Source of the DNA: Methylotenera mobilis JLW8
GTDB lineage: Bacteria > Pseudomonadota > Gammaproteobacteria > Burkholderiales > Methylophilaceae
Length of the DNA: 64,000 bases
Reading direction: 5' to 3'
Assembly: GCF_000023705.1 (NCBI RefSeq)
Contig: NC_012968.1
Location: forward strand, 806,001 to 870,000
The position numbers were made by a program, and so were the translations under genes. Positions 1 through 64,000 of the stretch are shown piece by piece. Below the pieces are notes generated by a model, which searched no databases, had not been told where the DNA came from, and saw only the letters and a list, made by a program, of their open reading frames with translations. Position 1 is the first letter of the stretch. The number at the start of each line of letters is the position of its first letter.

Positions 1-279
1 GTTTCGTTTAAAGGGCTCAATAGCAACAAGGTGGAAGAGTGCAATGGTTCTATGTATAGCATGTATGAGTCACAGTTTGGTGTGCGCATGATACGTGCGG
101 AAGAGCGCCTTAAAGCAGTTGCTGCCAATCAAGAGGTGGCAAAATCCTTAGGGTTGAAGGAAGGTTACCCTTTGTTGAGTATAGAGCGCGTTTCTTTTAC
201 CTATGGTGATAAGCCTATGGAATGGCGCTTGGGGCTATGTTTGACTGATGATCATCACTATATGAGTGAGCTTGAGTAG
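1..279 (+). CDS. GntR-family transcriptional regulator, C-terminal part (UTRA domain), cut by window edge
   Basis: The reading frame is open from base 1, so only the C-terminal ~92 residues are present and the DNA-binding part lies outside the window. What is visible fits the end of a UTRA ligand-sensing domain of the HutC subgroup: a strand resembling SIERVSFTYGDKPMEWR followed by a short acidic tail. UTRA regulators bind small metabolites and control nearby catabolic operons. The gene points the same way as the malic enzyme/sdh cluster, so control of that cluster is a reasonable guess but only inference. A GTG at 31 is in frame but is internal, not the real start. Confidence 0.75.
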   Translation, partial: VSFKGLNSNKVEECNGSMYSMYESQFGVRMIRAEERLKAVAANQEVAKSLGLKEGYPLLSIERVSFTYGDKPMEWRLGLCLTDDHHYMSELE

Positions 280-317
280 TAGCTAAACTTGAGTAATTGG
301 CGACCAGGAATAGGCGG

Positions 318-461
318 ATGATCTTGAGCAAGTACTTTTTAAAATCAGCGTTGGTGTTGTCAGGCTCGCTGCTTGTGCTGTCTGCACTGGCTTATCTATC
401 CCTGCAGGTTTCGAGGAATTTTTTGACAACGTTGAGTTGTAAATTAAGGCTAAAAAAATGA
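318..461 (+). CDS. possible 47-residue membrane peptide overlapping malic enzyme start
   Basis: An ATG at 318 opens 47 codons ending in a TGA that overlaps the malic enzyme ATG (bases ATGA). The peptide has a positively charged N-terminus (MILSKYFLKS), one hydrophobic stretch of about 20 residues and a basic tail. That is typical of a single-pass inner-membrane peptide and of translational coupling to the next gene. A purine-rich stretch (ggaataggcgg) precedes the start, but it is a weak ribosome binding site. I recognise no family. It may equally be chance ORF content in a leader. Confidence 0.3.
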   Translation: MILSKYFLKSALVLSGSLLVLSALAYLSLQVSRNFLTTLSCKLRLKK

Positions 462-1648
462 ACGACTTAAAAAAACGCGCGCTGGATTACCACCAGTTTC
501 CCAAACCAGGGAAGTTGAGTGTGGAATCGTCTAAATCTTGTACCACTCAAGATGACCTCTCGCTTGCTTATACACCGGGTGTTGCCGAACCAGTACGTGA
601 AATTCATGCAGATGCAGCTAATGCATATCGATATACCAATAAAGGTAATTTGGTGGCAGTCATTACTGACGGTACTGCGGTATTGGGTTTAGGCAACATG
701 GGTGCTTTGGCGAGTAAGCCTGTAATGGAGGGCAAGGCCGTATTGTTTAAGCGTTTTGCTGATATTGATGTGTTTGATATTGAAGTGAATGCAAAAACAC
801 CTGATGAATTTATTGAAACCGTGGTGAATATTTCCCCAACCTTCGGCGGCATCAATTTAGAGGATATTGCAGCGCCACACTGTTTTTACATAGAAAATGA
901 GCTGAAAAAACGTTTGGATATTCCGGTGTTCCATGATGACCAGCACGGTACAGCGGTGATTGTGGCTGCGGCTCTGCTTAATGCGTTAACGTTGCAGGGT
1001 AAAACCATGGCAGCGGCTAAAATCGTATTTCTAGGGGCAGGTGCTGCCGGCTGCTCTTGTGCCAAGTTGCTAAAAAGCATGGGTGCTCAGCACGTGACGA
1101 TGGTGGATAGAACAGGTGTTCTGGATGCCGATCGACCAGATTTGCATGACAATAACCGAGAGCTGGCGGTAGCTCCGAGCGCAGTCAAAACGCTGGCAGA
1201 TGCCATGCAAGGTGCTGATGTATTTATTGGTGTTTCGGCCAAAAACGCGCTGGATGCTAATTTAATCAATGATATGGCGCCTAACCCGATTATTTTTGCC
1301 TTGGCTAATCCGGATCCGGAAGTGTTACCTAGCGTAGCGCATGCCATCCGTGGTGATATATTGATGGCAACAGGGCGTAGTGATTTTCCTAATCAGGTCA
1401 ATAATGCGCTGTGTTTCCCTTATTTGTTCAGGGGCGCTTTAGATGCTAAAGCCAAGCAAATCACCGAGGCGATGAAAATTGCCGCAGCACATGCATTGAG
1501 TGAGCTTGCGCGCGAACCAGTGCCTGCTGAGGTATTGGCTGCATATAACCTAGAGTCATTAGCCTTTGGCAAAGATTACATCATTCCTAAACCATTTGAT
1601 CCTCGCCTGTTGGCACGTGTATCAAAAGCAGTGGCTGAGGCAGCATAA
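458..1648 (+). CDS. malic enzyme (oxaloacetate-decarboxylating), short form
   Basis: Cytosolic enzyme that oxidatively decarboxylates malate to pyruvate with NAD or NADP. At 396 residues it is the short form, without the C-terminal phosphotransacetylase-like domain of E. coli MaeB. Visible marks are the catalytic tyrosine in AYTPGVAEP (about Y38), the EGKAVLFK lysine segment (about K93), metal ligands in GGINLEDI and FHDDQHGT (about E135, D136, D161), the GAGAAG nucleotide-binding loop (about 193-198) and an ALANPDPEV segment. It is the first large gene of the sdh cluster, and the sdhC GTG begins the base after its stop. Placing malic enzyme with succinate dehydrogenase links C4 acid oxidation to pyruvate supply. 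Cofactor preference cannot be read safely. Confidence 0.92.
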   Translation: MNDLKKRALDYHQFPKPGKLSVESSKSCTTQDDLSLAYTPGVAEPVREIHADAANAYRYTNKGNLVAVITDGTAVLGLGNMGALASKPVMEGKAVLFKRFADIDVFDIEVNAKTPDEFIETVVNISPTFGGINLEDIAAPHCFYIENELKKRLDIPVFHDDQHGTAVIVAAALLNALTLQGKTMAAAKIVFLGAGAAGCSCAKLLKSMGAQHVTMVDRTGVLDADRPDLHDNNRELAVAPSAVKTLADAMQGADVFIGVSAKNALDANLINDMAPNPIIFALANPDPEVLPSVAHAIRGDILMATGRSDFPNQVNNALCFPYLFRGALDAKAKQITEAMKIAAAHALSELAREPVPAEVLAAYNLESLAFGKDYIIPKPFDPRLLARVSKAVAEAA

Positions 1649-2038
1649 GTGGCTAAAAAAACTCCAATTCGTAATCGGCCCAAGAATCTTAATTTATTTA
1701 CGATTCGCCTGCCTATCAATGCTGTGGTGTCGATTTTGCACCGTATGAGCGGCATGGTGCTGTTTTTATTTACGCCGGCACTGATCTGGTCGCTGCAGGC
1801 TTCATTAAATAGCGAGGCAAGCTTGAGCGCGCTGGGCGATATGTTCCAGCACTGGGCATTCAAGCTGATGTTGATTGCACTTTCCTGGCCGTTTTTTCAT
1901 CACTTTTATGCTGGATTAAGGCATCTAGGGCAAGACGTGCATTGGATGACCACGCTCAATAAAGCCCAGTTTTCCAGCCGCATCGTACTGGGCTTAGGCG
2001 CCTGCTCCATGCTTAGCTTTGCATATTATATTTGGTAA
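1649..2038 (+). CDS. sdhC: succinate dehydrogenase cytochrome b556 subunit
   Basis: Membrane anchor subunit of complex II, which carries electrons from succinate to ubiquinone and helps bind heme b. The 129-residue product has the family N-terminal pattern (RPKNLNL then PINAVVSILHRMSG), three hydrophobic segments, and the heme-ligand region HHFYAGLRHLGQD. The GTG start directly abuts the malic enzyme stop, giving no space for an independent promoter. It ends inside the 5' region of sdhD. The order sdhC-D-A-B is the standard proteobacterial one. Confidence 0.93.
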   Translation: MAKKTPIRNRPKNLNLFTIRLPINAVVSILHRMSGMVLFLFTPALIWSLQASLNSEASLSALGDMFQHWAFKLMLIALSWPFFHHFYAGLRHLGQDVHWMTTLNKAQFSSRIVLGLGACSMLSFAYYIW

Positions 2039-2049
2039 TAGCCACCGTT

Positions 2050-2397
2050 ATGTTGATAGAACTACTCACAAAAAAATACCCAGGCATGCGTTTATGGCTA
2101 ACGCAGCGCATTTCAGCCGTGGCGATGGTGATTTATCTGCTGCTACTGCTGTTGGTATTGGCAATTAAGCAACCACACGATTACGCGTCATGGCTAGATT
2201 TTATGTCCCCCTGGTGGTGGCGTTTGTTGACCCTAGTATTCTTTGTCAGCTTATTGACCCATGCATGGCTGGGGGTGCGCGATGTGTTTAAAGATTATGT
2301 ATTTAACCTAAGATTGCGCGCAGTGCTGCAAGTGACGGTGGATATATTGTTGATTGGTTACCTGTGCTGGGTAAGCATTATTTTATGGAAGATTTAA
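2050..2397 (+). CDS. sdhD: succinate dehydrogenase membrane anchor subunit
   Basis: Second membrane anchor of complex II. It has three hydrophobic helices and the conserved quinone/heme segment [14 protein letters not shown]. The frame is open from a TTG at 2032 that overlaps the sdhC stop, but I chose the ATG at 2050. That gives 115 residues, the usual size, and a charged N-terminus ([12 protein letters not shown]) before the QRISAV motif. No strong ribosome binding site distinguishes the two starts, and coupling to sdhC termination is likely either way. Confidence 0.9.
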
Positions 2398-2404
2398 GTC
2401 TCAT

Positions 2405-4165
2405 ATGAATATACAAAATCATCAGTTTGATGCAGTGATTGTTGGTGGCGGCGGAGCAGGCTTACGTGCCTCGCTACAGCTGGCCGAGGCCGGGGTTAAG
2501 GTTGCTGTGCTGTCTAAGGTTTTTCCTACCCGCTCACATACCGTGGCGGCACAAGGGGGTGTGGCTGCAGCGCTGGGTAATGTGTCCGGCGATAACTGGC
2601 TTTGGCATATGTACGACACGATTAAAGGTTCTGATTATTTGGGTGATCAGGATGCGATTGAGTTTATGTGTAAAAACGCTGCAAAAGCGATTATTGAACT
2701 TGAGCATTTTGGTATGCCGTTTGACCGTTTGGAAAATGGCAAGATCTTTCAGCGCCCGTTTGGCGGCATGACACAAAATTTTGGTGAAAAACCTATTTCA
2801 CGTACCTGTGCGGTAGCAGATAGAACTGGTCATGCCATGCTGCATACTCTGTATCAACGCAATATTCGTGCAAATACGCAGTTTTATGTTGAGTGGTTTG
2901 CGCTGGATTTGATTCGCGATGCTGATGGCGATGTGTTGGGTGTAATTGCCTTAGAAATTGAAACTGGCGATATTCATGTGATACAGGCAAAAACAACCCT
3001 GTTAGCCACTGGTGGCGCAGGACGCATCTTCCAAGCCAGTACCAATGCTTTTATTAATACCGGTGATGGTCTTGGTATGGCGGTACGTGCCGGTTTGCCG
3101 TTGCAAGATATGGAGTTCTGGCAATTTCACCCTACCGGTGTACTGCACGCTGGCGTGCTAATTACAGAAGGTGTGCGTGGTGAGGGCGGTTATCTGGTGA
3201 ACTCAGAAGGCGAGCGTTTTATGGAGCGCTATGCGCCCAATGCCAAAGACTTGGCCAGCCGCGATGTGATTTCACGCTCGATTGCCACGGAAATTAAAGC
3301 GGGCCGCGGCGTAGGTAAAAACAAGGATGCCGTGTATTTGAAACTCGACCATCTAGGCGAGGAGTTGATTAGTAAACGTTTGCCTGGTATCCGCGAGATT
3401 GCCAAAACTTTTGCCAATGTAGACCCAGTGGTTGACCCGATTCCGATTGTGCCAACTGCGCACTACATGATGGGTGGTATTCCTACCAATCTGGATGGGC
3501 AAGTTGTGGAGCCGGTAGTAGGTGGCGAGAAGGTAGTGAATGGCTTGTATGCTGTGGGTGAGTGCGCCTGTGTTTCTGTGCATGGCGCTAATCGTCTAGG
3601 TTCCAACTCATTGCTGGATTTAGTTGTGTTTGGTAAGGCTGCTGGCGACAAAATGGTGAAACAGATTGCCTTAAATCAGGCACATAAGCCATTGCCAAGT
3701 GATGCGGCTGATAAAACCATGGCGCGTGTGAATCGTTTAAACCAGCAAGCCAATGGTGAAACTGTAGCTGATATTGGCGCAGCCATGCGCAGCGCCATGC
3801 AAACGCATTGCGGCGTGTTTAGGTTCCCAGATTTATTAGAAGACGGCGTGGCCAAAATCAATGCCATTGCCGAGCGTGCTAAGAATATTGCAATTTCAGA
3901 TAAGAGTCAGGTGTTTAACACGGCACGCGTAGAGGCCTTGGAACTAGATAACCTGATAGAGGTAGCCGTGGCAACCATGCATGCAGCCAATAACCGTAAA
4001 GAGAGCCGCGGTGCTCATGCGCGCGAGGATTTCTCTGAGCGAGATGATGAAAATTGGTTAGCGCATTCTCTTTACTATAAAAAAGACCATCAATTGCTTT
4101 ACAAGCCTGTGCGTTTACAACCATTAACTGTAGAGCCGTTTATACCTAAAGCGAGGGTTTATTAA
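2405..4165 (+). CDS. sdhA: succinate dehydrogenase flavoprotein subunit
   Basis: Catalytic FAD subunit of complex II that oxidises succinate to fumarate on the cytoplasmic face. The 586-residue length is normal. Visible features are the N-terminal dinucleotide fold ([18 protein letters not shown], about residues 10-27), the covalent-FAD region with [16 protein letters not shown], the substrate-binding FHPTGV and GEGGYLVN segments, RDVISRSI near the catalytic arginine, and [12 protein letters not shown]. The C-terminal region ends in RARVY. Only one base separates it from sdhB. Nothing looks broken. Confidence 0.97.
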
Positions 4166-4166
4166 G

Positions 4167-4904
4167 ATGAAGTTTTCTATTTATAGATACAACCCGGACA
4201 CGGATAAAAAGCCTTACATGCAGGATTATGACATTGAGCTGCAGGATGAAGATCAAATGCTACTGGATGCGCTGATTCGTATCAAGCAGCATGACGAAAC
4301 CTTGTCTATGCGTAAATCATGCCGCGAGGGTGTGTGTGGTAGTGATGCCATGAACATTAACGGTAAAAATGGCTTGGCTTGTGTGACTAAGTTGTCTGAT
4401 CTTGAGCAGCCTGTTGTGCTTAGGCCTATGCCAGGCCTGCCGGTGATTCGTGATTTAGTAGTGGATATGACGCAGTTTTTTGAGCATTACAACTCAGTCA
4501 AACCGTATTTGATTAATGATGACCCGTTGCCGGAAACTGAGCGCCTGCAAAGCCCGGAAGACCGCGCAAAATTAGACGGTTTGTACGAGTGCATTATGTG
4601 CGGCGCCTGTACTACAGCATGTCCTAGTTTCTGGTGGAACCCTGATAAGTTCGTAGGGCCATCTGGCTTGATGCAGGCTTATCGCTTTATTGTAGATTCA
4701 CGCGATCAGGCAGAAGCTGAGCGTCTGGAGAATCTAGAAGACCCATACCGTTTGTATCGTTGTCACAACATTATGAACTGCGTGGATGTTTGCCCCAAAA
4801 AACTTAACCCTAATGCAGCGATTGCCAATATTAAAGATTTGAAAATTGAGCGTGCAAAAGAGGCGAAAGCGACGAAAAAAACAGTGCCGATTAAGGCGAT
4901 TTGA
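4167..4904 (+). CDS. sdhB: succinate dehydrogenase iron-sulfur subunit
   Basis: Iron-sulfur subunit passing electrons from SdhA to the quinone site. The 245 residues carry the plant-ferredoxin-like [2Fe-2S] motif CREGVCGSD (C52, C57, D60 and C72; the Asp substitution is the same as in E. coli). They also carry the [4Fe-4S] and [3Fe-4S] motifs CIMCGACTTACPS (C142, C145, C148, C152) and CHNIMNCVDVCPK. It is tightly packed between sdhA and sdhE in the same operon. Confidence 0.97.
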   Translation: MKFSIYRYNPDTDKKPYMQDYDIELQDEDQMLLDALIRIKQHDETLSMRKSCREGVCGSDAMNINGKNGLACVTKLSDLEQPVVLRPMPGLPVIRDLVVDMTQFFEHYNSVKPYLINDDPLPETERLQSPEDRAKLDGLYECIMCGACTTACPSFWWNPDKFVGPSGLMQAYRFIVDSRDQAEAERLENLEDPYRLYRCHNIMNCVDVCPKKLNPNAAIANIKDLKIERAKEAKATKKTVPIKAI

Positions 4905-4913
4905 GGTGGCGTG

Positions 4914-5216
4914 ATGATGAATGCAGAAAATCTAAGAGATGCAGAACAAAGACGCTTTGCATGGCGTTGCAGAAGAGGCTTGCTAGAGCTTGATATTGTG
5001 CTGCAGGATTTTGTGCAGCATCACTACGATACTCTGACCTTAGAAGAGCTGCAGGTGTTCGATGCGCTACTAGCGTTGCCGGATAACGAGTTTTGGGTGC
5101 TGCTCAATAACACTGATGCCATGGAGCCAGCAGCTGGAAAGCATGATAGCGCAAGAAACGCCATGATTTATAAAATTAAAACTGCCAGATTAAGCAAGCT
5201 ACAGGAGGTTAAATAA
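4914..5216 (+). CDS. sdhE: FAD assembly factor SdhE
   Basis: Small helical protein (about 100 residues) that promotes covalent attachment of FAD to SdhA. The diagnostic motif is RRGLLELDIVLQDF near residue 23, containing the RGxxE core that binds the flavoprotein. Three consecutive possible starts (GTG 4911, ATG 4914, ATG 4917) lie behind a GAGGTG ribosome binding site at 4903-4908, and I chose the middle one. Its place immediately after sdhB is conserved in many betaproteobacteria, where gltA usually comes next. Here gltA is absent. Confidence 0.88.
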   Translation: MMNAENLRDAEQRRFAWRCRRGLLELDIVLQDFVQHHYDTLTLEELQVFDALLALPDNEFWVLLNNTDAMEPAAGKHDSARNAMIYKIKTARLSKLQEVK

Positions 5217-5217
5217 G

Positions 5218-6348
5218 ATGATGATGCACATGGGTGAAGAGCCTATCACTTTTGACGCCAAGGCGCTGGGCGATTATTGGCCTGGCATCCAGTTGTATTA
5301 TCCGCCGGTGAAATATGCGCCTAGTCTGGGTATTTATGAAGACATGGATCAGGCCGCGGCACGCATGAAAAAGCATGCGCACTTTACACAGGCACACACG
5401 CTCATTTTTGACTTGGAAGATGGTTGTCGGCAAAAGGCCATGAGTCGTGATCTGTTGCGCAAAGAGCTGCCATTGCTGCGCAAAACTAACGAGCGTGTCA
5501 CGGTGGCTATTCGTGCCAACTCATTTAGAACCGATGAGTATGAGCAGGACATGCAATTGGTGCGCGACATGGGCGACTATATTGATGTAGTGATGCTGGC
5601 CAAAGCTGGTGAAGCGTATGGCGCAGCCGAGGTGCGCGATTTATCTAGCTTCCTCTTGAGCATCAATCCGCATATTACGATTCAGCCGATTATTGAGCAT
5701 CCTAAGTCGTTGAAAATTGCACCAGATTTAATGCAGTACAGTACGGTTAAGCATGTGGTGTTTGGTATTCATGACTTCTCAAAAGCGATGGGTATTCAGA
5801 TTACGCCTGAAAACTGGATTGAAGAGCTGCAGTTCTATATGAACACGTTGATGTTTGAAGCGCGTATCGCCGGTAAAGGGGTGATTGGTGGTGTGGAAAC
5901 GTTAATCGGTGCCAGTCCAATGCCGGAGAAATATCTCGAGCCGCATGATGTGCGCCGCTGGTTGGATTTACATGGCGATAATGAGTCGCGCGTGGTTTAT
6001 AAGCACGCTTGTAAAGAAGCTGCGATGGGTTTAACCGGCAAACAGGTGATACACCCAGGACATATCCACCTGTGTAAAACTGCGTACACGCCATCGCCAA
6101 CCGAAATCGCACAAAAGGTCTGTATTTTGAAAGCTGCGATCGAGGCGGATGCTTTGCTGGGCGGTGCTATTAAGTTTGAGGGCGAGATGTTGGATCCGCC
6201 GATGTTTGGTAAAGCTTTACAAACATTGTTAAGAGCGCATGCATTGCGCGCGCTGAAATCCAGCGATATGGAATTTGCATTACACGTTTTACAACTGCTA
6301 CCTGCACAGGTTGTGCGAGAAAACTGGCCATATGGAGTACTTTTATAA
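5218..6348 (+). CDS. CitE-like / HpcH-HpaI superfamily C-C lyase
   Basis: A 376-residue TIM-barrel enzyme of the citrate lyase beta/malyl-CoA lyase superfamily, longer than the usual ~290-320. Landmarks in order are LIFDLEDGCRQKA (about residues 63-75), VAIRANSF with the carboxylate-binding arginine, IIEHPKSL supplying the metal-binding glutamate, FGIHDFSKAMGI with the metal aspartate, and GKQVIHPGHI near the C-terminal part. The family cleaves or condenses 3-hydroxyacyl-CoA or citryl-CoA type substrates using Mg2+. A strong ribosome binding site AGGAGG lies at 5203-5208. It lies directly after sdhE, and its stop overlaps the start of an acyl-CoA ligase gene, so the two probably act in series. 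The substrate is unknown; malyl-CoA, citramalyl-CoA or citryl-CoA are candidates. Confidence 0.75.
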   Translation: MMMHMGEEPITFDAKALGDYWPGIQLYYPPVKYAPSLGIYEDMDQAAARMKKHAHFTQAHTLIFDLEDGCRQKAMSRDLLRKELPLLRKTNERVTVAIRANSFRTDEYEQDMQLVRDMGDYIDVVMLAKAGEAYGAAEVRDLSSFLLSINPHITIQPIIEHPKSLKIAPDLMQYSTVKHVVFGIHDFSKAMGIQITPENWIEELQFYMNTLMFEARIAGKGVIGGVETLIGASPMPEKYLEPHDVRRWLDLHGDNESRVVYKHACKEAAMGLTGKQVIHPGHIHLCKTAYTPSPTEIAQKVCILKAAIEADALLGGAIKFEGEMLDPPMFGKALQTLLRAHALRALKSSDMEFALHVLQLLPAQVVRENWPYGVLL

Positions 6349-7985
6349 TGTTGACTGACTTTCCAAAGTGGGATTGGCAAATTCCAGAGTATTATAATAT
6401 TGGTGTGGCTTGTTCAGACCGTCATTTAAATACGGCGCAAGCGAACGAAATCGCGATGATCGTTGAAGATGATGCCTTAGGTACCTCTACCATCACTTTT
6501 GTGGAGTTGGCACGTAAAACTGATCTATTTGCACAAATATTGCGTGATCTTGGCGTTAAAGTGGGTGATAGGGTGCTGATTCGCCTGCCCAACAGTCTGG
6601 ATTACCCAATTGCGTTCTTAGGTGCGATGAAAATGGGCGCAATCTCAGTGCCTACATCTACTTTGCTTACCGCAGAAGAAGTTGCCTATTTGGCAAAAGA
6701 CTCAGGTGCTAGTGTACTGGTGACCGATGCCGCGGCATGGGCAGGCATGCAATCTCAGTTGGAAGGTGCTTTGGGCAACACGCCTAATTTGAAGCATGTG
6801 TTATTAACGCAACTGACGCAAATGCCGACAGCTGGCAAATTAGCCGTGCATGATTTGCATCAAACAATGGCTAATGTACAAGCCGTGGATGCAATGCCGC
6901 AAACTAAAGCGGAAGACCCCGCTTACTTGGTTTATACCTCTGGCACTACCGGTTACCCTAAGGGTGTATTGCATGCGCATCGCGCTCTGTTAGGACGCCA
7001 GCCTGCTGCGCAGTATTGGTTTAATTACAGCGAGCAGGTGCAAGATAGAATCATGCACTCAGGTAAGTTCAACTGGACTTATGTGCTGGGCACTGGCTTG
7101 ATGGATCCTTTGTATTTGGGTAAAACCGTGATTGTGCATGAAGGTAAAAACGATGCGCAAAAGTGGCTGGATTTAATTCAAAAGCATCAGGCGACTATTT
7201 TTATTGGCGTACCTACTATCTATCGTCAGATTTTACAAAAAACCACGACAGCCAAAGAGCAATTACCAAGCATGCGCCATTATATGAGCGCTGGTGAGCA
7301 CTTGTCCGACGAGGTATTAACCCAATGGCGTGCGAGGTTTGGCCTAGATATTTATGAAGCGGTTGGTATGAGTGAGTTTTCATACTATCTATCACAAAGC
7401 AAGTTCCGTCCTATTCGTGCCGGTTCAGCGGGCTTTCCCCAGCCTGGCCATCAAATTCAATTACTTAACCCTGATACGCGTGAGCCAGTGGCGGCAGGTG
7501 AAGAGGGCATGATTTGCGTTACGGATACCGATCCTGGGTTATTTTTACGTTACTGGAATCTGGATGAAGAAACAGCAAAATATAAGCATGATGGCTACTT
7601 TTTCACCGGAGATTACGCAAAGTATGATGCGGATGGTTACATCTGGTTCTTAGGACGCAAAGACGACATTATTAAGAGTTTTGGCTATCGTGTGTCGCCT
7701 TATGAAATCGAGCGCGTGTACAAAGGACATCCTGATGTGGCAGATTGTGCTGCGATTGGCGAGGAAATAGAGAAGGATAAATTGCTAGTAGTGATTTATG
7801 TGATTCTGAAGCCAGAGGCGAGCATCACGCCGGACGATTTGTTACATTTCGGCAAGCAGCATCTAGCGGCTTATAAATCGCCAAAAACGGTTTATCTGGC
7901 AAAAGATTTTCCACGCACTAAGAATGGTAAAATCTTACGTAAAGATATCAATTTAACCATTGCCACAGCAAAATCAACACGATAA
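6348..7985 (+). CDS. AMP-forming acyl-CoA synthetase (ANL superfamily)
   Basis: Activates a carboxylic acid to its CoA thioester through an acyl-adenylate. The 545 residues contain the ATP-binding P-loop YTSGTTGYPKGVLH (about residues 198-211), GAGEHLS-like and YEAVGMSE segments (A4/A5 core motifs), the YFFTGDYAKYDADGY hinge region, GRKDDIIKSFGYRVSP, and the catalytic C-terminal lysine in PRTKNGKILRK. Overall it resembles medium-chain/benzoate-type ligases more than acetyl-CoA synthetase. Its ATG overlaps the stop of the CitE-like lyase (TAATG), implying coupled translation. Acid substrate unknown; the sdh/fumarase context suggests a short dicarboxylic or hydroxy acid, which is inference. Confidence 0.82.
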   Translation: MLTDFPKWDWQIPEYYNIGVACSDRHLNTAQANEIAMIVEDDALGTSTITFVELARKTDLFAQILRDLGVKVGDRVLIRLPNSLDYPIAFLGAMKMGAISVPTSTLLTAEEVAYLAKDSGASVLVTDAAAWAGMQSQLEGALGNTPNLKHVLLTQLTQMPTAGKLAVHDLHQTMANVQAVDAMPQTKAEDPAYLVYTSGTTGYPKGVLHAHRALLGRQPAAQYWFNYSEQVQDRIMHSGKFNWTYVLGTGLMDPLYLGKTVIVHEGKNDAQKWLDLIQKHQATIFIGVPTIYRQILQKTTTAKEQLPSMRHYMSAGEHLSDEVLTQWRARFGLDIYEAVGMSEFSYYLSQSKFRPIRAGSAGFPQPGHQIQLLNPDTREPVAAGEEGMICVTDTDPGLFLRYWNLDEETAKYKHDGYFFTGDYAKYDADGYIWFLGRKDDIIKSFGYRVSPYEIERVYKGHPDVADCAAIGEEIEKDKLLVVIYVILKPEASITPDDLLHFGKQHLAAYKSPKTVYLAKDFPRTKNGKILRKDINLTIATAKSTR

Positions 7986-8009
7986 ATCAATACCAGATAA
8001 CTCAATACA

Positions 8010-9548
8010 ATGACTACGATTAAACAAGAAGACTTTATTGCGAGCGTTGCAGATGCCTTGCAGTATATTTCTTACTACCACCCCGCTGATTTTATCCATG
8101 CATTAGCCGCGGCTTATGAGCAAGAAGAGTCTCCAGCGGCTAAAGATGCAATTGCGCAGATTCTAACCAACTCGCGCATGTGCGCAGAAGGTAAGCGCCC
8201 ATTGTGTCAGGATACCGGTATCGTGGTGGCTTTTGTTAAAGTGGGCATGAATGTACGTTTTGAAGCAGCGCTTACATTGGAGCAAATGGTAAACGAGGGC
8301 GTACGTCGTGCTTATTTGTTACCAGAAAATAAACTGCGTGCTTCTATTGTGAACGACCCTGCCGGTAAGCGTGCCAACACTAAAGATAACACCCCAGCAG
8401 TGGTGCATGTGGAGTTGGTTGCTGGTGATAAAGTGGAAGTCAGCATCGCGGCCAAAGGCGGTGGCAGTGAAAATAAAGCAAAATTAGCCATGCTAAACCC
8501 GAATGACAGTATCGTTGATTGGATACTCGAGGTCGTGCCTACTATGGGCGCAGGCTGGTGCCCTCCCGGTATGCTGGGCATAGGCATTGGTGGAACCGCC
8601 GAAAAAGCTATGCTGTTAGCTAAAGAGTCACTGATGGCGCCGATTGATATGCACGAACTGAAAGCCAAAGGCGCGCAGAATAAAATTGATGCGTTAAGAT
8701 TAGAAATCTATGAAAAGGTGAATAATCTAGGCATCGGTGCGCAAGGTTTGGGTGGCTTAACCACCGTGCTTGATGTGAAAATACTAGATTACCCAACCCA
8801 TGCCGCTAGTTTGCCGGTGGCGATTATCCCTAACTGCGCCGCCACGCGACATGTGCATTTTGAGTTAGATGGCAGCGGCCCCGCAGCGCTGGAAGCGCCA
8901 AGTTTGGATGATTGGCCAGATGTGCACTGGGCACCAAGCACCCAATCGCTACGCGTCAATCTGGATACGATTACCCAGCAGGAAATTGAAGCCTGGCAAC
9001 CAGGGCAGACTTTGCTTTTAAGCGGTAAGTTACTCACCGGTAGAGATGCTGCACATAAGCGTATGGTGACCATGCTCAATAATGGTGAGAAGCTACCAAT
9101 CGACTTCACTAATCGCTTTATTTATTACGTAGGTCCTGTCGATGCAGTGGGCGATGAAGCGGTAGGTCCAGCTGGCCCAACCACAGCAACACGTATGGAT
9201 GACTTTACCGAAACCATGCTCAGCCAAACTGGGCTGCTAGGCATGGTAGGTAAGGCAGAGCGCGGAGAAGAAACAATAGCCATCATTGCCAAACACCGCT
9301 CAGTGTATTTAACCGCGGTGGGCGGCGCAGCTTATTTGGTGAGCAAAGCGATTAAAAAAGCAGAAGTGCTGGCATTTGCCGATTTAGGCATGGAAGCGAT
9401 TTACGAATTTACCGTGCAGGATATGCCGGTGACGGTTGCGGTGGATAGCCGCGGTAGCTCGGTGCACACCACTGGCCCAGCCGAGTGGCAGCAAAAAATA
9501 GCACAGCGTAAAGTCATTAATGAAGTGATTGTGGTTCATCCAGCCTAA
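8010..9548 (+). CDS. fumarate hydratase, class I (iron-sulfur, fused alpha-beta)
   Basis: Hydrates fumarate to malate with a labile [4Fe-4S] cluster. The 512 residues contain the alpha-domain cysteine motif CQDTGIV (about residue 68), GGGSENKAK, GWCPPGMLGIGIGGTAEKA and IPNCAATRHVHF. The beta-type C-terminal half holds YYVGPVDAVGDEAVGPAGPT and ATRMDDFTETML. This is the single-chain FumA/FumB-like form rather than separate subunits. It follows the acyl-CoA ligase by 24 bases and is probably the last gene of the malic enzyme-sdh transcription unit, supplying malate to malic enzyme. Confidence 0.92.
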   Translation: MTTIKQEDFIASVADALQYISYYHPADFIHALAAAYEQEESPAAKDAIAQILTNSRMCAEGKRPLCQDTGIVVAFVKVGMNVRFEAALTLEQMVNEGVRRAYLLPENKLRASIVNDPAGKRANTKDNTPAVVHVELVAGDKVEVSIAAKGGGSENKAKLAMLNPNDSIVDWILEVVPTMGAGWCPPGMLGIGIGGTAEKAMLLAKESLMAPIDMHELKAKGAQNKIDALRLEIYEKVNNLGIGAQGLGGLTTVLDVKILDYPTHAASLPVAIIPNCAATRHVHFELDGSGPAALEAPSLDDWPDVHWAPSTQSLRVNLDTITQQEIEAWQPGQTLLLSGKLLTGRDAAHKRMVTMLNNGEKLPIDFTNRFIYYVGPVDAVGDEAVGPAGPTTATRMDDFTETMLSQTGLLGMVGKAERGEETIAIIAKHRSVYLTAVGGAAYLVSKAIKKAEVLAFADLGMEAIYEFTVQDMPVTVAVDSRGSSVHTTGPAEWQQKIAQRKVINEVIVVHPA

Positions 9549-9666
9549 ATGCTCATTCCCAACTAGGTAATGACCAGGTAATGACCTAGCAATAATTAGT
9601 TAAGTGATAGACTGAGTGAATTATTGTCTAGATTTTTACTCTTAACTCATGCAAAGGAGTAAGTTG

Positions 9667-9984
9667 ATGAAATCACAAATGATTAAGCTGTCTATGTTAG
9701 CTGCTATGGTGGCTGGTTTAATGTCGGTAATGCCTGTGCATGCCGCCACAGTGCTTGATGTGCTGACCGATACTCAGGATCGTTATACAGGACCTACGGT
9801 TGAAGATAATGTTGCGTTGATGGATACCGATAAAAACGGATTTGCCGATGCCGGCGAAGTGCGTGCTTTTTTAGAGCTCAAGCATGGCAAAGGCTATGAA
9901 AGCGAAGTTTTAGACAGGTTTGAAGCTTTGCTGAGAGGCGCAAGCTGCGGTACCGTTGCCGGAGCATCGCAATTAACTAACTAG
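9667..9984 (+). CDS. exported small protein with one EF-hand
   Basis: A 105-residue protein with a clear Sec signal peptide (MKSQMIKLSMLAAMVAGLMS, cleavage expected after ...VHA) and one canonical EF-hand loop, DTDKNGFADAGE, with Asp/Asn/Glu at Ca2+-ligand positions. The start at 9667 is favoured by AAAGGAG at 9653-9659. An upstream in-frame ATG at 9649 would sit before that site. Only one EF-hand is evident, so it may dimerise or bind weakly. Function unknown; a periplasmic calcium-responsive role is possible but unproven. It stands alone between fumarase and acnB. Confidence 0.7.
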   Translation: MKSQMIKLSMLAAMVAGLMSVMPVHAATVLDVLTDTQDRYTGPTVEDNVALMDTDKNGFADAGEVRAFLELKHGKGYESEVLDRFEALLRGASCGTVAGASQLTN

Positions 9985-10084
9985 TTTGACTGATAATTGG
10001 ATTTAAGGCTGAAGGGTGAGTAGAAAGTACACCAATGCATCGCAAATGCATCAATCATCGCCATTATCATCATGTTAAGCTAGT

Positions 10085-10090
10085 TTATAA
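10085..10090 (+). promoter_or_regulatory. possible -10 box for acnB
   Basis: A consensus TATAAT lies about 60 bases upstream of the acnB start in an AT-rich leader. No good -35 hexamer is seen at the right distance, so this is a weak sigma-70 prediction. Confidence 0.3.
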
Positions 10091-10148
10091 TAGACACAAT
10101 TTTACTTAACTAGAATTTATCAATTAGAAATTTAAGCAGAAAATCTTT

Positions 10149-12752
10149 ATGTTAAAAGCCTATGCAGCGCACGTACAAGAACGTGCATCACAACAACTTC
10201 CTCCACTACCATTATCAGCCGAACAAGTTGCACAACTTGTAGAGTTACTCAAAAACCCGCCAGCGGGTGAAGAGAGGAACTTGGTTGACTTACTTGAAAA
10301 TCGTGTACCAGCCGGTGTGGATCAGGCTGCCTATGTGAAAGCAGCGTTTTTATCAGACATTGCACATGCTAAAGCCGTATCACCTTTAGTCAGCGCAGAA
10401 CAGGCCGTGGCTTTATTGGGCACCATGTTAGGTGGCTACAATGTGCAGGCGTTAGTAGGTTTGTTAGATCTATCTACAAGCAACCCAGCTATGGCTGACG
10501 CTGCAGTAAAAGCCTTGTCGCAAACGATTTTAATGTTCGATGCATTCCATGATGTCGATGAGAAAATGAAAGCAGGCAACGTGCATGCGAAAAAACTCAT
10601 CGAGTCTTGGGCAAACGCAGAGTGGTTTACCAATGCACCAAAACTGGCTGAAGAAATTCAAGTGGTTGTGTTCAAGGTGGATGGTGAAACCAATACCGAC
10701 GATTTAAGCCCAGCTCAAGAAGCATGGAGCCGCCCAGATATTCCACTGCATGCAAAAGCAATGCTAGTGACCAAAATGCCAGATGGTTTAAAAACCATTG
10801 AAACCTTGAAGCAAAAAGGTTTGCCATTAGCCTACGTGGGCGATGTGGTTGGTACTGGTTCATCACGTAAATCAGCAATCAACTCAGTGCAATGGTTTAT
10901 GGGTAATGACATCCCTAATATTCCTAACAAACGCACAGGCGGCGTGATTTTAGGGACTAAGATTGCCCCAATTTTCTTTAACACTGCAGAAGACTCAGGC
11001 GCGATGCCGATTCAATGTGATGTGTCCAAAATGCACATGGGTGATGTCATTACCATTAAACCTTATGCTGGACAGGTATTAAATGCGCAAGGTGAGGTGA
11101 TTAGCACATTTGAGCTAGCACCAACCACCATGCCAGATGAAGTGCGTGCCGGTGGCCGTATTCCATTGATTATTGGCCGTGGTTTAACTACGAATGCACG
11201 TAATGCGCTAGGTTTGCCAGCATCTGATCTATTTATTCAATCTATCGCACCAAAAGATACAGGTAAAGGCTATACGCTGGCACAAAAAATGGTGGGTAGA
11301 GCATGTGGCTTGCCAGAAGGTACAGGCGTGCGCCCAGGTGCTTATTGCGAGCCTAAGGCTACGACTGTGGGTTCACAAGATACGACTGGCGGTATGACGC
11401 GTGATGAGCTTAAAGAATTAGCTTGTTTGGGCTTTAGCGCTGATTTGGTGATGCAAAGCTTCTGCCACACTGCCGCTTACCCAAAACCAGTAGATATTAA
11501 ATTACAGCACAGCCTGCCAGAATTTATGAGTAGCCGTGGCGGCGTTAGCTTGCGCCCAGGTGATGGCGTAATTCACTCATGGTTAAACCGTATGGTGCTG
11601 CCTGATACCGTTGGCACTGGTGGTGACTCACATACGCGTTTCCCAATCGGTATTTCATTCCCAGCCGGTTCTGGCTTGGTGGCTTTTGCTGCCGCGATGG
11701 GTGTAATGCCACTAGATATGCCTGAATCTGTATTAGTGCGCTTCAAAGGCGAAATGCAGCCTGGCATTACCTTACGTGATTTAGTGAATGCTATTCCTTA
11801 CGCTGCGATTCAAGAAGGCACGTTAACGGTTGGCAAGCAAGGTAAAAAGAACGTATTTAACGGCCGCATCTTGGAAATTGAAGGTTTGCCAGATTTGAAA
11901 GTAGAGCAAGCGTTTGAGTTTGCAGATGCTTCAGCTGAGCGTTCAGCTAACGGCTGTACCGTGAAACTAAATAAAGAACCTGTGATTGAGTTCTTGAATT
12001 CCAATATCGTGTTGCTACAAAACATGATTGATAACGGTTACCAAGATCCACGCACCTTGCAACGTCGTATCGCCAGCATGCAAGCCTGGTTGGCTAAGCC
12101 TGAACTGTTGGAAGCTGATAAAGATGCTGAATATGCGCACGTGATCGAGATTGACCTCAATACGATTACTGAGCCATTAGTGGCATGCCCTAACGATCCA
12201 GATGACATCAAGCCACTCACAGCAGTGGTGGGTGATAAGATTGATGAAGTATTTATCGGTAGCTGCATGACAAATATTGGTCACTATCGTGCAGCCGCTA
12301 AGGTGTTAGAAGGTTCAGGTGGTATTCCTACCCGTTTATGGATTGCTCCGCCAACTCGTATGGATGAAGCACAATTACGTGATGAGGGTGTTTACTCTGT
12401 ATTTGGCGTTGCTGGCGCCAGAACCGAAGTGCCCGGCTGCTCATTATGTATGGGTAACCAAGCACGCGTAGCCGATAAAGCAACCGTGTTCTCAACCAGT
12501 ACGCGTAACTTTGATAACCGTATGGGTAGAGATGCTCGCGTGTATTTGGGTTCAGCTGAATTGGCGGCAGTTTGTGCTAAGTTAGGCCGTATGCCGACGC
12601 ATGCAGAGTATTTAGAGACAGTAGGTAATAAGCTAGCTAACGCGGCTGAAATCTATAAGTATCTGAATTTCGATCAAATGACAGATTACACGCCATCTTT
12701 AGAAGCGCTTTCTAATGGTAAAAAAGTGATTCCGATTGCTGAGGCGATGTAA
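10149..12752 (+). CDS. acnB: aconitate hydratase B
   Basis: Isomerises citrate and isocitrate through cis-aconitate; AcnB enzymes often also act on 2-methylcitrate-derived aconitate. The 867-residue length matches AcnB. The N-terminal HEAT-like helical domain (about 1-160) is followed by the swivel domain with [18 protein letters not shown], then the catalytic core with [15 protein letters not shown]. The cluster cysteines are in [12 protein letters not shown] and [13 protein letters not shown]. The gene has its own leader and a large hairpin after it, so it is probably monocistronic. Confidence 0.97.
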
Positions 12753-12781
12753 AACGTTAAGTTTTAATTAGGTTTGAAATG

Positions 12782-12833
12782 ATTAGCCATGCTGGTTTGA
12801 CATAAAGATATAGGTCAAACCAGCATGGCTAAT
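12782..12833 (+). terminator. large hairpin after acnB
   Basis: A perfect 20-bp inverted repeat (12782-12801 and 12814-12833) with a 12-base loop lies 29 bases after the acnB stop and is followed by ttgtttt. The stem is longer than typical terminators, and the U-tract is short. It may act as a transcription terminator or an mRNA-stabilising 3' structure. Confidence 0.65.
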
Positions 12834-12863
12834 TTGTTTTAGGGTTCAACGAGAAGGCGCTTT

Positions 12864-13190
12864 ATGAATGAGTACATCTCGATAGCTTTTTTATGTTACT
12901 TAGCTATTTTTGGCATGGCAGGCTATTTTCTGTGGCGCGCATACCGAGTGGGCGTTAAAAAGGAGTTTCGTTTGATAAAGAAACTCAACGGCCAATCGCT
13001 AAACAATCGTCAGCGCATTGTTCTTGCCTTTGCCATTATGGAACTATTGACAGGCATTGCTCTCATTTTGTTTCTTATTGCTGTTCCCATGTTCGCAATC
13101 CCTATGCGTATTTGGCCTGCGTTTATTGTGGTAATCGGCACGACCCGTCAGTTGCGGATACTAAAGTTTGTTCAGCAAAATGAACACTAA
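12864..13190 (+). CDS. hypothetical small membrane protein
   Basis: A 108-residue product with hydrophobic segments at about 5-25, 55-77 and 80-98, separated by a basic cytoplasmic-type loop (KKEFRLIKKLNGQ). No family recognised. It starts 31 bases after the acnB hairpin; the purine stretch agaagg before the ATG could serve as a ribosome binding site. The downstream region is non-coding. The ORF is convincing by its membrane-protein pattern, but no function can be proposed. Confidence 0.55.
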   Translation: MNEYISIAFLCYLAIFGMAGYFLWRAYRVGVKKEFRLIKKLNGQSLNNRQRIVLAFAIMELLTGIALILFLIAVPMFAIPMRIWPAFIVVIGTTRQLRILKFVQQNEH

Positions 13191-13318
13191 CATGGTGCTC
13201 AACCTCACTCCCTCTCACTTCCTTTGAGTCTCTGGATGCTATGTGGCGCATAACTGGTTAGCTTATAGCCCACGCAACTTCTCGTTTGATAGCTTGTCGG
13301 TCTCGCCCGACTGGCGAG

Positions 13319-13350
13319 TTTCTTTCTTTTGCGTAGCCAAAAGAAAGAAA
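13319..13350. repeat. perfect 12-bp inverted repeat (first arm of structured element)
   Basis: A polypyrimidine arm tttctttctttt (13319-13330) and its exact complement (13339-13350) flank the 8-base loop gcgtagcc. It lies just after short GC-rich repeats (cgcccgactggcgag). This style of sequence recurs in intergenic regions of many betaproteobacteria, from memory. It is not followed by a U-tract, so it is not a classic terminator. Confidence 0.6.
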
Positions 13351-13364
13351 CCAAAGAAAAGGCT

Positions 13365-13495
13365 ACCCCATGCAGCTTGATTCCTTAGTTGCTCAGATTT
13401 AATGGGTAACAAGCGGAAACTCGCTTTGCTCAAACAGCCGCTTGTCGAAAACTCCCATTCAACCTAAGCAACTAAGGCGCTGCAACAGGGGGAGT
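13365..13495. repeat. long compound hairpin, likely interspersed repeat or structured RNA
   Basis: Nested complementary segments stack into one imperfect hairpin: TGCAGC (13371-13376) with GCTGCA (13479-13484), CCTTAGTTGCT (13383-13393) with AGCAACTAAGG (13467-13477), AATGGG (13401-13406) with CCCATT (13454-13459), and ACAAGCGG (13409-13416) with CCGCTTGT (13438-13445). About 31 paired bases in order, with small internal loops, are far beyond chance. It could be a miniature mobile element or a non-coding RNA. Confidence 0.6.
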
Positions 13496-13663
13496 TTAGC
13501 TAGGCACTGTAAGGTTGATGACTTGTTTTCTACGTGCTTGCTAATCTCTTTCTCACTTGCAAAGTCGAATGGCTAGGGTCATGGATTATTTGTTGGTTTA
13601 GCAATCATCGAAAAGCACGGTTCAATGCTAAAATCAGTGCATCATAACTAGCGTTAGTTCTCT

Positions 13664-14068
13664 ATGGACCAAAAACACATTTTTGATATTAAGGCGATTG
13701 AGCCTCCTAAGCATGATGCGTGGAAGCGGATGTTGCCGTTAAGTTTGTTGCTGGTTGCGGTGATCTGTGTTGCATGGTATTTCGGCTGGGATGCCAAAGC
13801 AGTCACGGCTGGTATCCTGCTGTTTGGCGTAGTATCTAATGTCTTTGTCTGGATTATTGGTTTGATTGGCTTGGTGCCTGTCGTCGGTCCCTTGATTGTT
13901 AAAGTGCTGAGCCTCTCTATCATTTGGTTGTTGAATGCCATTGGTTATATTGTTTCATTTGTCGCCATTAAGCGCGGCTATTCAAAAGATGTACTCACTT
14001 ACCGCGGGTTAACCATTGCGTTAATCATTGGTATTATTATTGGCTATGTAATTGGCCATTTTCTGTAA
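13664..14068 (+). CDS. hypothetical membrane protein
   Basis: A 134-residue product with a polar N-terminus (about 1-22) and three hydrophobic stretches: about 23-45, a long 47-100 segment probably forming two helices, and 113-134. A short loop (KRGYSKDVLTYRG) precedes the last helix. Glycine-rich C-terminal helix (IIIGIIIGYVIGHFL-like). No family recognised. The next gene also encodes a membrane protein, but a repeat-bounded insert separates the two. Confidence 0.55.
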   Translation: MDQKHIFDIKAIEPPKHDAWKRMLPLSLLLVAVICVAWYFGWDAKAVTAGILLFGVVSNVFVWIIGLIGLVPVVGPLIVKVLSLSIIWLLNAIGYIVSFVAIKRGYSKDVLTYRGLTIALIIGIIIGYVIGHFL

Positions 14069-14084
14069 TTCCATTCTTTTTTCT

Positions 14085-14231
14085 AAGAAAGCACAGAATA
14101 AGTGAGCGAGAGGGATGAAGTGCGAGACGCACGGAACGGAGAAGCCGAGATAGTATGTTTGATACAGCGAGGTTGCGAGTACCGCGCAACGAAGCAATTC
14201 GCCCACGTAGCCATTTATTCTGTGTTTTCTT
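14085..14231. mobile_element. putative miniature inverted-repeat element
   Basis: 17-base terminal inverted repeats (14085-14101 and 14215-14231) match at 16 of 17 positions and enclose about 113 bases rich in short gcgag/acgcac motifs with no ORF. The right end stops four bases before the ATG of the next gene, so that gene's leader would be supplied by the element. No obvious target-site duplication is visible. Size and layout fit a MITE or a structured repeat. Confidence 0.45.
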
Positions 14232-14234
14232 GAT

Positions 14235-15332
14235 ATGTTTAGCCAATTGACTGAGATTCCTCTTGTGCAAACTGCTATGCACCATGTGCGTAAAGTTGCA
14301 GATATTATGCCGGCCGTATTTTTTGTGGGTGGTTTCGCTTGGGATGCACTCACCATCGGTCGTAATGTCGCCGCTCTGGATTTATGGATATTTGCCGGTT
14401 ACCTGTTTTGCGCCGCGGTGATTCTTTACCTGATTGGCCGTCCGATTCCGCTGGAAAATAGCGAGAGCAAGCTAGTTTCTGTATTTAAAAAGCACTATTC
14501 ACCGCGCGTGCCATATTTCTTGCTGCAGTTTTTATTCGGCAGTTTGTTCAGCGCTTTATTCATTCTGTACTTTAAAAGCTCCAGCCATTGGCTTGCTTGG
14601 TTGATGTCCTTAGGGTTGGCGGTGTTGCTGGTTGCCAATGAGTTTTTGGAGAGCGAGTACAAGCGCTTTACATTGAGTTGGTCTATGTTTGGCTTGTGCG
14701 CAATGTTACTTTTTAATTTTGCCTTACCGTTTCTATTAGGCAGTATCCATGCAGTGTGGTTTTATCTTAGTACGCTATTGGGGGCTAGTTTAGCTTTTTG
14801 GCTGTATAAAAAAACGCCTAATCATTTAGGCAGTATCAAGCCGGTTGCCTTGATTGCCGCGCTACTGATGTTCGCTTACGCGGTTGATATGATTCCGCCC
14901 GTGCCTTTGGTCAAGCGGGATGTGGCAGTAGCATTTGAATTGGAAAAAGCTGATGGTCAATATCGACTGTCGCAGCAGGCATCGCCATGGTGGGTGTTTT
15001 GGCGTAAAACCAGTAATGATTTAGAAATGCCGGCAGGTCAGCGCGTGTATTGTTTTTCTTCCATCTTTGCGCCGCCCGGGTTGCAGGCCAAGCTTTACCA
15101 CCGTTGGCAGCATTATGATAAAAAACAAGGTTGGGTGACGCAGTCGCGCATCGGTTTTAGTTTATCTGGCGGACGTTATGAAGGTTTTAGAGGCTACACT
15201 TACAAGAGCAGTTTAGCCGAAGGTGATTGGCGCGTGAGTGTGGAAACTGAGAATGAGAAAACGATTACTGTGCACAAGTTTACCGTGCATCACGTAGAAA
15301 CAGCACCACCGCGTGTGGTGCTGCTCTATTAG
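14235..15332 (+). CDS. multispan membrane protein with C-terminal DUF2914 domain
   Basis: A 365-residue product. The N-terminal ~225 residues hold about seven hydrophobic segments, and the C-terminal ~125 residues form a soluble domain resembling DUF2914. Family-type cues are the segments AKLYHRWQHYDKKQGW, GGRYEGFRGYTYKSSL and GDWRVSVETENEK (wet beta-sandwich style with conserved W and G). The domain probably faces the periplasm. Function unknown. The ATG is preceded by the repeat-like element, and no convincing ribosome binding site is seen. Confidence 0.7.
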   Translation: MFSQLTEIPLVQTAMHHVRKVADIMPAVFFVGGFAWDALTIGRNVAALDLWIFAGYLFCAAVILYLIGRPIPLENSESKLVSVFKKHYSPRVPYFLLQFLFGSLFSALFILYFKSSSHWLAWLMSLGLAVLLVANEFLESEYKRFTLSWSMFGLCAMLLFNFALPFLLGSIHAVWFYLSTLLGASLAFWLYKKTPNHLGSIKPVALIAALLMFAYAVDMIPPVPLVKRDVAVAFELEKADGQYRLSQQASPWWVFWRKTSNDLEMPAGQRVYCFSSIFAPPGLQAKLYHRWQHYDKKQGWVTQSRIGFSLSGGRYEGFRGYTYKSSLAEGDWRVSVETENEKTITVHKFTVHHVETAPPRVVLLY

Positions 15333-15336
15333 TGAT

Positions 15337-15882
15337 TTAGTGCTCAGCTGGTTGTGAGTGTGCCATCAGTTTGTCGATATAGGCAATTGCCACAGCAGAA
15401 AACACAAAAGTCATATGAATCACGGTTTGTGCGATCAATACTTTATCTGACAGATTGTGTGCGTTGATAAAGGTTTTTAGCAAGTGAATGGACGAAATGC
15501 CGATGATGGCAGTCGCCAGTTTTACTTTCAATAGGTTGGCATTCACGTGAGAAAGCCAATCCGGTTCATCCGGGTGACCTTCTAGGTTAAGGCGTGACAC
15601 AAAGGTTTCATAACCGCCCACAATCACCATAATCAGTAGGTTTGAAATCATCACTACGTCGATTAAGCCCAGCACAATCAGCATAATGTCTGCTTCTACG
15701 ATTTTGTTAGCGGTTGAAACGAGATGAATCAACTCCACTCCAAAAAAGAACACGTACACCGCTTGCGCTACGATCAAGCCTAAATACAGTGGTAATTGTA
15801 ACCAGCGGCTACCAAATAAAATATTAGTCATGATGCTACTTTGCTTATAGGCGGTAGCCTGTTGTTTTGTTTTTTCTTGCAT
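15337..15882 (-). CDS. UPF0114 (YqhA) family inner-membrane protein
   Basis: The 181-residue product matches the YqhA/UPF0114 pattern. It has an N-terminal hydrophobic helix after the polar start, the segment VVMISNLLIMVIVGGYETFVSR, a charged loop (EGHPDEPDWLSHVNA) and LKVKLATAIIGISSIHLLK, then a last helix pair. Family members are widespread four-helix membrane proteins of unknown function. It converges on the DUF2914 gene with only four bases between stops. An internal ATG (MTNILFG) is a possible alternative start. Confidence 0.8.
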   Translation of the reverse strand: MQEKTKQQATAYKQSSIMTNILFGSRWLQLPLYLGLIVAQAVYVFFFGVELIHLVSTANKIVEADIMLIVLGLIDVVMISNLLIMVIVGGYETFVSRLNLEGHPDEPDWLSHVNANLLKVKLATAIIGISSIHLLKTFINAHNLSDKVLIAQTVIHMTFVFSAVAIAYIDKLMAHSQPAEH

Positions 15883-15983
15883 GGTTTGTAAAAGCCTTTA
15901 AATTAATAACGTAAAACGTAGATGTAAAAACGCAGATGTATTGTAGCAGCTAGATTCAGTGTCAATTTACTCAATCTAGCTGA

Positions 15984-16829
15984 CTATTCAATCTTACTAT
16001 CTAGGGTGAAATTGGCGCTTGCATCTAGTGCCAGTAGTTCAGTTAATACTGGCATGCTTTCTGCCAAGGTGTTGGGTAGGGTCCACGGTGGGTTAATCAC
16101 AAATAAACCGCTACCATACATGCCAAAGCCTTCTGCTGATGGCGCCTCAATCGAGAGAGTGACATGTAACCAGTTAGGTAAGTTCAACGCTAACAGGCTA
16201 TCTAGCATTTCTGCTGGTTCTGGGCGCTGTAACAATGGGTACCAAACAATGTAAGTGCCGGTAGGGAATCGTTTCACACTGTCTTGAATGGCGTTTACTA
16301 CGTATAGATAGTCCTGCTTATCTTCGTAAGGTGGGTCTATCAGCACCACCGCGCGGCGTGGTGGCGGTGGCAAACATGACTTTAGGCCTTTAAAGCCATT
16401 CTCCATTTCTACCTTTACTTGTCTGCCAAAGCCTTTGAAATTATCTGACAACAGCTCGTAATCGCTAGGATGCAGCTCAAACAAGCGCATTTTGTCGTCT
16501 GCACGCATATGCGGCTCCGCCACCATCGGTGAGCCTGGGTAAAACTCCAGCGCATTGCCACTATTGAAAGATTGAATCTTGGCAACGTAATCAGCGAGAC
16601 TCTGCGGTAGGTTAGGCGCAGATAAAAGCTTGCTGATGCCGTCTTCATACTCTGCGTTTTGGGTGGCGTAGCCATGCTGTAAGCTATACATGCCCGCGCC
16701 GGCATGGCTATCTATATACCAGAATGGTTTGTCTTTTTGTGCGGTATGGGCAAGCACTAAACCTAGTACGTAATGCTTAAGTACATCGGCATGGTTGCCT
16801 GCATGAAATGCGTGGCGGTAACTGAGCAT
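15984..16829 (-). CDS. rlmJ: 23S rRNA (adenine2030-N6)-methyltransferase
   Basis: Methylates A2030 of 23S rRNA. The 281 residues begin with the diagnostic MLSYRHAFHAGNHADVLKH and contain a SAM-binding Rossmann core. The catalytic motif is LIDPPYEDKQDY (DPPY type of N6-adenine methyltransferases), followed by VWYPLLQR. Length and start agree with the family. It is divergent from the CDF transporter gene, with 62 bases between starts, so the two probably share a promoter region. Confidence 0.93.
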   Translation of the reverse strand: MLSYRHAFHAGNHADVLKHYVLGLVLAHTAQKDKPFWYIDSHAGAGMYSLQHGYATQNAEYEDGISKLLSAPNLPQSLADYVAKIQSFNSGNALEFYPGSPMVAEPHMRADDKMRLFELHPSDYELLSDNFKGFGRQVKVEMENGFKGLKSCLPPPPRRAVVLIDPPYEDKQDYLYVVNAIQDSVKRFPTGTYIVWYPLLQRPEPAEMLDSLLALNLPNWLHVTLSIEAPSAEGFGMYGSGLFVINPPWTLPNTLAESMPVLTELLALDASANFTLDSKIE

Positions 16830-16891
16830 AGAATCATGAAAAATTGAGATAAGCCGACATTATCCCAGATTTTTGGGTTAGCATTTAGCTT

Positions 16892-17602
16892 ATGAGCACA
16901 TCTACACAACACAACCACGATGATCACGATCATTACTTCCTGCCTTTTTTACTTATTCTTGTTTTTGCCGTCGTAGAAGCGGTTGGTAGCTGGTACACCG
17001 GCTCACTCGCACTGTTAAGCGATGCCGGGCATATGTTTTCTGATGTGGCTGCGCTTGGATTGGCTTGGATGGCATCAGTGATGAGTAGGCGTACCCATGT
17101 TGCACGCCATCGCTCTGGGGTGAGTTATGCCGAGCTGGTTGTTTCAATCATCAATGCCGTTGCTATGCTGCTGGTGGTGGTGTTTATTGTGGTCGAGGCG
17201 ATTATGCGCTTCCAACAGCCGCATCAGGTGCAGGGGTTTGGTTTAATCGTGATTGCCAGCATCGGCCTAATTGTTAACTTAGTGGTGGCTAAGCAATTGC
17301 ATCACCAGGCGCACCATCACGGTGAAAGCTTAAATAACAGCGCGGCTTTTTTGCATGTGCTAGGTGATTTACTCGGCTCGGTCGCCGCAGTGGTGGCGGG
17401 TGTGGTAATTTACTTTACAGGCTGGATGCTGATTGATCCCATTTTGTCATTGTTGATTTCATTGCTGTTATTGGTGCTGACTGTAAATTTAATCCGCGAT
17501 ATCTGGTTAACCTTGCAAGGTCAGCTCACTAAATACCATCAACACGCACATGCGCATAGTCACGATCATGATGATGATCACCATCATGATCACGAGCATT
17601 AA
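16892..17602 (+). CDS. cation diffusion facilitator, short form without C-terminal domain
   Basis: Exports divalent cations such as Zn2+ or Co2+ in exchange for protons. The 236 residues start with a His/Asp-rich segment (HNHDDHDHY) and have six hydrophobic helices with metal-site motifs SDAGHMFSD in helix II and HVLGDLLGS in helix V. They end in a striking His/Asp tail (HAHAHSHDHDDDHHHDHEH). Typical CDF proteins are about 300 residues with a cytoplasmic ferredoxin-like C-terminal domain. Here that domain is absent, and the His tail takes its place. The stop is genuine in this sequence. Confidence 0.88.
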   Translation: MSTSTQHNHDDHDHYFLPFLLILVFAVVEAVGSWYTGSLALLSDAGHMFSDVAALGLAWMASVMSRRTHVARHRSGVSYAELVVSIINAVAMLLVVVFIVVEAIMRFQQPHQVQGFGLIVIASIGLIVNLVVAKQLHHQAHHHGESLNNSAAFLHVLGDLLGSVAAVVAGVVIYFTGWMLIDPILSLLISLLLLVLTVNLIRDIWLTLQGQLTKYHQHAHAHSHDHDDDHHHDHEH

Positions 17603-17684
17603 GGCTACTTATTTCAAGTGGTTATATTTAAAGCAATTGAGTATATAAGGTGCACTACTTTTATTAATTAAAGGAGAATAATCC

Positions 17685-17867
17685 ATGCCATACGTGAACA
17701 TCAAACTAGCCGGTGAAGTAACGCGCGAGCAAAAAGCACAAATCGCCAAGGAAATCACCGAAACATTGGAACGTGTTGCACATAAGCCCAAGTCTTACAC
17801 CTATATTACGTTTGAAGAAGTGGCTTATGAGGACTGGGCAATCGCTGGCGAATTGCTCGACGCTTAA
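17685..17867 (+). CDS. 4-oxalocrotonate tautomerase family protein
   Basis: A 60-residue product whose proline follows the initiator Met (MPYVNIKLAGEVTREQK), the catalytic N-terminal proline of this superfamily. The fold pattern beta-alpha-beta, with the helix TREQKAQIAKEITETLERV and a second strand SYTYITFEE, fits the small tautomerase subunits that form hexamers. Strong ribosome binding site aaggag lies at 17671-17676. The substrate cannot be told from sequence. Confidence 0.85.
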   Translation: MPYVNIKLAGEVTREQKAQIAKEITETLERVAHKPKSYTYITFEEVAYEDWAIAGELLDA

Positions 17868-17878
17868 CCGCTTATACC

Positions 17879-17911
17879 AAGGCAGCCTTGTTAGGCTGTC
17901 TTGTAGTTTTT
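17879..17911 (+). terminator. rho-independent terminator after tautomerase gene
   Basis: Stem aaggcagcct / aggctgtctt (9 of 10 paired) with a 4-base loop is followed by gtagttttt. It lies 11 bases after the stop codon. Confidence 0.75.
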
Positions 17912-18029
17912 ACCTGTAAGCAGGTATCTTAATCCCTCTAGATATCCCCCTAGTTTTTAATAATCATGTATATTCCTGTGCGCCCGCGTTGGCTGGGCGC
18001 ATTTTAAACAATAATATTTCGAGGGATTT

Positions 18030-18551
18030 ATGAGTAAATTTATGACGGCAATGTTGGTTGCCTGGTGTGCGTTTACAAACCAAGCATCTGCTGCGATTGA
18101 TGAAACAATTCGCGTGAAAGAAAGCATTGAAATCAATGCGCCGGCGGATAAAGTATGGGCTGCGATTGGTAGTTTTGCTGATATGCGCTGGCATCCGGCG
18201 ATTGCAAAAACCGAAATCACTGGCGGCAAGGCTACAGAGGTTGGTGCTACGCGCGTGTTGACTACCCAAGATGGCGGCAAAATCAATGAAGTGCTGACCA
18301 GCTTTGATGCTGATGCTAAAACCATGAAGTATGAAATCACAGAAAGCGTATTACCGGTACGTGAATATGGCGCAACTTTAAAAGTGAAAGCCAGTACCGA
18401 TGGTAAAACGACCGTAGTATGGAGCGCCATGTTTAAACGTAAAGACCCAGCGCACCCAGGTGCTGCCGGTCAAGATGATGAAGCGGCTAAAGCAGCGATT
18501 TTAGGTATTTTTAAATCTGGTTTAGAAAATATTAAAAAGATTTCAGAGTAG
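18030..18551 (+). CDS. periplasmic SRPBCC protein, MxaD-like
   Basis: 173 residues with a Sec signal peptide (MSKFMTAMLVAWCAFTNQAS, cleavage near ASA-AID) and a START/SRPBCC-type domain: INAPADKVWAAIGSFADMRWHP, then AKTEITGGKATEVGATRVLTT and a long C-terminal helix. Exported members of this superfamily include MxaD, an accessory protein of periplasmic methanol dehydrogenase, and the N-terminal pattern here is similar. Assignment to methanol oxidation is inference, as no mxa or xox genes lie in the window. Ribosome binding site gaggga precedes the ATG. Confidence 0.68.
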   Translation: MSKFMTAMLVAWCAFTNQASAAIDETIRVKESIEINAPADKVWAAIGSFADMRWHPAIAKTEITGGKATEVGATRVLTTQDGGKINEVLTSFDADAKTMKYEITESVLPVREYGATLKVKASTDGKTTVVWSAMFKRKDPAHPGAAGQDDEAAKAAILGIFKSGLENIKKISE

Positions 18552-18648
18552 TTCACCTCTGGATTGACGATTACGGTAAATATTGATTTTGTCATATTTA
18601 CCGTGATTGATTTAATCCAATTCAATTAATGGGCGGTAAAATACGCTC

Positions 18649-20448
18649 ATGTTCGATGCCAAACCCATTCTAAAAAACTTGCCCAACTTACCGGGCGTCT
18701 ATCGCATGATTAACGCTAGCGATGAGGTAATTTATGTTGGCAAAGCCAAAGACCTCAAAAAACGCGTTTCTTCTTACTTTAATAAGAACTTGCCCAGCCC
18801 GCGCACACGCATGATGGTGAGTAACATTGCGCGCATAGAAACTACAGTGACGCGCAGTGAAGCAGAGGCGCTGCTGCTGGAAAATAACCTGATTAAAGGT
18901 TTAATGCCACGTTATAACGTGCTGTTTAGGGATGATAAGTCTTACCCATATATTACGTTGACCGGTGATGAGTATTCGCGTCTGGCATTTCATCGTGGTG
19001 CGCAGCGCAAGGGTAACCAGTATTTTGGGCCATTTCCTAACTCGGTGGCAGTACGCGAAAGTATTCAGTTACTGCAAAAAGTATTTAAGCTGCGCACTTG
19101 TGAGAACACGGTGTTTGCTAACCGCAGCCGTCCATGCCTGCAACACCAGATAGCACGCTGTACCGCGCCATGTGTCAATTTTATCTCTGCAGAAGATTAT
19201 CGCAATGATGTGCATCAAGCGGCCATGTTCCTACAGGGCAAGACTACCGAGGTGATTGATAGTATTGCCGAACAAATGAGTGCCGCCGCTGCGAAGCAAA
19301 GCTATGAACTGGCTGCCGTGTTTAGGGATAGGATTCAGGCGCTGCATCAGGTACAGGCTAAGCAATTTGTGAGTGACTTTAACATATCGGATGCCGATGT
19401 GATTGCCAGTGCTGAGTTGCAGGGGCAGCACTGTATTAATTTGGTGATGATACGCGGCGGGCGTCATTTAGGCGACCGTAGTTATATGCCTAAAAATACC
19501 GATGGTGAAACATTGGAAACTACCGTACAGGCTTTCTTGGCGCAGCATTACGTTGCCCAGAATACGCCGCCGCTGATTGTGGTGGGTGTGAAAATTGAAA
19601 CCGAGCTGTTTGAAGAAGTGTTGAGTGAACAGGCCGGCCGTAAAGTAAAAATCAATACCAATCCAATTGGCGATAAACGAGTGTGGCTGAGAATGGCACA
19701 AACCAATGCCGAACTTGCCTTGGGGCAACGTGCAGCCACTACAGCTAACCAGGAAGCCAAGCTGCTGGCACTGCGTGAGGCCCTGCGCTTACCTGACAGT
19801 ACAGAGCGCATGGAGTGTTTTGATATTAGCCATACCATGGGTGAGGCCACAGTTGCGAGCTGTGTCGTGTTTGATCGCGGTGATATGCAAAATAGCGAGT
19901 ATAGGCGCTACAACATTACCGGCATTACGCCGGGGGACGATTACGCGGCGATGCGCGATGTGCTCACTAGGCGCTATAAAAAAGTGGCGGCAGGTGAGGG
20001 TAAGCGCCCTGATTTGGTGTTTATTGATGGCGGTAAAGGCCAGCTTGGCGTCGCGATGGAGGTGATGGCCGAAGTCGGGTTGGATGATATTCTGCTGATA
20101 GGCATTGCCAAGGGTGAAGAGCGCAAGCCCGGCCTAGAGACCATGATTTTCTCTGATACTGGTGAGATGGTTAATCTGGAAAAAGACAACAAAGGCCTGC
20201 ACTTGTTGCAGCAAATTCGCGATGAGGCGCATCGCTTTGCTATTACTGGGCATCGTGCCAAACGCGCCAAAGCACGGCTACAATCCAGTCTGGAAGACAT
20301 AGAAGGCGTTGGTGCTAAACGCCGTAAGGCATTGCTCACCCGTTTTGGCGGTTTAGATGGCGTAAAAAATGCTAGTATTGATGAACTTGCCAGTGTTGAA
20401 GGCATCAGCCAAAGTTTGGCTGAGAAAATATATGGCGAATTGCATTAG
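18649..20448 (+). CDS. uvrC: excinuclease ABC subunit C
   Basis: Makes both incisions in nucleotide excision repair. The 599 residues show the N-terminal GIY-YIG nuclease (GVYRMINASDEVIYVGKAKD, about residues 15-35), the Cys-containing RPCLQHQIARCTAPC segment, a UvrB-interacting UVR helix pair near 205-235, the RNase H-like C-terminal nuclease (CFDISHTMGE, VFIDGGKGQ) and a C-terminal tandem helix-hairpin-helix (IEGVGAKRRKALL, VEGISQSLAEKI). It is followed by pgsA and tRNA genes, an order shared with many proteobacteria. Confidence 0.97.
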   Translation: MFDAKPILKNLPNLPGVYRMINASDEVIYVGKAKDLKKRVSSYFNKNLPSPRTRMMVSNIARIETTVTRSEAEALLLENNLIKGLMPRYNVLFRDDKSYPYITLTGDEYSRLAFHRGAQRKGNQYFGPFPNSVAVRESIQLLQKVFKLRTCENTVFANRSRPCLQHQIARCTAPCVNFISAEDYRNDVHQAAMFLQGKTTEVIDSIAEQMSAAAAKQSYELAAVFRDRIQALHQVQAKQFVSDFNISDADVIASAELQGQHCINLVMIRGGRHLGDRSYMPKNTDGETLETTVQAFLAQHYVAQNTPPLIVVGVKIETELFEEVLSEQAGRKVKINTNPIGDKRVWLRMAQTNAELALGQRAATTANQEAKLLALREALRLPDSTERMECFDISHTMGEATVASCVVFDRGDMQNSEYRRYNITGITPGDDYAAMRDVLTRRYKKVAAGEGKRPDLVFIDGGKGQLGVAMEVMAEVGLDDILLIGIAKGEERKPGLETMIFSDTGEMVNLEKDNKGLHLLQQIRDEAHRFAITGHRAKRAKARLQSSLEDIEGVGAKRRKALLTRFGGLDGVKNASIDELASVEGISQSLAEKIYGELH

Positions 20449-20486
20449 GCGAACGCTAAAAACTGTTACTTTTTTGGATTAACTAT

Positions 20487-21080
20487 ATGACTTGCAATAT
20501 TCCAACCATGCTGACATGGCTTCGTATCTTACTGATACCGGTATTTGTGGCTATTTTCTATTTGCCAACTAATCCGCAAGCTTTTGGTGCGATTCCTGCG
20601 CATTGGGTTAATTTAACGGCCACTGTCATTTTTGCCATTGCTGCATTTACCGATTGGCTGGACGGCTACTTGGCGCGCAAGCTTAATCAAACCTCATCAT
20701 TCGGTGCTTTTTTAGACCCAGTTGCCGATAAGTTAATGGTGGCAGCTGCTTTGATAGTATTGGTGGAATTTGAGCGCGTGGGCGCGGTAGTGGCATTGAT
20801 TATCATTGGTCGTGAAATTGCCATTAGTGCCTTACGTGAGTGGATGGCGGGTGAAGGTCAACGCAGCAGCGTAGGTGTTGCCATGATAGGTAAGGTAAAA
20901 ACAGCGGTGCAAATGCTGGCTATTTTATTTTTATTGTATTGGGACAATATCGTGATTGCGAATGTGGGAACCTTTCCCACAAAACTATTTGGACAGGTGC
21001 TAATCGTGATCGCGGCATTTTTGACATTGCTATCAATGGCTTATTATTTACGTGCAGCCATGCCAAAAATCAAGCGGTAA
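20487..21080 (+). CDS. pgsA: CDP-diacylglycerol-glycerol-3-phosphate 3-phosphatidyltransferase
   Basis: Inner-membrane enzyme making phosphatidylglycerophosphate, the first committed step to PG and cardiolipin. The 197 residues show the N-terminal NIPTMLTWLRILLIPVF and the CDP-alcohol phosphotransferase motif DWLDGYLARK...GAFLDPVADKL (DGxxAR...GxxxDxxxD). They also have several transmembrane helices. It follows uvrC by 38 bases, probably in one transcript, and precedes the tRNA cluster, which has its own promoter. Confidence 0.95.
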   Translation: MTCNIPTMLTWLRILLIPVFVAIFYLPTNPQAFGAIPAHWVNLTATVIFAIAAFTDWLDGYLARKLNQTSSFGAFLDPVADKLMVAAALIVLVEFERVGAVVALIIIGREIAISALREWMAGEGQRSSVGVAMIGKVKTAVQMLAILFLLYWDNIVIANVGTFPTKLFGQVLIVIAAFLTLLSMAYYLRAAMPKIKR

Positions 21081-21109
21081 TAATTTAGTAAAAAATGCGT
21101 AACTAATAC

Positions 21110-21137
21110 TTGACGATATCTCCAAACTCTCTATAAT
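21110..21137 (+). promoter_or_regulatory. sigma-70 promoter of tRNA-Gly
   Basis: -35 TTGACG (21110-21115) and -10 TATAAT (21132-21137) separated by 16 bases lie 20 bases before the first tRNA-Gly. This is near consensus and typical of stable RNA genes. Confidence 0.8.
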
Positions 21138-21157
21138 GGCGCCTGTCTTAACGACAC

Positions 21158-21233
21158 GCGGGAATAGCTCAGCTGGTAGAGCGCAACCTTGCCAAGGTTG
21201 AGGTCGCGAGTTCGAGCCTCGTTTCCCGCTCCA
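21158..21233 (+). tRNA. tRNA-Gly (anticodon GCC)
   Basis: 76 bases including an encoded CCA. Acceptor stem GCGGGAA pairs with TTTCCCGC (G:U at one pair), the D-loop is AGCTCAGCTGGTAGAGC, the anticodon loop CTTGCCAAG carries GCC, and the T-arm is GCGAGTTCGAGCCTCGT. An identical second copy lies at 21444. Confidence 0.97.
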
Positions 21234-21239
21234 AATAAT

Positions 21240-21276
21240 AAACGGCGAATGCATAATAGCTTCGCCGTTTTAGTTT
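21240..21276 (+). terminator. terminator after first tRNA-Gly
   Basis: AAACGGCGAA (21240-21249) pairs with TTCGCCGTTT (21261-21270), 11-base loop, followed by tagtttt. This suggests the first tRNA is its own unit, with possible read-through. Confidence 0.7.
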
Positions 21277-21347
21277 TAAAAAAGTATGGTTTTGGATTTT
21301 GTCATCAAGGCTGAATGCTTTTGATGTATAGTAATAATGCTAAAAAT

Positions 21348-21421
21348 GGCGCGATAGCAAAGCGGTTATGCCGCGGCCTGCAAAGCCGTTTAGGCCGGTT
21401 CGACTCCGGCTCGCGCCTCCA
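21348..21421 (+). tRNA. tRNA-Cys (anticodon GCA)
   Basis: 74 bases with encoded CCA. Acceptor GGCGCGA pairs with TCGCGCC, the anticodon loop CTGCAAA carries GCA, and the T-arm is GGCCGGTTCGACTCCGGCT. It lies between the two tRNA-Gly copies, as in the Gly-Cys order seen after pgsA in other proteobacteria. Confidence 0.97.
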
Positions 21422-21443
21422 GTGTTTTTAGCATAGATTGATT

Positions 21444-21519
21444 GCGGGAATAGCTCAGCTGGTAGAGCGCAACCTTGCCAAGGTTGAGGTCGCGAGTTCG
21501 AGCCTCGTTTCCCGCTCCA
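21444..21519 (+). tRNA. tRNA-Gly (anticodon GCC), second copy
   Basis: Identical in all 76 bases to the copy at 21158, with about 19 further identical bases in the 3' flank (aaataataaacggcgaat). This indicates a recent local duplication. Confidence 0.97.
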
Positions 21520-21525
21520 AATAAT

Positions 21526-21565
21526 AAACGGCGAATACAGTCATGTATTCGCCGTTTTTGTTTTT
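21526..21565 (+). terminator. terminator of tRNA cluster
   Basis: Perfect 14-bp stem (21526-21539 with 21544-21557), 4-base loop gtca, followed by ttgttttt. Strong rho-independent terminator. Confidence 0.85.
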
Positions 21566-21683
21566 ACGCATGCCCATTGAATCCTGAAGCCAGCCACCGC
21601 CTTAATTCTTCGCTGCCACGACACTAAACTGCATGGTGTTACAATGTTAAACAATCAACAAAATTTTTAATCTATATTCACCC

Positions 21684-21914
21684 ATGAATACGCCCAATGA
21701 TAGTGTTAGCACACCCAATGATAGTGCTGTCGATGAAGTGATGTGTCAATGCAGTGGCACCACACGCGGCGAAATACAAAAGTATTTTGAGCGCGGCATG
21801 GATATGGACGCAATCTCACAATGGACAGGCGCACTTTCCGGTTGCGGCGGTTGTGAGTGGGATGTCGCTGACTTTCTGAAGGAGCTTGCTGAGCAGCAAC
21901 AGCGTGGTGGATAA
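21684..21914 (+). CDS. BFD-like [2Fe-2S] domain protein
   Basis: A 76-residue protein with cysteine spacing of the bacterioferritin-associated ferredoxin-like domain: CQC near residue 21 and SGCGGC near residue 53, with a helix between (TTRGEIQKYFERGMDMDAIS). The N-terminus holds a short repeat (TPNDSVSTPNDSA) encoded by a near-perfect DNA duplication. BFD domains bind a [2Fe-2S] cluster and serve in iron release or as modules of larger enzymes. A bacterioferritin gene is not visible nearby, so the partner is unknown. Confidence 0.75.
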   Translation: MNTPNDSVSTPNDSAVDEVMCQCSGTTRGEIQKYFERGMDMDAISQWTGALSGCGGCEWDVADFLKELAEQQQRGG

Positions 21915-22150
21915 ACTCCACTGGCATTCACTTTTGCCTTGTACTGTGTGCTAAGTTGCTATGTATTGAATGCCAGTAACAGCTAATTAACACGCGTGCT
22001 TGCTGTCAACTATCCCAATGGATAGATGCTTATTCTGCTAGAAATTAATACTATTTAGTATTAATTCTATTGTAGTGTGCGCCTAATACTTAGTACGATA
22101 CGTATATTCGTAGCATAATGTAACCATAATTACTCTAAGAAAGTGAATTC
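21915..22150. promoter_or_regulatory. upstream region of the lap secretion operon, with inverted repeats
   Basis: 236 bases without a gene. An 11-bp inverted repeat ACTGGCATTCA/TGAATGCCAGT (21920-21930, 21967-21977) is followed by an AT-rich 11-bp palindrome AATTAATACTA tt TAGTATTAATT (22043-22066), about 85 bases before the lapB ATG. The palindrome is a candidate operator; a promoter is expected between 22070 and 22130, but no consensus pair is clear. Confidence 0.4.
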
Positions 22151-24304
22151 ATGCATCAGGATGAAGTGAGCCAGTTAGCTAGTGAAGGTGTTGTTGATAC
22201 GTTACTAGAGAGTCTACTCTTGGTTTGCCGTCTGCATGGCGTCGCTACTTCGCGTGATGCGCTGGTGGCCGGTCTGCCGCTACGCGAGGGAAAAATGACG
22301 CCGGCACTGGTGAAGCGTTCTGCGAGTCGTGTGCATTTAGCCACCACCATTCTTAAGAAATCATTGGATAAAGCCAGGCAGGAATTTTTACCGGCTATTT
22401 TGCTGTTAAAAGATGATGAAGCTTGTGTGGTTACCAAAGTGAATCTTCAAACTAGGACCGTGGGTGTGATTTTCCCCGAGCTTGGTGATGCCGAAGTCGC
22501 GGTGCCATTAGACGATATTGTAGCCAGAAGCGCAGGCTATTTTATTGTAGCCAAACTTAAATACACGTTTGATCAACGTGCGCCTAGTGTGGGTAAGGTA
22601 ACTGTACGCCACTGGTTCTGGGGCTCTCTCGCCGAGAATAGCCGTATTTACCGAGATATTATGGTGGCGGCATTTGTGGTTAATATGCTCGCATTAGCCA
22701 TGCCTTTGTTTACCATGAATGTTTATGATCGGGTGTTGCCTAATCGTGCCACAGAAACCTTGTGGGTGATGGCGCTGGGTATTTCACTGATATTTGTCGG
22801 TGATTTGGTGCTGCGTACCATGCGTGGCTACTTTCTAGATTGGGCCAGTACGCGCATTGATATTAAGCTTACCGCGCGCATTATGGAGCAGGTGTTAGGT
22901 ATTCGTTTGGAGCAAAGGCCAAACTCTGTAGGGTCTTTTGCTTCTAATCTGCGCTCGTTTGAAACTGTGCGCGATTTTATTACTTCTGCCACGATTACCA
23001 CCCTGATTGATATTCCGTTTGGTTTGATTTTTATTTGCGTGATGGCGTGGATTTCTTGGCCAATGATTATTCCGGTGCTACTGGGTGCAGTGGTGATTTT
23101 GATCTACTCATTTAGTGTGCAAACCAAGATGCATGACCTCTCTGAAACCATGTATCGTGCCAGCGCGACTAGAAACGCTACTTTGATTGAAAGTTTGGTT
23201 GGTCTGGAAACAGTAAAGGCATTAGGGATTGAAGGGCAGATGCAGCGCAAATGGGAGCATAGTGCGCATTTCTTGACGGAAGTCTCCAGTAAATTGCGTT
23301 TGCTGTCATCATCGATTAATAATGGTGCTGCGACCATGCAGCAGTTAATCAATGTTACTTTGGTGATTCTGGGTGTTTATTTGGTGATTAATGGTGAGTT
23401 GACTATGGGCGGTTTAATTGCCTGCACTATGCTTGCGTCACGTGCACTGGTGCCTGTTGCGCAAACTGCAGGGTTGTTAACCCAATACCATAATGCAGCA
23501 ACCTCACTCAACTCGCTAGACGAAATCATGCAAAGACCGGTAGAGCGTCCTGTGGACAGTACGTTTTTATCCAGACCGGTGTTTAATGGTGATATTGAGT
23601 TTAGAGAGGTTTCTTTCCGTTATCCTGGGGCCGAGGGCAATGCGCTCACTAAGGTTTCTTTCAAAATCAAGGCTGGTGAACATGTAGCCGTACTTGGGCG
23701 CATGGGGTCCGGTAAATCAACGATTCACAAATTGATTCTTGGTCTGTATCAGCCCACAGAAGGTGCGGTTTTGATTGATGGTATTGATGCGCGTCAAATT
23801 GATCCGGCAGAGTTGCGGCGCAGTATTGGCTATGTACAGCAAGATACGCAATTGTTTTATGGTTCTATGCGCGATAACTTAACAATATCCGCCCCGCACG
23901 TGGATGATGCAGCCGTGATTACGGCTGCGCAGATTGGCGGGATTGATGAGTTTGTGAACTCCCATCCCAAAGGTTTTGATATGCTGATTGGTGAGCGTGG
24001 TGAAACCTTGTCTGGAGGGCAGCGGCAGGGGGTAGGCGTTGCGCGTGCATTTATTAATAATCCGGCAATCATGTTGTTGGATGAACCCACCAGTGCAATG
24101 GATCACTCAGGCGAAGACGCGATTAGAACGCGCTTGCTTGAATATACTCGGAACAAGACCTTGTTGTTAATCTCGCATCGCTCATCTTTATATGCTCTGG
24201 TGAATCGTATTATTGTGATTGATTCCGGACGTGTGGTGGCGGATGGGGCAAAAGACCAAGTGACTGAGGCACTAAGAAACGGCAAGATTGGTAAAGCGCT
24301 ATGA
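22151..24304 (+). CDS. lapB: type I secretion ABC transporter, LapB-like
   Basis: Inner-membrane ABC exporter that powers secretion of the RTX adhesin. The 717 residues comprise an N-terminal C39-like peptidase-type domain (about 1-130) without an evident catalytic Cys-His arrangement, a six-helix membrane domain (about 170-450) and a nucleotide-binding domain. The latter has Walker A GRMGSGKST (about 516-524), signature LSGGQRQGVGVARAF and Walker B IMLLDEPTSAMD. An inactive C39-like domain is normal for RTX exporters, where it binds unfolded substrate. The stop overlaps the lapC ATG by four bases. The substrate is presumably the adhesin at 29348. Confidence 0.9.
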   Translation: MHQDEVSQLASEGVVDTLLESLLLVCRLHGVATSRDALVAGLPLREGKMTPALVKRSASRVHLATTILKKSLDKARQEFLPAILLLKDDEACVVTKVNLQTRTVGVIFPELGDAEVAVPLDDIVARSAGYFIVAKLKYTFDQRAPSVGKVTVRHWFWGSLAENSRIYRDIMVAAFVVNMLALAMPLFTMNVYDRVLPNRATETLWVMALGISLIFVGDLVLRTMRGYFLDWASTRIDIKLTARIMEQVLGIRLEQRPNSVGSFASNLRSFETVRDFITSATITTLIDIPFGLIFICVMAWISWPMIIPVLLGAVVILIYSFSVQTKMHDLSETMYRASATRNATLIESLVGLETVKALGIEGQMQRKWEHSAHFLTEVSSKLRLLSSSINNGAATMQQLINVTLVILGVYLVINGELTMGGLIACTMLASRALVPVAQTAGLLTQYHNAATSLNSLDEIMQRPVERPVDSTFLSRPVFNGDIEFREVSFRYPGAEGNALTKVSFKIKAGEHVAVLGRMGSGKSTIHKLILGLYQPTEGAVLIDGIDARQIDPAELRRSIGYVQQDTQLFYGSMRDNLTISAPHVDDAAVITAAQIGGIDEFVNSHPKGFDMLIGERGETLSGGQRQGVGVARAFINNPAIMLLDEPTSAMDHSGEDAIRTRLLEYTRNKTLLLISHRSSLYALVNRIIVIDSGRVVADGAKDQVTEALRNGKIGKAL

Positions 24305-25713
24305 GTGAAGACTTGTTTAAAAAGCTAGGAACGATTAATCATTTCCTAAAAAGCCAAACCTGGCTGACCAAGCCTATTTATTACTTTTTAGATAAATGGA
24401 CGCCAACTGAAACGAAAGAAGATTTGCCTTGGCACGAAGAGGCAGACTTGGTGATTTTGGAGCAGACGCCAATACGCGCTAGGTTGCTGCTATATTCGAT
24501 TGCGGCCATGCTGCTACTGTTGGTGCTGTGGGCTTTTTTTGCCAAAGTGGATGAAGTAGTGCGTGGTGATGGTCGCGTGATTCCGTCTAAGCAAGTGCAA
24601 GTGATTCAGTCGCTAGATGGCGGGATAGTGTCAGAGATTCTAGTGAGTGAAGGGGAGGCAGTTGCAGTTGGTACGCCACTGATTCGTATTGATGAAACGC
24701 GTGCGGTATCCTCGCTGCGTGAAAATCAATCTCAATATCTAGCCTACTTGGCCAAGCAGTATAGATTAAGGGCATTGGCCGAGGGAACCAGCTTTAATCC
24801 GCCTGATGAGGTACGTAAGCAAGTACCTGAAACTTATGATCAGGAATATGCCTTATATAACTCCAGTAAAGATGAGTTGACCTCGGCTATTGCGATTGCT
24901 CGTGATCAGATGGTACAGCGTGAAAAAGAGTTGCTTGAAGTGCAGTTCCGCAAAGAGATCGCAGAAAAAAATTATGAGTCTTCAAAACGCGAGCTTGCAG
25001 CAAATAAGCCTTTGTTAGCGAGTGGTGCAGTGTCTGAGATTGATATTCTAAAACTGGAGCGGGAAACTAATAAAGCTAAAGGTGATATTGATCAAGCACG
25101 TGCCCAGATTGGCCGAATTGAAAGCGCTATTGGCGAGGCGAAACGTAAGGTTTCTGAGGTTCAGCAGAATTTTCAGAGTAAGGTGCGCACTGAGTTAAAT
25201 GATATTACTGCGCGTCTAAACAGCGTTTCTGAGGTGAGTGTTTCCCTTAAAGATAAAGTGAATCAGTCCACGCTAAAATCTCCAGTTAACGGTAAAGTGA
25301 GCCGTCTTTTTTATAATACTGTGGGTGGGGTGATTCAGCCAGGTAAAGAAGTGTTGGAGGTGGTGCCGACCGACGATGCTCTGATCTTAGAGACTAAAAT
25401 ACAGATTAAAGATATTGCTTTTATTAGCCTGCTACAGCCGGCTGTAGTTAAGCTGACTGCTTATGACTATACGATTTATGGTGCATTGGATGCGGTGGTG
25501 GAAAATATTTCACCGGACTCTATTGTGGATGAAAAAGGTAATGCCTACTATGTTGTGCGTGTGCGTACGCTTAAGTCCAGCCTTGGTAAAGGGTTGCCGA
25601 TTATTCCGGGGATGGTAGCGCAAGTTGATATTATGACTGGAAAGAAAACCATACTTTCCTACTTACTAAAACCAGTGTTAAAAGCAAAGTCGTACGCTTT
25701 CAGTGAGAGATAG
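24301..25713 (+). CDS. lapC: HlyD-family membrane fusion protein, LapC-like
   Basis: Periplasmic adaptor linking LapB to the outer-membrane channel. The 470 residues have a cytoplasmic N-terminus of about 65 residues and one transmembrane helix (about 63-82). A lipoyl half-motif VIQSLDGGIVSEILVSEGEAV follows, then a long coiled coil (about 195-320). The C-terminal beta-barrel includes the LKSPVNGKVSRLF lipoyl second half and PIIPGMVAQVDIMTGKKTIL, the classic HlyD C-terminal motif. ATGA overlap with lapB indicates coupled expression. Confidence 0.92.
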   Translation: MSEDLFKKLGTINHFLKSQTWLTKPIYYFLDKWTPTETKEDLPWHEEADLVILEQTPIRARLLLYSIAAMLLLLVLWAFFAKVDEVVRGDGRVIPSKQVQVIQSLDGGIVSEILVSEGEAVAVGTPLIRIDETRAVSSLRENQSQYLAYLAKQYRLRALAEGTSFNPPDEVRKQVPETYDQEYALYNSSKDELTSAIAIARDQMVQREKELLEVQFRKEIAEKNYESSKRELAANKPLLASGAVSEIDILKLERETNKAKGDIDQARAQIGRIESAIGEAKRKVSEVQQNFQSKVRTELNDITARLNSVSEVSVSLKDKVNQSTLKSPVNGKVSRLFYNTVGGVIQPGKEVLEVVPTDDALILETKIQIKDIAFISLLQPAVVKLTAYDYTIYGALDAVVENISPDSIVDEKGNAYYVVRVRTLKSSLGKGLPIIPGMVAQVDIMTGKKTILSYLLKPVLKAKSYAFSER

Positions 25714-26343
25714 ATGCAGGATATATTTGTAAGTAATTTATCTGAACAGATTAGTCATTGGGCTGAAGCATTTCCAGAATCAAAAATCGTTAAAGACTTT
25801 TCTCAAGTGCCGTCGAAATTAAATGGTGCGACGGTGGGGGATGGCTTGGTTTTCTGGTTGCACGTGAATGAAGAAAAACCAGACAGCTTAAGTAGCATGG
25901 TGGTCAATATTGTCAGTCGCTTTCAATCCGCCAAGGTGGTGGTGTTGGCCAATGCGCCTAATCAGGCCGATTGCTTTGCTGCATTAAGTGCCGGTGCTGT
26001 GGGTTATGCGCATGCTTATTCACCCCCTGCCATGTTAACGGAAATTAAAACCGTGATTGACCACGGTGGCTTATGGTTAGGGAAGGAGTTACTGCAACGA
26101 TTAATTGAGACTTCCACTAAGTTGGTTGGCAATCAGCCTGCTTACGTTAATGGTTTGCTAGACCAGTTAACTAATCGCGAACGGGAAGTAGCGGTTGAAG
26201 TGGCAAAAGGTCTAAGTAATAAGGAGGTGGCAAAGCTGCTGAATATTACAGAGCGTACAGTGAAGGCGCATTTGGCTGCAACGTTTGAGCGCCTAGGCGC
26301 TAAAGACAGGTTGCAGCTAGCGTTAATGCTTAATACGCATTAG
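25714..26343 (+). CDS. LuxR-type regulator with degenerate receiver
   Basis: 209 residues, starting the base after the lapC stop. The C-terminal part is a clear LuxR/FixJ helix-turn-helix (LTNREREVAVEVAKGLSNKE and RTVKAHLAATFERLGAKDR, about 145-205). The N-terminal ~120 residues have receiver-like periodicity, but the usual phospho-acceptor aspartate position reads VFWLHV. The Thr/Ser and Lys switch positions (VVVLANAP, GYAHAYSP) are also not conserved. It probably works without phosphorylation or binds another ligand. Being third in the secretion operon, it likely regulates lap genes, which is inference. Confidence 0.82.
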   Translation: MQDIFVSNLSEQISHWAEAFPESKIVKDFSQVPSKLNGATVGDGLVFWLHVNEEKPDSLSSMVVNIVSRFQSAKVVVLANAPNQADCFAALSAGAVGYAHAYSPPAMLTEIKTVIDHGGLWLGKELLQRLIETSTKLVGNQPAYVNGLLDQLTNREREVAVEVAKGLSNKEVAKLLNITERTVKAHLAATFERLGAKDRLQLALMLNTH

Positions 26344-26403
26344 CTGAGGCCAAGGTTGGTGCTGTTGGGCTAATTAACTAGACGGCATCTAACCGTCAAG
26401 TTA

Positions 26404-26442
26404 AGCACCTCAGGCTAAGCCCGGGTTAAGCTGAGGTGTTGT
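26404..26442. terminator. hairpin between convergent luxR and lapD
   Basis: CACCTCA (26406-26412) pairs with TGAGGTG (26432-26438), extended by imperfect pairing around ggctaagcccgggttaagc. Little U-tract is present on the plus strand (gttgttc). It may terminate transcripts from both sides. Confidence 0.45.
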
Positions 26443-26488
26443 TCGCATTAGTTTCTGTTTAAGTGTTATCGATTAGTTTTTTACTGCG

Positions 26489-28405
26489 TTAGAGTGTAAT
26501 ACCTGGTCCTGTCATGCCATCAATGCCAAGCAGTTTCAATGCATTAATTTCATCGCTGTTTTGCACACCTTCGGCAATTGCAATCACGCCAATCGAGTGT
26601 GCAATCATGCAGAGGCCTCTCAGTAAGGTTTTATTGGCTTCATTTTTATTAATATCACGAATCACTGAAGCGTCGATTTTAATATAGTCCAAACCAATAT
26701 CATGTAGTTCACCTAAGCGTGAAATGCGTGTGCCTACGTGTTCGATACCTACTTTGCAACCCAGCGCTTTTACGGCGACGCAAAACTGCCTGAATTCCGG
26801 CAAGTGGTCAAAAGCGCTTTGTTCCGGCACCTCAAAATATAGCTTATCTGCAATCTGAATTTGCTGCTTAATCGCTGTCATTGCAGCATCAATAAATGCG
26901 GGGTTGCAAATGGCGCTAGCCGATATGTTGAGCCCAATAGGCATAGCGCCATTAGCGAGCGAATTAACGGCAGTTTGCAATACCAGTTCATCGACGCGAT
27001 TAATTAAATCTAGTTTGTCTGCCCATGTGATAAATTCACCTGCGCAAAACCATTTGCCATCGTTGGCAAGTTGTAACCTGACCGGCGACTCATAGTGAAT
27101 TAAGTCGCCTACTTGATTTACCACAGCATAGCTTTCTAGCTTGATTCGCTTGTTATCTAGCGCGGAAGTCAGCAGGTTTTTCCACTCTTGCAAGTTGTGG
27201 TCTTGATATTGATTTAGTTCGCCAGAGTTGATGACATGTAAATTGTTGCTACCTTCAGTGCCGATGTCATCTAGTACGTGATGTACCGAGTTAATGATGT
27301 GTTCGGCAGTATCGGATCGAGTGATACGAGCAGAGATGGTCATGAAATTTACCAAGATATTCTGGCCAGTAATATTGCTTACTTTTTCAAATACACCGTT
27401 GATGCTGGTACCTAGGCTGTAGCAGTCTGCCGGTTGGTTGGAGAATACTGCGAAATCAGCACCGCTTAGTCGGCTGGCAGACAGTGTAGGATTTTGCTCA
27501 CACAAATGCTGCAATGCATCTGCAATCGTTTTTAGTAGTTGGTTGGTTTCTTTATAACCGAGTTTTTGGTCAATTTCAGCAATGTTGAGTATTCTGGTAA
27601 TCACCATCACACCTTCATTGAAGTACTCTTCGTGACTAATGCTGGCGTTGACTTTTTTAACAAAGTAATCGTGATTCATTAAGCCGGTGACGTGGTCAAA
27701 GTTGTTATCAAACCTCAGTTCTTCTAAGCGTGCTGATTCTTCTGTGACAGTCTTTTTCACGCGGTTGGAGAGGGTGTTCATTGCGTTGACCACGGACTTA
27801 AACTCTTTGGTTTTAGGGACATTAATCATAATGAACCGGCTTTCACCAATGGCCTGCGCTTGATCCACCACATCGTCGAGTGGTTTTAGGATTTTTTTAA
27901 GTAATTGGCCCGCCAAATAGCAACTAATTAAGCCGATGAGCAGCACCCATAGCGCGATTTGTATGGTTGAGTCCCAAAGTTTGTTGTAGGCAAAGGTAGT
28001 GTTGCTTTCTAGTTTTAATGTGCCAAACTGCGCCCATCCTTCTTGTATTTCAGCAATGCCCGGTTCTACTTGTAGTGGAATTACGTTGATAAACCATTGA
28101 GGTGCATGGGTTTTAATGTTTTTATTCACGCGCTCACTGAGTGGCTTTCCGTTGGTGTCGAGTAGCGCAATATATTGATAATAGCCAGAGTCAAACTGTG
28201 CGGAGAGCAGTAGGTCTAGTGTGACTGGATCTTTGGGTAGCTGTGTCATTGATAGCGCGAGTGTGACCGCGTTATCGTTATTTTTCATCTGCAGTTGCTT
28301 TTCTAAATATTGCTTGCTGGATAATGTACTTAAGATAAAGCTGCCGCTAGATGCTAACGCTAAAATTAAAATAATGGCTAACCATAGTTGTTTAATTAGT
28401 GACAT
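26489..28405 (-). CDS. lapD: LapD-like c-di-GMP receptor with degenerate GGDEF and EAL domains
   Basis: Inner-membrane receptor that, when bound to c-di-GMP, sequesters the protease LapG in the periplasm. The 638 residues show TM1 (about 7-27), a periplasmic LapD/MoxY-like output domain (about 30-150), TM2 (about 150-172), HAMP (to about 225), a GGDEF-like domain (about 240-390) whose signature reads SGADF, and an EAL-like domain (about 410-638) whose signature reads ESPVRL. Both signatures are degenerate, as expected for a receptor rather than an enzyme. Located 20 bases after lapG on the same strand, with a ribosome binding site aaggatg. Confidence 0.9.
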   Translation of the reverse strand: MSLIKQLWLAIILILALASSGSFILSTLSSKQYLEKQLQMKNNDNAVTLALSMTQLPKDPVTLDLLLSAQFDSGYYQYIALLDTNGKPLSERVNKNIKTHAPQWFINVIPLQVEPGIAEIQEGWAQFGTLKLESNTTFAYNKLWDSTIQIALWVLLIGLISCYLAGQLLKKILKPLDDVVDQAQAIGESRFIMINVPKTKEFKSVVNAMNTLSNRVKKTVTEESARLEELRFDNNFDHVTGLMNHDYFVKKVNASISHEEYFNEGVMVITRILNIAEIDQKLGYKETNQLLKTIADALQHLCEQNPTLSASRLSGADFAVFSNQPADCYSLGTSINGVFEKVSNITGQNILVNFMTISARITRSDTAEHIINSVHHVLDDIGTEGSNNLHVINSGELNQYQDHNLQEWKNLLTSALDNKRIKLESYAVVNQVGDLIHYESPVRLQLANDGKWFCAGEFITWADKLDLINRVDELVLQTAVNSLANGAMPIGLNISASAICNPAFIDAAMTAIKQQIQIADKLYFEVPEQSAFDHLPEFRQFCVAVKALGCKVGIEHVGTRISRLGELHDIGLDYIKIDASVIRDINKNEANKTLLRGLCMIAHSIGVIAIAEGVQNSDEINALKLLGIDGMTGPGITL

Positions 28406-28425
28406 AAATTCATCCTTACTTTTAT

Positions 28426-29124
28426 TTATTCAATTCCATCTGCGCGCATACGTGCTAGCACGTCTCGCCATCTTGATAGGTTAGATTGAGAGTCTGATTT
28501 AGGTTTTGCGCTATTGCCAACCCACAGCCCTTTATCGTTAAAGCTAAACACTGGTGACAAATCTTTTCTGCTTGAGGCTGGGGAAATTTGCGGTATTAAA
28601 TTATCTAAAATGAGTGGTTCTGATTGCGGCGTTGCATAATAGCTGAGTACCATATGCGCTTTAATGACTTTTCTATTGTTCTCTGAAAGTTCAGCTCTAA
28701 CGTAGGTGAGTCTTAGTTTGTCATTAGAGACATTCACGGCTTTCAGGAACACATACTTAGCAATACTAAAGTCTTCACAGTCGCCAGCATGTAAGCCTAG
28801 AAACTCCAGCGGTGTTGCCCAGTAGTCTGATTGTCCCCATACGTTGATGTCATCTGCAAACATGACTTTTTGGTTAAAAAAGTTATTAATTTGAGTGAGC
28901 TTTTCCGCCTCGCTTGCATTTTTGAGGCTGATGGTGAGCTGTTGTAGCTCTAAGAAATCATTGGCGGCCTCATCCCCATATTTTTGCTTGGCGAGGGTGG
29001 CGAGTTTATTGAAGTCGTAACCTTCCGCGGCGAGATAGCTAAAAAACAATGACAAACACATCATCACGGCTATGCATAGCCGCAACCTCAGTGAGCCTAA
29101 TGTTTTGTTAGTGATTTCAGCCAC
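28426..29124 (-). CDS. lapG: LapG-like periplasmic cysteine protease
   Basis: Transglutaminase-like (bacterial DUF920) protease that cleaves the N-terminus of LapA-type adhesins to release biofilm cells. The 232 residues have an N-terminal signal/anchor (about 12-33) and the catalytic triad in family order: C116 in AGDCEDFS, H157 in KAHMVLSY and D174 in LILDNLIPQ. The GTG start at 29124 is supported by GGAG spaced six bases upstream. It is in one unit with lapD and divergent from the adhesin gene, matching the standard lap arrangement. Confidence 0.92.
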   Translation of the reverse strand: MAEITNKTLGSLRLRLCIAVMMCLSLFFSYLAAEGYDFNKLATLAKQKYGDEAANDFLELQQLTISLKNASEAEKLTQINNFFNQKVMFADDINVWGQSDYWATPLEFLGLHAGDCEDFSIAKYVFLKAVNVSNDKLRLTYVRAELSENNRKVIKAHMVLSYYATPQSEPLILDNLIPQISPASSRKDLSPVFSFNDKGLWVGNSAKPKSDSQSNLSRWRDVLARMRADGIE

Positions 29125-29347
29125 GCATACTCCAAAAAATTAATGTCGCTACGACATTGCTTCTTAGGCATCATACCTTAAGTAACTTGGGTTTTAGCTT
29201 AGATTTATTTTGGATTTTTACACTTGCCGCACTAGCGAATGATGTATTGGCCGTTAGTACAATATGTTTTAGCTGGCACAAGGTGTTTAATGCTAAACAG
29301 CTCATAAAAGTTTAACGGCAACATCTAATATTTCTTAGGATATTAAC
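29125..29347. promoter_or_regulatory. divergent promoter region between lapG and lapA
   Basis: 223 AT-rich bases separate the divergent starts of the protease and adhesin genes, so both promoters must lie here. I see no confident -35/-10 pair or operator. The adhesin start is preceded by a modest ribosome binding site (taggat). Confidence 0.5.
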
Positions 29348-32300
29348 ATGGCATTAATCGGCAAAATCATTGCAATGACAGGGACTGCGTCATTAATTTC
29401 AAATAACGGCAATCAGCGCGATTTGAGATTGGGCGATAATATTCAGACTGCAGATACGATTAAAACAGGCGCTGGTGTTGAAGTGGACTTACAGCTAGCC
29501 AATGGGCAAGTTGTGCATATAGGCGCTGAGCAACTGGTTGCTTTTGCCGATGAACTTGTAGAAGATTTTATCCCGGCAACGCTAGATACCTCGGTGAATG
29601 TTGCCACCATCGATACTGTGGTTAAGGCGATTGAAGAGGGTAAAGACATTGGCGATGTATTAGAGGAAACTGCGGCAGGTCCAGGCGGTTCATCTAATAG
29701 TTACGGTTTCAGCTTTGTTGATTTGCTCAGAATTAACGATGACCTAAATAATTTTAGATTTGGTTATGAGTTTGGATCTGCAACACCTAATGAGCAAGCG
29801 TTGTCAGGTAACAGTTTTGCGGATACCCTCAATCAAATTAATGTGGTGACTGGTACTGGCGGTGCTCCTGACACCAACAGCCCAAGCGTAGTGGTCAACA
29901 TCGTCGATGCCAACCTCAACGTGGCAGACACCGTATCTAACGTCACCTTCACCTTCAGCGAAGCGCCAGTAGGCTTCACCATTGGCGACATCAGCAGCAC
30001 CGGCGGCATCATCAGCAACCTGGTTGCTACCGCAGACCCACTGGTATTTACCGCCACCTTTACCGCCAATGCAGGCTTCGAAGGCACAGGCAGCGTCAGC
30101 GTGAACGCAGGCAGCTACACTAATGCTTCTGGTAACGTCGGCACCTCAGGCGCAGACACTGTGGGTATCGACACCGCAGCACCAGTACCGACCATTACAC
30201 TCACACCGAACGTGACTGCTGACGACATCATCAATGCTGGCGAAGCTGGCGGCAACGTCAACATCACCGGCACGGTAGGCGGCGACGCTAAAGTGAACGA
30301 CACCGTCACCCTAGTGATCAACGGCAACACCTACACCGGCTTGGTACAACCAGGCTTGACCTTCAGCATCCCAGTAGCTGGCAGCGACTTAGTGGCTGAC
30401 CCAGACCGTGTGATCGACGCTTCCGTCAGCACCACCGATGCAGCAGGTAACACCGCGACTGCCAGCGACACCGAAGGCTACAGCGTAGACAGTACAGTGC
30501 CTACAATCGCCAACCAAACCTTCTCCTATGCAGAAAACCGCGCAGCTGGCGCGACGGTTGCTACGGTCGTTGCCTCAGACAACGTTGGCGTCACAGGCTA
30601 CAGCTTTACAGCCACAGGCACTAACACCAGCGCAGACGGCTACTACCAAATCAGCAACACCGGCGTGATCACCATCACTGCCGCTGGCGCAGCTTCAGGG
30701 GTGAACGACTTCGAACAAGGCACGAATACTGGCAACTACGGCATCACAGTACGTGACGCAGCTGGCAACAACAGCAACGCCACGATTACGCTGAACGAGA
30801 CCGACTTGGACGACACCAACCCAGTGATCGCCAACCAAACCTTCTCCTATGCAGAAAACCGCGCAGCTGGCGCGACGGTTGCTACGGTCGTTGCCTCAGA
30901 CAACGTTGGCGTCACAGGCTACAGCTTTACAGCCACAGGCACTAACACCAGCGCAGACGGCTACTACCAAATCAGCAACACCGGCGTGATCACCATCACT
31001 GCCGCTGGCGCAGCTTCAGGGGTGAACGACTTCGAACAAGGCACGAATACTGGCAACTACGGCATCACAGTACGTGACGCGGCTGGCAACAACAGCAACG
31101 CCACGATTACGCTGAACGAGACCAATGTAAATGAACCGGTTGCGGCTGTAAGTGATGCATATACGATGAATGAAGATGGCCCAGCCATCACCCTAACACC
31201 ATTGGCTAATGACAGTGACCCAGATGGCACAACACCGACGATCCAAAGCATTAACGGTACGGCACTCACACCAGGAGTGGCGCAAGCGATTGCAGTTACT
31301 GGCGGCATGGTGAATGTAAGTGCGGCAGGTGTCATTACCTTTACGCCTACCTTGAACTTCAATGGTACGGTGACCTTCCCGTATGTGATTACCGATGGCG
31401 CAACTACCGCGACAGCAAACCAAGTGATTACTGTCAATGCGGTAGATGATCCAAGCGTACTGATTGCAGACACTAACACTGTGAATGAAGACAACCCGGC
31501 CACTGGTAATGTTCTGAGTAACGACAGTGATGTAGACAATGTGCTCACCGTGAGTAGCTTTAAAGTTGCTGGTATCAGCGGCACCTTCACGGCTGGTCAA
31601 ACGGCCACCATTACTGGTGTTGGCACTCTGACCATTGCTGCGAACGGTAACTACACCTTCACGCCAGTGGCTAACTACAACGGCAGCGTTCCGGTTGCCA
31701 CCTACACGGTGAATACTGGTAGCACCAGCACACTCAGCATCACCGTTACTCCGGTGAATGACGCACCAGTAGGCGTTGCCGATGTATTTAATGGTGTGAA
31801 TAGCGTGGTAGAGGGTACAACGGTTGTTCGCGGCAATATCCTTGCTAACGACACTGATGTGGACTCAACCACACTGACCGTTGCCCAGTTCGCAACGAAT
31901 AGCGGTGCCACTGCAACGGCTGTTAATGGTACAAATTCAATTACCACAGCCCTAGGCGGCACAGTGGTGATGAATGCTGATGGTACCTTTACTTATACTG
32001 CGCCAGTGCGTAACCATGCAGATGCTATTTCTGATGTTGATAGTTTTGTATACCGTGCAACTGATGGCAGCTTAAATTCAGCATGGACTACCGTGACGCT
32101 CAATATTGCAGACTCTGTACCAGTGGCTAATCCAGATACTGATAGTGTGGGCGTAGGCTTCCGTAACCCAACAACTAACAACACTGCGAGCGTGACAGGT
32201 AATGTGATTACCGGTGCAGGTGACACCGGTGGCGTTGACACACTTGGTGCTGATGCTGCGCGCGTATCTAGTATTGTATTTAATGGCACAACTTATAATT

Positions 32301-35300
32301 TGAGTGCGGGCAATACCAGCATCGTTACGAGCAATGGCACCTTACTTATCAATGAAACGGGCAGTTACACTTATACCTCTAGTTATCAAAACAAAGTAGT
32401 GCCAGTATCACCAAGCAATACAGCAAGTACCGTTGCAAACTGGACCAGTGCTGGTATAAGTTCGTTTGGTTTTGATGGTACATCTCCACTGACTAACAGT
32501 AACAATACGCTTACATTAAGTGCTTTGACCACTGCGGCCTCTAATATCGTGCGACTTAGTGATAACACAAATAGTAACAATGACGGTATTGGCGTGGAAA
32601 CTACGTTGTCTGGAAGCGCATCAAATCAAAGCAATATTTCTCGTATTGAAAATAATGAGCATCTAGTGCTCAATCTGGGTATGTTAAGCCGCAATACCAG
32701 TGTGACACTGACAGATCTGACAGCCAGTGAAACTGCTCAGTGGCGTGCTTATGATGCGAATGGTGCGATTGTGGCATCCGGCACTATTACTGGTAATAGC
32801 ACTAACATTGCAACTGGGACAGTCAGCAGTACGGTTGCTTTTCAATACATAGTGTTTTCTGGTTCAAGCTCAGCTAATTTCCGTGTTAACGGATTAACCG
32901 CAACGCCTGATCTCACTGCCGTTACACCAGATCAGTTTACCTACACGCTTACAGATGCTGACGGTAGTACTGCAAGCACTACGTTAACAATTAACACCAA
33001 TGGTAATCCTAGTGCTGTTGCTGATAGCGCTACTGTGTACGAGTCAGGCTTGTCGACAGGCACGCAAGCAGGTGTGTTAGCCACTACAGCAAGTGGAAAC
33101 TTGCTGGTGAATGATGCTGGTGTTAGCACTACGACTACCATCTCCAGCATTAATGGCGTAACACCTACTAGCGGCACCATCACTGTGACCAGCGCTACTG
33201 GCACGCTGGTGGTAAATGCTAATACTGGTGCATACACTTACACACTCAACGCAGCGACGACTGAAGGTGTCAACGATAAACCTACCTTCAATTACGTGTT
33301 GACAGATAGTGTTACTGGTCAAAGCACTAATGCTAACCTGACTGTTAACATCGTTGATGATGCGCCTGTAGGCGGCAATATTACACAAACACTGCAGGCT
33401 GCTTCAGCAGCGCTAACCTATAATGTGGTCATCGTGTTAGACCGCTCAGGTAGTATGGCGCAAGATGCTAATGGCTTATGGTCGAATCAATCAGGCTACG
33501 ATGCAAGCACCAATCGTATGGAGATTGCTAAAGAAGCGATTGCGCAATTGATAGCGCGTTATGATGGTTTGGGTAATGTCAATGTCAAGTTTGTTACTTT
33601 CTCATCTGATGCAGTTGAGAGCGAGTGGTACATTGATAACGTAACAGGCGCTGTGCGTTATGTAGATAACGTGCAAGCAGGTGGCGGTACGCAATATTCA
33701 ACCGCACTCAATGAAACCATGTCTGGCTTTACACAGCCTGTTGCAGACAAAACATTGTTCTACTTCATCACAGATGGACAGCCAAACTCAGGTTATGAGG
33801 TTGATGCAACCTTGCAAACGCAATGGCAAAACTTTGTGGCAGCCAATGGCAATATCTCCTTCGGTATTGGTATCGGCACTGCATCATTGAGTTCACTCAC
33901 TCCAATTGCATACCCTAATGTGGATGCTGATGGTAATGGTACAGAAGACTACGCGATTCGTGTCGATAACCCTGCTGATCTTGCAGATACCTTATTGTCC
34001 ACGGTGGATGGTGGTGTCGTGGTTGGCAATATGTCTGTGTTGTCCGGTAGCGGTAGCAGCGGCTTCTTGCTGGGTGCAGATGGCGGTAGACTCAATAGTG
34101 TAGTGGTTGATGGCGTAACTTATACTTATAGCGCTAGCGGCCCAAGCAGCATGACTATAAGCACCAATAAAGGTGGTGAGTTGACTGTAAACTTCCTGAC
34201 AGGGGAGTATAGCTATCACTTGTTGCTCAATAGAACGGTGCAAAATGAGCAAGAGTCATTCTTGGTCACGGCGGTAGATGGAGATGGCGACACGAAAACC
34301 ATTAATCTGAATATCAATTTAGATTATGTGGCTAATTTAGACCCTAACGCTGATACGATTCTAACCAATGTGGTAACGGGTACGCCAATAAGTGTTTCTG
34401 CTGCGGCATTGCTGCATAACGACAGTCTACGTGGCACCGGTAGCATTACGAGCACGCAAAATGCGGTGAACGGCTCGGTTAGTGGTACTAGCACAGTGCA
34501 ATTTACCGCTAACGCAGTTGCGGCAAAAACGATTCAGGTTGTCACTGAAGCGTCTTTTGATTCTACATCACAAACGCAAAATAGCACCCGAGAAAACGCG
34601 GTCGATTTAACGGACCGTAGCAAATTCGGTACTGTGGTTTCCGGTACGCCAACTTGGGCTGTAGATGTGGCCGGTGGCAGCTCTATCGTATTTAGCGGTT
34701 TGCTGGATAATAGTGGTAGCGGTACTCGTGATGTGGATTACGTTAAAGTGAAAATGTACGCAGGTGAACGTGTATTCATTGACGTGGATAACCAAACACA
34801 AGGGGTGAATGCATTTGTCGAGTACTTTGATGCAAATGGTGTGTTGCAGACCTTTACTGTAGGCACGACTGGTACAGGTACTAGCTTGGCGCCTAATGGA
34901 TATTTCACAGCGCCTGAGTCTGGTGAGTACTTTATTCGCATGCAGACAGTAGGTACCACAGATACTAGTTACAACCTAGTGTTGACTTTGACTGATATTG
35001 TGGGCCCAATGACAGAAAACGGTAGCTTCGAATACACTGTTACTGAAAATGGTGTTGCTAGTTCGGCATCAGCCACTGTCTACAATGTGGTGGGTAACAC
35101 GATTACGGGTGGCGACGGTGACGAAATCCTTCTTGGTGGCAATACTAACGACACCTTAATTGGTGGCGGTGGTAACGATGTACTCATCGGCGGTGCTGGC
35201 AATGACACGTTGCTGGGTGGTACTGGTGCGGATCGTCTAGAAGGTGGCTCAGGTAACGACATCTTAAATGGTGGTACTGGCAATGATATCTTAATCGGTG

Positions 35301-35692
35301 GTACTGGTAACGACACATTGACTGGCGGCTTGGGTGCTGATGTATTCAAATGGTCACTTGCCGATGCCGGCGCGACTGGTACACCAGCTACTGATGTGAT
35401 TACTGATTTTGACACTACAGCGAATAGTGACAAACTTGATTTACGTGATTTGTTGCAAGGAGAAATTGGTAGTGGCGTTGGCGCTAATTTAGAGAACTAC
35501 CTACATTTTGAAAAAGTGGGTACTGATACAGTTGTACATATCAGTAGCAATGGTAGCTTCAATAATGGTTATAACCCGGCAGCTGAAGTGCAAACTATAA
35601 CACTACAAAATGTAGACTTGGTTGGCTCTTACGCAAATGACCAGCAAGTGATTCAGAATCTGATAAATAATCAAAAACTAATCACGGATTAA
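29348..35692 (+). CDS. lapA: LapA-family RTX adhesin with retention module, Ig/cadherin-like repeats, VWA domain and RTX repeats
   Basis: Large secreted surface adhesin, 2114 residues (small for this family). In order: an N-terminal retention module (about 1-130) with the LapG-type site TAAG at residues 108-111; Ig-like domains (about 170-385); two near-identical 99-residue cadherin-like repeats (387-485, 494-592); further VCBS/Ig-like domains including [18 protein letters not shown] (about 600-1350); a von Willebrand A domain with a DxSxS metal site in [10 protein letters not shown] (about 1355-1520); nonapeptide Ca2+-binding RTX repeats (GGxGNDxLxG type, about 1915-2005); and a C-terminal type I secretion region. 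It should be exported by LapBC and the TolC at 36200, held by the retention module, and released by LapG. Confidence 0.93.
30506..31123 (+). repeat. two tandem 297-base coding repeats in lapA
   Basis: Bases 30506-30802 and 30827-31123 are identical except for one silent change (GCA versus GCG alanine), with a period of 321 bases (107 codons). They encode two cadherin-like domains. Such identity implies recent duplication or gene conversion and predicts copy-number variation between strains. Confidence 0.95.
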
Positions 35693-35735
35693 ATCATTAG
35701 ATAATACTAATATTCGTTTTAACTGATTTAACCTA

Positions 35736-35774
35736 AGACCTTTAGCGGCAATCACGTTGCTAAAGGTCTTTTTT
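35736..35774 (+). terminator. terminator of lapA
   Basis: Perfect 11-bp stem AGACCTTTAGC (35736-35746) with GCTAAAGGTCT (35759-35769), 12-base loop, followed by a run of T to 35774. Strong rho-independent terminator. Confidence 0.88.
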
Positions 35775-36199
35775 ATTTATATGAGGCTCGTCGAAATATC
35801 ATCACTTTTATTTCTATTCACAAAATAATGGATGATTAAAAATCATTTGATGTGTCAATAAGTAGACACTTTTTATTATAATTTCTCTTGCTGTTGTGAA
35901 GTTATTAGCAACTTTTCTTTATTAAATACCACTCGCTTAAGAAAAATATCACGTTGTAGTGCATTGTAAATTTTTGTAATTTACTAAAGTAATATCATGT
36001 AAATGATTGATAATTCACGTTCTATTATGTAATATCCGCGCTTTAATCAAGCTTGCAAAGTCATTGAAATAAACTGGCTTAAGCTTCTGATACATAATCT
36101 GGTATGTTTTTTGCTGCTGCACGTGTCAATATGGTATTACTTAGTGCATGACGCATACGGCTAATAACCTAGAAAGCGTTTTACAATTAGGAGAGTGAG
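35775..36199. promoter_or_regulatory. AT-rich 425-base leader of the TolC-type gene
   Basis: No ORF is supported. The stretch is very AT-rich. A short inverted repeat GTGTC aataagta GACAC lies at 35852-35869. Recurrent aatatcacg/taatatcatg-like motifs lie between 35940 and 36030. A promoter for the next gene must lie here, but no consensus pair stands out. Confidence 0.4.
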
Positions 36200-38116
36200 T
36201 TGAGTCAACGGTTTAAATATAAATTAAGCTATTTGTTTTTGCTGGGTTTGAGCGTGCTAGCAATCGATGTTGCAAATGCGGCGGAACCTTTGGTTAGCTT
36301 AAAAGACATGGTTGAGAAAACAATCACTTCCAATCCTGAAGTTCAAGCTAGATATCACAAGTTTTTAGAAGCAGGGTTCGAGCAGGAGACTGTGCGGGGT
36401 GGTTTTCTTCCTAAAGCAGACCTTGTTTCTACTTACCGCAAACAAGAAGAGCTGGTGAAAAATACAAGCAATACGCAAATTCCGCGTATGAACAATGAGT
36501 TAGTGTTAAGGCAAATGATCTTTGATGGCTTTGCAACCAGCAATGAGGTCAAACGCTTGGGCCATGCCAGCCGTGTTCGATACTTTGAACTGCAAAGTGC
36601 GATGCAAAGCACCTCGCTGGAGTTTGTGCGTGCTTATCTGGATACTTTGCGCTACCAAGAGTTGATTCAATACGCAAAAGACAACTATGTAATCCATAAA
36701 CAGTTGTTTGATCGCATTCAAGAGCGTGTAAATGCTGGCGTTGCACGTAAGGTTGATTTAGAACAGGCGACCGGTCGTTTGGCGTTAGCAGAGGCCAATC
36801 TGCTCACAGAAACCACTAACTTGCACGATGTAACAGCTAGGCTGCAACGGTTATACGGTGAGCTGCCGCCAGCAACATTGCAGGTGCCGACCATATTTAA
36901 CGGCAATTTAGAGCCAACCTCTGAAGCTGCATTAAAGGTAGCGTATAGACAAAATCCGGACTTGCTATCAACGATAGAGGATATTCAAGCCAAGAAAAAC
37001 GAGATTAAAACCAATGAGGCTAAATATATGCCTAGGTTGGATTTGCAAGCGCGTAAAAACTTAGGTACCAGTTCTGACGGGCGCTACAGTAACAGTGCTG
37101 CAGACCTGCTTGAACTGACCATGAACTTTAATTTGTTTAACGGATTTTCTGATAAAAACTCGATTAGCACTGCCGCGCAAAAGCTCAATGGAGCGCATGA
37201 TCAGCGTGACAAAGCGTGTATTGATACACGCCAGTTGGTGACCATTGCCTACAATGACGTGAAACAGTTAACCGAGCAGCGTGGTTATAGAAGCCAGCAC
37301 AGGTTGTCTATTGAGAATGCGCGCGAGGCATATCGTAAGCAGTACGATATTGGTCAACGTACCTTGCTAGACTTACTGGACTCTGAGAACGAGTATTTCC
37401 AGGCTAAGCGCAGCTTAGCTAACACTGAGTATGATTTGCAACTGGCACATGCCAGAACCTATGCAGGCCAAGGTGAGTTATTGAACAAAATTGGCGCGCA
37501 GCGCGGCAATTTACCTGAGTATGCACGTGAGGAATATTTAGATAACGAGAATGTGTGTCAGGCGATGGCGCCGGTACAGATGCAGGTTGATAAGGCCTCA
37601 CTTTTGGCAGATGCTAAGCCACTCTCCAATATTTACCCATCAATGGTTAAACCAGTGACACCAGTTGCAAGCCCTGCTGCGGTGGCGCCGCCTGCTGCTG
37701 CGTCAACTTGTAATGTGCAAGCGATTACTGACCGTGTGAATGACTGGGCCAGTTCTTGGCGTCAAAAAGATGCAGATCGTTATTTCCGATTCTATGCAGA
37801 TAAATTTGCACCTGAGGCACCGCTGGATAGAGCTGCATGGGAAAAACAACGCCGCCAACGCTTAAGCACAAATGGTAAGATTGGCTTGAAGATTGAGGAC
37901 TTACAAGTGAGCTGTGATGGTGATACTGGTAAAGCTACGTTTAAACAGTCATACACTTTAACTACTTTTAAAATTAAGAAGGTGGCAGATACTTCTTGTG
38001 AAGTGTGCAATATGCAACGTACGCCAACTATTGCGTATCAAGATAGTGCTAATAAAGAGCTGCAGTTCCAACATGAAAGCAGTGATTGGAAAATCACACG
38101 CGAGTTGGTTAAGTAA
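36200..38116 (+). CDS. lapE: TolC-family outer-membrane channel (LapE-like) fused to NTF2-like domain
   Basis: Outer-membrane exit duct for the lap type I system. The TTG start is supported by AGGAGA at 36190-36195; a signal peptide follows (about 1-28, ending near NAAE). Residues about 30-455 are a TolC/OEP repeat pair, with helical segments such as NPEVQARYHKFLEAGFEQE and the pattern YDIGQRTLLDLLDSENEYFQA. After a Pro/Ala-rich linker (about 490-510), residues about 515-638 resemble an NTF2/SnoaL-like domain of the Cds6 type (VNDWASSWRQKDADRYFRFY ... SDWKITRELV). That fusion is unusual for a TolC protein. The length of 638 compares with about 450 for plain LapE. Confidence 0.88.
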   Translation: MSQRFKYKLSYLFLLGLSVLAIDVANAAEPLVSLKDMVEKTITSNPEVQARYHKFLEAGFEQETVRGGFLPKADLVSTYRKQEELVKNTSNTQIPRMNNELVLRQMIFDGFATSNEVKRLGHASRVRYFELQSAMQSTSLEFVRAYLDTLRYQELIQYAKDNYVIHKQLFDRIQERVNAGVARKVDLEQATGRLALAEANLLTETTNLHDVTARLQRLYGELPPATLQVPTIFNGNLEPTSEAALKVAYRQNPDLLSTIEDIQAKKNEIKTNEAKYMPRLDLQARKNLGTSSDGRYSNSAADLLELTMNFNLFNGFSDKNSISTAAQKLNGAHDQRDKACIDTRQLVTIAYNDVKQLTEQRGYRSQHRLSIENAREAYRKQYDIGQRTLLDLLDSENEYFQAKRSLANTEYDLQLAHARTYAGQGELLNKIGAQRGNLPEYAREEYLDNENVCQAMAPVQMQVDKASLLADAKPLSNIYPSMVKPVTPVASPAAVAPPAAASTCNVQAITDRVNDWASSWRQKDADRYFRFYADKFAPEAPLDRAAWEKQRRQRLSTNGKIGLKIEDLQVSCDGDTGKATFKQSYTLTTFKIKKVADTSCEVCNMQRTPTIAYQDSANKELQFQHESSDWKITRELVK

Positions 38117-38177
38117 TTTCATTTATTGAAGTCATTTAGCTTGCTGTAGTTTAAAAGCAAAGTAGCAGGTCAAGCAA

Positions 38178-38216
38178 AGCGCACCCTAAGCATATTAGCG
38201 GTGCGCTTATTTTTTA
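38178..38216 (+). terminator. terminator of lapE
   Basis: AAGCGCACC (38178-38186) pairs with GGTGCGCTT (38201-38209), with additional ctaa/ttag pairing inside, followed by tattttttaa. Convincing rho-independent terminator. Confidence 0.85.
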
Positions 38217-38381
38217 AGCAGTTTGGAATAACTTTCCCAGATTTTTTGCCGCGACATGGCTAAAAAAATCAATTGAAACGACAAATGTAGAAAAATAATT
38301 AAAAAATGGTGAAATATTTCTGCAAACTTTTCAGTAATTGTTATAGAATACGCACCGTTGTTTGATCTACACCTTCCATCC

Positions 38382-38468
38382 GCCCGGGTGGTGAAATTGG
38401 TAGACACAAGAGACTTAAAATCTCTCGCGCGTAAGCGTGTGCCGGTTCGACTCCGGCCCCGGGCACCA
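38382..38468 (+). tRNA. tRNA-Leu (anticodon TAA)
   Basis: 87 bases with encoded CCA. Acceptor GCCCGGG pairs with CCCGGGC, the anticodon stem-loop AGAGACTTAAAATCTCT carries TAA, there is a long variable arm typical of Leu, and the T-arm is GCCGGTTCGACTCCGGC. A possible -10 (tagaat) lies about 33 bases upstream. Confidence 0.97.
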
Positions 38469-38716
38469 AAGTTTTATTCCAAAAATTTAAGTAAATCATT
38501 GCCAAAAGCTGTTCGCTTTTTTCGTGAATTTTATTCTTAATTGATTTCCAAATTACTATTGTATTGATGTTGCTTAGTCGCACAGCTAAGTCTAGAATGA
38601 AATTGACTTGGTGCGCAATTTTGCGTGGTCATCAAAGCATGTCTTTGCCTGATTAACAGTCATCATGGCATGCTAGATCAAGTCGCCTGTTCTTACCTTT
38701 TACAGCAAGAGGGTCA

Positions 38717-39859
38717 ATGCGGCGCATACTGATATCAATTGGTTTGGTTCTGTTGGTTGCGGTTGGCATTTGGTTTTTTACAATGCCTAAGCCGCTACCC
38801 GTTACTCTTTTTGTGGTGCAATCTGGGCTGGTTGAGTCCAGCGTTTCAAATACACGCGCAGGCTCGGTCGAGGCTTGTTTGCGAACCCGTTTATCTCCCA
38901 TCATTGGTGGTCGTATCGCCTACCTAGGCGTTAAAAAAGGCGATCATGTGAAAAAAGGCCAAGTGCTGATTCGGTTATGGAATGAGGATCAGCAAGCGCA
39001 AAGTACGCTAGCACTCAAACAAGTGGATAGTGCACGTAAGCATGTGGGTGAAGTTTGCATCTTGGCTGACAATGCCGAGCGTGAAGCCGTGCGCAGTACG
39101 CAGCTTAGGCAGCGCGGTTTTATTTCCGAGTCAGCAGAAGAAAAGTCGCGTGCAGAGGCACGGTCGCGTCGTGCTGCGTGTGTTTCTATCAATACCGAGA
39201 TTGCCCAGGCACAGGCCAGGCTAAAGCTGGCTGAGGTTGAGCAGGGCAGAACTGTATTAGCAGCACCGTTTGATGGGGTAGTGGCTGATATTGTTGGTGA
39301 GTTGGGAGAGTACACTACGCCTTCGCCTCCTGGTGTGGCTACACCGCCTGCAATAGATTTAATTGATAGTTCGTGCCTATATGTACAAGTGCCGATGGAT
39401 GAGGTGGATGCGCCTAAAATTAAGCTAGGGCAACCTGCGCGTATCGTGCTGGATGCATTGCCGGGCAAAACCTTGCTGGGCCATGTCAAACGTGTGGCAC
39501 CTTATGTCGTTGCGGTAGAAAAGCAGGCACGTACCATTGATGTGGATGTTGCATTAGATAATGCCGCGGATATCAATCAGTTATTAGTAGGCTATAGCGC
39601 TGATGTGGAGGTAGTGTTAGCGCGCCATGACCATGTGCTCAGAATACCAACTTCTGCATTGTTGGAGGGAGGCAGGGTGCTACTTTACCAAGATGAAAAT
39701 AGAAAACTGGAAGCGCGTGTCGTAAAAACAGGTATCGCTAATTGGCAATATACTGAAATATTAGACGGTCTTCGTAAAGGTGATCGTATTGTGACATCTG
39801 TGGATCGTGAAGGGGTGCAAGCTGGTGCCGTTGTCAGCGTAGAGCCATCGGAGAAGTAA
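38717..39859 (+). CDS. MacA-like periplasmic adaptor (membrane fusion protein)
   Basis: 380 residues with an N-terminal membrane anchor (about 4-22), a lipoyl-type segment (IGGRIAYLGVKKGDHVKKGQ, about 62-81), an alpha-helical hairpin (about 95-175) rich in Ala/Glu/Arg, and beta-barrel and membrane-proximal domains to the C-terminus. It is the adaptor of a MacAB-type ABC efflux or export system, followed after three bases by the ATPase and then two permeases. Its substrate is unknown. The outer-membrane partner is not in the operon; the TolC-like gene at 36200 is nearby but belongs to the lap module. Confidence 0.85.
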   Translation: MRRILISIGLVLLVAVGIWFFTMPKPLPVTLFVVQSGLVESSVSNTRAGSVEACLRTRLSPIIGGRIAYLGVKKGDHVKKGQVLIRLWNEDQQAQSTLALKQVDSARKHVGEVCILADNAEREAVRSTQLRQRGFISESAEEKSRAEARSRRAACVSINTEIAQAQARLKLAEVEQGRTVLAAPFDGVVADIVGELGEYTTPSPPGVATPPAIDLIDSSCLYVQVPMDEVDAPKIKLGQPARIVLDALPGKTLLGHVKRVAPYVVAVEKQARTIDVDVALDNAADINQLLVGYSADVEVVLARHDHVLRIPTSALLEGGRVLLYQDENRKLEARVVKTGIANWQYTEILDGLRKGDRIVTSVDREGVQAGAVVSVEPSEK

Positions 39860-39862
39860 GCC

Positions 39863-40585
39863 ATGACTGATACTCTAATCCGTTTAGCGCATATTAGCCG
39901 TACCTTTTATTTGGGTGATAGCCAGGTGCATGCCTTGCGTGATGTAAATCTTAATATACAGCAGGGTGAGTATATTGCGGTGATGGGGCCTTCCGGTTCT
40001 GGTAAGTCTACCTTGCTGAATGTTTTGGGTTTGTTGGATCGTGCGGATGCTGGTGAATATCATTTAGCGGGACGAGATGTTACTACGTTAGTCGCAGATG
40101 AGCAGGCGCAAGTGCGCAGTGCGTATGTTGGATTTATCTTTCAGAGTTTTCATTTAGTGCCAAGGTTGACTGCCGCTGCCAATATCGAGCTTCCACTGAT
40201 GTTGGCTGGTATCTCTCCCGATGAGCGTGTGCGGCGTGTGAAGCAGGCGTTACATGATTATGGTTTAGATGCGCGTGCTGAGCATAGACCCAATGAGCTA
40301 TCCGGCGGCCAGCGACAGCGTGTAGCGATTGCGCGCGCTACGGTGATGCGGCCTACCTTGTTGCTGGCAGACGAGCCTACCGGTAATTTAGACCGGGTGA
40401 CAGGCGAGGAGGTGGTGAATTTACTGGAAGCACTCAATGCGCAGGGAGTGACGTTAATCGTGGTGACACATGATCATGCGTTAGGTGCTCGTGCACGCAG
40501 ACAAATTAAAATGGACGACGGTGCGATAGTAAGCGACACTTCGCCCAATATAGCCGTTGAGGCAGTAAGCGATGAGAGTCCCTGA
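39863..40585 (+). CDS. MacB/LolD-type ABC transporter ATP-binding protein
   Basis: 240-residue nucleotide-binding subunit with Walker A GPSGSGKST (about 40-48), a Q-loop within FIFQSFHLVPRL, signature LSGGQRQRVAIARA, Walker B LLLADEPTGNLD and H-loop VVTHDH. The sequence style is that of the MacB/LolD/FtsE group, which performs mechanotransmission rather than substrate transport through the membrane. The end overlaps the first permease gene by 14 bases, so translation is coupled. Confidence 0.92.
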   Translation: MTDTLIRLAHISRTFYLGDSQVHALRDVNLNIQQGEYIAVMGPSGSGKSTLLNVLGLLDRADAGEYHLAGRDVTTLVADEQAQVRSAYVGFIFQSFHLVPRLTAAANIELPLMLAGISPDERVRRVKQALHDYGLDARAEHRPNELSGGQRQRVAIARATVMRPTLLLADEPTGNLDRVTGEEVVNLLEALNAQGVTLIVVTHDHALGARARRQIKMDDGAIVSDTSPNIAVEAVSDESP

Positions 40586-41780
40586 CACTTTACGTTTTGC
40601 CAGTTACGCTGCCATTGGCTCGCCAGTGCGTACATTATTACTGGTGTTGGCAATGTCTATCGGGGTTGCATCTGTGGTGGTGTTAACGGCATTGGGCGAT
40701 GGTGCAAGGCGTTACGTGGTAGATGAGTTTTCTTCCATCGGTACCAATTTAGTGGTTGTTCTGCCTGGACGCTCTGAAACGCGTGGCTTTAATCCTGCAA
40801 ACCTAGTGACGAGTACGCCACGGGATTTAACAGTTAATGATGCTGAATCTTTGTTACGATTACCAGGTGTCAAGCTGGTATCTCCGCTTGTGGTGGCAAC
40901 AACCGAAGTGAAGACAGCAGGAAAACTGCGCGAGTCCATCTTAATTGGCACCAATGCTGATTATCTTCAGCTACGCAATCTTAAATTATCGCTGGGGCGT
41001 TTTCTTACCAACACCGAGCGCGGTGGCAGTTCACCCGAAGTGGTGTTAGGTGCTGTGGTGCGCACTGAGTTGTTTGGTAGCGATAATCCGCTTGGTCAAA
41101 GTGTGCGTATCGGCGATAGGAAGTATCGGGTGGTAGGCGTGCTAGCTGAAGGTGGCCGTGGGATGGGGATTACGAGTAATGACGTGGTGATCGTACCCAT
41201 CGCTGGCGCGCAGGCCATGTTAAATACCAACACCCTGTTTCGTATTCTCATCGAGGCACACAGTCGCGAGCAGATTAATCCTGTAAAAGCGCGCGTGTTA
41301 AAGGCTATTATTGCCCGGCACGAAGGTGAGGAAGACATTACCGTCATTGCACAAGATGCGGTGTTGCAAACTTTCGATAAAATCTTAAACGTATTAACAC
41401 TGGGTATCGCCGGCATCGCTGCCATTAGTCTCGCCGTTGCTGGCATATTGGTGATGAACGTGATGCTGGTTTCGGTGACACAGCGCACTGCCGAAATTGG
41501 CTTGTTAAAAGCGTTGGGGGCGACTACTGCGGCAGTGCAGCAGCTGTTCCTAGTGGAGGCGCTACTACTTTCTGTCGCTGGAGCAGTGGTTGGGCTGGCT
41601 CTGGGTTACTTGGGCGCCGCGCTTTTACGTTATTTATATCCTGCCTTTCCTGCCTACCCACCGTTATGGGCGGTATTGGCAGGTTTGGCGATTGCTTTGC
41701 TTGCCGGCTTAATATTTGGTGTGATGCCAGCCAGACGTGCGGCTAGGCTGGATGCGATACAGGCATTATCTAAGAAGTAA
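40572..41780 (+). CDS. MacB-like ABC permease, first copy
   Basis: 402 residues: an N-terminal helix (about 18-40), a large periplasmic MacB core domain (about 40-270) and three C-terminal helices forming the FtsX domain (about 275-395), with the conserved MLVSVTQRTAEIGLLKALGA motif and the C-terminal VMPARRAARLDAIQAL. Because the ATPase is a separate protein, this is a split MacB. It pairs with the next gene, a second permease of similar size. Confidence 0.88.
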   Translation: MRVPDTLRFASYAAIGSPVRTLLLVLAMSIGVASVVVLTALGDGARRYVVDEFSSIGTNLVVVLPGRSETRGFNPANLVTSTPRDLTVNDAESLLRLPGVKLVSPLVVATTEVKTAGKLRESILIGTNADYLQLRNLKLSLGRFLTNTERGGSSPEVVLGAVVRTELFGSDNPLGQSVRIGDRKYRVVGVLAEGGRGMGITSNDVVIVPIAGAQAMLNTNTLFRILIEAHSREQINPVKARVLKAIIARHEGEEDITVIAQDAVLQTFDKILNVLTLGIAGIAAISLAVAGILVMNVMLVSVTQRTAEIGLLKALGATTAAVQQLFLVEALLLSVAGAVVGLALGYLGAALLRYLYPAFPAYPPLWAVLAGLAIALLAGLIFGVMPARRAARLDAIQALSKK

Positions 41781-41862
41781 TGGCAAATTCGTTTACTGGT
41801 TCGTTTTACCTGTTTGTATATCTGCCGGTGCGATTGCTTAAGTGTTTACTACAAGAGCGTAT

Positions 41863-43065
41863 ATGTTAATTCAAGATTCTGTACGGTTTGCGATTCAGGC
41901 GATTACTGCGCACCGCCTACGCAGTATGTTAACCATGCTGGGTATCGCCGTGGGTATCTGGTCTGTGATTCTGTTGACCTCTATTGGTGAAGGGGTACAT
42001 CGCTATGTACTGGCGGAGTTTACCCAGTTTGGCACTAATGTGATTGCGATTGCACCTGGTAAAGTTAAAACTGGTGGACAAGCACCTGCAGGAATCCCAT
42101 CTACCGCACGTTTGCTTACCATGGAGGATGCAGCCGCACTCAAGCAGTTACCGCATGTGATTGGGTCAACCCCTACGGTATGGGGTAACTCGGAGCTGGG
42201 CGCCAATGGGCGCTTACGGCGCTCAACGGTGTATGGGGTAGACGCAGATTTTACTAAGGTCTTTAGCTCGTCAGTACGTATAGGTAGCTTTTTGCCTGCT
42301 GAGAACATGGGCGATTCACGGGCGTTGATTGTGCTTGGCAGTAAATTGCGTGATGAATTGTTTGGTCGTCAAAATCCATTGGGGGCTAGGGTAAAAATCG
42401 GCGGTTTGCATTTTCGCGTGATTGGTGTGATGGCACCTAAAGGGCAGTTTCTCGGTATAGACTTAGATGACACGGCATTTATTCCCACAGAGCGTGCCTT
42501 AGAGTTGTACAACCGCGAAGGTTTGATGGAAATTCACGTGCTTTACCAAGAAGGGGTCGCTTCGACTGGTGTTGCTAACGCAGTGAAGTCTTTGTTAAAG
42601 CTACGCCATGGCGCTGAAGATTTTACCGTGACTACGCAGGAAGATATGCTCAATACCTTGTCCAATATACTTAATATTTTAACCATGGCAGTTGGAGCAT
42701 TGGGTGGTATTTCATTATTGGTAGGGGGCGTGGGTATCGTCACGATTATGACGATTGCCGTGAATGAGCGTACCAATGAAATTGGCTTGATGATGGCGCT
42801 GGGAGCGCAGCGTGCTACGGTGTTGTTTTTGTTTCTAGGTGAATCTGTCGTGCTGGCTGCCTTGGGTGGTTTATTTGGACTCTTATTTGGTGTGATGACC
42901 GCGCAGTTACTGCGGCTTTTATTGCCTAGTTTGCCAGTACATACACCGTGGAGCTTTGCCATTATTTCACTGCTAATTTCAGTTATGATTGGCTTATTGG
43001 CAGGTGTAATGCCAGCTAGAAGCGCATCGAAGTTAGATCCAATCAATGCGTTAAGGGCAGACTGA
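41863..43065 (+). CDS. MacB-like ABC permease, second copy
   Basis: Second FtsX-type permease, about 400 residues, with the same plan: an N-terminal helix in MLTMLGIAVGIWSVILLTSI, a periplasmic domain, and C-terminal helices with IAVNERTNEIGLMMALGAQR and VMPARSASKLDPINAL. A GTG at 41842 is an alternative start, but the ATG at 41863 gives the usual N-terminus. The two permeases differ in sequence, so a heterodimer served by one ATPase pair is likely. It is the last gene of the exporter operon. Confidence 0.86.
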   Translation: MLIQDSVRFAIQAITAHRLRSMLTMLGIAVGIWSVILLTSIGEGVHRYVLAEFTQFGTNVIAIAPGKVKTGGQAPAGIPSTARLLTMEDAAALKQLPHVIGSTPTVWGNSELGANGRLRRSTVYGVDADFTKVFSSSVRIGSFLPAENMGDSRALIVLGSKLRDELFGRQNPLGARVKIGGLHFRVIGVMAPKGQFLGIDLDDTAFIPTERALELYNREGLMEIHVLYQEGVASTGVANAVKSLLKLRHGAEDFTVTTQEDMLNTLSNILNILTMAVGALGGISLLVGGVGIVTIMTIAVNERTNEIGLMMALGAQRATVLFLFLGESVVLAALGGLFGLLFGVMTAQLLRLLLPSLPVHTPWSFAIISLLISVMIGLLAGVMPARSASKLDPINALRAD

Positions 43066-43216
43066 AAGTCATAGTAATACAGTGAAAATATCTAGCGTAT
43101 GAATAGCTTTTGTCAGCTTATAATAATGGGCTGGATCCACAGGTTAATTGATTGATATTGCAGCGTTAGTCTTTGCAACATCTAGTGCTTGCAACATAAC
43201 GAATAGACAAAAAACG

Positions 43217-45022
43217 ATGGAACAAAAAAACTCTCCTATTGAAGCTGCTCGCCAGACCTTAATACAACTGATGCAACGTAAGTTGCCGCCAACGCCGGAT
43301 CATTTTCGTAGTGTTTACGATGAAATCATGGGGGTTAAATCAGTAGATCAATCCGCAGAGCTGGGTAAAACGCTAGAAAAAGTACTCAATGCGGCTGGTA
43401 AGAAAAAGCCCAAGTATCTTGCAGTGGCACAGGCGATTGGCCCACTCGTAGAGAAGGGCGACTGGCTTAAAGTTGAAGAGCAATTAACCAAGTTGTTTCC
43501 ATCAAGCGCCACGGGTGCCAATGTGGAAGAGGCGAACTGGTCTAACGTGATTCGCAATCTGCTGAAACAGCTGGAAGTCAGTCACAAAGGTGTCACGCTG
43601 AGCCGGAAGAAAGAGGGCTTAAGTAAGGTGCTGGTTAATTTCGCCAGCGACTCCGATGTGCTCGCACAAAAAATTCAGGCATTGGTTAACTCTTGGGGGT
43701 TAAGCGGTACCGCTGATGCGGTGATGTCTTCAGAAGGTACGATTGCCGCTGATGCTCCAAGTGCGGCTAAATCGGCAGTGCCTGCGGGTTCTATGGCTAA
43801 TGCTAGCCAATGGCGCGACATGCTGTTACGCGCATTTGAACTGGTCATTATCCCAAATCTAGAGGCGGCACCGGAGCTACACCAGAAAGCTGTTAATTTG
43901 CTGGGTCGTATGCAAAAGGTCAGCAATGAGCAAAGTCTAATTATCTGCGCCGCAGATTTAAAATCGATTTTACTCTCGCTGGAGATGCAGCGAGATCAGC
44001 AAAGCCGTATCCATGAGTCATTATTGCAGCTGTTGCGCTTAGTGCTGGCTAGCATGGGTTCCATGGTGCAAACTGAAGACCAGTGGCTGTATGCACAAAC
44101 CACGGTGATCAGTGACATTGTGTCTAAACCCGTGAGCCTGAACACTCTGTATGATGCCGAAAGTAGCCTAAAAGAGCTGGTGTATAAGCAAGCGCAGATT
44201 AAACCGGCGCTGACTGAGGCAAAGGACACCCTGAAAAAAATGGTGACGACCTTCGTGGATAGGCTGGTGGAAATGACAGAAAGTACCAGCGACTATCACG
44301 ACAAGATCGAAGCGTACCAGCAAAAAATCGCTACTACGGATAACATTGGCGAGCTGAACGTGTTGCTGAATAACATTCTGGATGACACCCGTTCTATTGG
44401 TTTAACGGTGCAGCGTACCCGGGATGAGTTTATGAACAGCCAAAAGCAAGCACTTGCTGCGGAGAAACGCATTGAAGAACTCACTGCTGAGCTTGATTAT
44501 ATTGGGCAAGTAGCACATCAGGATTATCTAACAGGGGCGTTAAATCGGCGCGGTATGGATGAGGCATTAGAGCGTGAATTTAGCCGCGCTGATCGCCACA
44601 ACACTACATTATGCGTGGCAATGCTGGATATTGACCACTTTAAGAAGCTTAATGACACCCTTGGTCACGTAACGGGTGATGAGGCCTTAACCCATCTGGC
44701 TAAAGTGTTGAAAGAGGTATTGCGCACTACCGATGTACTGGCACGTTACGGCGGCGAAGAGTTTATTATTATCCTGCCTGCTACCCCGCAGGATGAAGCG
44801 GTGAAGGTGATTACACGGGTGCAGCGCGAACTGACTAAAAACTTCTTTATGCACAATAATGAGCGCGTGCTGATTACTTTTAGCGCCGGCGTTGCCGAGC
44901 GCGTAGGGGATGAGTCCCCGGAGGTGTTAATTCCGCGCGCTGATGCTGCACTTTACAAAGCAAAGCACAGTGGGCGTAACCGGGTGATTGGGGCCGATAA
45001 CTTGCCTGAGAGTTTGGTTTAA
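43217..45022 (+). CDS. diguanylate cyclase (GGDEF) with long helical N-terminal region
   Basis: About 601 residues. The C-terminal ~165 residues form an intact GGDEF domain: DYLTGALNRRGMDEAL, DIDHFKKLNDTLGH, the active site RYGGEEF, and an RxxD product-inhibition site (RTTD) five residues upstream of GGEEF. This predicts c-di-GMP synthesis with feedback control. The N-terminal ~430 residues are soluble and helical, with coiled-coil character near 370-440, and I recognise no sensor. ATG 43217 is chosen over an upstream TTG at 43148 because conserved-looking sequence begins at MEQKNSPIEAARQTL. A candidate source of c-di-GMP for LapD. Confidence 0.88.
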   Translation: MEQKNSPIEAARQTLIQLMQRKLPPTPDHFRSVYDEIMGVKSVDQSAELGKTLEKVLNAAGKKKPKYLAVAQAIGPLVEKGDWLKVEEQLTKLFPSSATGANVEEANWSNVIRNLLKQLEVSHKGVTLSRKKEGLSKVLVNFASDSDVLAQKIQALVNSWGLSGTADAVMSSEGTIAADAPSAAKSAVPAGSMANASQWRDMLLRAFELVIIPNLEAAPELHQKAVNLLGRMQKVSNEQSLIICAADLKSILLSLEMQRDQQSRIHESLLQLLRLVLASMGSMVQTEDQWLYAQTTVISDIVSKPVSLNTLYDAESSLKELVYKQAQIKPALTEAKDTLKKMVTTFVDRLVEMTESTSDYHDKIEAYQQKIATTDNIGELNVLLNNILDDTRSIGLTVQRTRDEFMNSQKQALAAEKRIEELTAELDYIGQVAHQDYLTGALNRRGMDEALEREFSRADRHNTTLCVAMLDIDHFKKLNDTLGHVTGDEALTHLAKVLKEVLRTTDVLARYGGEEFIIILPATPQDEAVKVITRVQRELTKNFFMHNNERVLITFSAGVAERVGDESPEVLIPRADAALYKAKHSGRNRVIGADNLPESLV

Positions 45023-45045
45023 GCGTTTACAATATGGTTAGGCTA

Positions 45046-45423
45046 TTAATAGCCATAACGCACGACTGGAGGGAGCTGTTTCAGCTCCTGATCGTTGTAT
45101 AAACGGCCGCGTGTAATAAAGGCCTGGCCTGAGCCACAATCTAGAGAGAATGAACCGCTAGAGCCGGGTACGGCATCCAATATCGTGTGGGTATTTTCTG
45201 CAAATGAGAAATGGCTATCGCCCATATAAAAAATAGCGCCTGCTAACTCGCCCAGCACTACATCGGATGGGCTAGGATGAAATTCCCTAGCTGGCATACA
45301 CAGTGGCCCGCTACCTTCGCAACAGCCACCAGACTGGAAAAAAACAATAGGGCCATGCGCAATTGTGAGCTGCTCAATCAGTGCAATCGCTGATGGTGTG
45401 GCTGAGACTCTATCTGTCATCAT
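45046..45423 (-). CDS. DUF779 protein
   Basis: 125-residue protein with the DUF779 pattern: VFFQSGGCCEGSGPLCMP (Cys-rich), ILDAVPGSSGSFSLDCGSGQAF and a conserved aromatic C-terminus. In many bacteria this gene accompanies an NAD-dependent aldehyde dehydrogenase of the AcoD/ExaC type, as here, but its biochemical role is not established. The two N-terminal ATGs are adjacent; ggggatt supplies the ribosome binding site. A terminator-like hairpin separates it from the dehydrogenase gene upstream. Confidence 0.85.
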   Translation of the reverse strand: MMTDRVSATPSAIALIEQLTIAHGPIVFFQSGGCCEGSGPLCMPAREFHPSPSDVVLGELAGAIFYMGDSHFSFAENTHTILDAVPGSSGSFSLDCGSGQAFITRGRLYNDQELKQLPPVVRYGY

Positions 45424-45434
45424 AATCCCCTAAT

Positions 45435-45458
45435 AAAAAGAGGCGGGTTAACCGCCTC
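45435..45458 (-). terminator. hairpin between aldehyde dehydrogenase and DUF779 genes
   Basis: On the minus strand, GAGGCGG/CCGCCTC (45458-45452 with 45446-45440) is followed by TTTTT. It is placed after the dehydrogenase stop and 12 bases before the DUF779 start, so it may reduce, not abolish, downstream expression. Confidence 0.7.
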
Positions 45459-45530
45459 TCTGTTTCAATCAATTAGCGTGCCTATTATTTTAGATAACAA
45501 GCACGCTAAAGGCTAGCGATAAGCGCAAGA

Positions 45531-47051
45531 TTAGAAAAAGCCTAATTTCTTAGCGTTATAGCTGACTAAAAGATTCTTAGTTTGTTGGTAGTGATCTAAC
45601 ATCATTTTGTGAGTTTCACGGCCAATACCAGATTCTTTATAGCCACCAAATGCAGCGTGTGCAGGGTAAGCGTGGTAGCAGTTAGTCCAAACGCGACCAG
45701 CTTTAATACCACGACCCATGCGGTAAGCACGGCTACCATCACGTGACCATACACCAGAACCTAAGCCAAACACAGTGTCATTGGCAATCGCCAATGCTTC
45801 AGCTTCATCTTTAAAGGTAGTTACAGCTAGCACAGGGCCAAAAATTTCTTCTTGGAAAATGCGCATTTTGTTATTACCTTTGAATAAGGTTGGTTTTACA
45901 TAATAACCATCTGCTAAAGCGCCTGTCAGGTGATTACGTTCGCCACCAATCAATAGTTGCGCACCTTCTTGTTTACCAATATCCATGTAAGACATGATTT
46001 TATTGATTTGATCTTCAGAAGCCTGCGCACCAATCATGGTGTTAGGGTCAAGCGGGTTGCCTTGTTTAATGGCAGCTACGCGAGGTAATACGCGTTCCAT
46101 GAATTTGTCATACACAGACTCTTGAATCAATGCACGTGATGGACATGTACAGACCTCACCTTGGTTAAAGGCAAATAACACTAAGCCTTCAACCGCTTTA
46201 TCAAAGAAGTCGTCGTCAGCTAATGCGATATCTTCAAAGAAGATGTTAGGTGATTTGCCACCCAGCTCTAATGTTGCTGGAATCAAGTTACCAGCGGCAG
46301 CCTGAGCAATTACGCGGCCAGTAGCAGTTGAGCCTGTAAATGCAATTTTAGCAATACGGCGGCTGTTGGCTAACGGAGCGCCTACTTCACGGCCGTAACC
46401 ATTTACAATATTGATCACACCTGGAGGTAAGATATCGGCAATCACCTCCATCAAGATTAAAATGCTGACAGGAGTAAATTCAGCAGGCTTCATCACTACA
46501 CAGTTACCCGCGGCAACTGCCGGTGCTAATTTCCAAGCAGCCATCAAGATTGGGAAGTTCCAAGGAATAATCTGACCAACAACACCTAATGGCTCGTGGA
46601 AATGATATGCGACTGTGGTTTCATCAATTTCACTTAGGCTACCTTCTTGTGCACGTAGACAGCCAGCAAAGTAGCGGAAATGATCAATGGCTAATGGAAT
46701 ATCTGCATTCAAGGTTTCGCGAATCGGTTTGCCGTTATCAATCGTTTCAGCAGTAGCAATCATTTCTAAGTTTGCTTCTAAACGATCCGCAATTTTTAAT
46801 AGTAAGTTGGCACGCTGCGCTGGGGCTGTGCGTGCCCAGCTGTCTGCCGCTGCGTGTGCTGCATCTAATGCTAGTTCAACATCTTCAGCGCCTGAACGAG
46901 CCGCTTTTGTGTAAGGTTTACCTGTGATTGGAGTAATTACGTCAAAATATTCGCCTTTAACTGGTGCAACCCATTTGCCGCCGATAAAATTATCGTATTT
47001 TGCTTTGTAAGGTATTGTGACACCAAGACCTTTTAATAAATCTAAACTCAT
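45531..47051 (-). CDS. NAD-dependent aldehyde dehydrogenase (AcoD/ExaC type)
   Basis: 506 residues, oxidising aliphatic aldehydes such as acetaldehyde to acids. Marks are the NAD fold segment [33 protein letters not shown], the catalytic glutamate in LELGGKSPN, and the catalytic cysteine in [12 protein letters not shown], a signature of the AcoD/AldB subgroup. ATG at 47051 is preceded by AGGAG at good spacing; an in-frame upstream start at 47108 lacks support. DUF779 follows, the usual pairing. The subgroup is often induced by alcohols or acetoin, but no regulator is adjacent. Confidence 0.92.
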
Positions 47052-47458
47052 ACCAACTCCTATAGTTTTTCTCTCGTTAATATAGTGATTCTTATTGTTA
47101 TCCCGCAATTATTCATCAAGAAACTTAAAGTCGTACCAATACCGCTAAAGTGCTTGTAAATAAAAGAGTTTTGTAACTACCGCCACTCCAAAACAATAAC
47201 CCTAAGGCGCTAGCAAATCAAGCGTTAGTCGTTAGCATTTAAAAAATTAATGAATTTACGGAGAGGAAAATCCATCATTTTTTATTCAAAAATTTAGCTG
47301 ATTTATTTAGATATTATTTGATGTGTTTATTGATTTTTAGTTGCAACATGATTTAACACATTGATTGATTTAGAAATAGAAAAAGACAGTTGCTTAAGTT
47401 ATAGTGTGATTGTCGAATTTAATAAAACTGCATATTCCTGCATATACATGGCTCAAAC
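47052..47458. promoter_or_regulatory. divergent intergenic region
   Basis: 407 AT-rich bases between the aldehyde dehydrogenase (minus) and adenylate cyclase (plus) genes. Promoters for both must lie here. I found no confident promoter, operator or ORF. Confidence 0.4.
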
Positions 47459-48703
47459 ATGGCGGCTGATCTAGCAAACTCATCAATATTTGCACGTAGC
47501 TTTTGGGATGGTTTATTTAACCCAACTTCCTTAAGCTTGGGTAAAGCGATTTTGTCCATTCTGGTTGTCGCCGAGACCTTGGTCAGCTTCTTTTGGATTT
47601 ACACCTTGTCCGGGCTGGGCGATGGCTATGCCGTTATCGCTGCCGTCCCTTATTTCTACCTGATTATTTCTTACTTCAGTTTATTCATTTTTTATCGGTT
47701 TAAGCGTTTTGAGTATTTTACTTTTACCCAACTTATCATGTTGCTGGTGATGCCATTCTTTATGCAATGGATTATTGGCGGCTTCGAGGCCTCTAGCGGC
47801 GTTGCTATTTGGGCTATTTTGTCGCCAGTTGGCGCTTTAATGATTCTAGGTACGCGCCAGTCTACTCCGTGGTTTTTGTTGTTTCTGGGCTTGGCATTTC
47901 TGTCCTGGAAGCTGAATCATTACTTTGCGATTAACGCGATGCCGATTCCTAATGGGGTCAAAGATGCTTTCTTCTTAATGAATATTACCGGCACAGCCGC
48001 GATTCTGTACGGTGTTCTGCGTTTTTTCCAAGTGCAGAAAGAGCGCATCATGCACTCGCTAGAAATCGAACAGGCTAGGTCTGAGCAGTTATTATTGAAT
48101 ATTTTGCCAGCGCCTATCGCACAAAGGTTAAAAGACTACGATATGCGCATTGCCGACCACTACGAAAGTGTGACGGTCATGTTTGCCGACTTGATTAACT
48201 TTACGCACATGTCAGACAAAATGTCGCCTACGCAGTTAATTGATTTGCTATCACAAATATTTTTACGTTTTGACCAATTGGCAGATAAATACCAAGTGGA
48301 AAAAATTAAAACAATAGGGGATGCCTATATGGTGGTGTCTGGTGCGCCTGTCGTTTGCCACAATCATGCGCACCGTATGATGGAAATGGCTTTGGATATG
48401 CAGACTGCGCTGAAAGAACTATCTGAGAAAATGGGCATAGACCTCAGTATGCGTATCGGCATTAACACTGGGCCTGTGGTTGCAGGTGTAATCGGTAGTA
48501 GCAAGTTCAGCTACGATTTATGGGGTGACACTGTCAATGTAGCCAGCCGTATGGAAGAAACCAGCCTGCCTAACACCATACAAGTTACACAAGAGACGCA
48601 GCAACTGTTGGCGAATGACTATGTGTTCTCGCCGCGCAAGGCGGTTGAAGTGAAGGGAAAAGGCATTCTTGATACATTTATTCTGTTGGGTAGGGCTACG
48701 TAA
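47459..48703 (+). CDS. membrane-bound class III adenylate cyclase
   Basis: 414 residues: an N-terminal membrane domain of about six helices (about 25-200), a short linker helix (about 205-230), and a class III cyclase domain (about 235-414). Metal-binding aspartates are in VMFADLINFT and IGDAYMVVS. The substrate-specifying lysine in EKIKTIGDAY and aspartate in FSYDLWGDTVNVASRME fit ATP rather than GTP. Sequence of the linker and domain (LLLNILPAPIAQRLK) is typical of bacterial and cyanobacterial cyclases. Likely makes cAMP in response to a membrane signal. It stands alone. Confidence 0.9.
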   Translation: MAADLANSSIFARSFWDGLFNPTSLSLGKAILSILVVAETLVSFFWIYTLSGLGDGYAVIAAVPYFYLIISYFSLFIFYRFKRFEYFTFTQLIMLLVMPFFMQWIIGGFEASSGVAIWAILSPVGALMILGTRQSTPWFLLFLGLAFLSWKLNHYFAINAMPIPNGVKDAFFLMNITGTAAILYGVLRFFQVQKERIMHSLEIEQARSEQLLLNILPAPIAQRLKDYDMRIADHYESVTVMFADLINFTHMSDKMSPTQLIDLLSQIFLRFDQLADKYQVEKIKTIGDAYMVVSGAPVVCHNHAHRMMEMALDMQTALKELSEKMGIDLSMRIGINTGPVVAGVIGSSKFSYDLWGDTVNVASRMEETSLPNTIQVTQETQQLLANDYVFSPRKAVEVKGKGILDTFILLGRAT

Positions 48704-48750
48704 TTAACAAATAAACGATATATGGCATGGGTTTTTGTCGCGAATTGCAC

Positions 48751-48756
48751 TATAAT
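48751..48756 (+). promoter_or_regulatory. -10 element of tRNA-Ser
   Basis: Consensus TATAAT lies 13 bases before the tRNA-Ser. The -35 region is not clear. Confidence 0.5.
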
Positions 48757-48768
48757 TCGCCCCCTAAC

Positions 48769-48858
48769 GGAAGAGTGGATGAGTGGTTTAAGTCACCACC
48801 CTGGAAAGGTGGCATAGGGGTAACCCTATCGAGAGTTCGAATCTCTCCTCTTCCGCCA
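48769..48858 (+). tRNA. tRNA-Ser (anticodon GGA)
   Basis: 90 bases with encoded CCA. Acceptor GGAAGAG pairs with CTCTTCC, the anticodon loop CTGGAAA carries GGA, there is a long variable arm (GGCATAGGGGTAACCCTATC), and the T-arm is GAGAGTTCGAATCTCTC. Confidence 0.97.
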
Positions 48859-48868
48859 TACATTCAAT

Positions 48869-48897
48869 AAAAAAGCCGCTTTTAAGCGGCTTTTTTA
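48869..48897 (+). terminator. terminator of tRNA-Ser
   Basis: A/GC-rich stem aaaagccgctt with aagcggctttt, short loop, followed by a T run. Strong rho-independent terminator. Confidence 0.88.
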
Positions 48898-49178
48898 TTT
48901 TAAAGATACCATCACCATAGTCTTTAATATCATGATGTTAAGCGCTAGCCTTACTTGTTCATTGAATTAATCCTTAGTAGTGCTGAGTGATTCATCAGTA
49001 ATTTAAGTATATTTGACTGTTTAAGCCTTTCACACTTTAGCCATTGTTACAGTTTGGTGTTATTAATGGCGCACACGTTAGATTCATATTCCTGCAATAA
49101 ATCATGGTTATCTTCATGTTTAAGATTTGTCTGTCATCCGTAGGCATCAAATCGTTAAACTTAAAGAGGAGCGATGAA

Positions 49179-49484
49179 ATGGCAACCCATCAATACATTG
49201 AACAGCTAAGCAAGCGTGAAGTCACTTATAGTAAACGAGTACAGTACTGCTTGTTGTTGATATTGCTCGCAGCGCTTCCACTCCTTACGTTTTCAATAGA
49301 TAGCGGCGGCTTGCATGTGAAAAACTTTAGTGTCTTGATTAGGCAGTTTGGTGAAATAGGGCTTTCTATCCTGTTGTCATTTATTATCATCACCGCGCTG
49401 GTGGGGTTGCGTAGTTTATGGAAGTTGCATAAAACCGCTAGGCTTAGAGCCAAGCACGAGTGGCATGCTTATTCTTTAAGATAA
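49179..49484 (+). CDS. hypothetical two-helix membrane protein
   Basis: 101 residues with transmembrane segments at about 22-42 and 62-85 and charged ends (QYIEQLSKREVTYSKR; KLHKTARLRAKHEW). The ATG at 49179 is chosen because GAGGAG at 49166-49171 is spaced seven bases from it. Another frame ATG at 49174 and an upstream in-frame start at 49104 are less likely. No family recognised. It stands alone between tRNA-Ser and pqqA. Confidence 0.55.
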   Translation: MATHQYIEQLSKREVTYSKRVQYCLLLILLAALPLLTFSIDSGGLHVKNFSVLIRQFGEIGLSILLSFIIITALVGLRSLWKLHKTARLRAKHEWHAYSLR

Positions 49485-49664
49485 AGCATGCAAGCTAATT
49501 TAAAAATGTAAGCATGATGGCAGCGTAGTAATTTGGCACTATTCATGATTTTACTTAGCCTGCATTCATGAACAGTGACAGTGTTATTTGTTAACAGAGG
49601 TCCATAATGTAATCATTCAAACAAGACATGATGTCAGTTCAAACCAGACACTAGGAGAATCATT

Positions 49665-49736
49665 ATGTGGACAACACCAGCAGCTACTGAAATGCGTTTT
49701 GGCTTTGAAGTTACTATGTACGTAATGAACAAATAA
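49665..49736 (+). CDS. pqqA: pyrroloquinoline quinone precursor peptide PqqA (orphan copy)
   Basis: A 23-residue peptide, MWTTPAATEM followed by RFGFEVTMYVMNK. It carries the defining FGFEVTMY core, with Glu15 and Tyr19 spaced E-x3-Y, the pair that PqqE cross-links and that becomes PQQ. Ribosome binding site AGGAG lies at 49652-49658, and a strong terminator follows, so it is a tiny stand-alone gene. No pqqBCDE genes lie in the window, so processing enzymes must come from elsewhere. Methanol and glucose dehydrogenases use PQQ, which fits a methylotroph. Confidence 0.9.
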   Translation: MWTTPAATEMRFGFEVTMYVMNK

Positions 49737-49771
49737 TATTTGCTTCAAATAGTACTTACTTTAAGTATGAT

Positions 49772-49800
49772 AAAAACCCAGATTTATCTGGGTTTTTTTA
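49772..49800 (+). terminator. terminator of pqqA
   Basis: AAAAACCCAGAT (49772-49783), 2-base loop, ATCTGGGTTTTT, then T. Perfect stem and U-tract. Confidence 0.9.
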
Positions 49801-49911
49801 TGCCTATCAGTTTCGTCATATAGGTGCCGCAAATTTTGTTAAGTGATCGTAACTATCAACGTTATACTTCCGCCTATCTCCACACTGGCCTAGTACCGGC
49901 TGATATAGCAT

Positions 49912-50400
49912 ATGGTAATGAGTAATCCCGCAATATTAAGAGTAGGCGCCATCAATGGGTTGCAGAAAGTACTGTCATTTAAACAACCTTTTGCATGGTT
50001 GATTACCCATGGCTACCTGATGGTAGATGACCGTACCTGGGGCACTGCGTATCGTGGCCACATACTTATTCATGCGAGCAAGGGTTTGTATGATGTGTAT
50101 TACGATTACCTTAAAGCGAACACTGATATTCCGTTACCTGCCAAAGAAGAGCTGCCGTATGGCGGTGTGGTTGGCATGGCTGACTTGGTGCTATGCAGCA
50201 GGCCGGATGCGCTACCTGAGCATACTAGCCGCCAGCATAGAGCGCAATTTAAGGGTGTGAGTAGCAGGCATTATGGGTTTTTATTTGAAAAAGCAAGACC
50301 TGTGCCTTTTATGCCATGCCCTGGCAAGCTCGGGATTTTTGAAGTAGAGATTGATGCGCTGCTGAGCGCACCGCCAGCTGCGCAGGCCGAGTTGTTTTAG
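49912..50400 (+). CDS. ASCH-domain protein
   Basis: 162 residues matching the ASCH (PUA-like) fold: VLSFKQPFAWLITHGYL, DDRTWGTAYRGHILIHASK (the RGxxLIHASK core), a GGVVGMADLVLC strand and a C-terminal LGIFEVEID. ASCH domains bind RNA or act on nucleosides; some cleave acylated cytidines. The specific role is unknown. The N-terminal 15 residues before the domain are uncertain, as ATG 49912 and 49918 both exist. It is isolated between pqqA and cysK. Confidence 0.78.
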   Translation: MVMSNPAILRVGAINGLQKVLSFKQPFAWLITHGYLMVDDRTWGTAYRGHILIHASKGLYDVYYDYLKANTDIPLPAKEELPYGGVVGMADLVLCSRPDALPEHTSRQHRAQFKGVSSRHYGFLFEKARPVPFMPCPGKLGIFEVEIDALLSAPPAAQAELF

Positions 50401-50546
50401 TTTACCCGTTGATTGGTATAAGGTTTTTCTGCCGCTCGGTAGTGCTGAGCGTATTCGTTTTTGTGACCCGCTTTTATACTTTTTAGTTGTAACCAAATAG
50501 CTAAAAGTTATTGTAACTGAGCGATTTAAATTGCTAGACTTTCACT

Positions 50547-50552
50547 TATAAT
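50547..50552 (+). promoter_or_regulatory. possible -10 of cysK
   Basis: TATAAT lies about 60 bases before the cysK start. A weak -35-like TTTAAA sits 16 bases upstream, as expected for an activator-dependent promoter; CysB control is only a guess. Confidence 0.35.
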
Positions 50553-50612
50553 CCTTTCGATAAAGCTCTCCGTCAATACAGAATAAACAACACAGAATAA
50601 ATAGGGATACTC

Positions 50613-51590
50613 ATGGCAAATTGGTTTGAAGATAATGCTCAATCTATTGGTAACACACCTTTGGTTAAGCTAAACCGGGTGACGGATGGTGCGCCAGCAG
50701 TGGTGCTTGCCAAAATTGAAGGCCGCAACCCAGCTTATTCAGTGAAGTGTCGTATTGGTGCGGCCATGATATGGGATGTCGAGCAGCGTGGCTTATTGGG
50801 GCCAGGCAAAGAGATTGTTGAGCCTACCAGCGGTAACACTGGGATTGCATTGGCTTTTGTTGCTGCAGCTAGAGGTATCCCGCTAACGCTTACCATGCCG
50901 GAAACCATGAGCGTGGAGCGTCGCAAGCTGCTGGTGGCCTATGGTGCAAAGTTAGTGTTAACTGAAGGTGCGAAAGGCATGAGCGGCGCGATTGCCAAAG
51001 CCGAGGAAATTGCGGCTTCGGATCCTAGCCGTTACGTACTGCTGCAGCAGTTTAAAAACCCAGCTAACCCTGAAATTCATGAGAAAACCACAGGCCCAGA
51101 AATCTGGGAAGCCACTGATGGAAAAATTGATATTTTAATATCTGGCGTGGGTACTGGCGGTACTATCACTGGCGTGTCTCGCTATATTAAAAACACACAA
51201 AAGAAAGCGATTGTCTCAGTAGCGGTAGAGCCGGCAGCTAGCCCGGTATTAAGCCAAAAACGGGCTGGTGAGGAGCTAAAACCAGCTCCGCATAAAATTC
51301 AAGGCATAGGCGCCGGCTTTGTACCAGACGTATTGGATTTATCGCTGGTGGATGATATTGCACAAGTAACGAATGAAGAGGCTGTACTGTATGCACAGCG
51401 CTTAGCTAAGGAAGAGGGAATTTTGTCTGGTATTTCTTGCGGGGCGGCGGTTGCTGTAGCGGTGCGCTATGCAAAACGTCCTGAAAATGCGGGTAAAACT
51501 ATCGTGGTGGTATTGCCTGACTCTGGCGAGCGTTATTTGAGCTCGATTCTGTTTGAGGGCTTTTTTGACGAAAAAGGTATCGCGATATAA
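50613..51590 (+). CDS. cysK: cysteine synthase A (O-acetylserine sulfhydrylase)
   Basis: PLP enzyme joining O-acetylserine and sulfide to cysteine. The 325 residues have [13 protein letters not shown], the PLP lysine in the [11 protein letters not shown] segment (normally SVKDR), [29 protein letters not shown] and the phosphate-binding [14 protein letters not shown]. Near the C-terminus is [11 protein letters not shown]. The SVKCR variant of the usual SVKDR is a minor change beside the lysine. It provides the step after serine acetyltransferase (EpsC, 53229), and the two may interact as cysteine synthase complex partners. Confidence 0.95.
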
Positions 51591-51654
51591 GTTTGGCTAC
51601 CTCGTTTAATTATTGACGTTTTAGCTGTTACCGAAACGCAGTCAGACGACTAAA

Positions 51655-51687
51655 AGGCCTCCCATGCTGGAAACGCATGGGAGGCCT
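51655..51687. terminator. bidirectional hairpin between cysK and sbp
   Basis: Perfect 13-bp stem AGGCCTCCCATGC / GCATGGGAGGCCT with a 7-base loop between convergent genes. Followed by aattt on the plus strand and preceded by taaaa, so it may serve both strands. Confidence 0.75.
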
Positions 51688-51940
51688 AATTTATCGTAGT
51701 GGGGTATTATCCATTGTAATCAATGAGGTAAAACCAACACTATTTCAATCGTAAATAAACCATCCCAATCGTAAATAAATAGGTAAGAGAAAGATGGTTG
51801 GCGATAAGATGTTGGTACTTTAAATGTTGTTACTTGAGATAGTATCAGGCACACCTGTTGCCAAGTACGCCTGATGATGAGTAAAGGTGACGGCGTATTC
51901 GCTACCTTGAATATGCCGTCAGGGACTTTATCTATGGGTT
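51688..51940. repeat. non-coding stretch with 14-bp direct repeat
   Basis: No gene. caatcgtaaataaa occurs at 51746-51759 and again at 51766-51779, a 20-base period, between the convergent genes. It may be a protein-binding pair or a slippage duplication; nothing else is apparent. Confidence 0.35.
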
Positions 51941-52939
51941 TTATCGTTGGTAAATTTGGTCGAACAGCGCACCATCAGCAAAATGTACTTTTTGTGCTTT
52001 GCTCCAACTACCAAAAACATCATTGACACTAAATAACTCTATGTTTCTAAAGCGTGATTTATACTTGTCGGCAACTGCTGGCAGGCTTGGTCTTAGGTAG
52101 TGCTGTGCCGCAATTTCTTGGCCGGCTTCAGAAAAATGGTACTCTACATAAGCCTGGGCAAGCGCTTGATTTTTGTGTTTGATGGCAAATTTATCAACAA
52201 CGGTAACTGGGTTTTCGGCCAGAATGCTGGTGGATGGATAGACTACGTCAAATTTGTCGCCTAGTTCTTTTTTGATGAGATTGACTTCATTTTCAAACGT
52301 CAGCAATGCATCGCCAATATCACGTTGTGCAAATGTAGTGGTTGCGCCACGCCCACCAGTATCTAATACCGGTACATTTTTAAATAACTTGGCCACAAAA
52401 TCTTTTGCTTGGGCCTCGTTGCCACCTTTTTTGATGATATACCCCCAGGCTGCTAAATAGCTATATTTACCGTTACCTGACGTTTTAGGGTTAGGGATCA
52501 CCACACTGACCTCTGGTTTAACTAAGTCATCCCAATCTTTGATGTGCTTTGGGTTGCCTTTGCGCACCAAAAAAACGGTGGTGGAGTTAGTGGGTGAACT
52601 GGCATTGGGCAAGCGCTTTTGCCAGTCTTTAGGTATCAGTTTTGAGCGGTCATACAGGATATCAATATCCGGTGCTTGATTCATGGAGATGATGTCGGCC
52701 TCCAGGCCATCTGCTACAGATCTGGCCTGTTTGCTTGAGCCGCCGTGCGATTGATTGATGGTAACGGTTTCGCCAGTTTTTTGCTTCCAGTAGTTGATAA
52801 AAGATGGATTAAAGTCTTTATAAAACTCGCGCGTTACATCGTAAGACACATTGAGCAAGGTATTGTTGGCAAGGGCGTTGCCTGTGAACAATAAGCTGCT
52901 GATGGTCAGCAAGCCGGCAAAGATAGATTTTTTATACAT
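51941..52939 (-). CDS. sbp: periplasmic sulfate-binding protein (orphan)
   Basis: Periplasmic receptor for sulfate/thiosulfate ABC uptake. The 332 residues have a signal peptide (ending near NALA-NN), the mature start LLNVSYDVTREFYKDFNPSF and GGSSKQARSVADGLEADIIS. NPKTSGNGKYSYLAAWGY supplies sulfate-binding backbone contacts, and ENPVTVVDKFA follows. CysTWA permease and ATPase genes are not next to it, so it must serve a transporter encoded elsewhere. It is convergent with cysK and divergent from epsC, within a sulfur cluster. Confidence 0.93.
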   Translation of the reverse strand: MYKKSIFAGLLTISSLLFTGNALANNTLLNVSYDVTREFYKDFNPSFINYWKQKTGETVTINQSHGGSSKQARSVADGLEADIISMNQAPDIDILYDRSKLIPKDWQKRLPNASSPTNSTTVFLVRKGNPKHIKDWDDLVKPEVSVVIPNPKTSGNGKYSYLAAWGYIIKKGGNEAQAKDFVAKLFKNVPVLDTGGRGATTTFAQRDIGDALLTFENEVNLIKKELGDKFDVVYPSTSILAENPVTVVDKFAIKHKNQALAQAYVEYHFSEAGQEIAAQHYLRPSLPAVADKYKSRFRNIELFSVNDVFGSWSKAQKVHFADGALFDQIYQR

Positions 52940-53228
52940 AGTATTTACTCTAGTTTATTAATTAGGAGCACCTAAGTTAATGATTAATTTTAATAATGTA
53001 AAAGAATAAAAAACTATATCTATATAATTTAAAAATATTATTGAGGTATTTGTGAGTACTTTTTTAAATATGGAGAGTGGTGTATATTGATTGCACAAAA
53101 CAGGGCGACGATTAAAGCCCTGTCATTATTTTTAGAATTTTTCAGTTAGCGTGTGCTGACCGGACAACCGGAAGCCAGTGCGTCGAGAGACGCACTGGCT
53201 TTTTTTATTTTCTGCGACAGGTATTGAT
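52940..53228. promoter_or_regulatory. divergent sbp/epsC promoter region and hairpin-rich epsC leader
   Basis: 289 bases. A candidate promoter TTGAGG (53041-53046), 17-base spacer, TTAAAT (53064-53069) points toward epsC. Two hairpins follow, listed next. The 52950-53040 part is extremely AT-rich and may bind CysB-type or other regulators; no specific box could be called. Confidence 0.45.
53101..53206 (+). ncRNA. possible leader RNA or attenuator before epsC
   Basis: Hairpin CAGGGC/GCCCTG (53101-53106, 53117-53122) followed by a U-rich stretch is succeeded by a strong terminator: a perfect 11-bp stem GCCAGTGCGTC / GACGCACTGGC (53174-53184, 53189-53199) with GAGA loop and seven T. The terminator ends 22 bases before the epsC ATG, inside what should be its 5' leader. 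It may be an attenuator, a small RNA end, or a terminator insulating an upstream transcript. No known riboswitch recognised. Confidence 0.4.
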
Positions 53229-54164
53229 ATGTCTGACATAACGACGGTATTGCCAAATGAAAGTTTTGATATCCCAAGCATTGTGCAAGCGCTGCGCGAT
53301 GTAAGGGTGACTTCGTTGGAACATAGGCATCGACGTAACAAGCCGCCTAAGCTGCCTGCAAGAAAGGCATTGCAAACGGTGATTGATGGCTTAAGTGCGG
53401 CACTGTTCCCCAATCGACTGGGTGCGCCTGGTTTGAAAGACGAAGGCATAGATTATTTTGTAGGGTTTACTTTAGATACCGCGTTACGTGAACTGAATAC
53501 GCAAATTCAGCTGGAATTACGTTACTCCGCTGATACCGACCATGACAAAACTCCTAGCGCTGAAGCTGCCATGAACAAGGCACGTGCGTTTGCTAAGTCG
53601 TTACCAAAAATACGCAAATTGTTGGATACCGACTTAGATGCGGCATTTCAAGGTGACCCAGCCGCGCGCAGCCTGGATGAGGTGCTGGTTTGCTACCCAG
53701 GCATATCCGCCATTATTCATTACCGTTTAGCGCATGAGCTGCACAAACTAGGGTTGCCCCTGATTGCGCGCATTATTTCTGAACTAGCTCACTCTGCCAC
53801 AGGTATTGATATTCACCCTGGGGCGACGATTGATGAAGGCTTTTTTATTGACCATGGCACAGGGGTAGTGATTGGTGAAACCGCATTAATAGGGCGCCAC
53901 GTACGGTTGTACCAGGCCGTGACCTTAGGGGCAAAACGCTTCCCAACTGACGAGCAAGGCCATTTGATTAAAGGTAGTGCGAGGCACCCGATACTTGAAG
54001 ATGATGTGGTGATTTACGCAGGCGCCACGATATTAGGGCGCATCACGATAGGGGCTGGCTCCGTGATCGGCGGCAATGTGTGGCTGACGCGCAGCGTGCC
54101 GCCTAATAGCCAAATTACACAAGCTAAAACGCAAGTAAGCGCAACAGATGATGTTGCGCAGTAA
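53229..54164 (+). CDS. epsC: serine O-acetyltransferase, EpsC type
   Basis: Makes O-acetylserine for cysteine synthesis. The 311 residues contain an N-terminal helical region (about 1-165) and a left-handed beta-helix of hexapeptide repeats: GIDIHPGATIDEGFFIDHGT, VVIGETALIGRHVRLYQAVT, then GATILGRITIGAGSVIGGNV. DIHPGA and HGTGVVIGE are catalytic-site motifs of CysE-type enzymes. The start at 53229 is preferred; an in-frame upstream ATG at 53178 would lie inside the terminator hairpin. It is 24 bases upstream of the encapsulin gene and probably co-transcribed with it, linking cysteine supply to the compartment. Confidence 0.93.
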   Translation: MSDITTVLPNESFDIPSIVQALRDVRVTSLEHRHRRNKPPKLPARKALQTVIDGLSAALFPNRLGAPGLKDEGIDYFVGFTLDTALRELNTQIQLELRYSADTDHDKTPSAEAAMNKARAFAKSLPKIRKLLDTDLDAAFQGDPAARSLDEVLVCYPGISAIIHYRLAHELHKLGLPLIARIISELAHSATGIDIHPGATIDEGFFIDHGTGVVIGETALIGRHVRLYQAVTLGAKRFPTDEQGHLIKGSARHPILEDDVVIYAGATILGRITIGAGSVIGGNVWLTRSVPPNSQITQAKTQVSATDDVAQ

Positions 54165-54188
54165 ATCAATTTTTAACAGGAGAAACAA

Positions 54189-55106
54189 ATGACAGATATT
54201 CATCAAGCACATACCGCACTAGGGGATGTTGCTGCACGTACCCTATCGAACGCGACCAAAACCGTTCCGATGATGGGAACCATCACGCCGCGCTGGTTAG
54301 TGCATTTATTGCAGTGGGTACCAGTAGAGGCGGGTATTTACCGTGTAAATAAAGTTAAAGATCCAAGCGCAATTGAGGTGGATTGTTCTGCTAAAGATGA
54401 GCGTGACATTCCGGCAACTTTTGTTGATTACGAAGAGTGGGGCCGCGAGTACGTGCTTAATGCAGTGAATACAGCTGTGGATGTGCATACGCGCGTTTCT
54501 GATTTATACAGCAGCCCGCATAACCAAATTAAAGAGCAATTGCGCTTGACCATTGAAACGGTGAAAGAGCGCCAAGAGAGCGAACTGATTAACAATAAAG
54601 AATATGGTTTATTGAACAATATTGTTGACTCACAAAAAGTGAAGTCACGTACTGGCTTCCCTACACCGGATGACTTTGATGAGTTACTTTCTAAAGTATG
54701 GAAAGAGCCGGCATTCTTCTTGGCGCATCCGCAAGCTATCGCGGCATTTGGTCGTGAGTGCACACGTCGCGGCGTGCCACCACCAACCGTAGCATTGTTT
54801 GGCTCACAATTTATCACATGGCGCGGCGTGCCGATTATCCCTTGCGATAAATTGAAAGTGACTAACGGTAAAACCAATATTCTATTGTTGCGCACAGGTG
54901 AAAGCCGTCAAGGTGTGGTGGGCTTGTATCAGCCTAACTTGCCTGGTCAACAAAGCATGGGGCTATCTGTGCGTTTTATGGGCATTAACCACAAAGCGAT
55001 TGCATCGTACTTGGTTTCACTCTATTGCTCATTAGCGGTGCTGACCGATGACGCGATTGCAGTGTTGGAAAACGTTGATGTAGGCAACTACTATGACTAC
55101 AAGTAA
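54189..55106 (+). CDS. family 2A encapsulin nanocompartment shell protein
   Basis: 305 residues with the pattern of SrpI-like family 2A encapsulins, which have the HK97 capsid fold and self-assemble into protein shells. Visible cues are the N-terminal ALGDVAARTLSNATKT, TPRWLVHLLQWVPVEAGIYR, LINNKEYGLLNN, GFPTPDDFDELLSKVW and FFLAHPQAIAAFGRE. The C-terminal part includes VALFGSQFITWRGVPIIPCDK and GLSVRFMGINHKAIASYLVS. No cyclic-nucleotide-binding insertion is present, which argues for 2A rather than 2B. AGGAG precedes the ATG. Cargo should be the cysteine desulfurase overlapping its 3' end by 14 bases. Confidence 0.9.
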   Translation: MTDIHQAHTALGDVAARTLSNATKTVPMMGTITPRWLVHLLQWVPVEAGIYRVNKVKDPSAIEVDCSAKDERDIPATFVDYEEWGREYVLNAVNTAVDVHTRVSDLYSSPHNQIKEQLRLTIETVKERQESELINNKEYGLLNNIVDSQKVKSRTGFPTPDDFDELLSKVWKEPAFFLAHPQAIAAFGRECTRRGVPPPTVALFGSQFITWRGVPIIPCDKLKVTNGKTNILLLRTGESRQGVVGLYQPNLPGQQSMGLSVRFMGINHKAIASYLVSLYCSLAVLTDDAIAVLENVDVGNYYDYK

Positions 55107-56916
55107 TGGATATGCACCTGCATTAGGTGACTTATCTTCTTTTGAGCCTGAGGCGATACTGGCCTCTTTGCCCGGGGAGCATCCACATATGGCTACTGGC
55201 CTTGCCATTGGCAGGCAGGCTAGTGAAACTGGGCACCTTGATGTTGCCGAGTTAAGCCGTATTGCCAATGAGTTGTATGCAGATGGCTTCCCTGCGGGGG
55301 CGCCTTTTGCTCAGAGAGAAGAGTTTCCATCTAATGCTTCTTTAAACCCAGTGGTGGTGAATGCGGTCTTGCCAAGCGCCAATATTATTTCTGACCCAGT
55401 GCAAACGTCTGCTCCGTCAGCCTTATCGGCATTGCCTAGTGCTTTATCTGGTGCACTGCAAAATGTTTCGACTGGTGCTGAGTTTGCAACGCTCAATCAA
55501 ATCATAGGCGGCATTTATGATCCTTATCATCTGGAGCTAAATCAGCTCATTGATGACTTGGGTGTTAACTCAAATGCATCAGACAGCAATGCTGCTAGCC
55601 ATGACGCATCACCTTATTATTTTTTGCAAGGTGCAACACCGCAGCATGATGCATCTGCAGATAGTCAAGTGGCCAGCCAAGCTGCCAGTGCACATCCGCC
55701 ATTTGATGTGCATTCAGTGCGTAAGGACTTTCCTATATTGCGCGAGTTGGTAAATGGCCGTCCGCTGGTCTGGTTTGATAACGCGGCGACTACGCAAAAA
55801 CCCCAGGCAGTGATAGATAGAATCTCTTACTTTTACCAGCATGAGAACTCTAATATTCATCGCGCCGCACATGAATTGGCAGCACGTGCTACCGATGCTT
55901 ACGAAAGTGCACGTGAAGCGGTGAGACGTTTCATTAATGCACCGTCAGTAGATAACATTATTTTTGTGCGAGGTACCACGGAAGCGATTAATCTAGTCGC
56001 TAAAACTTGGGGTAGAAAGCATATTGGCGAAGGTGACGAGATTGTGATTTCACACCTGGAGCATCACGCCAATATTGTGCCGTGGCAACAGTTATGTCAG
56101 GAAACTGGCGCCAAATTAAAAGTGGCACCGGTAGATGATAGTGGGCAGGTGTTGTTAGCCGAGTATCAAAAACTGTTAACATCGCGTGTGAAATTGGTTT
56201 CATTTACCCAAGTGTCAAATGCCTTGGGGACGGTGACGCCAGCGGCTGAAATGATACAAATGGCACACCGTGCAGGCGCTAAAGTGCTGCTGGATGGTGC
56301 GCAGTCAGTGTCGCATATGCGCAGCGATGTTCAAACCTTGAGTCCTGATTTCTTTGTGTTCTCCGGGCATAAAGTGTTTGGCCCTACCGGTATTGGCGCG
56401 CTGTATGGTAAACCTGAAGTGTTGAATGATATGCCGGCATGGCAGGGCGGCGGCAATATGATTCAAGATGTGACCTTTGATAAGACGGTTTACCATGAAG
56501 CCCCAGCTAAATTTGAGGCGGGTACAGGTAATATTGCAGATGCCGTAGGGTTAGGCGCTGCACTTGAGTACGTAGAGCGCATTGGCATTGATAACATTGC
56601 GCGCTATGAGCATGATTTATTGGTATATGCCACGGCCGCGATGCAAAAAGTGCCTGGCCTGCATTTTATTGGCACAGCCAAAGACAAGGCTAGCGTGTTG
56701 TCTTTCAAGCTGGATGGCTTTAAAAGTGAAGAAGTCGGCGCGGCTTTGAATCAAGAGGGTATTGCAGTGCGCTCAGGTCATCATTGCGCACAGCCAATTT
56801 TACGTCGATTTGGCGTAGAAACAACGGTTCGACCATCGCTTGCGTTTTATAACACTACCGCTGAAGTTGATTTGATGGTGAGTGTGCTATTGCGCTTGGC
56901 TTCGCAGCGTGCCTAG
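55093..56916 (+). CDS. encapsulin-associated cysteine desulfurase (SufS-like) with N-terminal cargo-loading extension
   Basis: 607 residues, PLP-dependent, removing sulfur from L-cysteine to give alanine and an enzyme persulfide. Residues about 230-607 are a SufS-class desulfurase (usually about 410): VWFDNAATTQKPQAV, the SHLEHHANIVPW histidine, the PLP lysine K427 in FSGHKVFGP, and the sulfur-accepting C565 in VRSGHHCAQP. Residues 1 to about 225 are an Ala/Ser-rich, probably disordered extension with short conserved-looking islands (VAELSRIANELYADGF, about 50-65; YDPYHLELNQLIDDL, about 140-156; SPYYFLQGA). In known family 2A systems this type of extension directs the enzyme into the shell. 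Its ATG overlaps the encapsulin gene's end. Confidence 0.92.
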   Translation: MTTSNGYAPALGDLSSFEPEAILASLPGEHPHMATGLAIGRQASETGHLDVAELSRIANELYADGFPAGAPFAQREEFPSNASLNPVVVNAVLPSANIISDPVQTSAPSALSALPSALSGALQNVSTGAEFATLNQIIGGIYDPYHLELNQLIDDLGVNSNASDSNAASHDASPYYFLQGATPQHDASADSQVASQAASAHPPFDVHSVRKDFPILRELVNGRPLVWFDNAATTQKPQAVIDRISYFYQHENSNIHRAAHELAARATDAYESAREAVRRFINAPSVDNIIFVRGTTEAINLVAKTWGRKHIGEGDEIVISHLEHHANIVPWQQLCQETGAKLKVAPVDDSGQVLLAEYQKLLTSRVKLVSFTQVSNALGTVTPAAEMIQMAHRAGAKVLLDGAQSVSHMRSDVQTLSPDFFVFSGHKVFGPTGIGALYGKPEVLNDMPAWQGGGNMIQDVTFDKTVYHEAPAKFEAGTGNIADAVGLGAALEYVERIGIDNIARYEHDLLVYATAAMQKVPGLHFIGTAKDKASVLSFKLDGFKSEEVGAALNQEGIAVRSGHHCAQPILRRFGVETTVRPSLAFYNTTAEVDLMVSVLLRLASQRA

Positions 56917-56960
56917 TTGTGTGTGGAATGTAGTGGTAGAACTAGTGCTGTAAAAGACTT

Positions 56961-56998
56961 AACCCTGAATATAGGAGACTATATTCAGGGTTAATGTT
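56961..56998. terminator. terminator after desulfurase gene
   Basis: Perfect 13-bp stem AACCCTGAATATA / TATATTCAGGGTT with a 6-base loop, followed by aatgtttt. Lies between convergent genes. Confidence 0.75.
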
Positions 56999-57049
56999 TT
57001 GTAGAAGCAATAGGAAAAAGCACGCGAGGAAAAACAATAGTTAGCATCG

Positions 57050-57391
57050 TTATGCGTTGAATGGCCACCATTTCTTTTGGTTAAATGCAGATTCAATCGT
57101 TGGCTGCAACTCGTCTCTTTTAATAATATCAAACATTCTTTCTTTGGAGCCGCTAGGTATATACAGCACTTTAATGCCGCGTTTGGATGCGTAGTTTTTT
57201 ACTTTATGGGTGATGGAGTGATTGACCCACTTGGTGACTAACACGATCAATTTAGTGTTTTGTGGAATCACCTTATTACTGTCGCCGCCATTGCGACCAG
57301 ACCAGTGCTGGATATTGTCTATGCCGTAATTACCAAAAACCTCTTTGATACCATCTACTTGGTCGCCACCTACAATTAATACTGAACTCAT
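57050..57391 (-). CDS. DUF2325 protein
   Basis: 113 residues with the DUF2325 Rossmann-like layout: SSVLIVGGDQVDGIKEVF, a central charged segment with histidine (NIQHWSGRNGGDS), then LIVLVTKWVNHSITHKVKN and KRGIKVLYIPSGS. The family is small, of unknown function, sometimes annotated as dihydroorotate dehydrogenase-like. It is convergent with the desulfurase gene and upstream of the YezD-like gene on the same strand, so it may belong to the sulfur cluster. Confidence 0.75.
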   Translation of the reverse strand: MSSVLIVGGDQVDGIKEVFGNYGIDNIQHWSGRNGGDSNKVIPQNTKLIVLVTKWVNHSITHKVKNYASKRGIKVLYIPSGSKERMFDIIKRDELQPTIESAFNQKKWWPFNA

Positions 57392-57502
57392 GATAAGAGC
57401 CTCCTATTTGTGCCACACTAAATTTTGTCTAGTGCGGCCATGTATGATTGATATTGTTAAATTGAGTTAATTAAACTGCGTTTGCGTCATCTGTGTATGT
57501 TA

Positions 57503-57697
57503 TTAATCTTGCGGCAGTCTGATTTTTTCACGTTTTTCAATTTGGGTAACACGGCCTTCGTGTAAGATGATTTCTACCGAGCCGTATCCTGTGCCAAGCT
57601 TTAGCTCTTCAACTGCACGTAAAATGTTTTCTGATAAATCACGGTTTTTATAGTTACTGATTGTTGTCGTTTTATGTTGTACTTGGTTGAGTGACAT
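57503..57697 (-). CDS. YezD-like small protein (DUF2292)
   Basis: 64 residues; the C-terminal half fits the YezD/DUF2292 pattern: LRAVEELKLGTGYGSVEIILHEGRVTQIEKREKIR, predicted beta-hairpin around a short helix. YezD-like proteins are often encoded beside sulfate, sulfonate or cysteine genes, from general knowledge; their function is unresolved. aaggag precedes the ATG (57704-57709 on the minus strand). Located upstream of DUF2325 on the same strand, about 110 bases apart. Confidence 0.65.
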   Translation of the reverse strand: MSLNQVQHKTTTISNYKNRDLSENILRAVEELKLGTGYGSVEIILHEGRVTQIEKREKIRLPQD

Positions 57698-58139
57698 GAT
57701 TTCTCCTTCAAAATATAAGTAATTGCAATGACCACACTGTATAGGGCTTATCTAACAATTAAAAATAATTTAAATTTATATTTTTATAACTAAAAAGAAT
57801 ATAAAGGCGGGCGTATGTATTGGGTCTGGCTGAGAGTAAAGTGCGGTGGGTGTTATTGACAGTAGCCATCACTTTACATATGTCCCCACGCTGGGCGTGT
57901 GATTCAGGCCGATTTTGCTGATTGCTTAAAATTGCTCCTATTCGTAGATTCATAAGCGCTCCAGTCACTTAGCGTTTATATCCCCATGCCTCCCACAATG
58001 TTATCCACAGAAATTGTGGAATGTTGTTTGTGAATAGGTAACAGTGGTAAGCACTATTGATGTTCGGCTTAAATCAGCACATTGCAACACTTGATATCAA
58101 CATATAATGGATGCGTTACCTATTTAATGTGCACGAACC
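57698..58139. other. 442-base intergenic region with DnaA-box repeat
   Basis: Divergent region between the YezD-like gene and the ATPase gene. It contains one copy of a 64-base repeat (57961-58024, listed separately). A 69-codon minus-strand frame at 57759-57968 lacks family features and a good ribosome binding site, so I do not call it. The rest shows nothing recognisable. Confidence 0.5.
57961..58024. repeat. 64-base repeat copy 1 with DnaA-box sequence
   Basis: Contains TTATCCACA (58001-58009), a consensus DnaA box, in the loop of a hairpin CCACAAT/ATTGTGG (57993-57999, 58013-58019). A second copy with about 87% identity and no gaps lies 1224 bases downstream at 59185. Confidence 0.85.
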
Positions 58140-59051
58140 ATGACGAACACACTATTAGCCCCTGAGCAGATTGAGCGTCTGCTTACCTCACTTGATAGGA
58201 TTGCCTCAGCATTGGAGGCATCGCCATCTAGTCAACATGAACAAGCCATCGATTTTTCACAAGCCTTTGCTTACCGTTGGCAGCGCAATAGCGGCATCAA
58301 TCATGTGCCTCATTTAACGCCGGTTACTGCACCGCAACTGATCGCGTTTAATCAACTATGCAATATTGAGCAGCAGGTAGCCCGGCTGCAGCAGAATACC
58401 TTACAGTTTGTACATGGCTATCCCGCGAATAACGCCTTGATGACGGGTGCTAGGGGCACAGGTAAGTCTTCTCTAGTACGTGCCTGCTTGCATGCCTTTC
58501 ATCAGCAAGGGCTGCGTTTGATTGAGGTAGAAAAGCAACACTTGGATGATTTACCGCTGATTATCGAGCTGGTTCGTCAACGTCCGGAACGTTTTATTGT
58601 ATTTTGCGATGATTTGTCATTTGAAGATGGTGAGCATCATTACAAGGCCTTAAAAACTGTGCTGGATGGGTCTGTTGCCGGCGCGGCCGCCAATGTGCTG
58701 ATTTATGCCACCTCTAATCGCAGACATCTGGTGACGGAGAAAATGGCAGATAATTTAGAGCTACGTAAAGATAGCCAAGGTGAGATACACCCAGGCGATA
58801 GTTTAGAAGAAAAGATATCCCTGTCAGACCGGTTTGGTTTGCGCCTACATTTCTACAGCTTCAGTCAGGATGAATATTTGACGGCGGTGACGCAGTGGGT
58901 AAGCAACTTTGGCTTTTCCATGGACGACAACGTGCGCGAAGAAGCATTGCGCTGGGCGACCGAGCATGGCTCCAGATCTGGCCGCATTGCTTTACAGTTT
59001 GCGCGTGATTATGCTGGGCGCGCACTGTTAAAAAATGCGGTGAAAATATAA
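58140..59051 (+). CDS. DUF815-family AAA+ ATPase
   Basis: 303 residues. After an N-terminal helical region (about 1-95), the P-loop is GARGTGKSSLVRA (about 102-114). Walker B is FIVFCDDLSFEDGEHHYKAL, and a sensor segment VLIYATSNRRHLV follows, typical of DUF815 ATPases. A C-terminal lid holds LSDRFGLRLHFYSF and EEALRWATEHGSRSGRIALQ. The family resembles DnaC/DnaA-like AAA+ proteins; its role is unclear. The gene lies between the two DnaA-box repeats. Confidence 0.85.
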   Translation: MTNTLLAPEQIERLLTSLDRIASALEASPSSQHEQAIDFSQAFAYRWQRNSGINHVPHLTPVTAPQLIAFNQLCNIEQQVARLQQNTLQFVHGYPANNALMTGARGTGKSSLVRACLHAFHQQGLRLIEVEKQHLDDLPLIIELVRQRPERFIVFCDDLSFEDGEHHYKALKTVLDGSVAGAAANVLIYATSNRRHLVTEKMADNLELRKDSQGEIHPGDSLEEKISLSDRFGLRLHFYSFSQDEYLTAVTQWVSNFGFSMDDNVREEALRWATEHGSRSGRIALQFARDYAGRALLKNAVKI

Positions 59052-59464
59052 TAAATGAACAAAGCTGAACTTTAACCGGTGGAGCGTTGCTGTGCATATC
59101 ATTGCGTATTCAGCCGCAATCATTTAATTCAGCGTGCCTGCCGCTTTGTCTAAAAATGCTTCTTTTTAGCGTTTTCTATTCTCACCAGTGACTTAGCTTG
59201 CCTATCCCCATGCACCCCACAATGTTATCCACAGAAATTGTGGAGTGAAACCGCATGATAGCTAGCTATTTAGCTAGCTTCAGGTGTGAATATCATAAAT
59301 ATTATATTGCGCTAATTAATATTTAACAGAGGCGCTAATTTTTAATAGAATCCAGCGCAAAAAGGTGAATTAGTTTTATAAAATAGCGCCAGATAAATTA
59401 CACTTCTAGATTAAATTACACTTGCAAAAATACACTCGCAGTATCCAACGTTAAAGGCTAATCA
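59052..59464. promoter_or_regulatory. leader of parE with repeat copy 2 and palindrome
   Basis: 413 non-coding bases. Holds repeat copy 2 (59185-59248) and, 11 bases later, a palindrome AGCTAGCTA tt TAGCTAGCT (59260-59279). The parE promoter should lie between 59280 and 59440, AT-rich; no clear hexamers. Confidence 0.45.
59185..59248. repeat. 64-base repeat copy 2 with DnaA-box sequence
   Basis: Gap-free counterpart of 57961-58024. It also contains TTATCCACA (59225-59233) and the CCACAAT/ATTGTGG stem. The conserved core runs cccacaatg to attgtgga without change. Confidence 0.85.
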
Positions 59465-61450
59465 ATGGCAGAAAAAGAATACGATGCAGACTCGGTAAAG
59501 GTGTTAAGGGGGCTGGAGCCTGTACGTGCCAGACCCGGTATGTATACCCGAACTGACTCTCCTACGCATATTGTTCAAGAGGTAATTGATAACGCGGCAG
59601 ATGAGGCCTTAGGTGGGCATGCTACCAACATTGAGGTCACCGTGTATAAAGACGGTGCGGTAGAGGTGACGGATAATGGTCGCGGTATTCCTGTCGAGAT
59701 TCCCAAAGGGGAAACACAGCCAGCAGTGGAGCTAGTGTTCGTACAGCTGCATGCCGGCGGCAAGTTTGATAAAGAGGATGAAAACAGCTCCTACCGCTTC
59801 TCAGGCGGTTTGCATGGGGTGGGTGTCTCTGTTACTAATGCATTATCCACACGCTTGGAAGTAAAAGTGAAGCGTGGCGGCAAGGTGCATGGTCTTATTT
59901 TTGAAAATGGTCACTGTGTTGAGCCTTTAGCCGAGGTAGGTAAGTGTCTGAAGCGCGATACTGGTACCACGGTGAAGTGTTGGCCAGATCCTAAGTACTT
60001 TGACTCTCCTAAGGTGTCGATTCAGCAGTTAGAACACCTGATTAAATCAAAAGCCGTTTTACTGCGTGGTGTGAGTGTTTCGCTTTCAATAGAAGGGACT
60101 GATGGCTTTGAAGAGCGTACTTGGACTTATGCAGATGGCTTACCGCAATATCTGGATGAACTGATTGGCGAGCGTGAAATAGCAGATGATGAAGTGCCGG
60201 TGCCTATCATTGCTGGTGAGTTTTATCATCAGGAAAACACGGACGGAATCTCCAAAGGTGAAGGCGCCATTTGGGCATTATCTTTTGGGCCAGGCGGTGG
60301 CCGCGGCGAATCTTATGTGAATCTGATTCCTACTCTCTCAGGTGGCACGCACGAGGCAGGCATGCGTAACGGCGTGTTTGAAGCTGTAAAGTCGTTTATG
60401 GAGCATCACAGCATGATGCAACGTGGCGTCAAAGTGTCGTCAGAAGACGTGTGGAATAACGTTTACTACGTACTGGCAGCTAAAGTGCTGGACCCGCAAT
60501 TCCAAGGCCAAACCAAAGAAAAATTGACCAATCGCGACGCGATGAAAATGGTGGCATCGGCGGTGAAGCCGATGATGGAAACCTGGCTCACGCAAAACGT
60601 AGACCATGCTAAACGTATTTCTGATTTGGTGAATCGGAGTGCGGCAGCGCGCAATAAATCCACGCAGAAAATTGAAAAGCGTAAAACCACAGGCATTAAC
60701 CTGATGCCAGCCAAACTCACAGACTGTGAAGCAGCGGGCACGATGGAGGCTGAGCTGTTCTTAGTGGAGGGCGACTCGGCAGGTGGCAGCGCGAAGATGG
60801 GGCGTAATAACGAGTTTCAGTCTTTGTTGCCACTGCGCGGTAAAGTATTGAATACTTGGGAGGTGGATGCTGGACGTATCTTTGCTAACTCAGAAGTGCA
60901 TGACATTTTTGTCGCCTTGGGTATAGAGCCACATACGTTAAAAGACAACCCGGATTTTTCTGGCCTGCGCTACGGTAAATTATGTATTTTATCTGATGCG
61001 GACGTCGATGGTTCGCATATTCAAGTGCTGCTACTGACTATGCTGTTGAGGCACGCGCCTAAGCTGATTGAGCGCGGGCATGTGTATATTTCCCAGCCGC
61101 CGCTATATCGGATTGATGTGCCTGCACAAGGCAAGAACAAGCCTTTGCGTAAAATCTATGTTTCAGATGATGTTGAAAAAATGTCGATGATAGAAAAGCT
61201 TAAGCGTGAAGGCATTGCTGAAGAAAAACTCAGTATTCAGCGTTTTAAAGGGCTAGGGGAAATGAACCCGGAGCAGTTATGGGAAACCACGCTTTGCCCT
61301 GATACTAGACGTTTGATACAGGTACGCTTACCTGAAGGCGAGGTAAGCGAGGCGCTGAAAATGTTTGATATGCTCATGGCCAAAAATGAGTCAGCATCTA
61401 GAAAAGAGTGGATGGAACGCCGCGGTAATGATGTGGAGGCTGACGTTTAA
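59465..61450 (+). CDS. parE: DNA topoisomerase IV subunit B
   Basis: ATPase subunit of topoisomerase IV, which decatenates daughter chromosomes. The 661 residues have the GHKL ATPase site (NAADEALGG and [10 protein letters not shown], then [16 protein letters not shown]), the transducer domain, the TOPRIM motif [16 protein letters not shown], and a DADVDGSHI metal site. ParE rather than GyrB is indicated by the short length (GyrB is about 800) and by the partner gene directly after. The stop overlaps the parC ATG (TAATG). Confidence 0.95.
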
Positions 61451-63735
61451 TGGATACCAGTATGTTAGAAAATAATAACGAAGAAAATGCAGTGCCGATT
61501 GGCGAGTATGCTGAAGAAGCCTATCTAGCCTACGCAGTATCCGTGGTAAAAGGACGCGCTTTACCATCAGTAGAAGACGGTCAAAAGCCGGTGCAACGCC
61601 GCATTCTATATGCAATGAAAGAAATGGGGCTGGTCGCTGGCGTGAAGCCGGTGAAGTCCGCGCGCGTGGTGGGTAACGTATTGGGTATGTACCATCCGCA
61701 TGGTGATAGTTCGGCTTACGAGGCAGCGGTGCGTTTAGCGCAAGACTTTACGCTGCGTTACCCGTTGATTGATGGCCAAGGTAACTTTGGCTCACGTGAT
61801 GGTGATGGCGCTGCGGCAATGCGTTACACTGAGATGCGTTTATCGCCGATTGCTGACTTATTATTGTCTGAAATTGACCGCGGCACTGTAGATTTTCAGA
61901 GTAACTATGATGGGGCTTTCCAGGAGCCTGTGTTGCTGCCGGCTCGTTTGCCGATGATGCTGTTGAACGGCGCATCTGGTATTGCTGTTGGTATGGCGAC
62001 AGAAATCGTGCCGCACAATATGCGCGAGATTGCAAACGCGGTGCTGCATATAATGGATAACCCGAACTGCACTACTGCCGATTTTATGCAGCATGTGCCG
62101 GGGCCAGACTTTCCGGGCGGTGGTCAGTTGATTACGCAAACTGCGGACATACTTTCTACTTACGAAACAGGCAGAGGTTCATTAAGGTTGCGTGCACGCT
62201 GGGTGGTAGAGCCAATGGCGCGTGGTCAATGGCGCATCATCATCAATGAGTTGCCACATGGCGTATCAGTAGAAACGATACAGGATGAAATTTTAGCCAT
62301 ATCCAACCCTAAGCCGAAAAAAGATAAAAAAACTATCGACCAAGATCAGTTGCTGATTAAACAGTCAGCATTGAGCATGATAGATACAGTTAAGAGTGAA
62401 GGTAAGAAGGACGTGCGCCTGATTATCGAGCCTAAGACCAGCAAGGTATCTAGTGATGAGTTGATGGCGTTCCTGTTGCTGCATACCAGTATGGAGGTCT
62501 CATGCCCGGTCAATATGGTGATGATTGGTACCGATGGGCGCCCAGCGCAAAAAGGCATGATTGCTATCTTGAAAGAGTGGATTGCATTCAGGCTGAATGT
62601 AGTGCGCAGGCGTTGCCAGTTTGACTTAGACAAAATTAATAAACGCATCCATATTTTAGAAGGGCGCATGATTGCCTTTCTGCATATTGATGAGGTGATT
62701 AAGGTGATTCGTAATTCAGATGAACCGAAAACTGATTTGATTGCAGCTTTTCAGCTTAGTGAAATCCAGGCAGAAGATATTCTGGAAATCAGATTGCGCC
62801 AGCTTGCCCGCCTAGAAGGTTTTAAGATTGAGAAAGAGCTAAAAGACTTGCGAGAAGAAGCGGATGGCTTGCAGACTATTTTAGGTAGTGATACCAAATT
62901 ACGTAGATTGACTGCTAAGGAAATCAAACAGGATGCAGAAAAGTATGGTGATGACCGCCGTACCTTGATAGAACCTGTAGAGCGCGTGCAGGGTGGACAA
63001 AAAGCCTTTGTAGTAGATGAACCGGTAACCATTCTTCTATCTAAAAACGGCTGGATTCGTGCAAGACAAGGCCACGGTGTGGAACGCGATGCAATTAGCT
63101 GGAAAGCGGGTGACAGCGAGTTTGCTGTGATTGAAACACGCACTACGCTACCTATTGTGCTGCTAGATAGCAATGGGCGCTGTTATGCGTTTGATGCGTC
63201 AACCGTGCCGGGTGGCAAGGGTGATGGTATCCCGCTCAGTTCTATCATTGAGGTACAAAATGGGGCGAAGTTAGTCCATGCACTATCAGGCAAAGATGAT
63301 GACCGCTACCTGTTTGCTACCTCGAATAGCTATGGCTTTATTGCGCCCCTAAAAGGGTTGGTAGCCAGACCTAAAGCTGGGAAAGCCTTTATGAAACCTG
63401 AAGGTAAGGCCACTATTCTGCCACCATTAGCGCTGGATGATAGAACTCATCTGGTTGTGACTTCGTCTGAGAATAAGCTCCTAGTATTCGCTGTGACCGA
63501 GATGAATGAATACCCCAATGGTGGTAAAGGGGTGCGCATCATGGATATTCCAGATAATGCCTCACTGTCTCGGCTTGAGTTAAGTAATGGGCTGTCTGCC
63601 AATATTCTGGTGAAAGGTAAAGCCAAAGTGATTGAAGGGGATGTTCTATCTAAATTCATACAAAAGCGTGCCAGAAAAGGCTACTCTGTATTAGATACTA
63701 AACCTGTGATTAAAAGGCAGGCAGGTCTGTTCTAA
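61450..63735 (+). CDS. parC: DNA topoisomerase IV subunit A
   Basis: DNA-breaking subunit of topoisomerase IV. The 761 residues start with [20 protein letters not shown] and contain [21 protein letters not shown], the quinolone-determining region. The catalytic tyrosine is in [14 protein letters not shown], and a coiled-coil gate and a reduced C-terminal beta-pinwheel follow (about 500-761). Translationally coupled to parE. Confidence 0.95.
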
Positions 63736-63762
63736 GTTTTAGCTAAATACGGCGCTGTACGG

Positions 63763-63792
63763 CTAGGCATAGTAGATGTGAACTATGCCTAG
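63763..63792. terminator. hairpin after parC
   Basis: Perfect 11-bp stem CTAGGCATAGT / ACTATGCCTAG with an 8-base loop between convergent genes. It lacks a good U-tract, so termination strength is uncertain. Confidence 0.5.
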
Positions 63793-63860
63793 TTTGAATC
63801 ACATGCTTTAGCTGTAGATGGTGATGTTACTGCGAGATGCTTTTGGTTCGCAGTCACTGT

Positions 63861-64000
63861 TCATTTTTTATATAAGTACTCATGTGCCGCCATTCCCGCG
63901 AGCATGGCGATAACAAAAATAAGGGCCTGTTGATAGCCTGCCCCTAAGGCAACGATGGCTGGCCCCGGACAAAACCCTGCCAATGCCCAGCCTGCGCCAA
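63861..64000 (-). CDS. YeeE/YedE-type (DUF6691) membrane protein, C-terminal part, cut by window edge
   Basis: The reverse strand is open from the window end to TGA at 63861-63863, giving at least 46 residues: GAGWALAGFCPGPAIVALG followed by a hydrophobic helix and AMLAGMAAHEYLYKK. The GFCPGPA motif, with its conserved cysteine, is characteristic of YeeE/YedE-related DUF6691 membrane proteins, implicated in movement of sulfur compounds. The rest of the gene is beyond the window. Confidence 0.75.
   Translation of the reverse strand, partial: GAGWALAGFCPGPAIVALGAGYQQALIFVIAMLAGMAAHEYLYKK

Follow-up and report, generated by a model that had tools for sequence, protein, structure and literature searches.

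Three consecutive genes on the + strand of the window (the whole 64,000-nt stretch of DNA analysed) form one operon, encoding a serine acetyltransferase of the EpsC type, a family 2A encapsulin shell protein, and the cysteine desulfurase that is its cargo. A gap of 24 nt separates epsC from the shell gene, and the shell and desulfurase genes overlap by 14 nt. Coordinates and profiles confirm the operon proposed in an earlier sequence-only reading, as profile matches confirm cysK and sbp as its neighbors. The features of the locus are:

50613-51590, + strand: cysK, cysteine synthase A (TIGR01139, 453.6 bits)
51941-52939, - strand: sbp, sulfate/thiosulfate ABC transporter binding protein, divergent (TIGR00971, 426.8 bits)
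53155-53175, + strand: conserved 21-nt leader hairpin GCU-GA-CCGG-ACAA-CCGG-A-AGC (hairpin model, 38.4 bits; alignments, covariation)
53173-53206, + strand: intrinsic terminator, with a 12-bp stem (53173-53200), loop GAGA and U-tract to 53206 (sequence, fold, stem covariation)
53229-54164, + strand: epsC, serine O-acetyltransferase (NF041874, 164 bits, cut-off 150)
54189-55106, + strand: family 2A encapsulin shell protein, SrpI-like, 305 aa (NF041162, PF19307, 6x8m)
55093-56916, + strand: encapsulin cargo cysteine desulfurase, SufS type, 607 aa (NF041166, 910 bits)
55252-55281, + strand: cargo-loading motif 1, LSRIANELYA (published form LARLANEFFS; Nichols, 2021)
55603-55632, + strand: cargo-loading motif 2, DASPYYFLQG (published form AASPYYFLDG; Nichols, 2021)
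57050-57391, - strand: DUF2325 protein, function unknown (PF10087, 49 bits)
57503-57697, - strand: DUF2292/OscA-like small protein (PF10055, 56.3 bits)

A mechanical list of open reading frames puts the start of epsC at GTG 53178, which falls within the terminator; alignment with relatives favors the ATG at 53229. With sbp on the opposite strand separating the two genes, cysK is probably outside the epsC transcription unit here.

Shell, cargo and serine acetyltransferase

A profile search of 54189-55106, named in the sequence-only reading as the check that could overturn its assignment, places the product inside the encapsulins, with 539.5 bits against the family 2A shell profile of NCBIfam, NF041162 (cut-off 380). 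In Pfam the protein matches SrpI-like PF19307 only, and it has no cNMP-binding domain, which is the mark of family 2B. It also scores above the cut-off of the 2B profile (421 against 400), because the match covers the shell portion common to both families (profile positions 210-449 of 450). The match to Synechococcus SrpI (6x8m) has an E of 6e-154 over residues 7-305.

The desulfurase exceeds the cut-offs both of NF041166, the family 2A cargo cysteine desulfurase (800), and of the SufS subfamily TIGR01979 (551 bits, cut-off 475). Its sequence contains SGHK and RSGHHCAQP, which we take to be the catalytic motifs. The best solved match, 8kg1, spans residues 196-603, and the N-terminal loading domain comprises about residues 1-195. 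The long N-terminal extension seen in the sequence-only reading is therefore borne out, and the loading domain carries both published motifs. Loose regular expressions find motif 1 in 58 of 78 relatives and motif 2 in 18 of the 78. The shell (299 matched residues) and the extended desulfurase with both motifs resemble the SrpI-CyD system of Synechococcus elongatus, which is plasmid-borne, whereas the present operon lies on a methylotroph chromosome and has an attenuator-like leader ahead of it.

EpsC misses the cysE profile TIGR01172 (167.6 bits against 210.65). The C-terminal isoleucine of serine acetyltransferase is its link to the cysteine synthase complex; as a mark of that complex it was tried and dropped, being present in 27 of 71 relatives, with Gln here and no consistent pattern.

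The family 2A encapsulin-desulfurase system, serine acetyltransferase included, is already published, as the sequence-only reading recognized in part, and the operon is a further member. Andreas & Giessen (2021) list 1281 family 2A desulfurase operons, 813 of them in Proteobacteria, and give serine acetyltransferases and rhodaneses as their most enriched accessory genes. The gene set of their operons with serine acetyltransferase is identical to ours; the differences are that their account of these operons, in the parts available to us, does not mention a leader RNA, and that there is no rhodanese here among the seven proteins profile-scanned between 50.6 and 57.7 kb. The host is a methylotroph, as had been supposed: its genome encodes PQQ alcohol dehydrogenases above the family cut-off. 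The use of the shell in a methylotroph is not new, however, as 55 of 150 sampled genomes of the host's GTDB family (Methylophilaceae) carry it and many of the best 80 shell relatives are, by record title, methylotrophs, methanotrophs or Nitrosomonas. The nearest named locus is that of Methylotenera oryzisoli (L007), with the shell at 100% and ParE and the compared part of ParC at 99%.

The leader hairpin and its terminator

The 21-nt hairpin upstream of epsC has a 3-bp helix (P1), an asymmetric internal loop (GA/A), a 4-bp helix (P2) and a tetraloop, with the consensus NCU-GA-CCRG-NNNN-CYGG-A-AGN. The first three bases of the terminator (AGC) double as the 3' strand of P1, and the U-tract ends 22 nt ahead of the epsC ATG. 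The fold of 53075-53240 has an energy of -60.1 kcal/mol (z -5.87). Neither hairpin nor terminator appears in the sequence-only reading.

The hairpin is conserved and covaries. Across 31 distinct rows, 96.8% of cells are paired, and the covariation score is 0.318 against 0.175 for shuffled alignments, a value reached by none of 500 shuffles. Two-sided changes occur in four of the seven pairs (reached by 19 of 500 shuffles), a count that is inflated for P2 because 61 of the 68 aligned copies came from a search requiring P2 complementarity. P1, only 3 bp long, covaries, yet its outer pair is unpaired in 6 of the 31 rows. Pair 3-19 is UA in 22 rows, UG in 4, CG in 3, GU in 1 and otherwise in 1.

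The terminator stem covaries too. Its lower part changes compensatorily, the seventh pair being UA in 24 copies, UG in 16, CG in 6 and AU in 2 (n = 48). The stem start and a T-run are present in 48 first-pass copies (n = 61), 46 of which pair over at least 7 bp. The T-run chosen by the script for L035 and L071 seems to lie inside the loop. In all 47 copies computed, the terminator state is favored over the state with P1 formed by 2.7-5.1 kcal/mol, and it follows that off is the default.

On 52900-53300, Rfam 15 gave four matches (E up to 5), each far short of its gathering score and none to a SAM family; on 14 related loci it gave no match at E 0.5. A text search of a survey of premature terminators (PMC2965389) for "Methylo" and "cysK" had no hits, and a literature search, mainly of open-access work, gave no title on this leader or on methylotroph encapsulins among the matches listed. 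Two further elements were considered. A leader peptide with cysteine codons, acting by ribosome stalling, was rejected: no cysteine run is seen by eye in the window leader or the upstream stretches of relatives, and the conserved TGA follows a variable codon (TGC, CGC, AGC). A third hairpin upstream, GUUAGC/GCUGAC, which would make a three-state switch, pairs over at least 5 bp in 13 of 48 copies, compared with 5.6% of shuffles. By eye these copies are mostly in close relatives, and we leave the element as optional.

Occurrence of the hairpin and of DUF2292 proteins

A model of the hairpin was searched against the window and 80 encapsulin loci (81 sources, 1,227,893 bases), giving 67 matches of at least 22.9 bits; the next match has 17 bits and E 0.03. 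We defined the downstream gene as the first open frame of at least 200 residues within 500 nt on the same strand, named by its best BLASTP match to the window proteins or to two porins drawn from the hairpin matches. On this definition, the 67 hairpins precede serine acetyltransferase (29), cysK (19), porins of the Porin_O_P type (10), encapsulin (5) and porins of the alginate-export type (4), with no other gene. Thirty genomes of these loci contain 37 matches at E<1e-5, which by our own tally precede serine acetyltransferase (13), cysK (8), porin (8), a sigma-54 activator (4), encapsulin (2) and cysJ (1), with one lacking a sensible gene. The nearness of the hairpin to sulfur genes is partly built into both sets of counts, since the loci were selected for similarity of the shell and the genomes drawn from among them. 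The host genome has two pattern matches, at the encapsulin operon and at a unit of an oscA-like gene and a porin, and no control match.

The association is not universal. The hairpin is absent within 4 kb upstream in 30 of the 80 encapsulin loci, some of which are cut contigs (L011, L025). The 30 loci include Nitrosomonas (L018, L021, L022, L024, L027-L029, L034), Methylococcales (such as L048, L054, L062, L067, L074) and a Methylophilaceae locus with its upstream genes present (L033). Attenuation cannot be the mechanism at the porin copies, which lack a terminator, and one cysK copy (L037) has no clear terminator. A class-wide pattern search matched 166 of 369 genomes; 29 of these matches have scorable loci and four of the 29 reach at least 22 bits, three within long open frames (L136, L147, L148) and one not (L151). 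The motif is too short for class-wide breadth to be judged, and our conclusions are confined to Methylophilaceae and Methylococcales.

The OscA/DUF2292 protein was considered as a candidate for binding the hairpin. Every shell-bearing genome in the family sample (55 of 55) has DUF2292, as do 73 of 87 genomes bearing the pattern, and a DUF2292 match just ahead of the hairpin match, on the same strand, is seen in many genomes. The patterns in the other 14 genomes are by our own reading mostly chance matches, while one genome (G170, 79% complete) has a canonical-looking element. The protein at 57503-57697 scores 37.7 bits against the OscA profile NF033785, below the cut-off of 85. AlphaFold models it as a helix and a hairpin (pLDDT 76); Foldseek finds no match to this model at E 0.001, and there is no solved relative at E 1.

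Proposed attenuation and its alternatives

We propose, with a probability of roughly 0.6, that the operon is a family 2A encapsulin packaging a cysteine desulfurase, cotranscribed with epsC, and controlled by transcription attenuation through the hairpin-terminator leader. Judged from sequence, this leader would place the shell in a sulfur-assimilation regulon. We infer the direction of switching, the effector, the sulfur-limitation signal and storage in this organism. Transcripts begun upstream of 53155 would fold the terminator by default and end ahead of epsC. Depending on sulfur state, a putative effector, more probably a protein that binds RNA than a small molecule, would stabilize the 21-nt hairpin; P1 would then capture the AGC with which the terminator stem begins, moving the stem 3 nt off the U-tract, and transcription would continue into the epsC-shell-desulfurase genes. 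One hairpin type may serve a small sulfur regulon. The short hairpin, its asymmetric internal loop and its overlap with the terminator 5' arm resemble antiterminator hairpins of the RAT/LicT type, which differ in sequence, length and target genes. S-box (SAM-I) sulfur leaders are likewise terminator-linked and common to a sulfur regulon, and differ in that neither the window leader nor the 14 related loci match a SAM family in Rfam.

On this mechanism the desulfurase would convert cysteine to sulfur kept in the shell, building a reserve at times of increased sulfur handling. The suggestion in the sequence-only reading that sulfur is stored when abundant is unsupported: under sulfate starvation the shell of Synechococcus becomes more abundant (Nichols, 2021), and the hairpin is common to sulfur-assimilation genes and, by gene family, to scarcity genes (cysK, cysJ, oscA-linked porins), which argues against it. 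Nor can cysteine made by EpsC and CysK, proposed there as the feed, be distinguished from other cysteine, the genome encoding one more serine acetyltransferase and one more cysK/M. In Synechococcus, knockouts of shell or desulfurase are reported to have no growth defect with or without sulfur starvation (Nichols, 2021). A role in insulating the enzyme or feeding a specific acceptor, rather than in storage, has been proposed (Andreas & Giessen, 2021; Nichols, 2021); we consider it rather doubtful here, as elemental sulfur storage by an encapsulin is the titled result of Benisch et al. (2024) and the scanned neighbors include no rhodanese.

In place of a protein site, the hairpin could be a riboswitch that senses O-acetylserine, cysteine or some other sulfur metabolite, but this is unlikely. 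Riboswitches of the S-box and SAM classes are common leaders of sulfur genes, and the near-invariant nucleotides outside the helices and the GA/A loop would suit one. However, 21 nt with seven pairs is very small for an aptamer, the upstream sequence is by eye conserved in close relatives only, so that no further aptamer part is seen, and Rfam offers no match. We regard as quite improbable a DNA operator for a transcription factor (the palindrome CCGG-N4-CCGG) with an incidental terminator: P2 is palindromic as DNA and strongly conserved, but P1 pairs across a 2-versus-1 internal loop, unlike a DNA dyad, and yet covaries, the terminator stem and U-tract follow in 46 of the 61 first-pass copies, and two Methylomonas loci (L032, L040) have a second hairpin copy plus terminator between serine acetyltransferase and shell. 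Equally improbable is an independent small RNA or sponge acting in trans, with the epsC promoter downstream; a stable terminator-ended RNA is possible from the fold energy, but the 22 nt between U-tract and ATG are too short for a full sigma-70 promoter, and the next long same-strand frame is serine acetyltransferase, cysK, encapsulin or porin in all 67 matches.

Attenuation remains our preferred reading. Beyond this operon, we put at slightly better than even the chance that the 21-nt sulfur hairpin fused to a terminator is an undescribed class of cis-regulatory RNA, controlling sulfur-assimilation and nanocompartment genes in Methylophilaceae and Methylococcales. Such an RNA would answer sulfur status by way of a ligand or of an antiterminator protein that binds it, and might be connected with the adjoining OscA/DUF2292 proteins. 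As far as our searches show, it would be the first RNA-level control of an encapsulin. Found in methanol- and methane-eating bacteria, often ahead of shell genes, the leader suggests how and when shells are switched on. Because it is compact and connects the shell with cysK, cysJ, a sigma-54 activator and OscA-linked porins, this regulatory RNA opens the shell-inducing signal to testing in cultured methylotrophs. If confirmed, it would add a new element to the RNA controls linked to sulfur and give a short sequence by which sulfur regulons can be found in C1-using bacteria.

An encapsulin operon of a known kind

The three genes epsC, shell and cargo are arranged as an operon, as the sequence-only reading had claimed:

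53229–54164, plus strand: epsC, a serine O-acetyltransferase gene, first of the three-gene operon
54189–55106, plus strand: shell gene, an SrpI-like family 2A encapsulin, after a 24-nt gap
55093–56916, plus strand: cargo gene, a SufS-type cysteine desulfurase, overlapping the shell gene by 14 nt

Profile searches place the shell in family 2A, in agreement with that reading: its score with the NCBIfam profile, 539.5 bits, is far above the cut-off of 380. It is also matched by the Pfam SrpI-like profile, and the solved SrpI shell can be aligned to its residues 7–305 (E = 6e-154). The desulfurase likewise proves to be of the encapsulated type proposed: with the family 2A cargo-desulfurase profile it scores 910 bits (cut-off 800), and its N-terminal 195 residues, which are covered by none of the 60 solved-structure matches listed, contain both published loading motifs, LSRIANELYA and DASPYYFLQG, reported in the excerpted text of Nichols et al. 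2021 (PMC8049743). Using loose regular expressions, the first motif was found in 58 of 78 relatives and the second in just 18, so the latter is often lost, too diverged for the expression used, or outside the frame taken. The serine acetyltransferase scores above the cut-off for EpsC and below that for cysE.

A search of one genome per species (84,980 species) gave at least 593 confirmed relatives; the best 80, which were kept, come from Methylophilaceae, Nitrosomonas and its kin, Methylococcales and a few others, the closest named relative among them being Methylotenera oryzisoli. The shell profile matches in 55 of the 150 genomes of the host's family; among those of good quality the figure is 51 of 109, and 16 of 24 genera are represented. 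Occurrence in a methylotroph, put forward as the new angle, is therefore ordinary for the group. Excerpts of Andreas & Giessen 2021 (PMC8346489) count 1281 family 2A desulfurase operons, 813 of them from Proteobacteria, and name serine acetyltransferases and rhodaneses as the accessory genes with the strongest enrichment. The encapsulin operon itself is confirmed as real, and these counts make it a further member of an already known kind.

The host genome (2.55 Mb, one contig, C1) encodes PQQ alcohol dehydrogenases above the family cut-off. It also holds a second cysK/M and a second serine acetyltransferase (C1:1828901), near which lie two genes for class V aminotransferases; a further enzyme of this class, encoded at C1:1223877, shares 53% identity with the cargo enzyme across 396 residues. 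Housekeeping cysteine synthesis thus appears to be served by genes elsewhere, as housekeeping desulfuration probably is, and the operon looks specialised.

A conserved hairpin before sulfur-assimilation genes

A strong terminator hairpin lies between sbp and epsC (stem 53173–53200, U-tract to 53206), with the epsC ATG 22 nt further on. A terminator here would be out of place unless conditional. Another strong terminator-like hairpin (51655–51687) occupies the gap after cysK. Comparison of leaders revealed a block that is nearly the same in most Methylophilaceae loci compared and also in many Methylococcales, with differing flanking sequence. This block is a 21-nt hairpin, NCU-GA-CCRG-NNNN-CYGG-A-AGN, with an outer 3-bp helix (P1) and an inner 4-bp helix (P2), whose final three bases double as the first three of the terminator stem:

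53155–53175, plus strand: conserved leader hairpin

A pairing-aware pattern gave 60 matches in the window and loci, against one in the loci reversed or complemented. A covariance model made from 61 copies was run on the window together with the 80 loci and found 67 matches at 22.9 bits or more (E up to 1.4e-4), most belonging to its own training set; the next scored 17 bits. The gene behind each match, taken as the first open frame within 500 nt that has 200 residues or more, could be assigned for all 67: serine acetyltransferase (29), cysK (19), Porin_O_P-type porin (10), encapsulin (5) and alginate-export-type porin (4). In 30 of the 80 loci the 4 kb before the shell gene contain no hairpin; these are Nitrosomonas, several Methylococcales, one Methylophilaceae locus with upstream genes in view (L033) and some cut contigs. 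One Methylococcales MAG contig (JAQTOX010000034.1) carries two separate serine acetyltransferase–shell–desulfurase operons (L067 and L074), neither with a hairpin in that interval.

Because the loci had been gathered by shell similarity, whole genomes were also searched. The pattern has two matches in the host genome, and the control none: one is the epsC leader, and the other lies in the interval separating a DUF2292/OscA-like gene from a porin. This gene, the second of its kind (L094:1500–1763 in the host locus, about C1:228037–228300, minus strand), directly precedes that only other match. Thirty genomes chosen from the loci, in each of which the best 150 first-pass candidates were scored, gave 37 matches at E < 1e-5, located before serine acetyltransferase (13), cysK (8), porin (8), a sigma-54 activator (4), encapsulin (2) and cysJ (1), with one unassigned (L192). 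The cysJ (L186) scores 773 bits against a cut-off of 668, and the frame after it resembles cysI by eye. The sigma-54 activator, of 358–364 residues, stands behind the hairpin in four genomes, three from Methylomonas and the fourth a Methylococcaceae MAG; it was profiled in L185 and assigned in L158, L188 and L189 through matching N-terminal residues, and we take it to be reminiscent of SfnR. Matches with E from 1e-5 to 1e-3 are mixed: L193, L195 and L198 precede more porins, and L194, L196, L197 and L199–L201 precede unrelated genes or none. Across the family, 87 of 187 genomes contain the pattern, including 53 of the 55 bearing the shell; control matches occur in seven.

Structure of the leader RNA and a possible attenuator

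In an alignment of 68 copies (31 distinct), pairing is kept in 96.8% of cells. Two-sided changes occur at four of the seven pairs (equalled by 19 of 500 shuffles), and the number of pair types is equalled by 3 of 500. The copies reach a covariation score of 0.318, whereas the shuffles average 0.175 and none of the 500 is as high, in a test that leaves kinship among copies in place; slid controls reach at most 0.137. P2 complementarity was a selection criterion for 61 copies, while P1 was unconstrained save for its third pair; the two-sided changes at that pair (CG three times, GU once) are all in copies outside the selected 61. Six of the 31 distinct rows lack the outer P1 pair, and the lower stem of the terminator varies in a compensatory fashion. 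A DNA dyad would be an alternative reading of the symmetry, but it fits poorly with P1 pairing across a 2-by-1 internal loop. A conserved RNA structure is thus well supported; Rfam holds no family matching the hairpin.

The evidence that this RNA is an attenuator is moderate. In all 47 copies computed, folding with P1 forced comes out 2.7–5.1 kcal/mol weaker than the full terminator, so that the leader alone should terminate and P1 needs stabilising by something. An intrinsic terminator should be severely weakened when bases are left unpaired between its stem and the U-tract. An effector-bound hairpin could capture AGC from the base of the terminator stem, which would leave three such bases and allow antitermination. 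Gene position makes the DUF2292/OscA proteins an attractive but unproven candidate for the effector. Genes for DUF2325 (57050–57391, minus strand) and DUF2292 (57503–57697, minus strand) adjoin the cargo gene, and their relatives lie downstream of it in many Methylophilaceae loci.

Two loci (L032 and L040) have a second hairpin copy with its own terminator between the serine acetyltransferase and shell genes, which indicates that control of the shell is separable from cysteine synthesis. The porin copies are without a terminator and lie about 15–60 nt from the start codon, making translation or mRNA stability the likelier level there.

A proposed response to sulfur scarcity rather than plenty

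The shell had been proposed to store sulfur when it is abundant; the storage function itself is attributed to Benisch et al. 2024. The genes sharing the hairpin together form a sulfur-assimilation set. OscA takes its NCBIfam name from sulfur starvation; the host's two DUF2292 proteins score below the cut-off of that profile. In the excerpted text of Nichols et al. 2021 (PMC8049743), SrpI is induced by sulfur starvation, and Synechococcus knockouts show no growth defect with or without it. The hairpin set, the naming of OscA and the induction of SrpI point instead to scarcity. The leader RNA is a candidate new cis-regulatory RNA controlling the encapsulin operon, and the shell would belong to a response to scarce or shifting sulfur, not to plenty.
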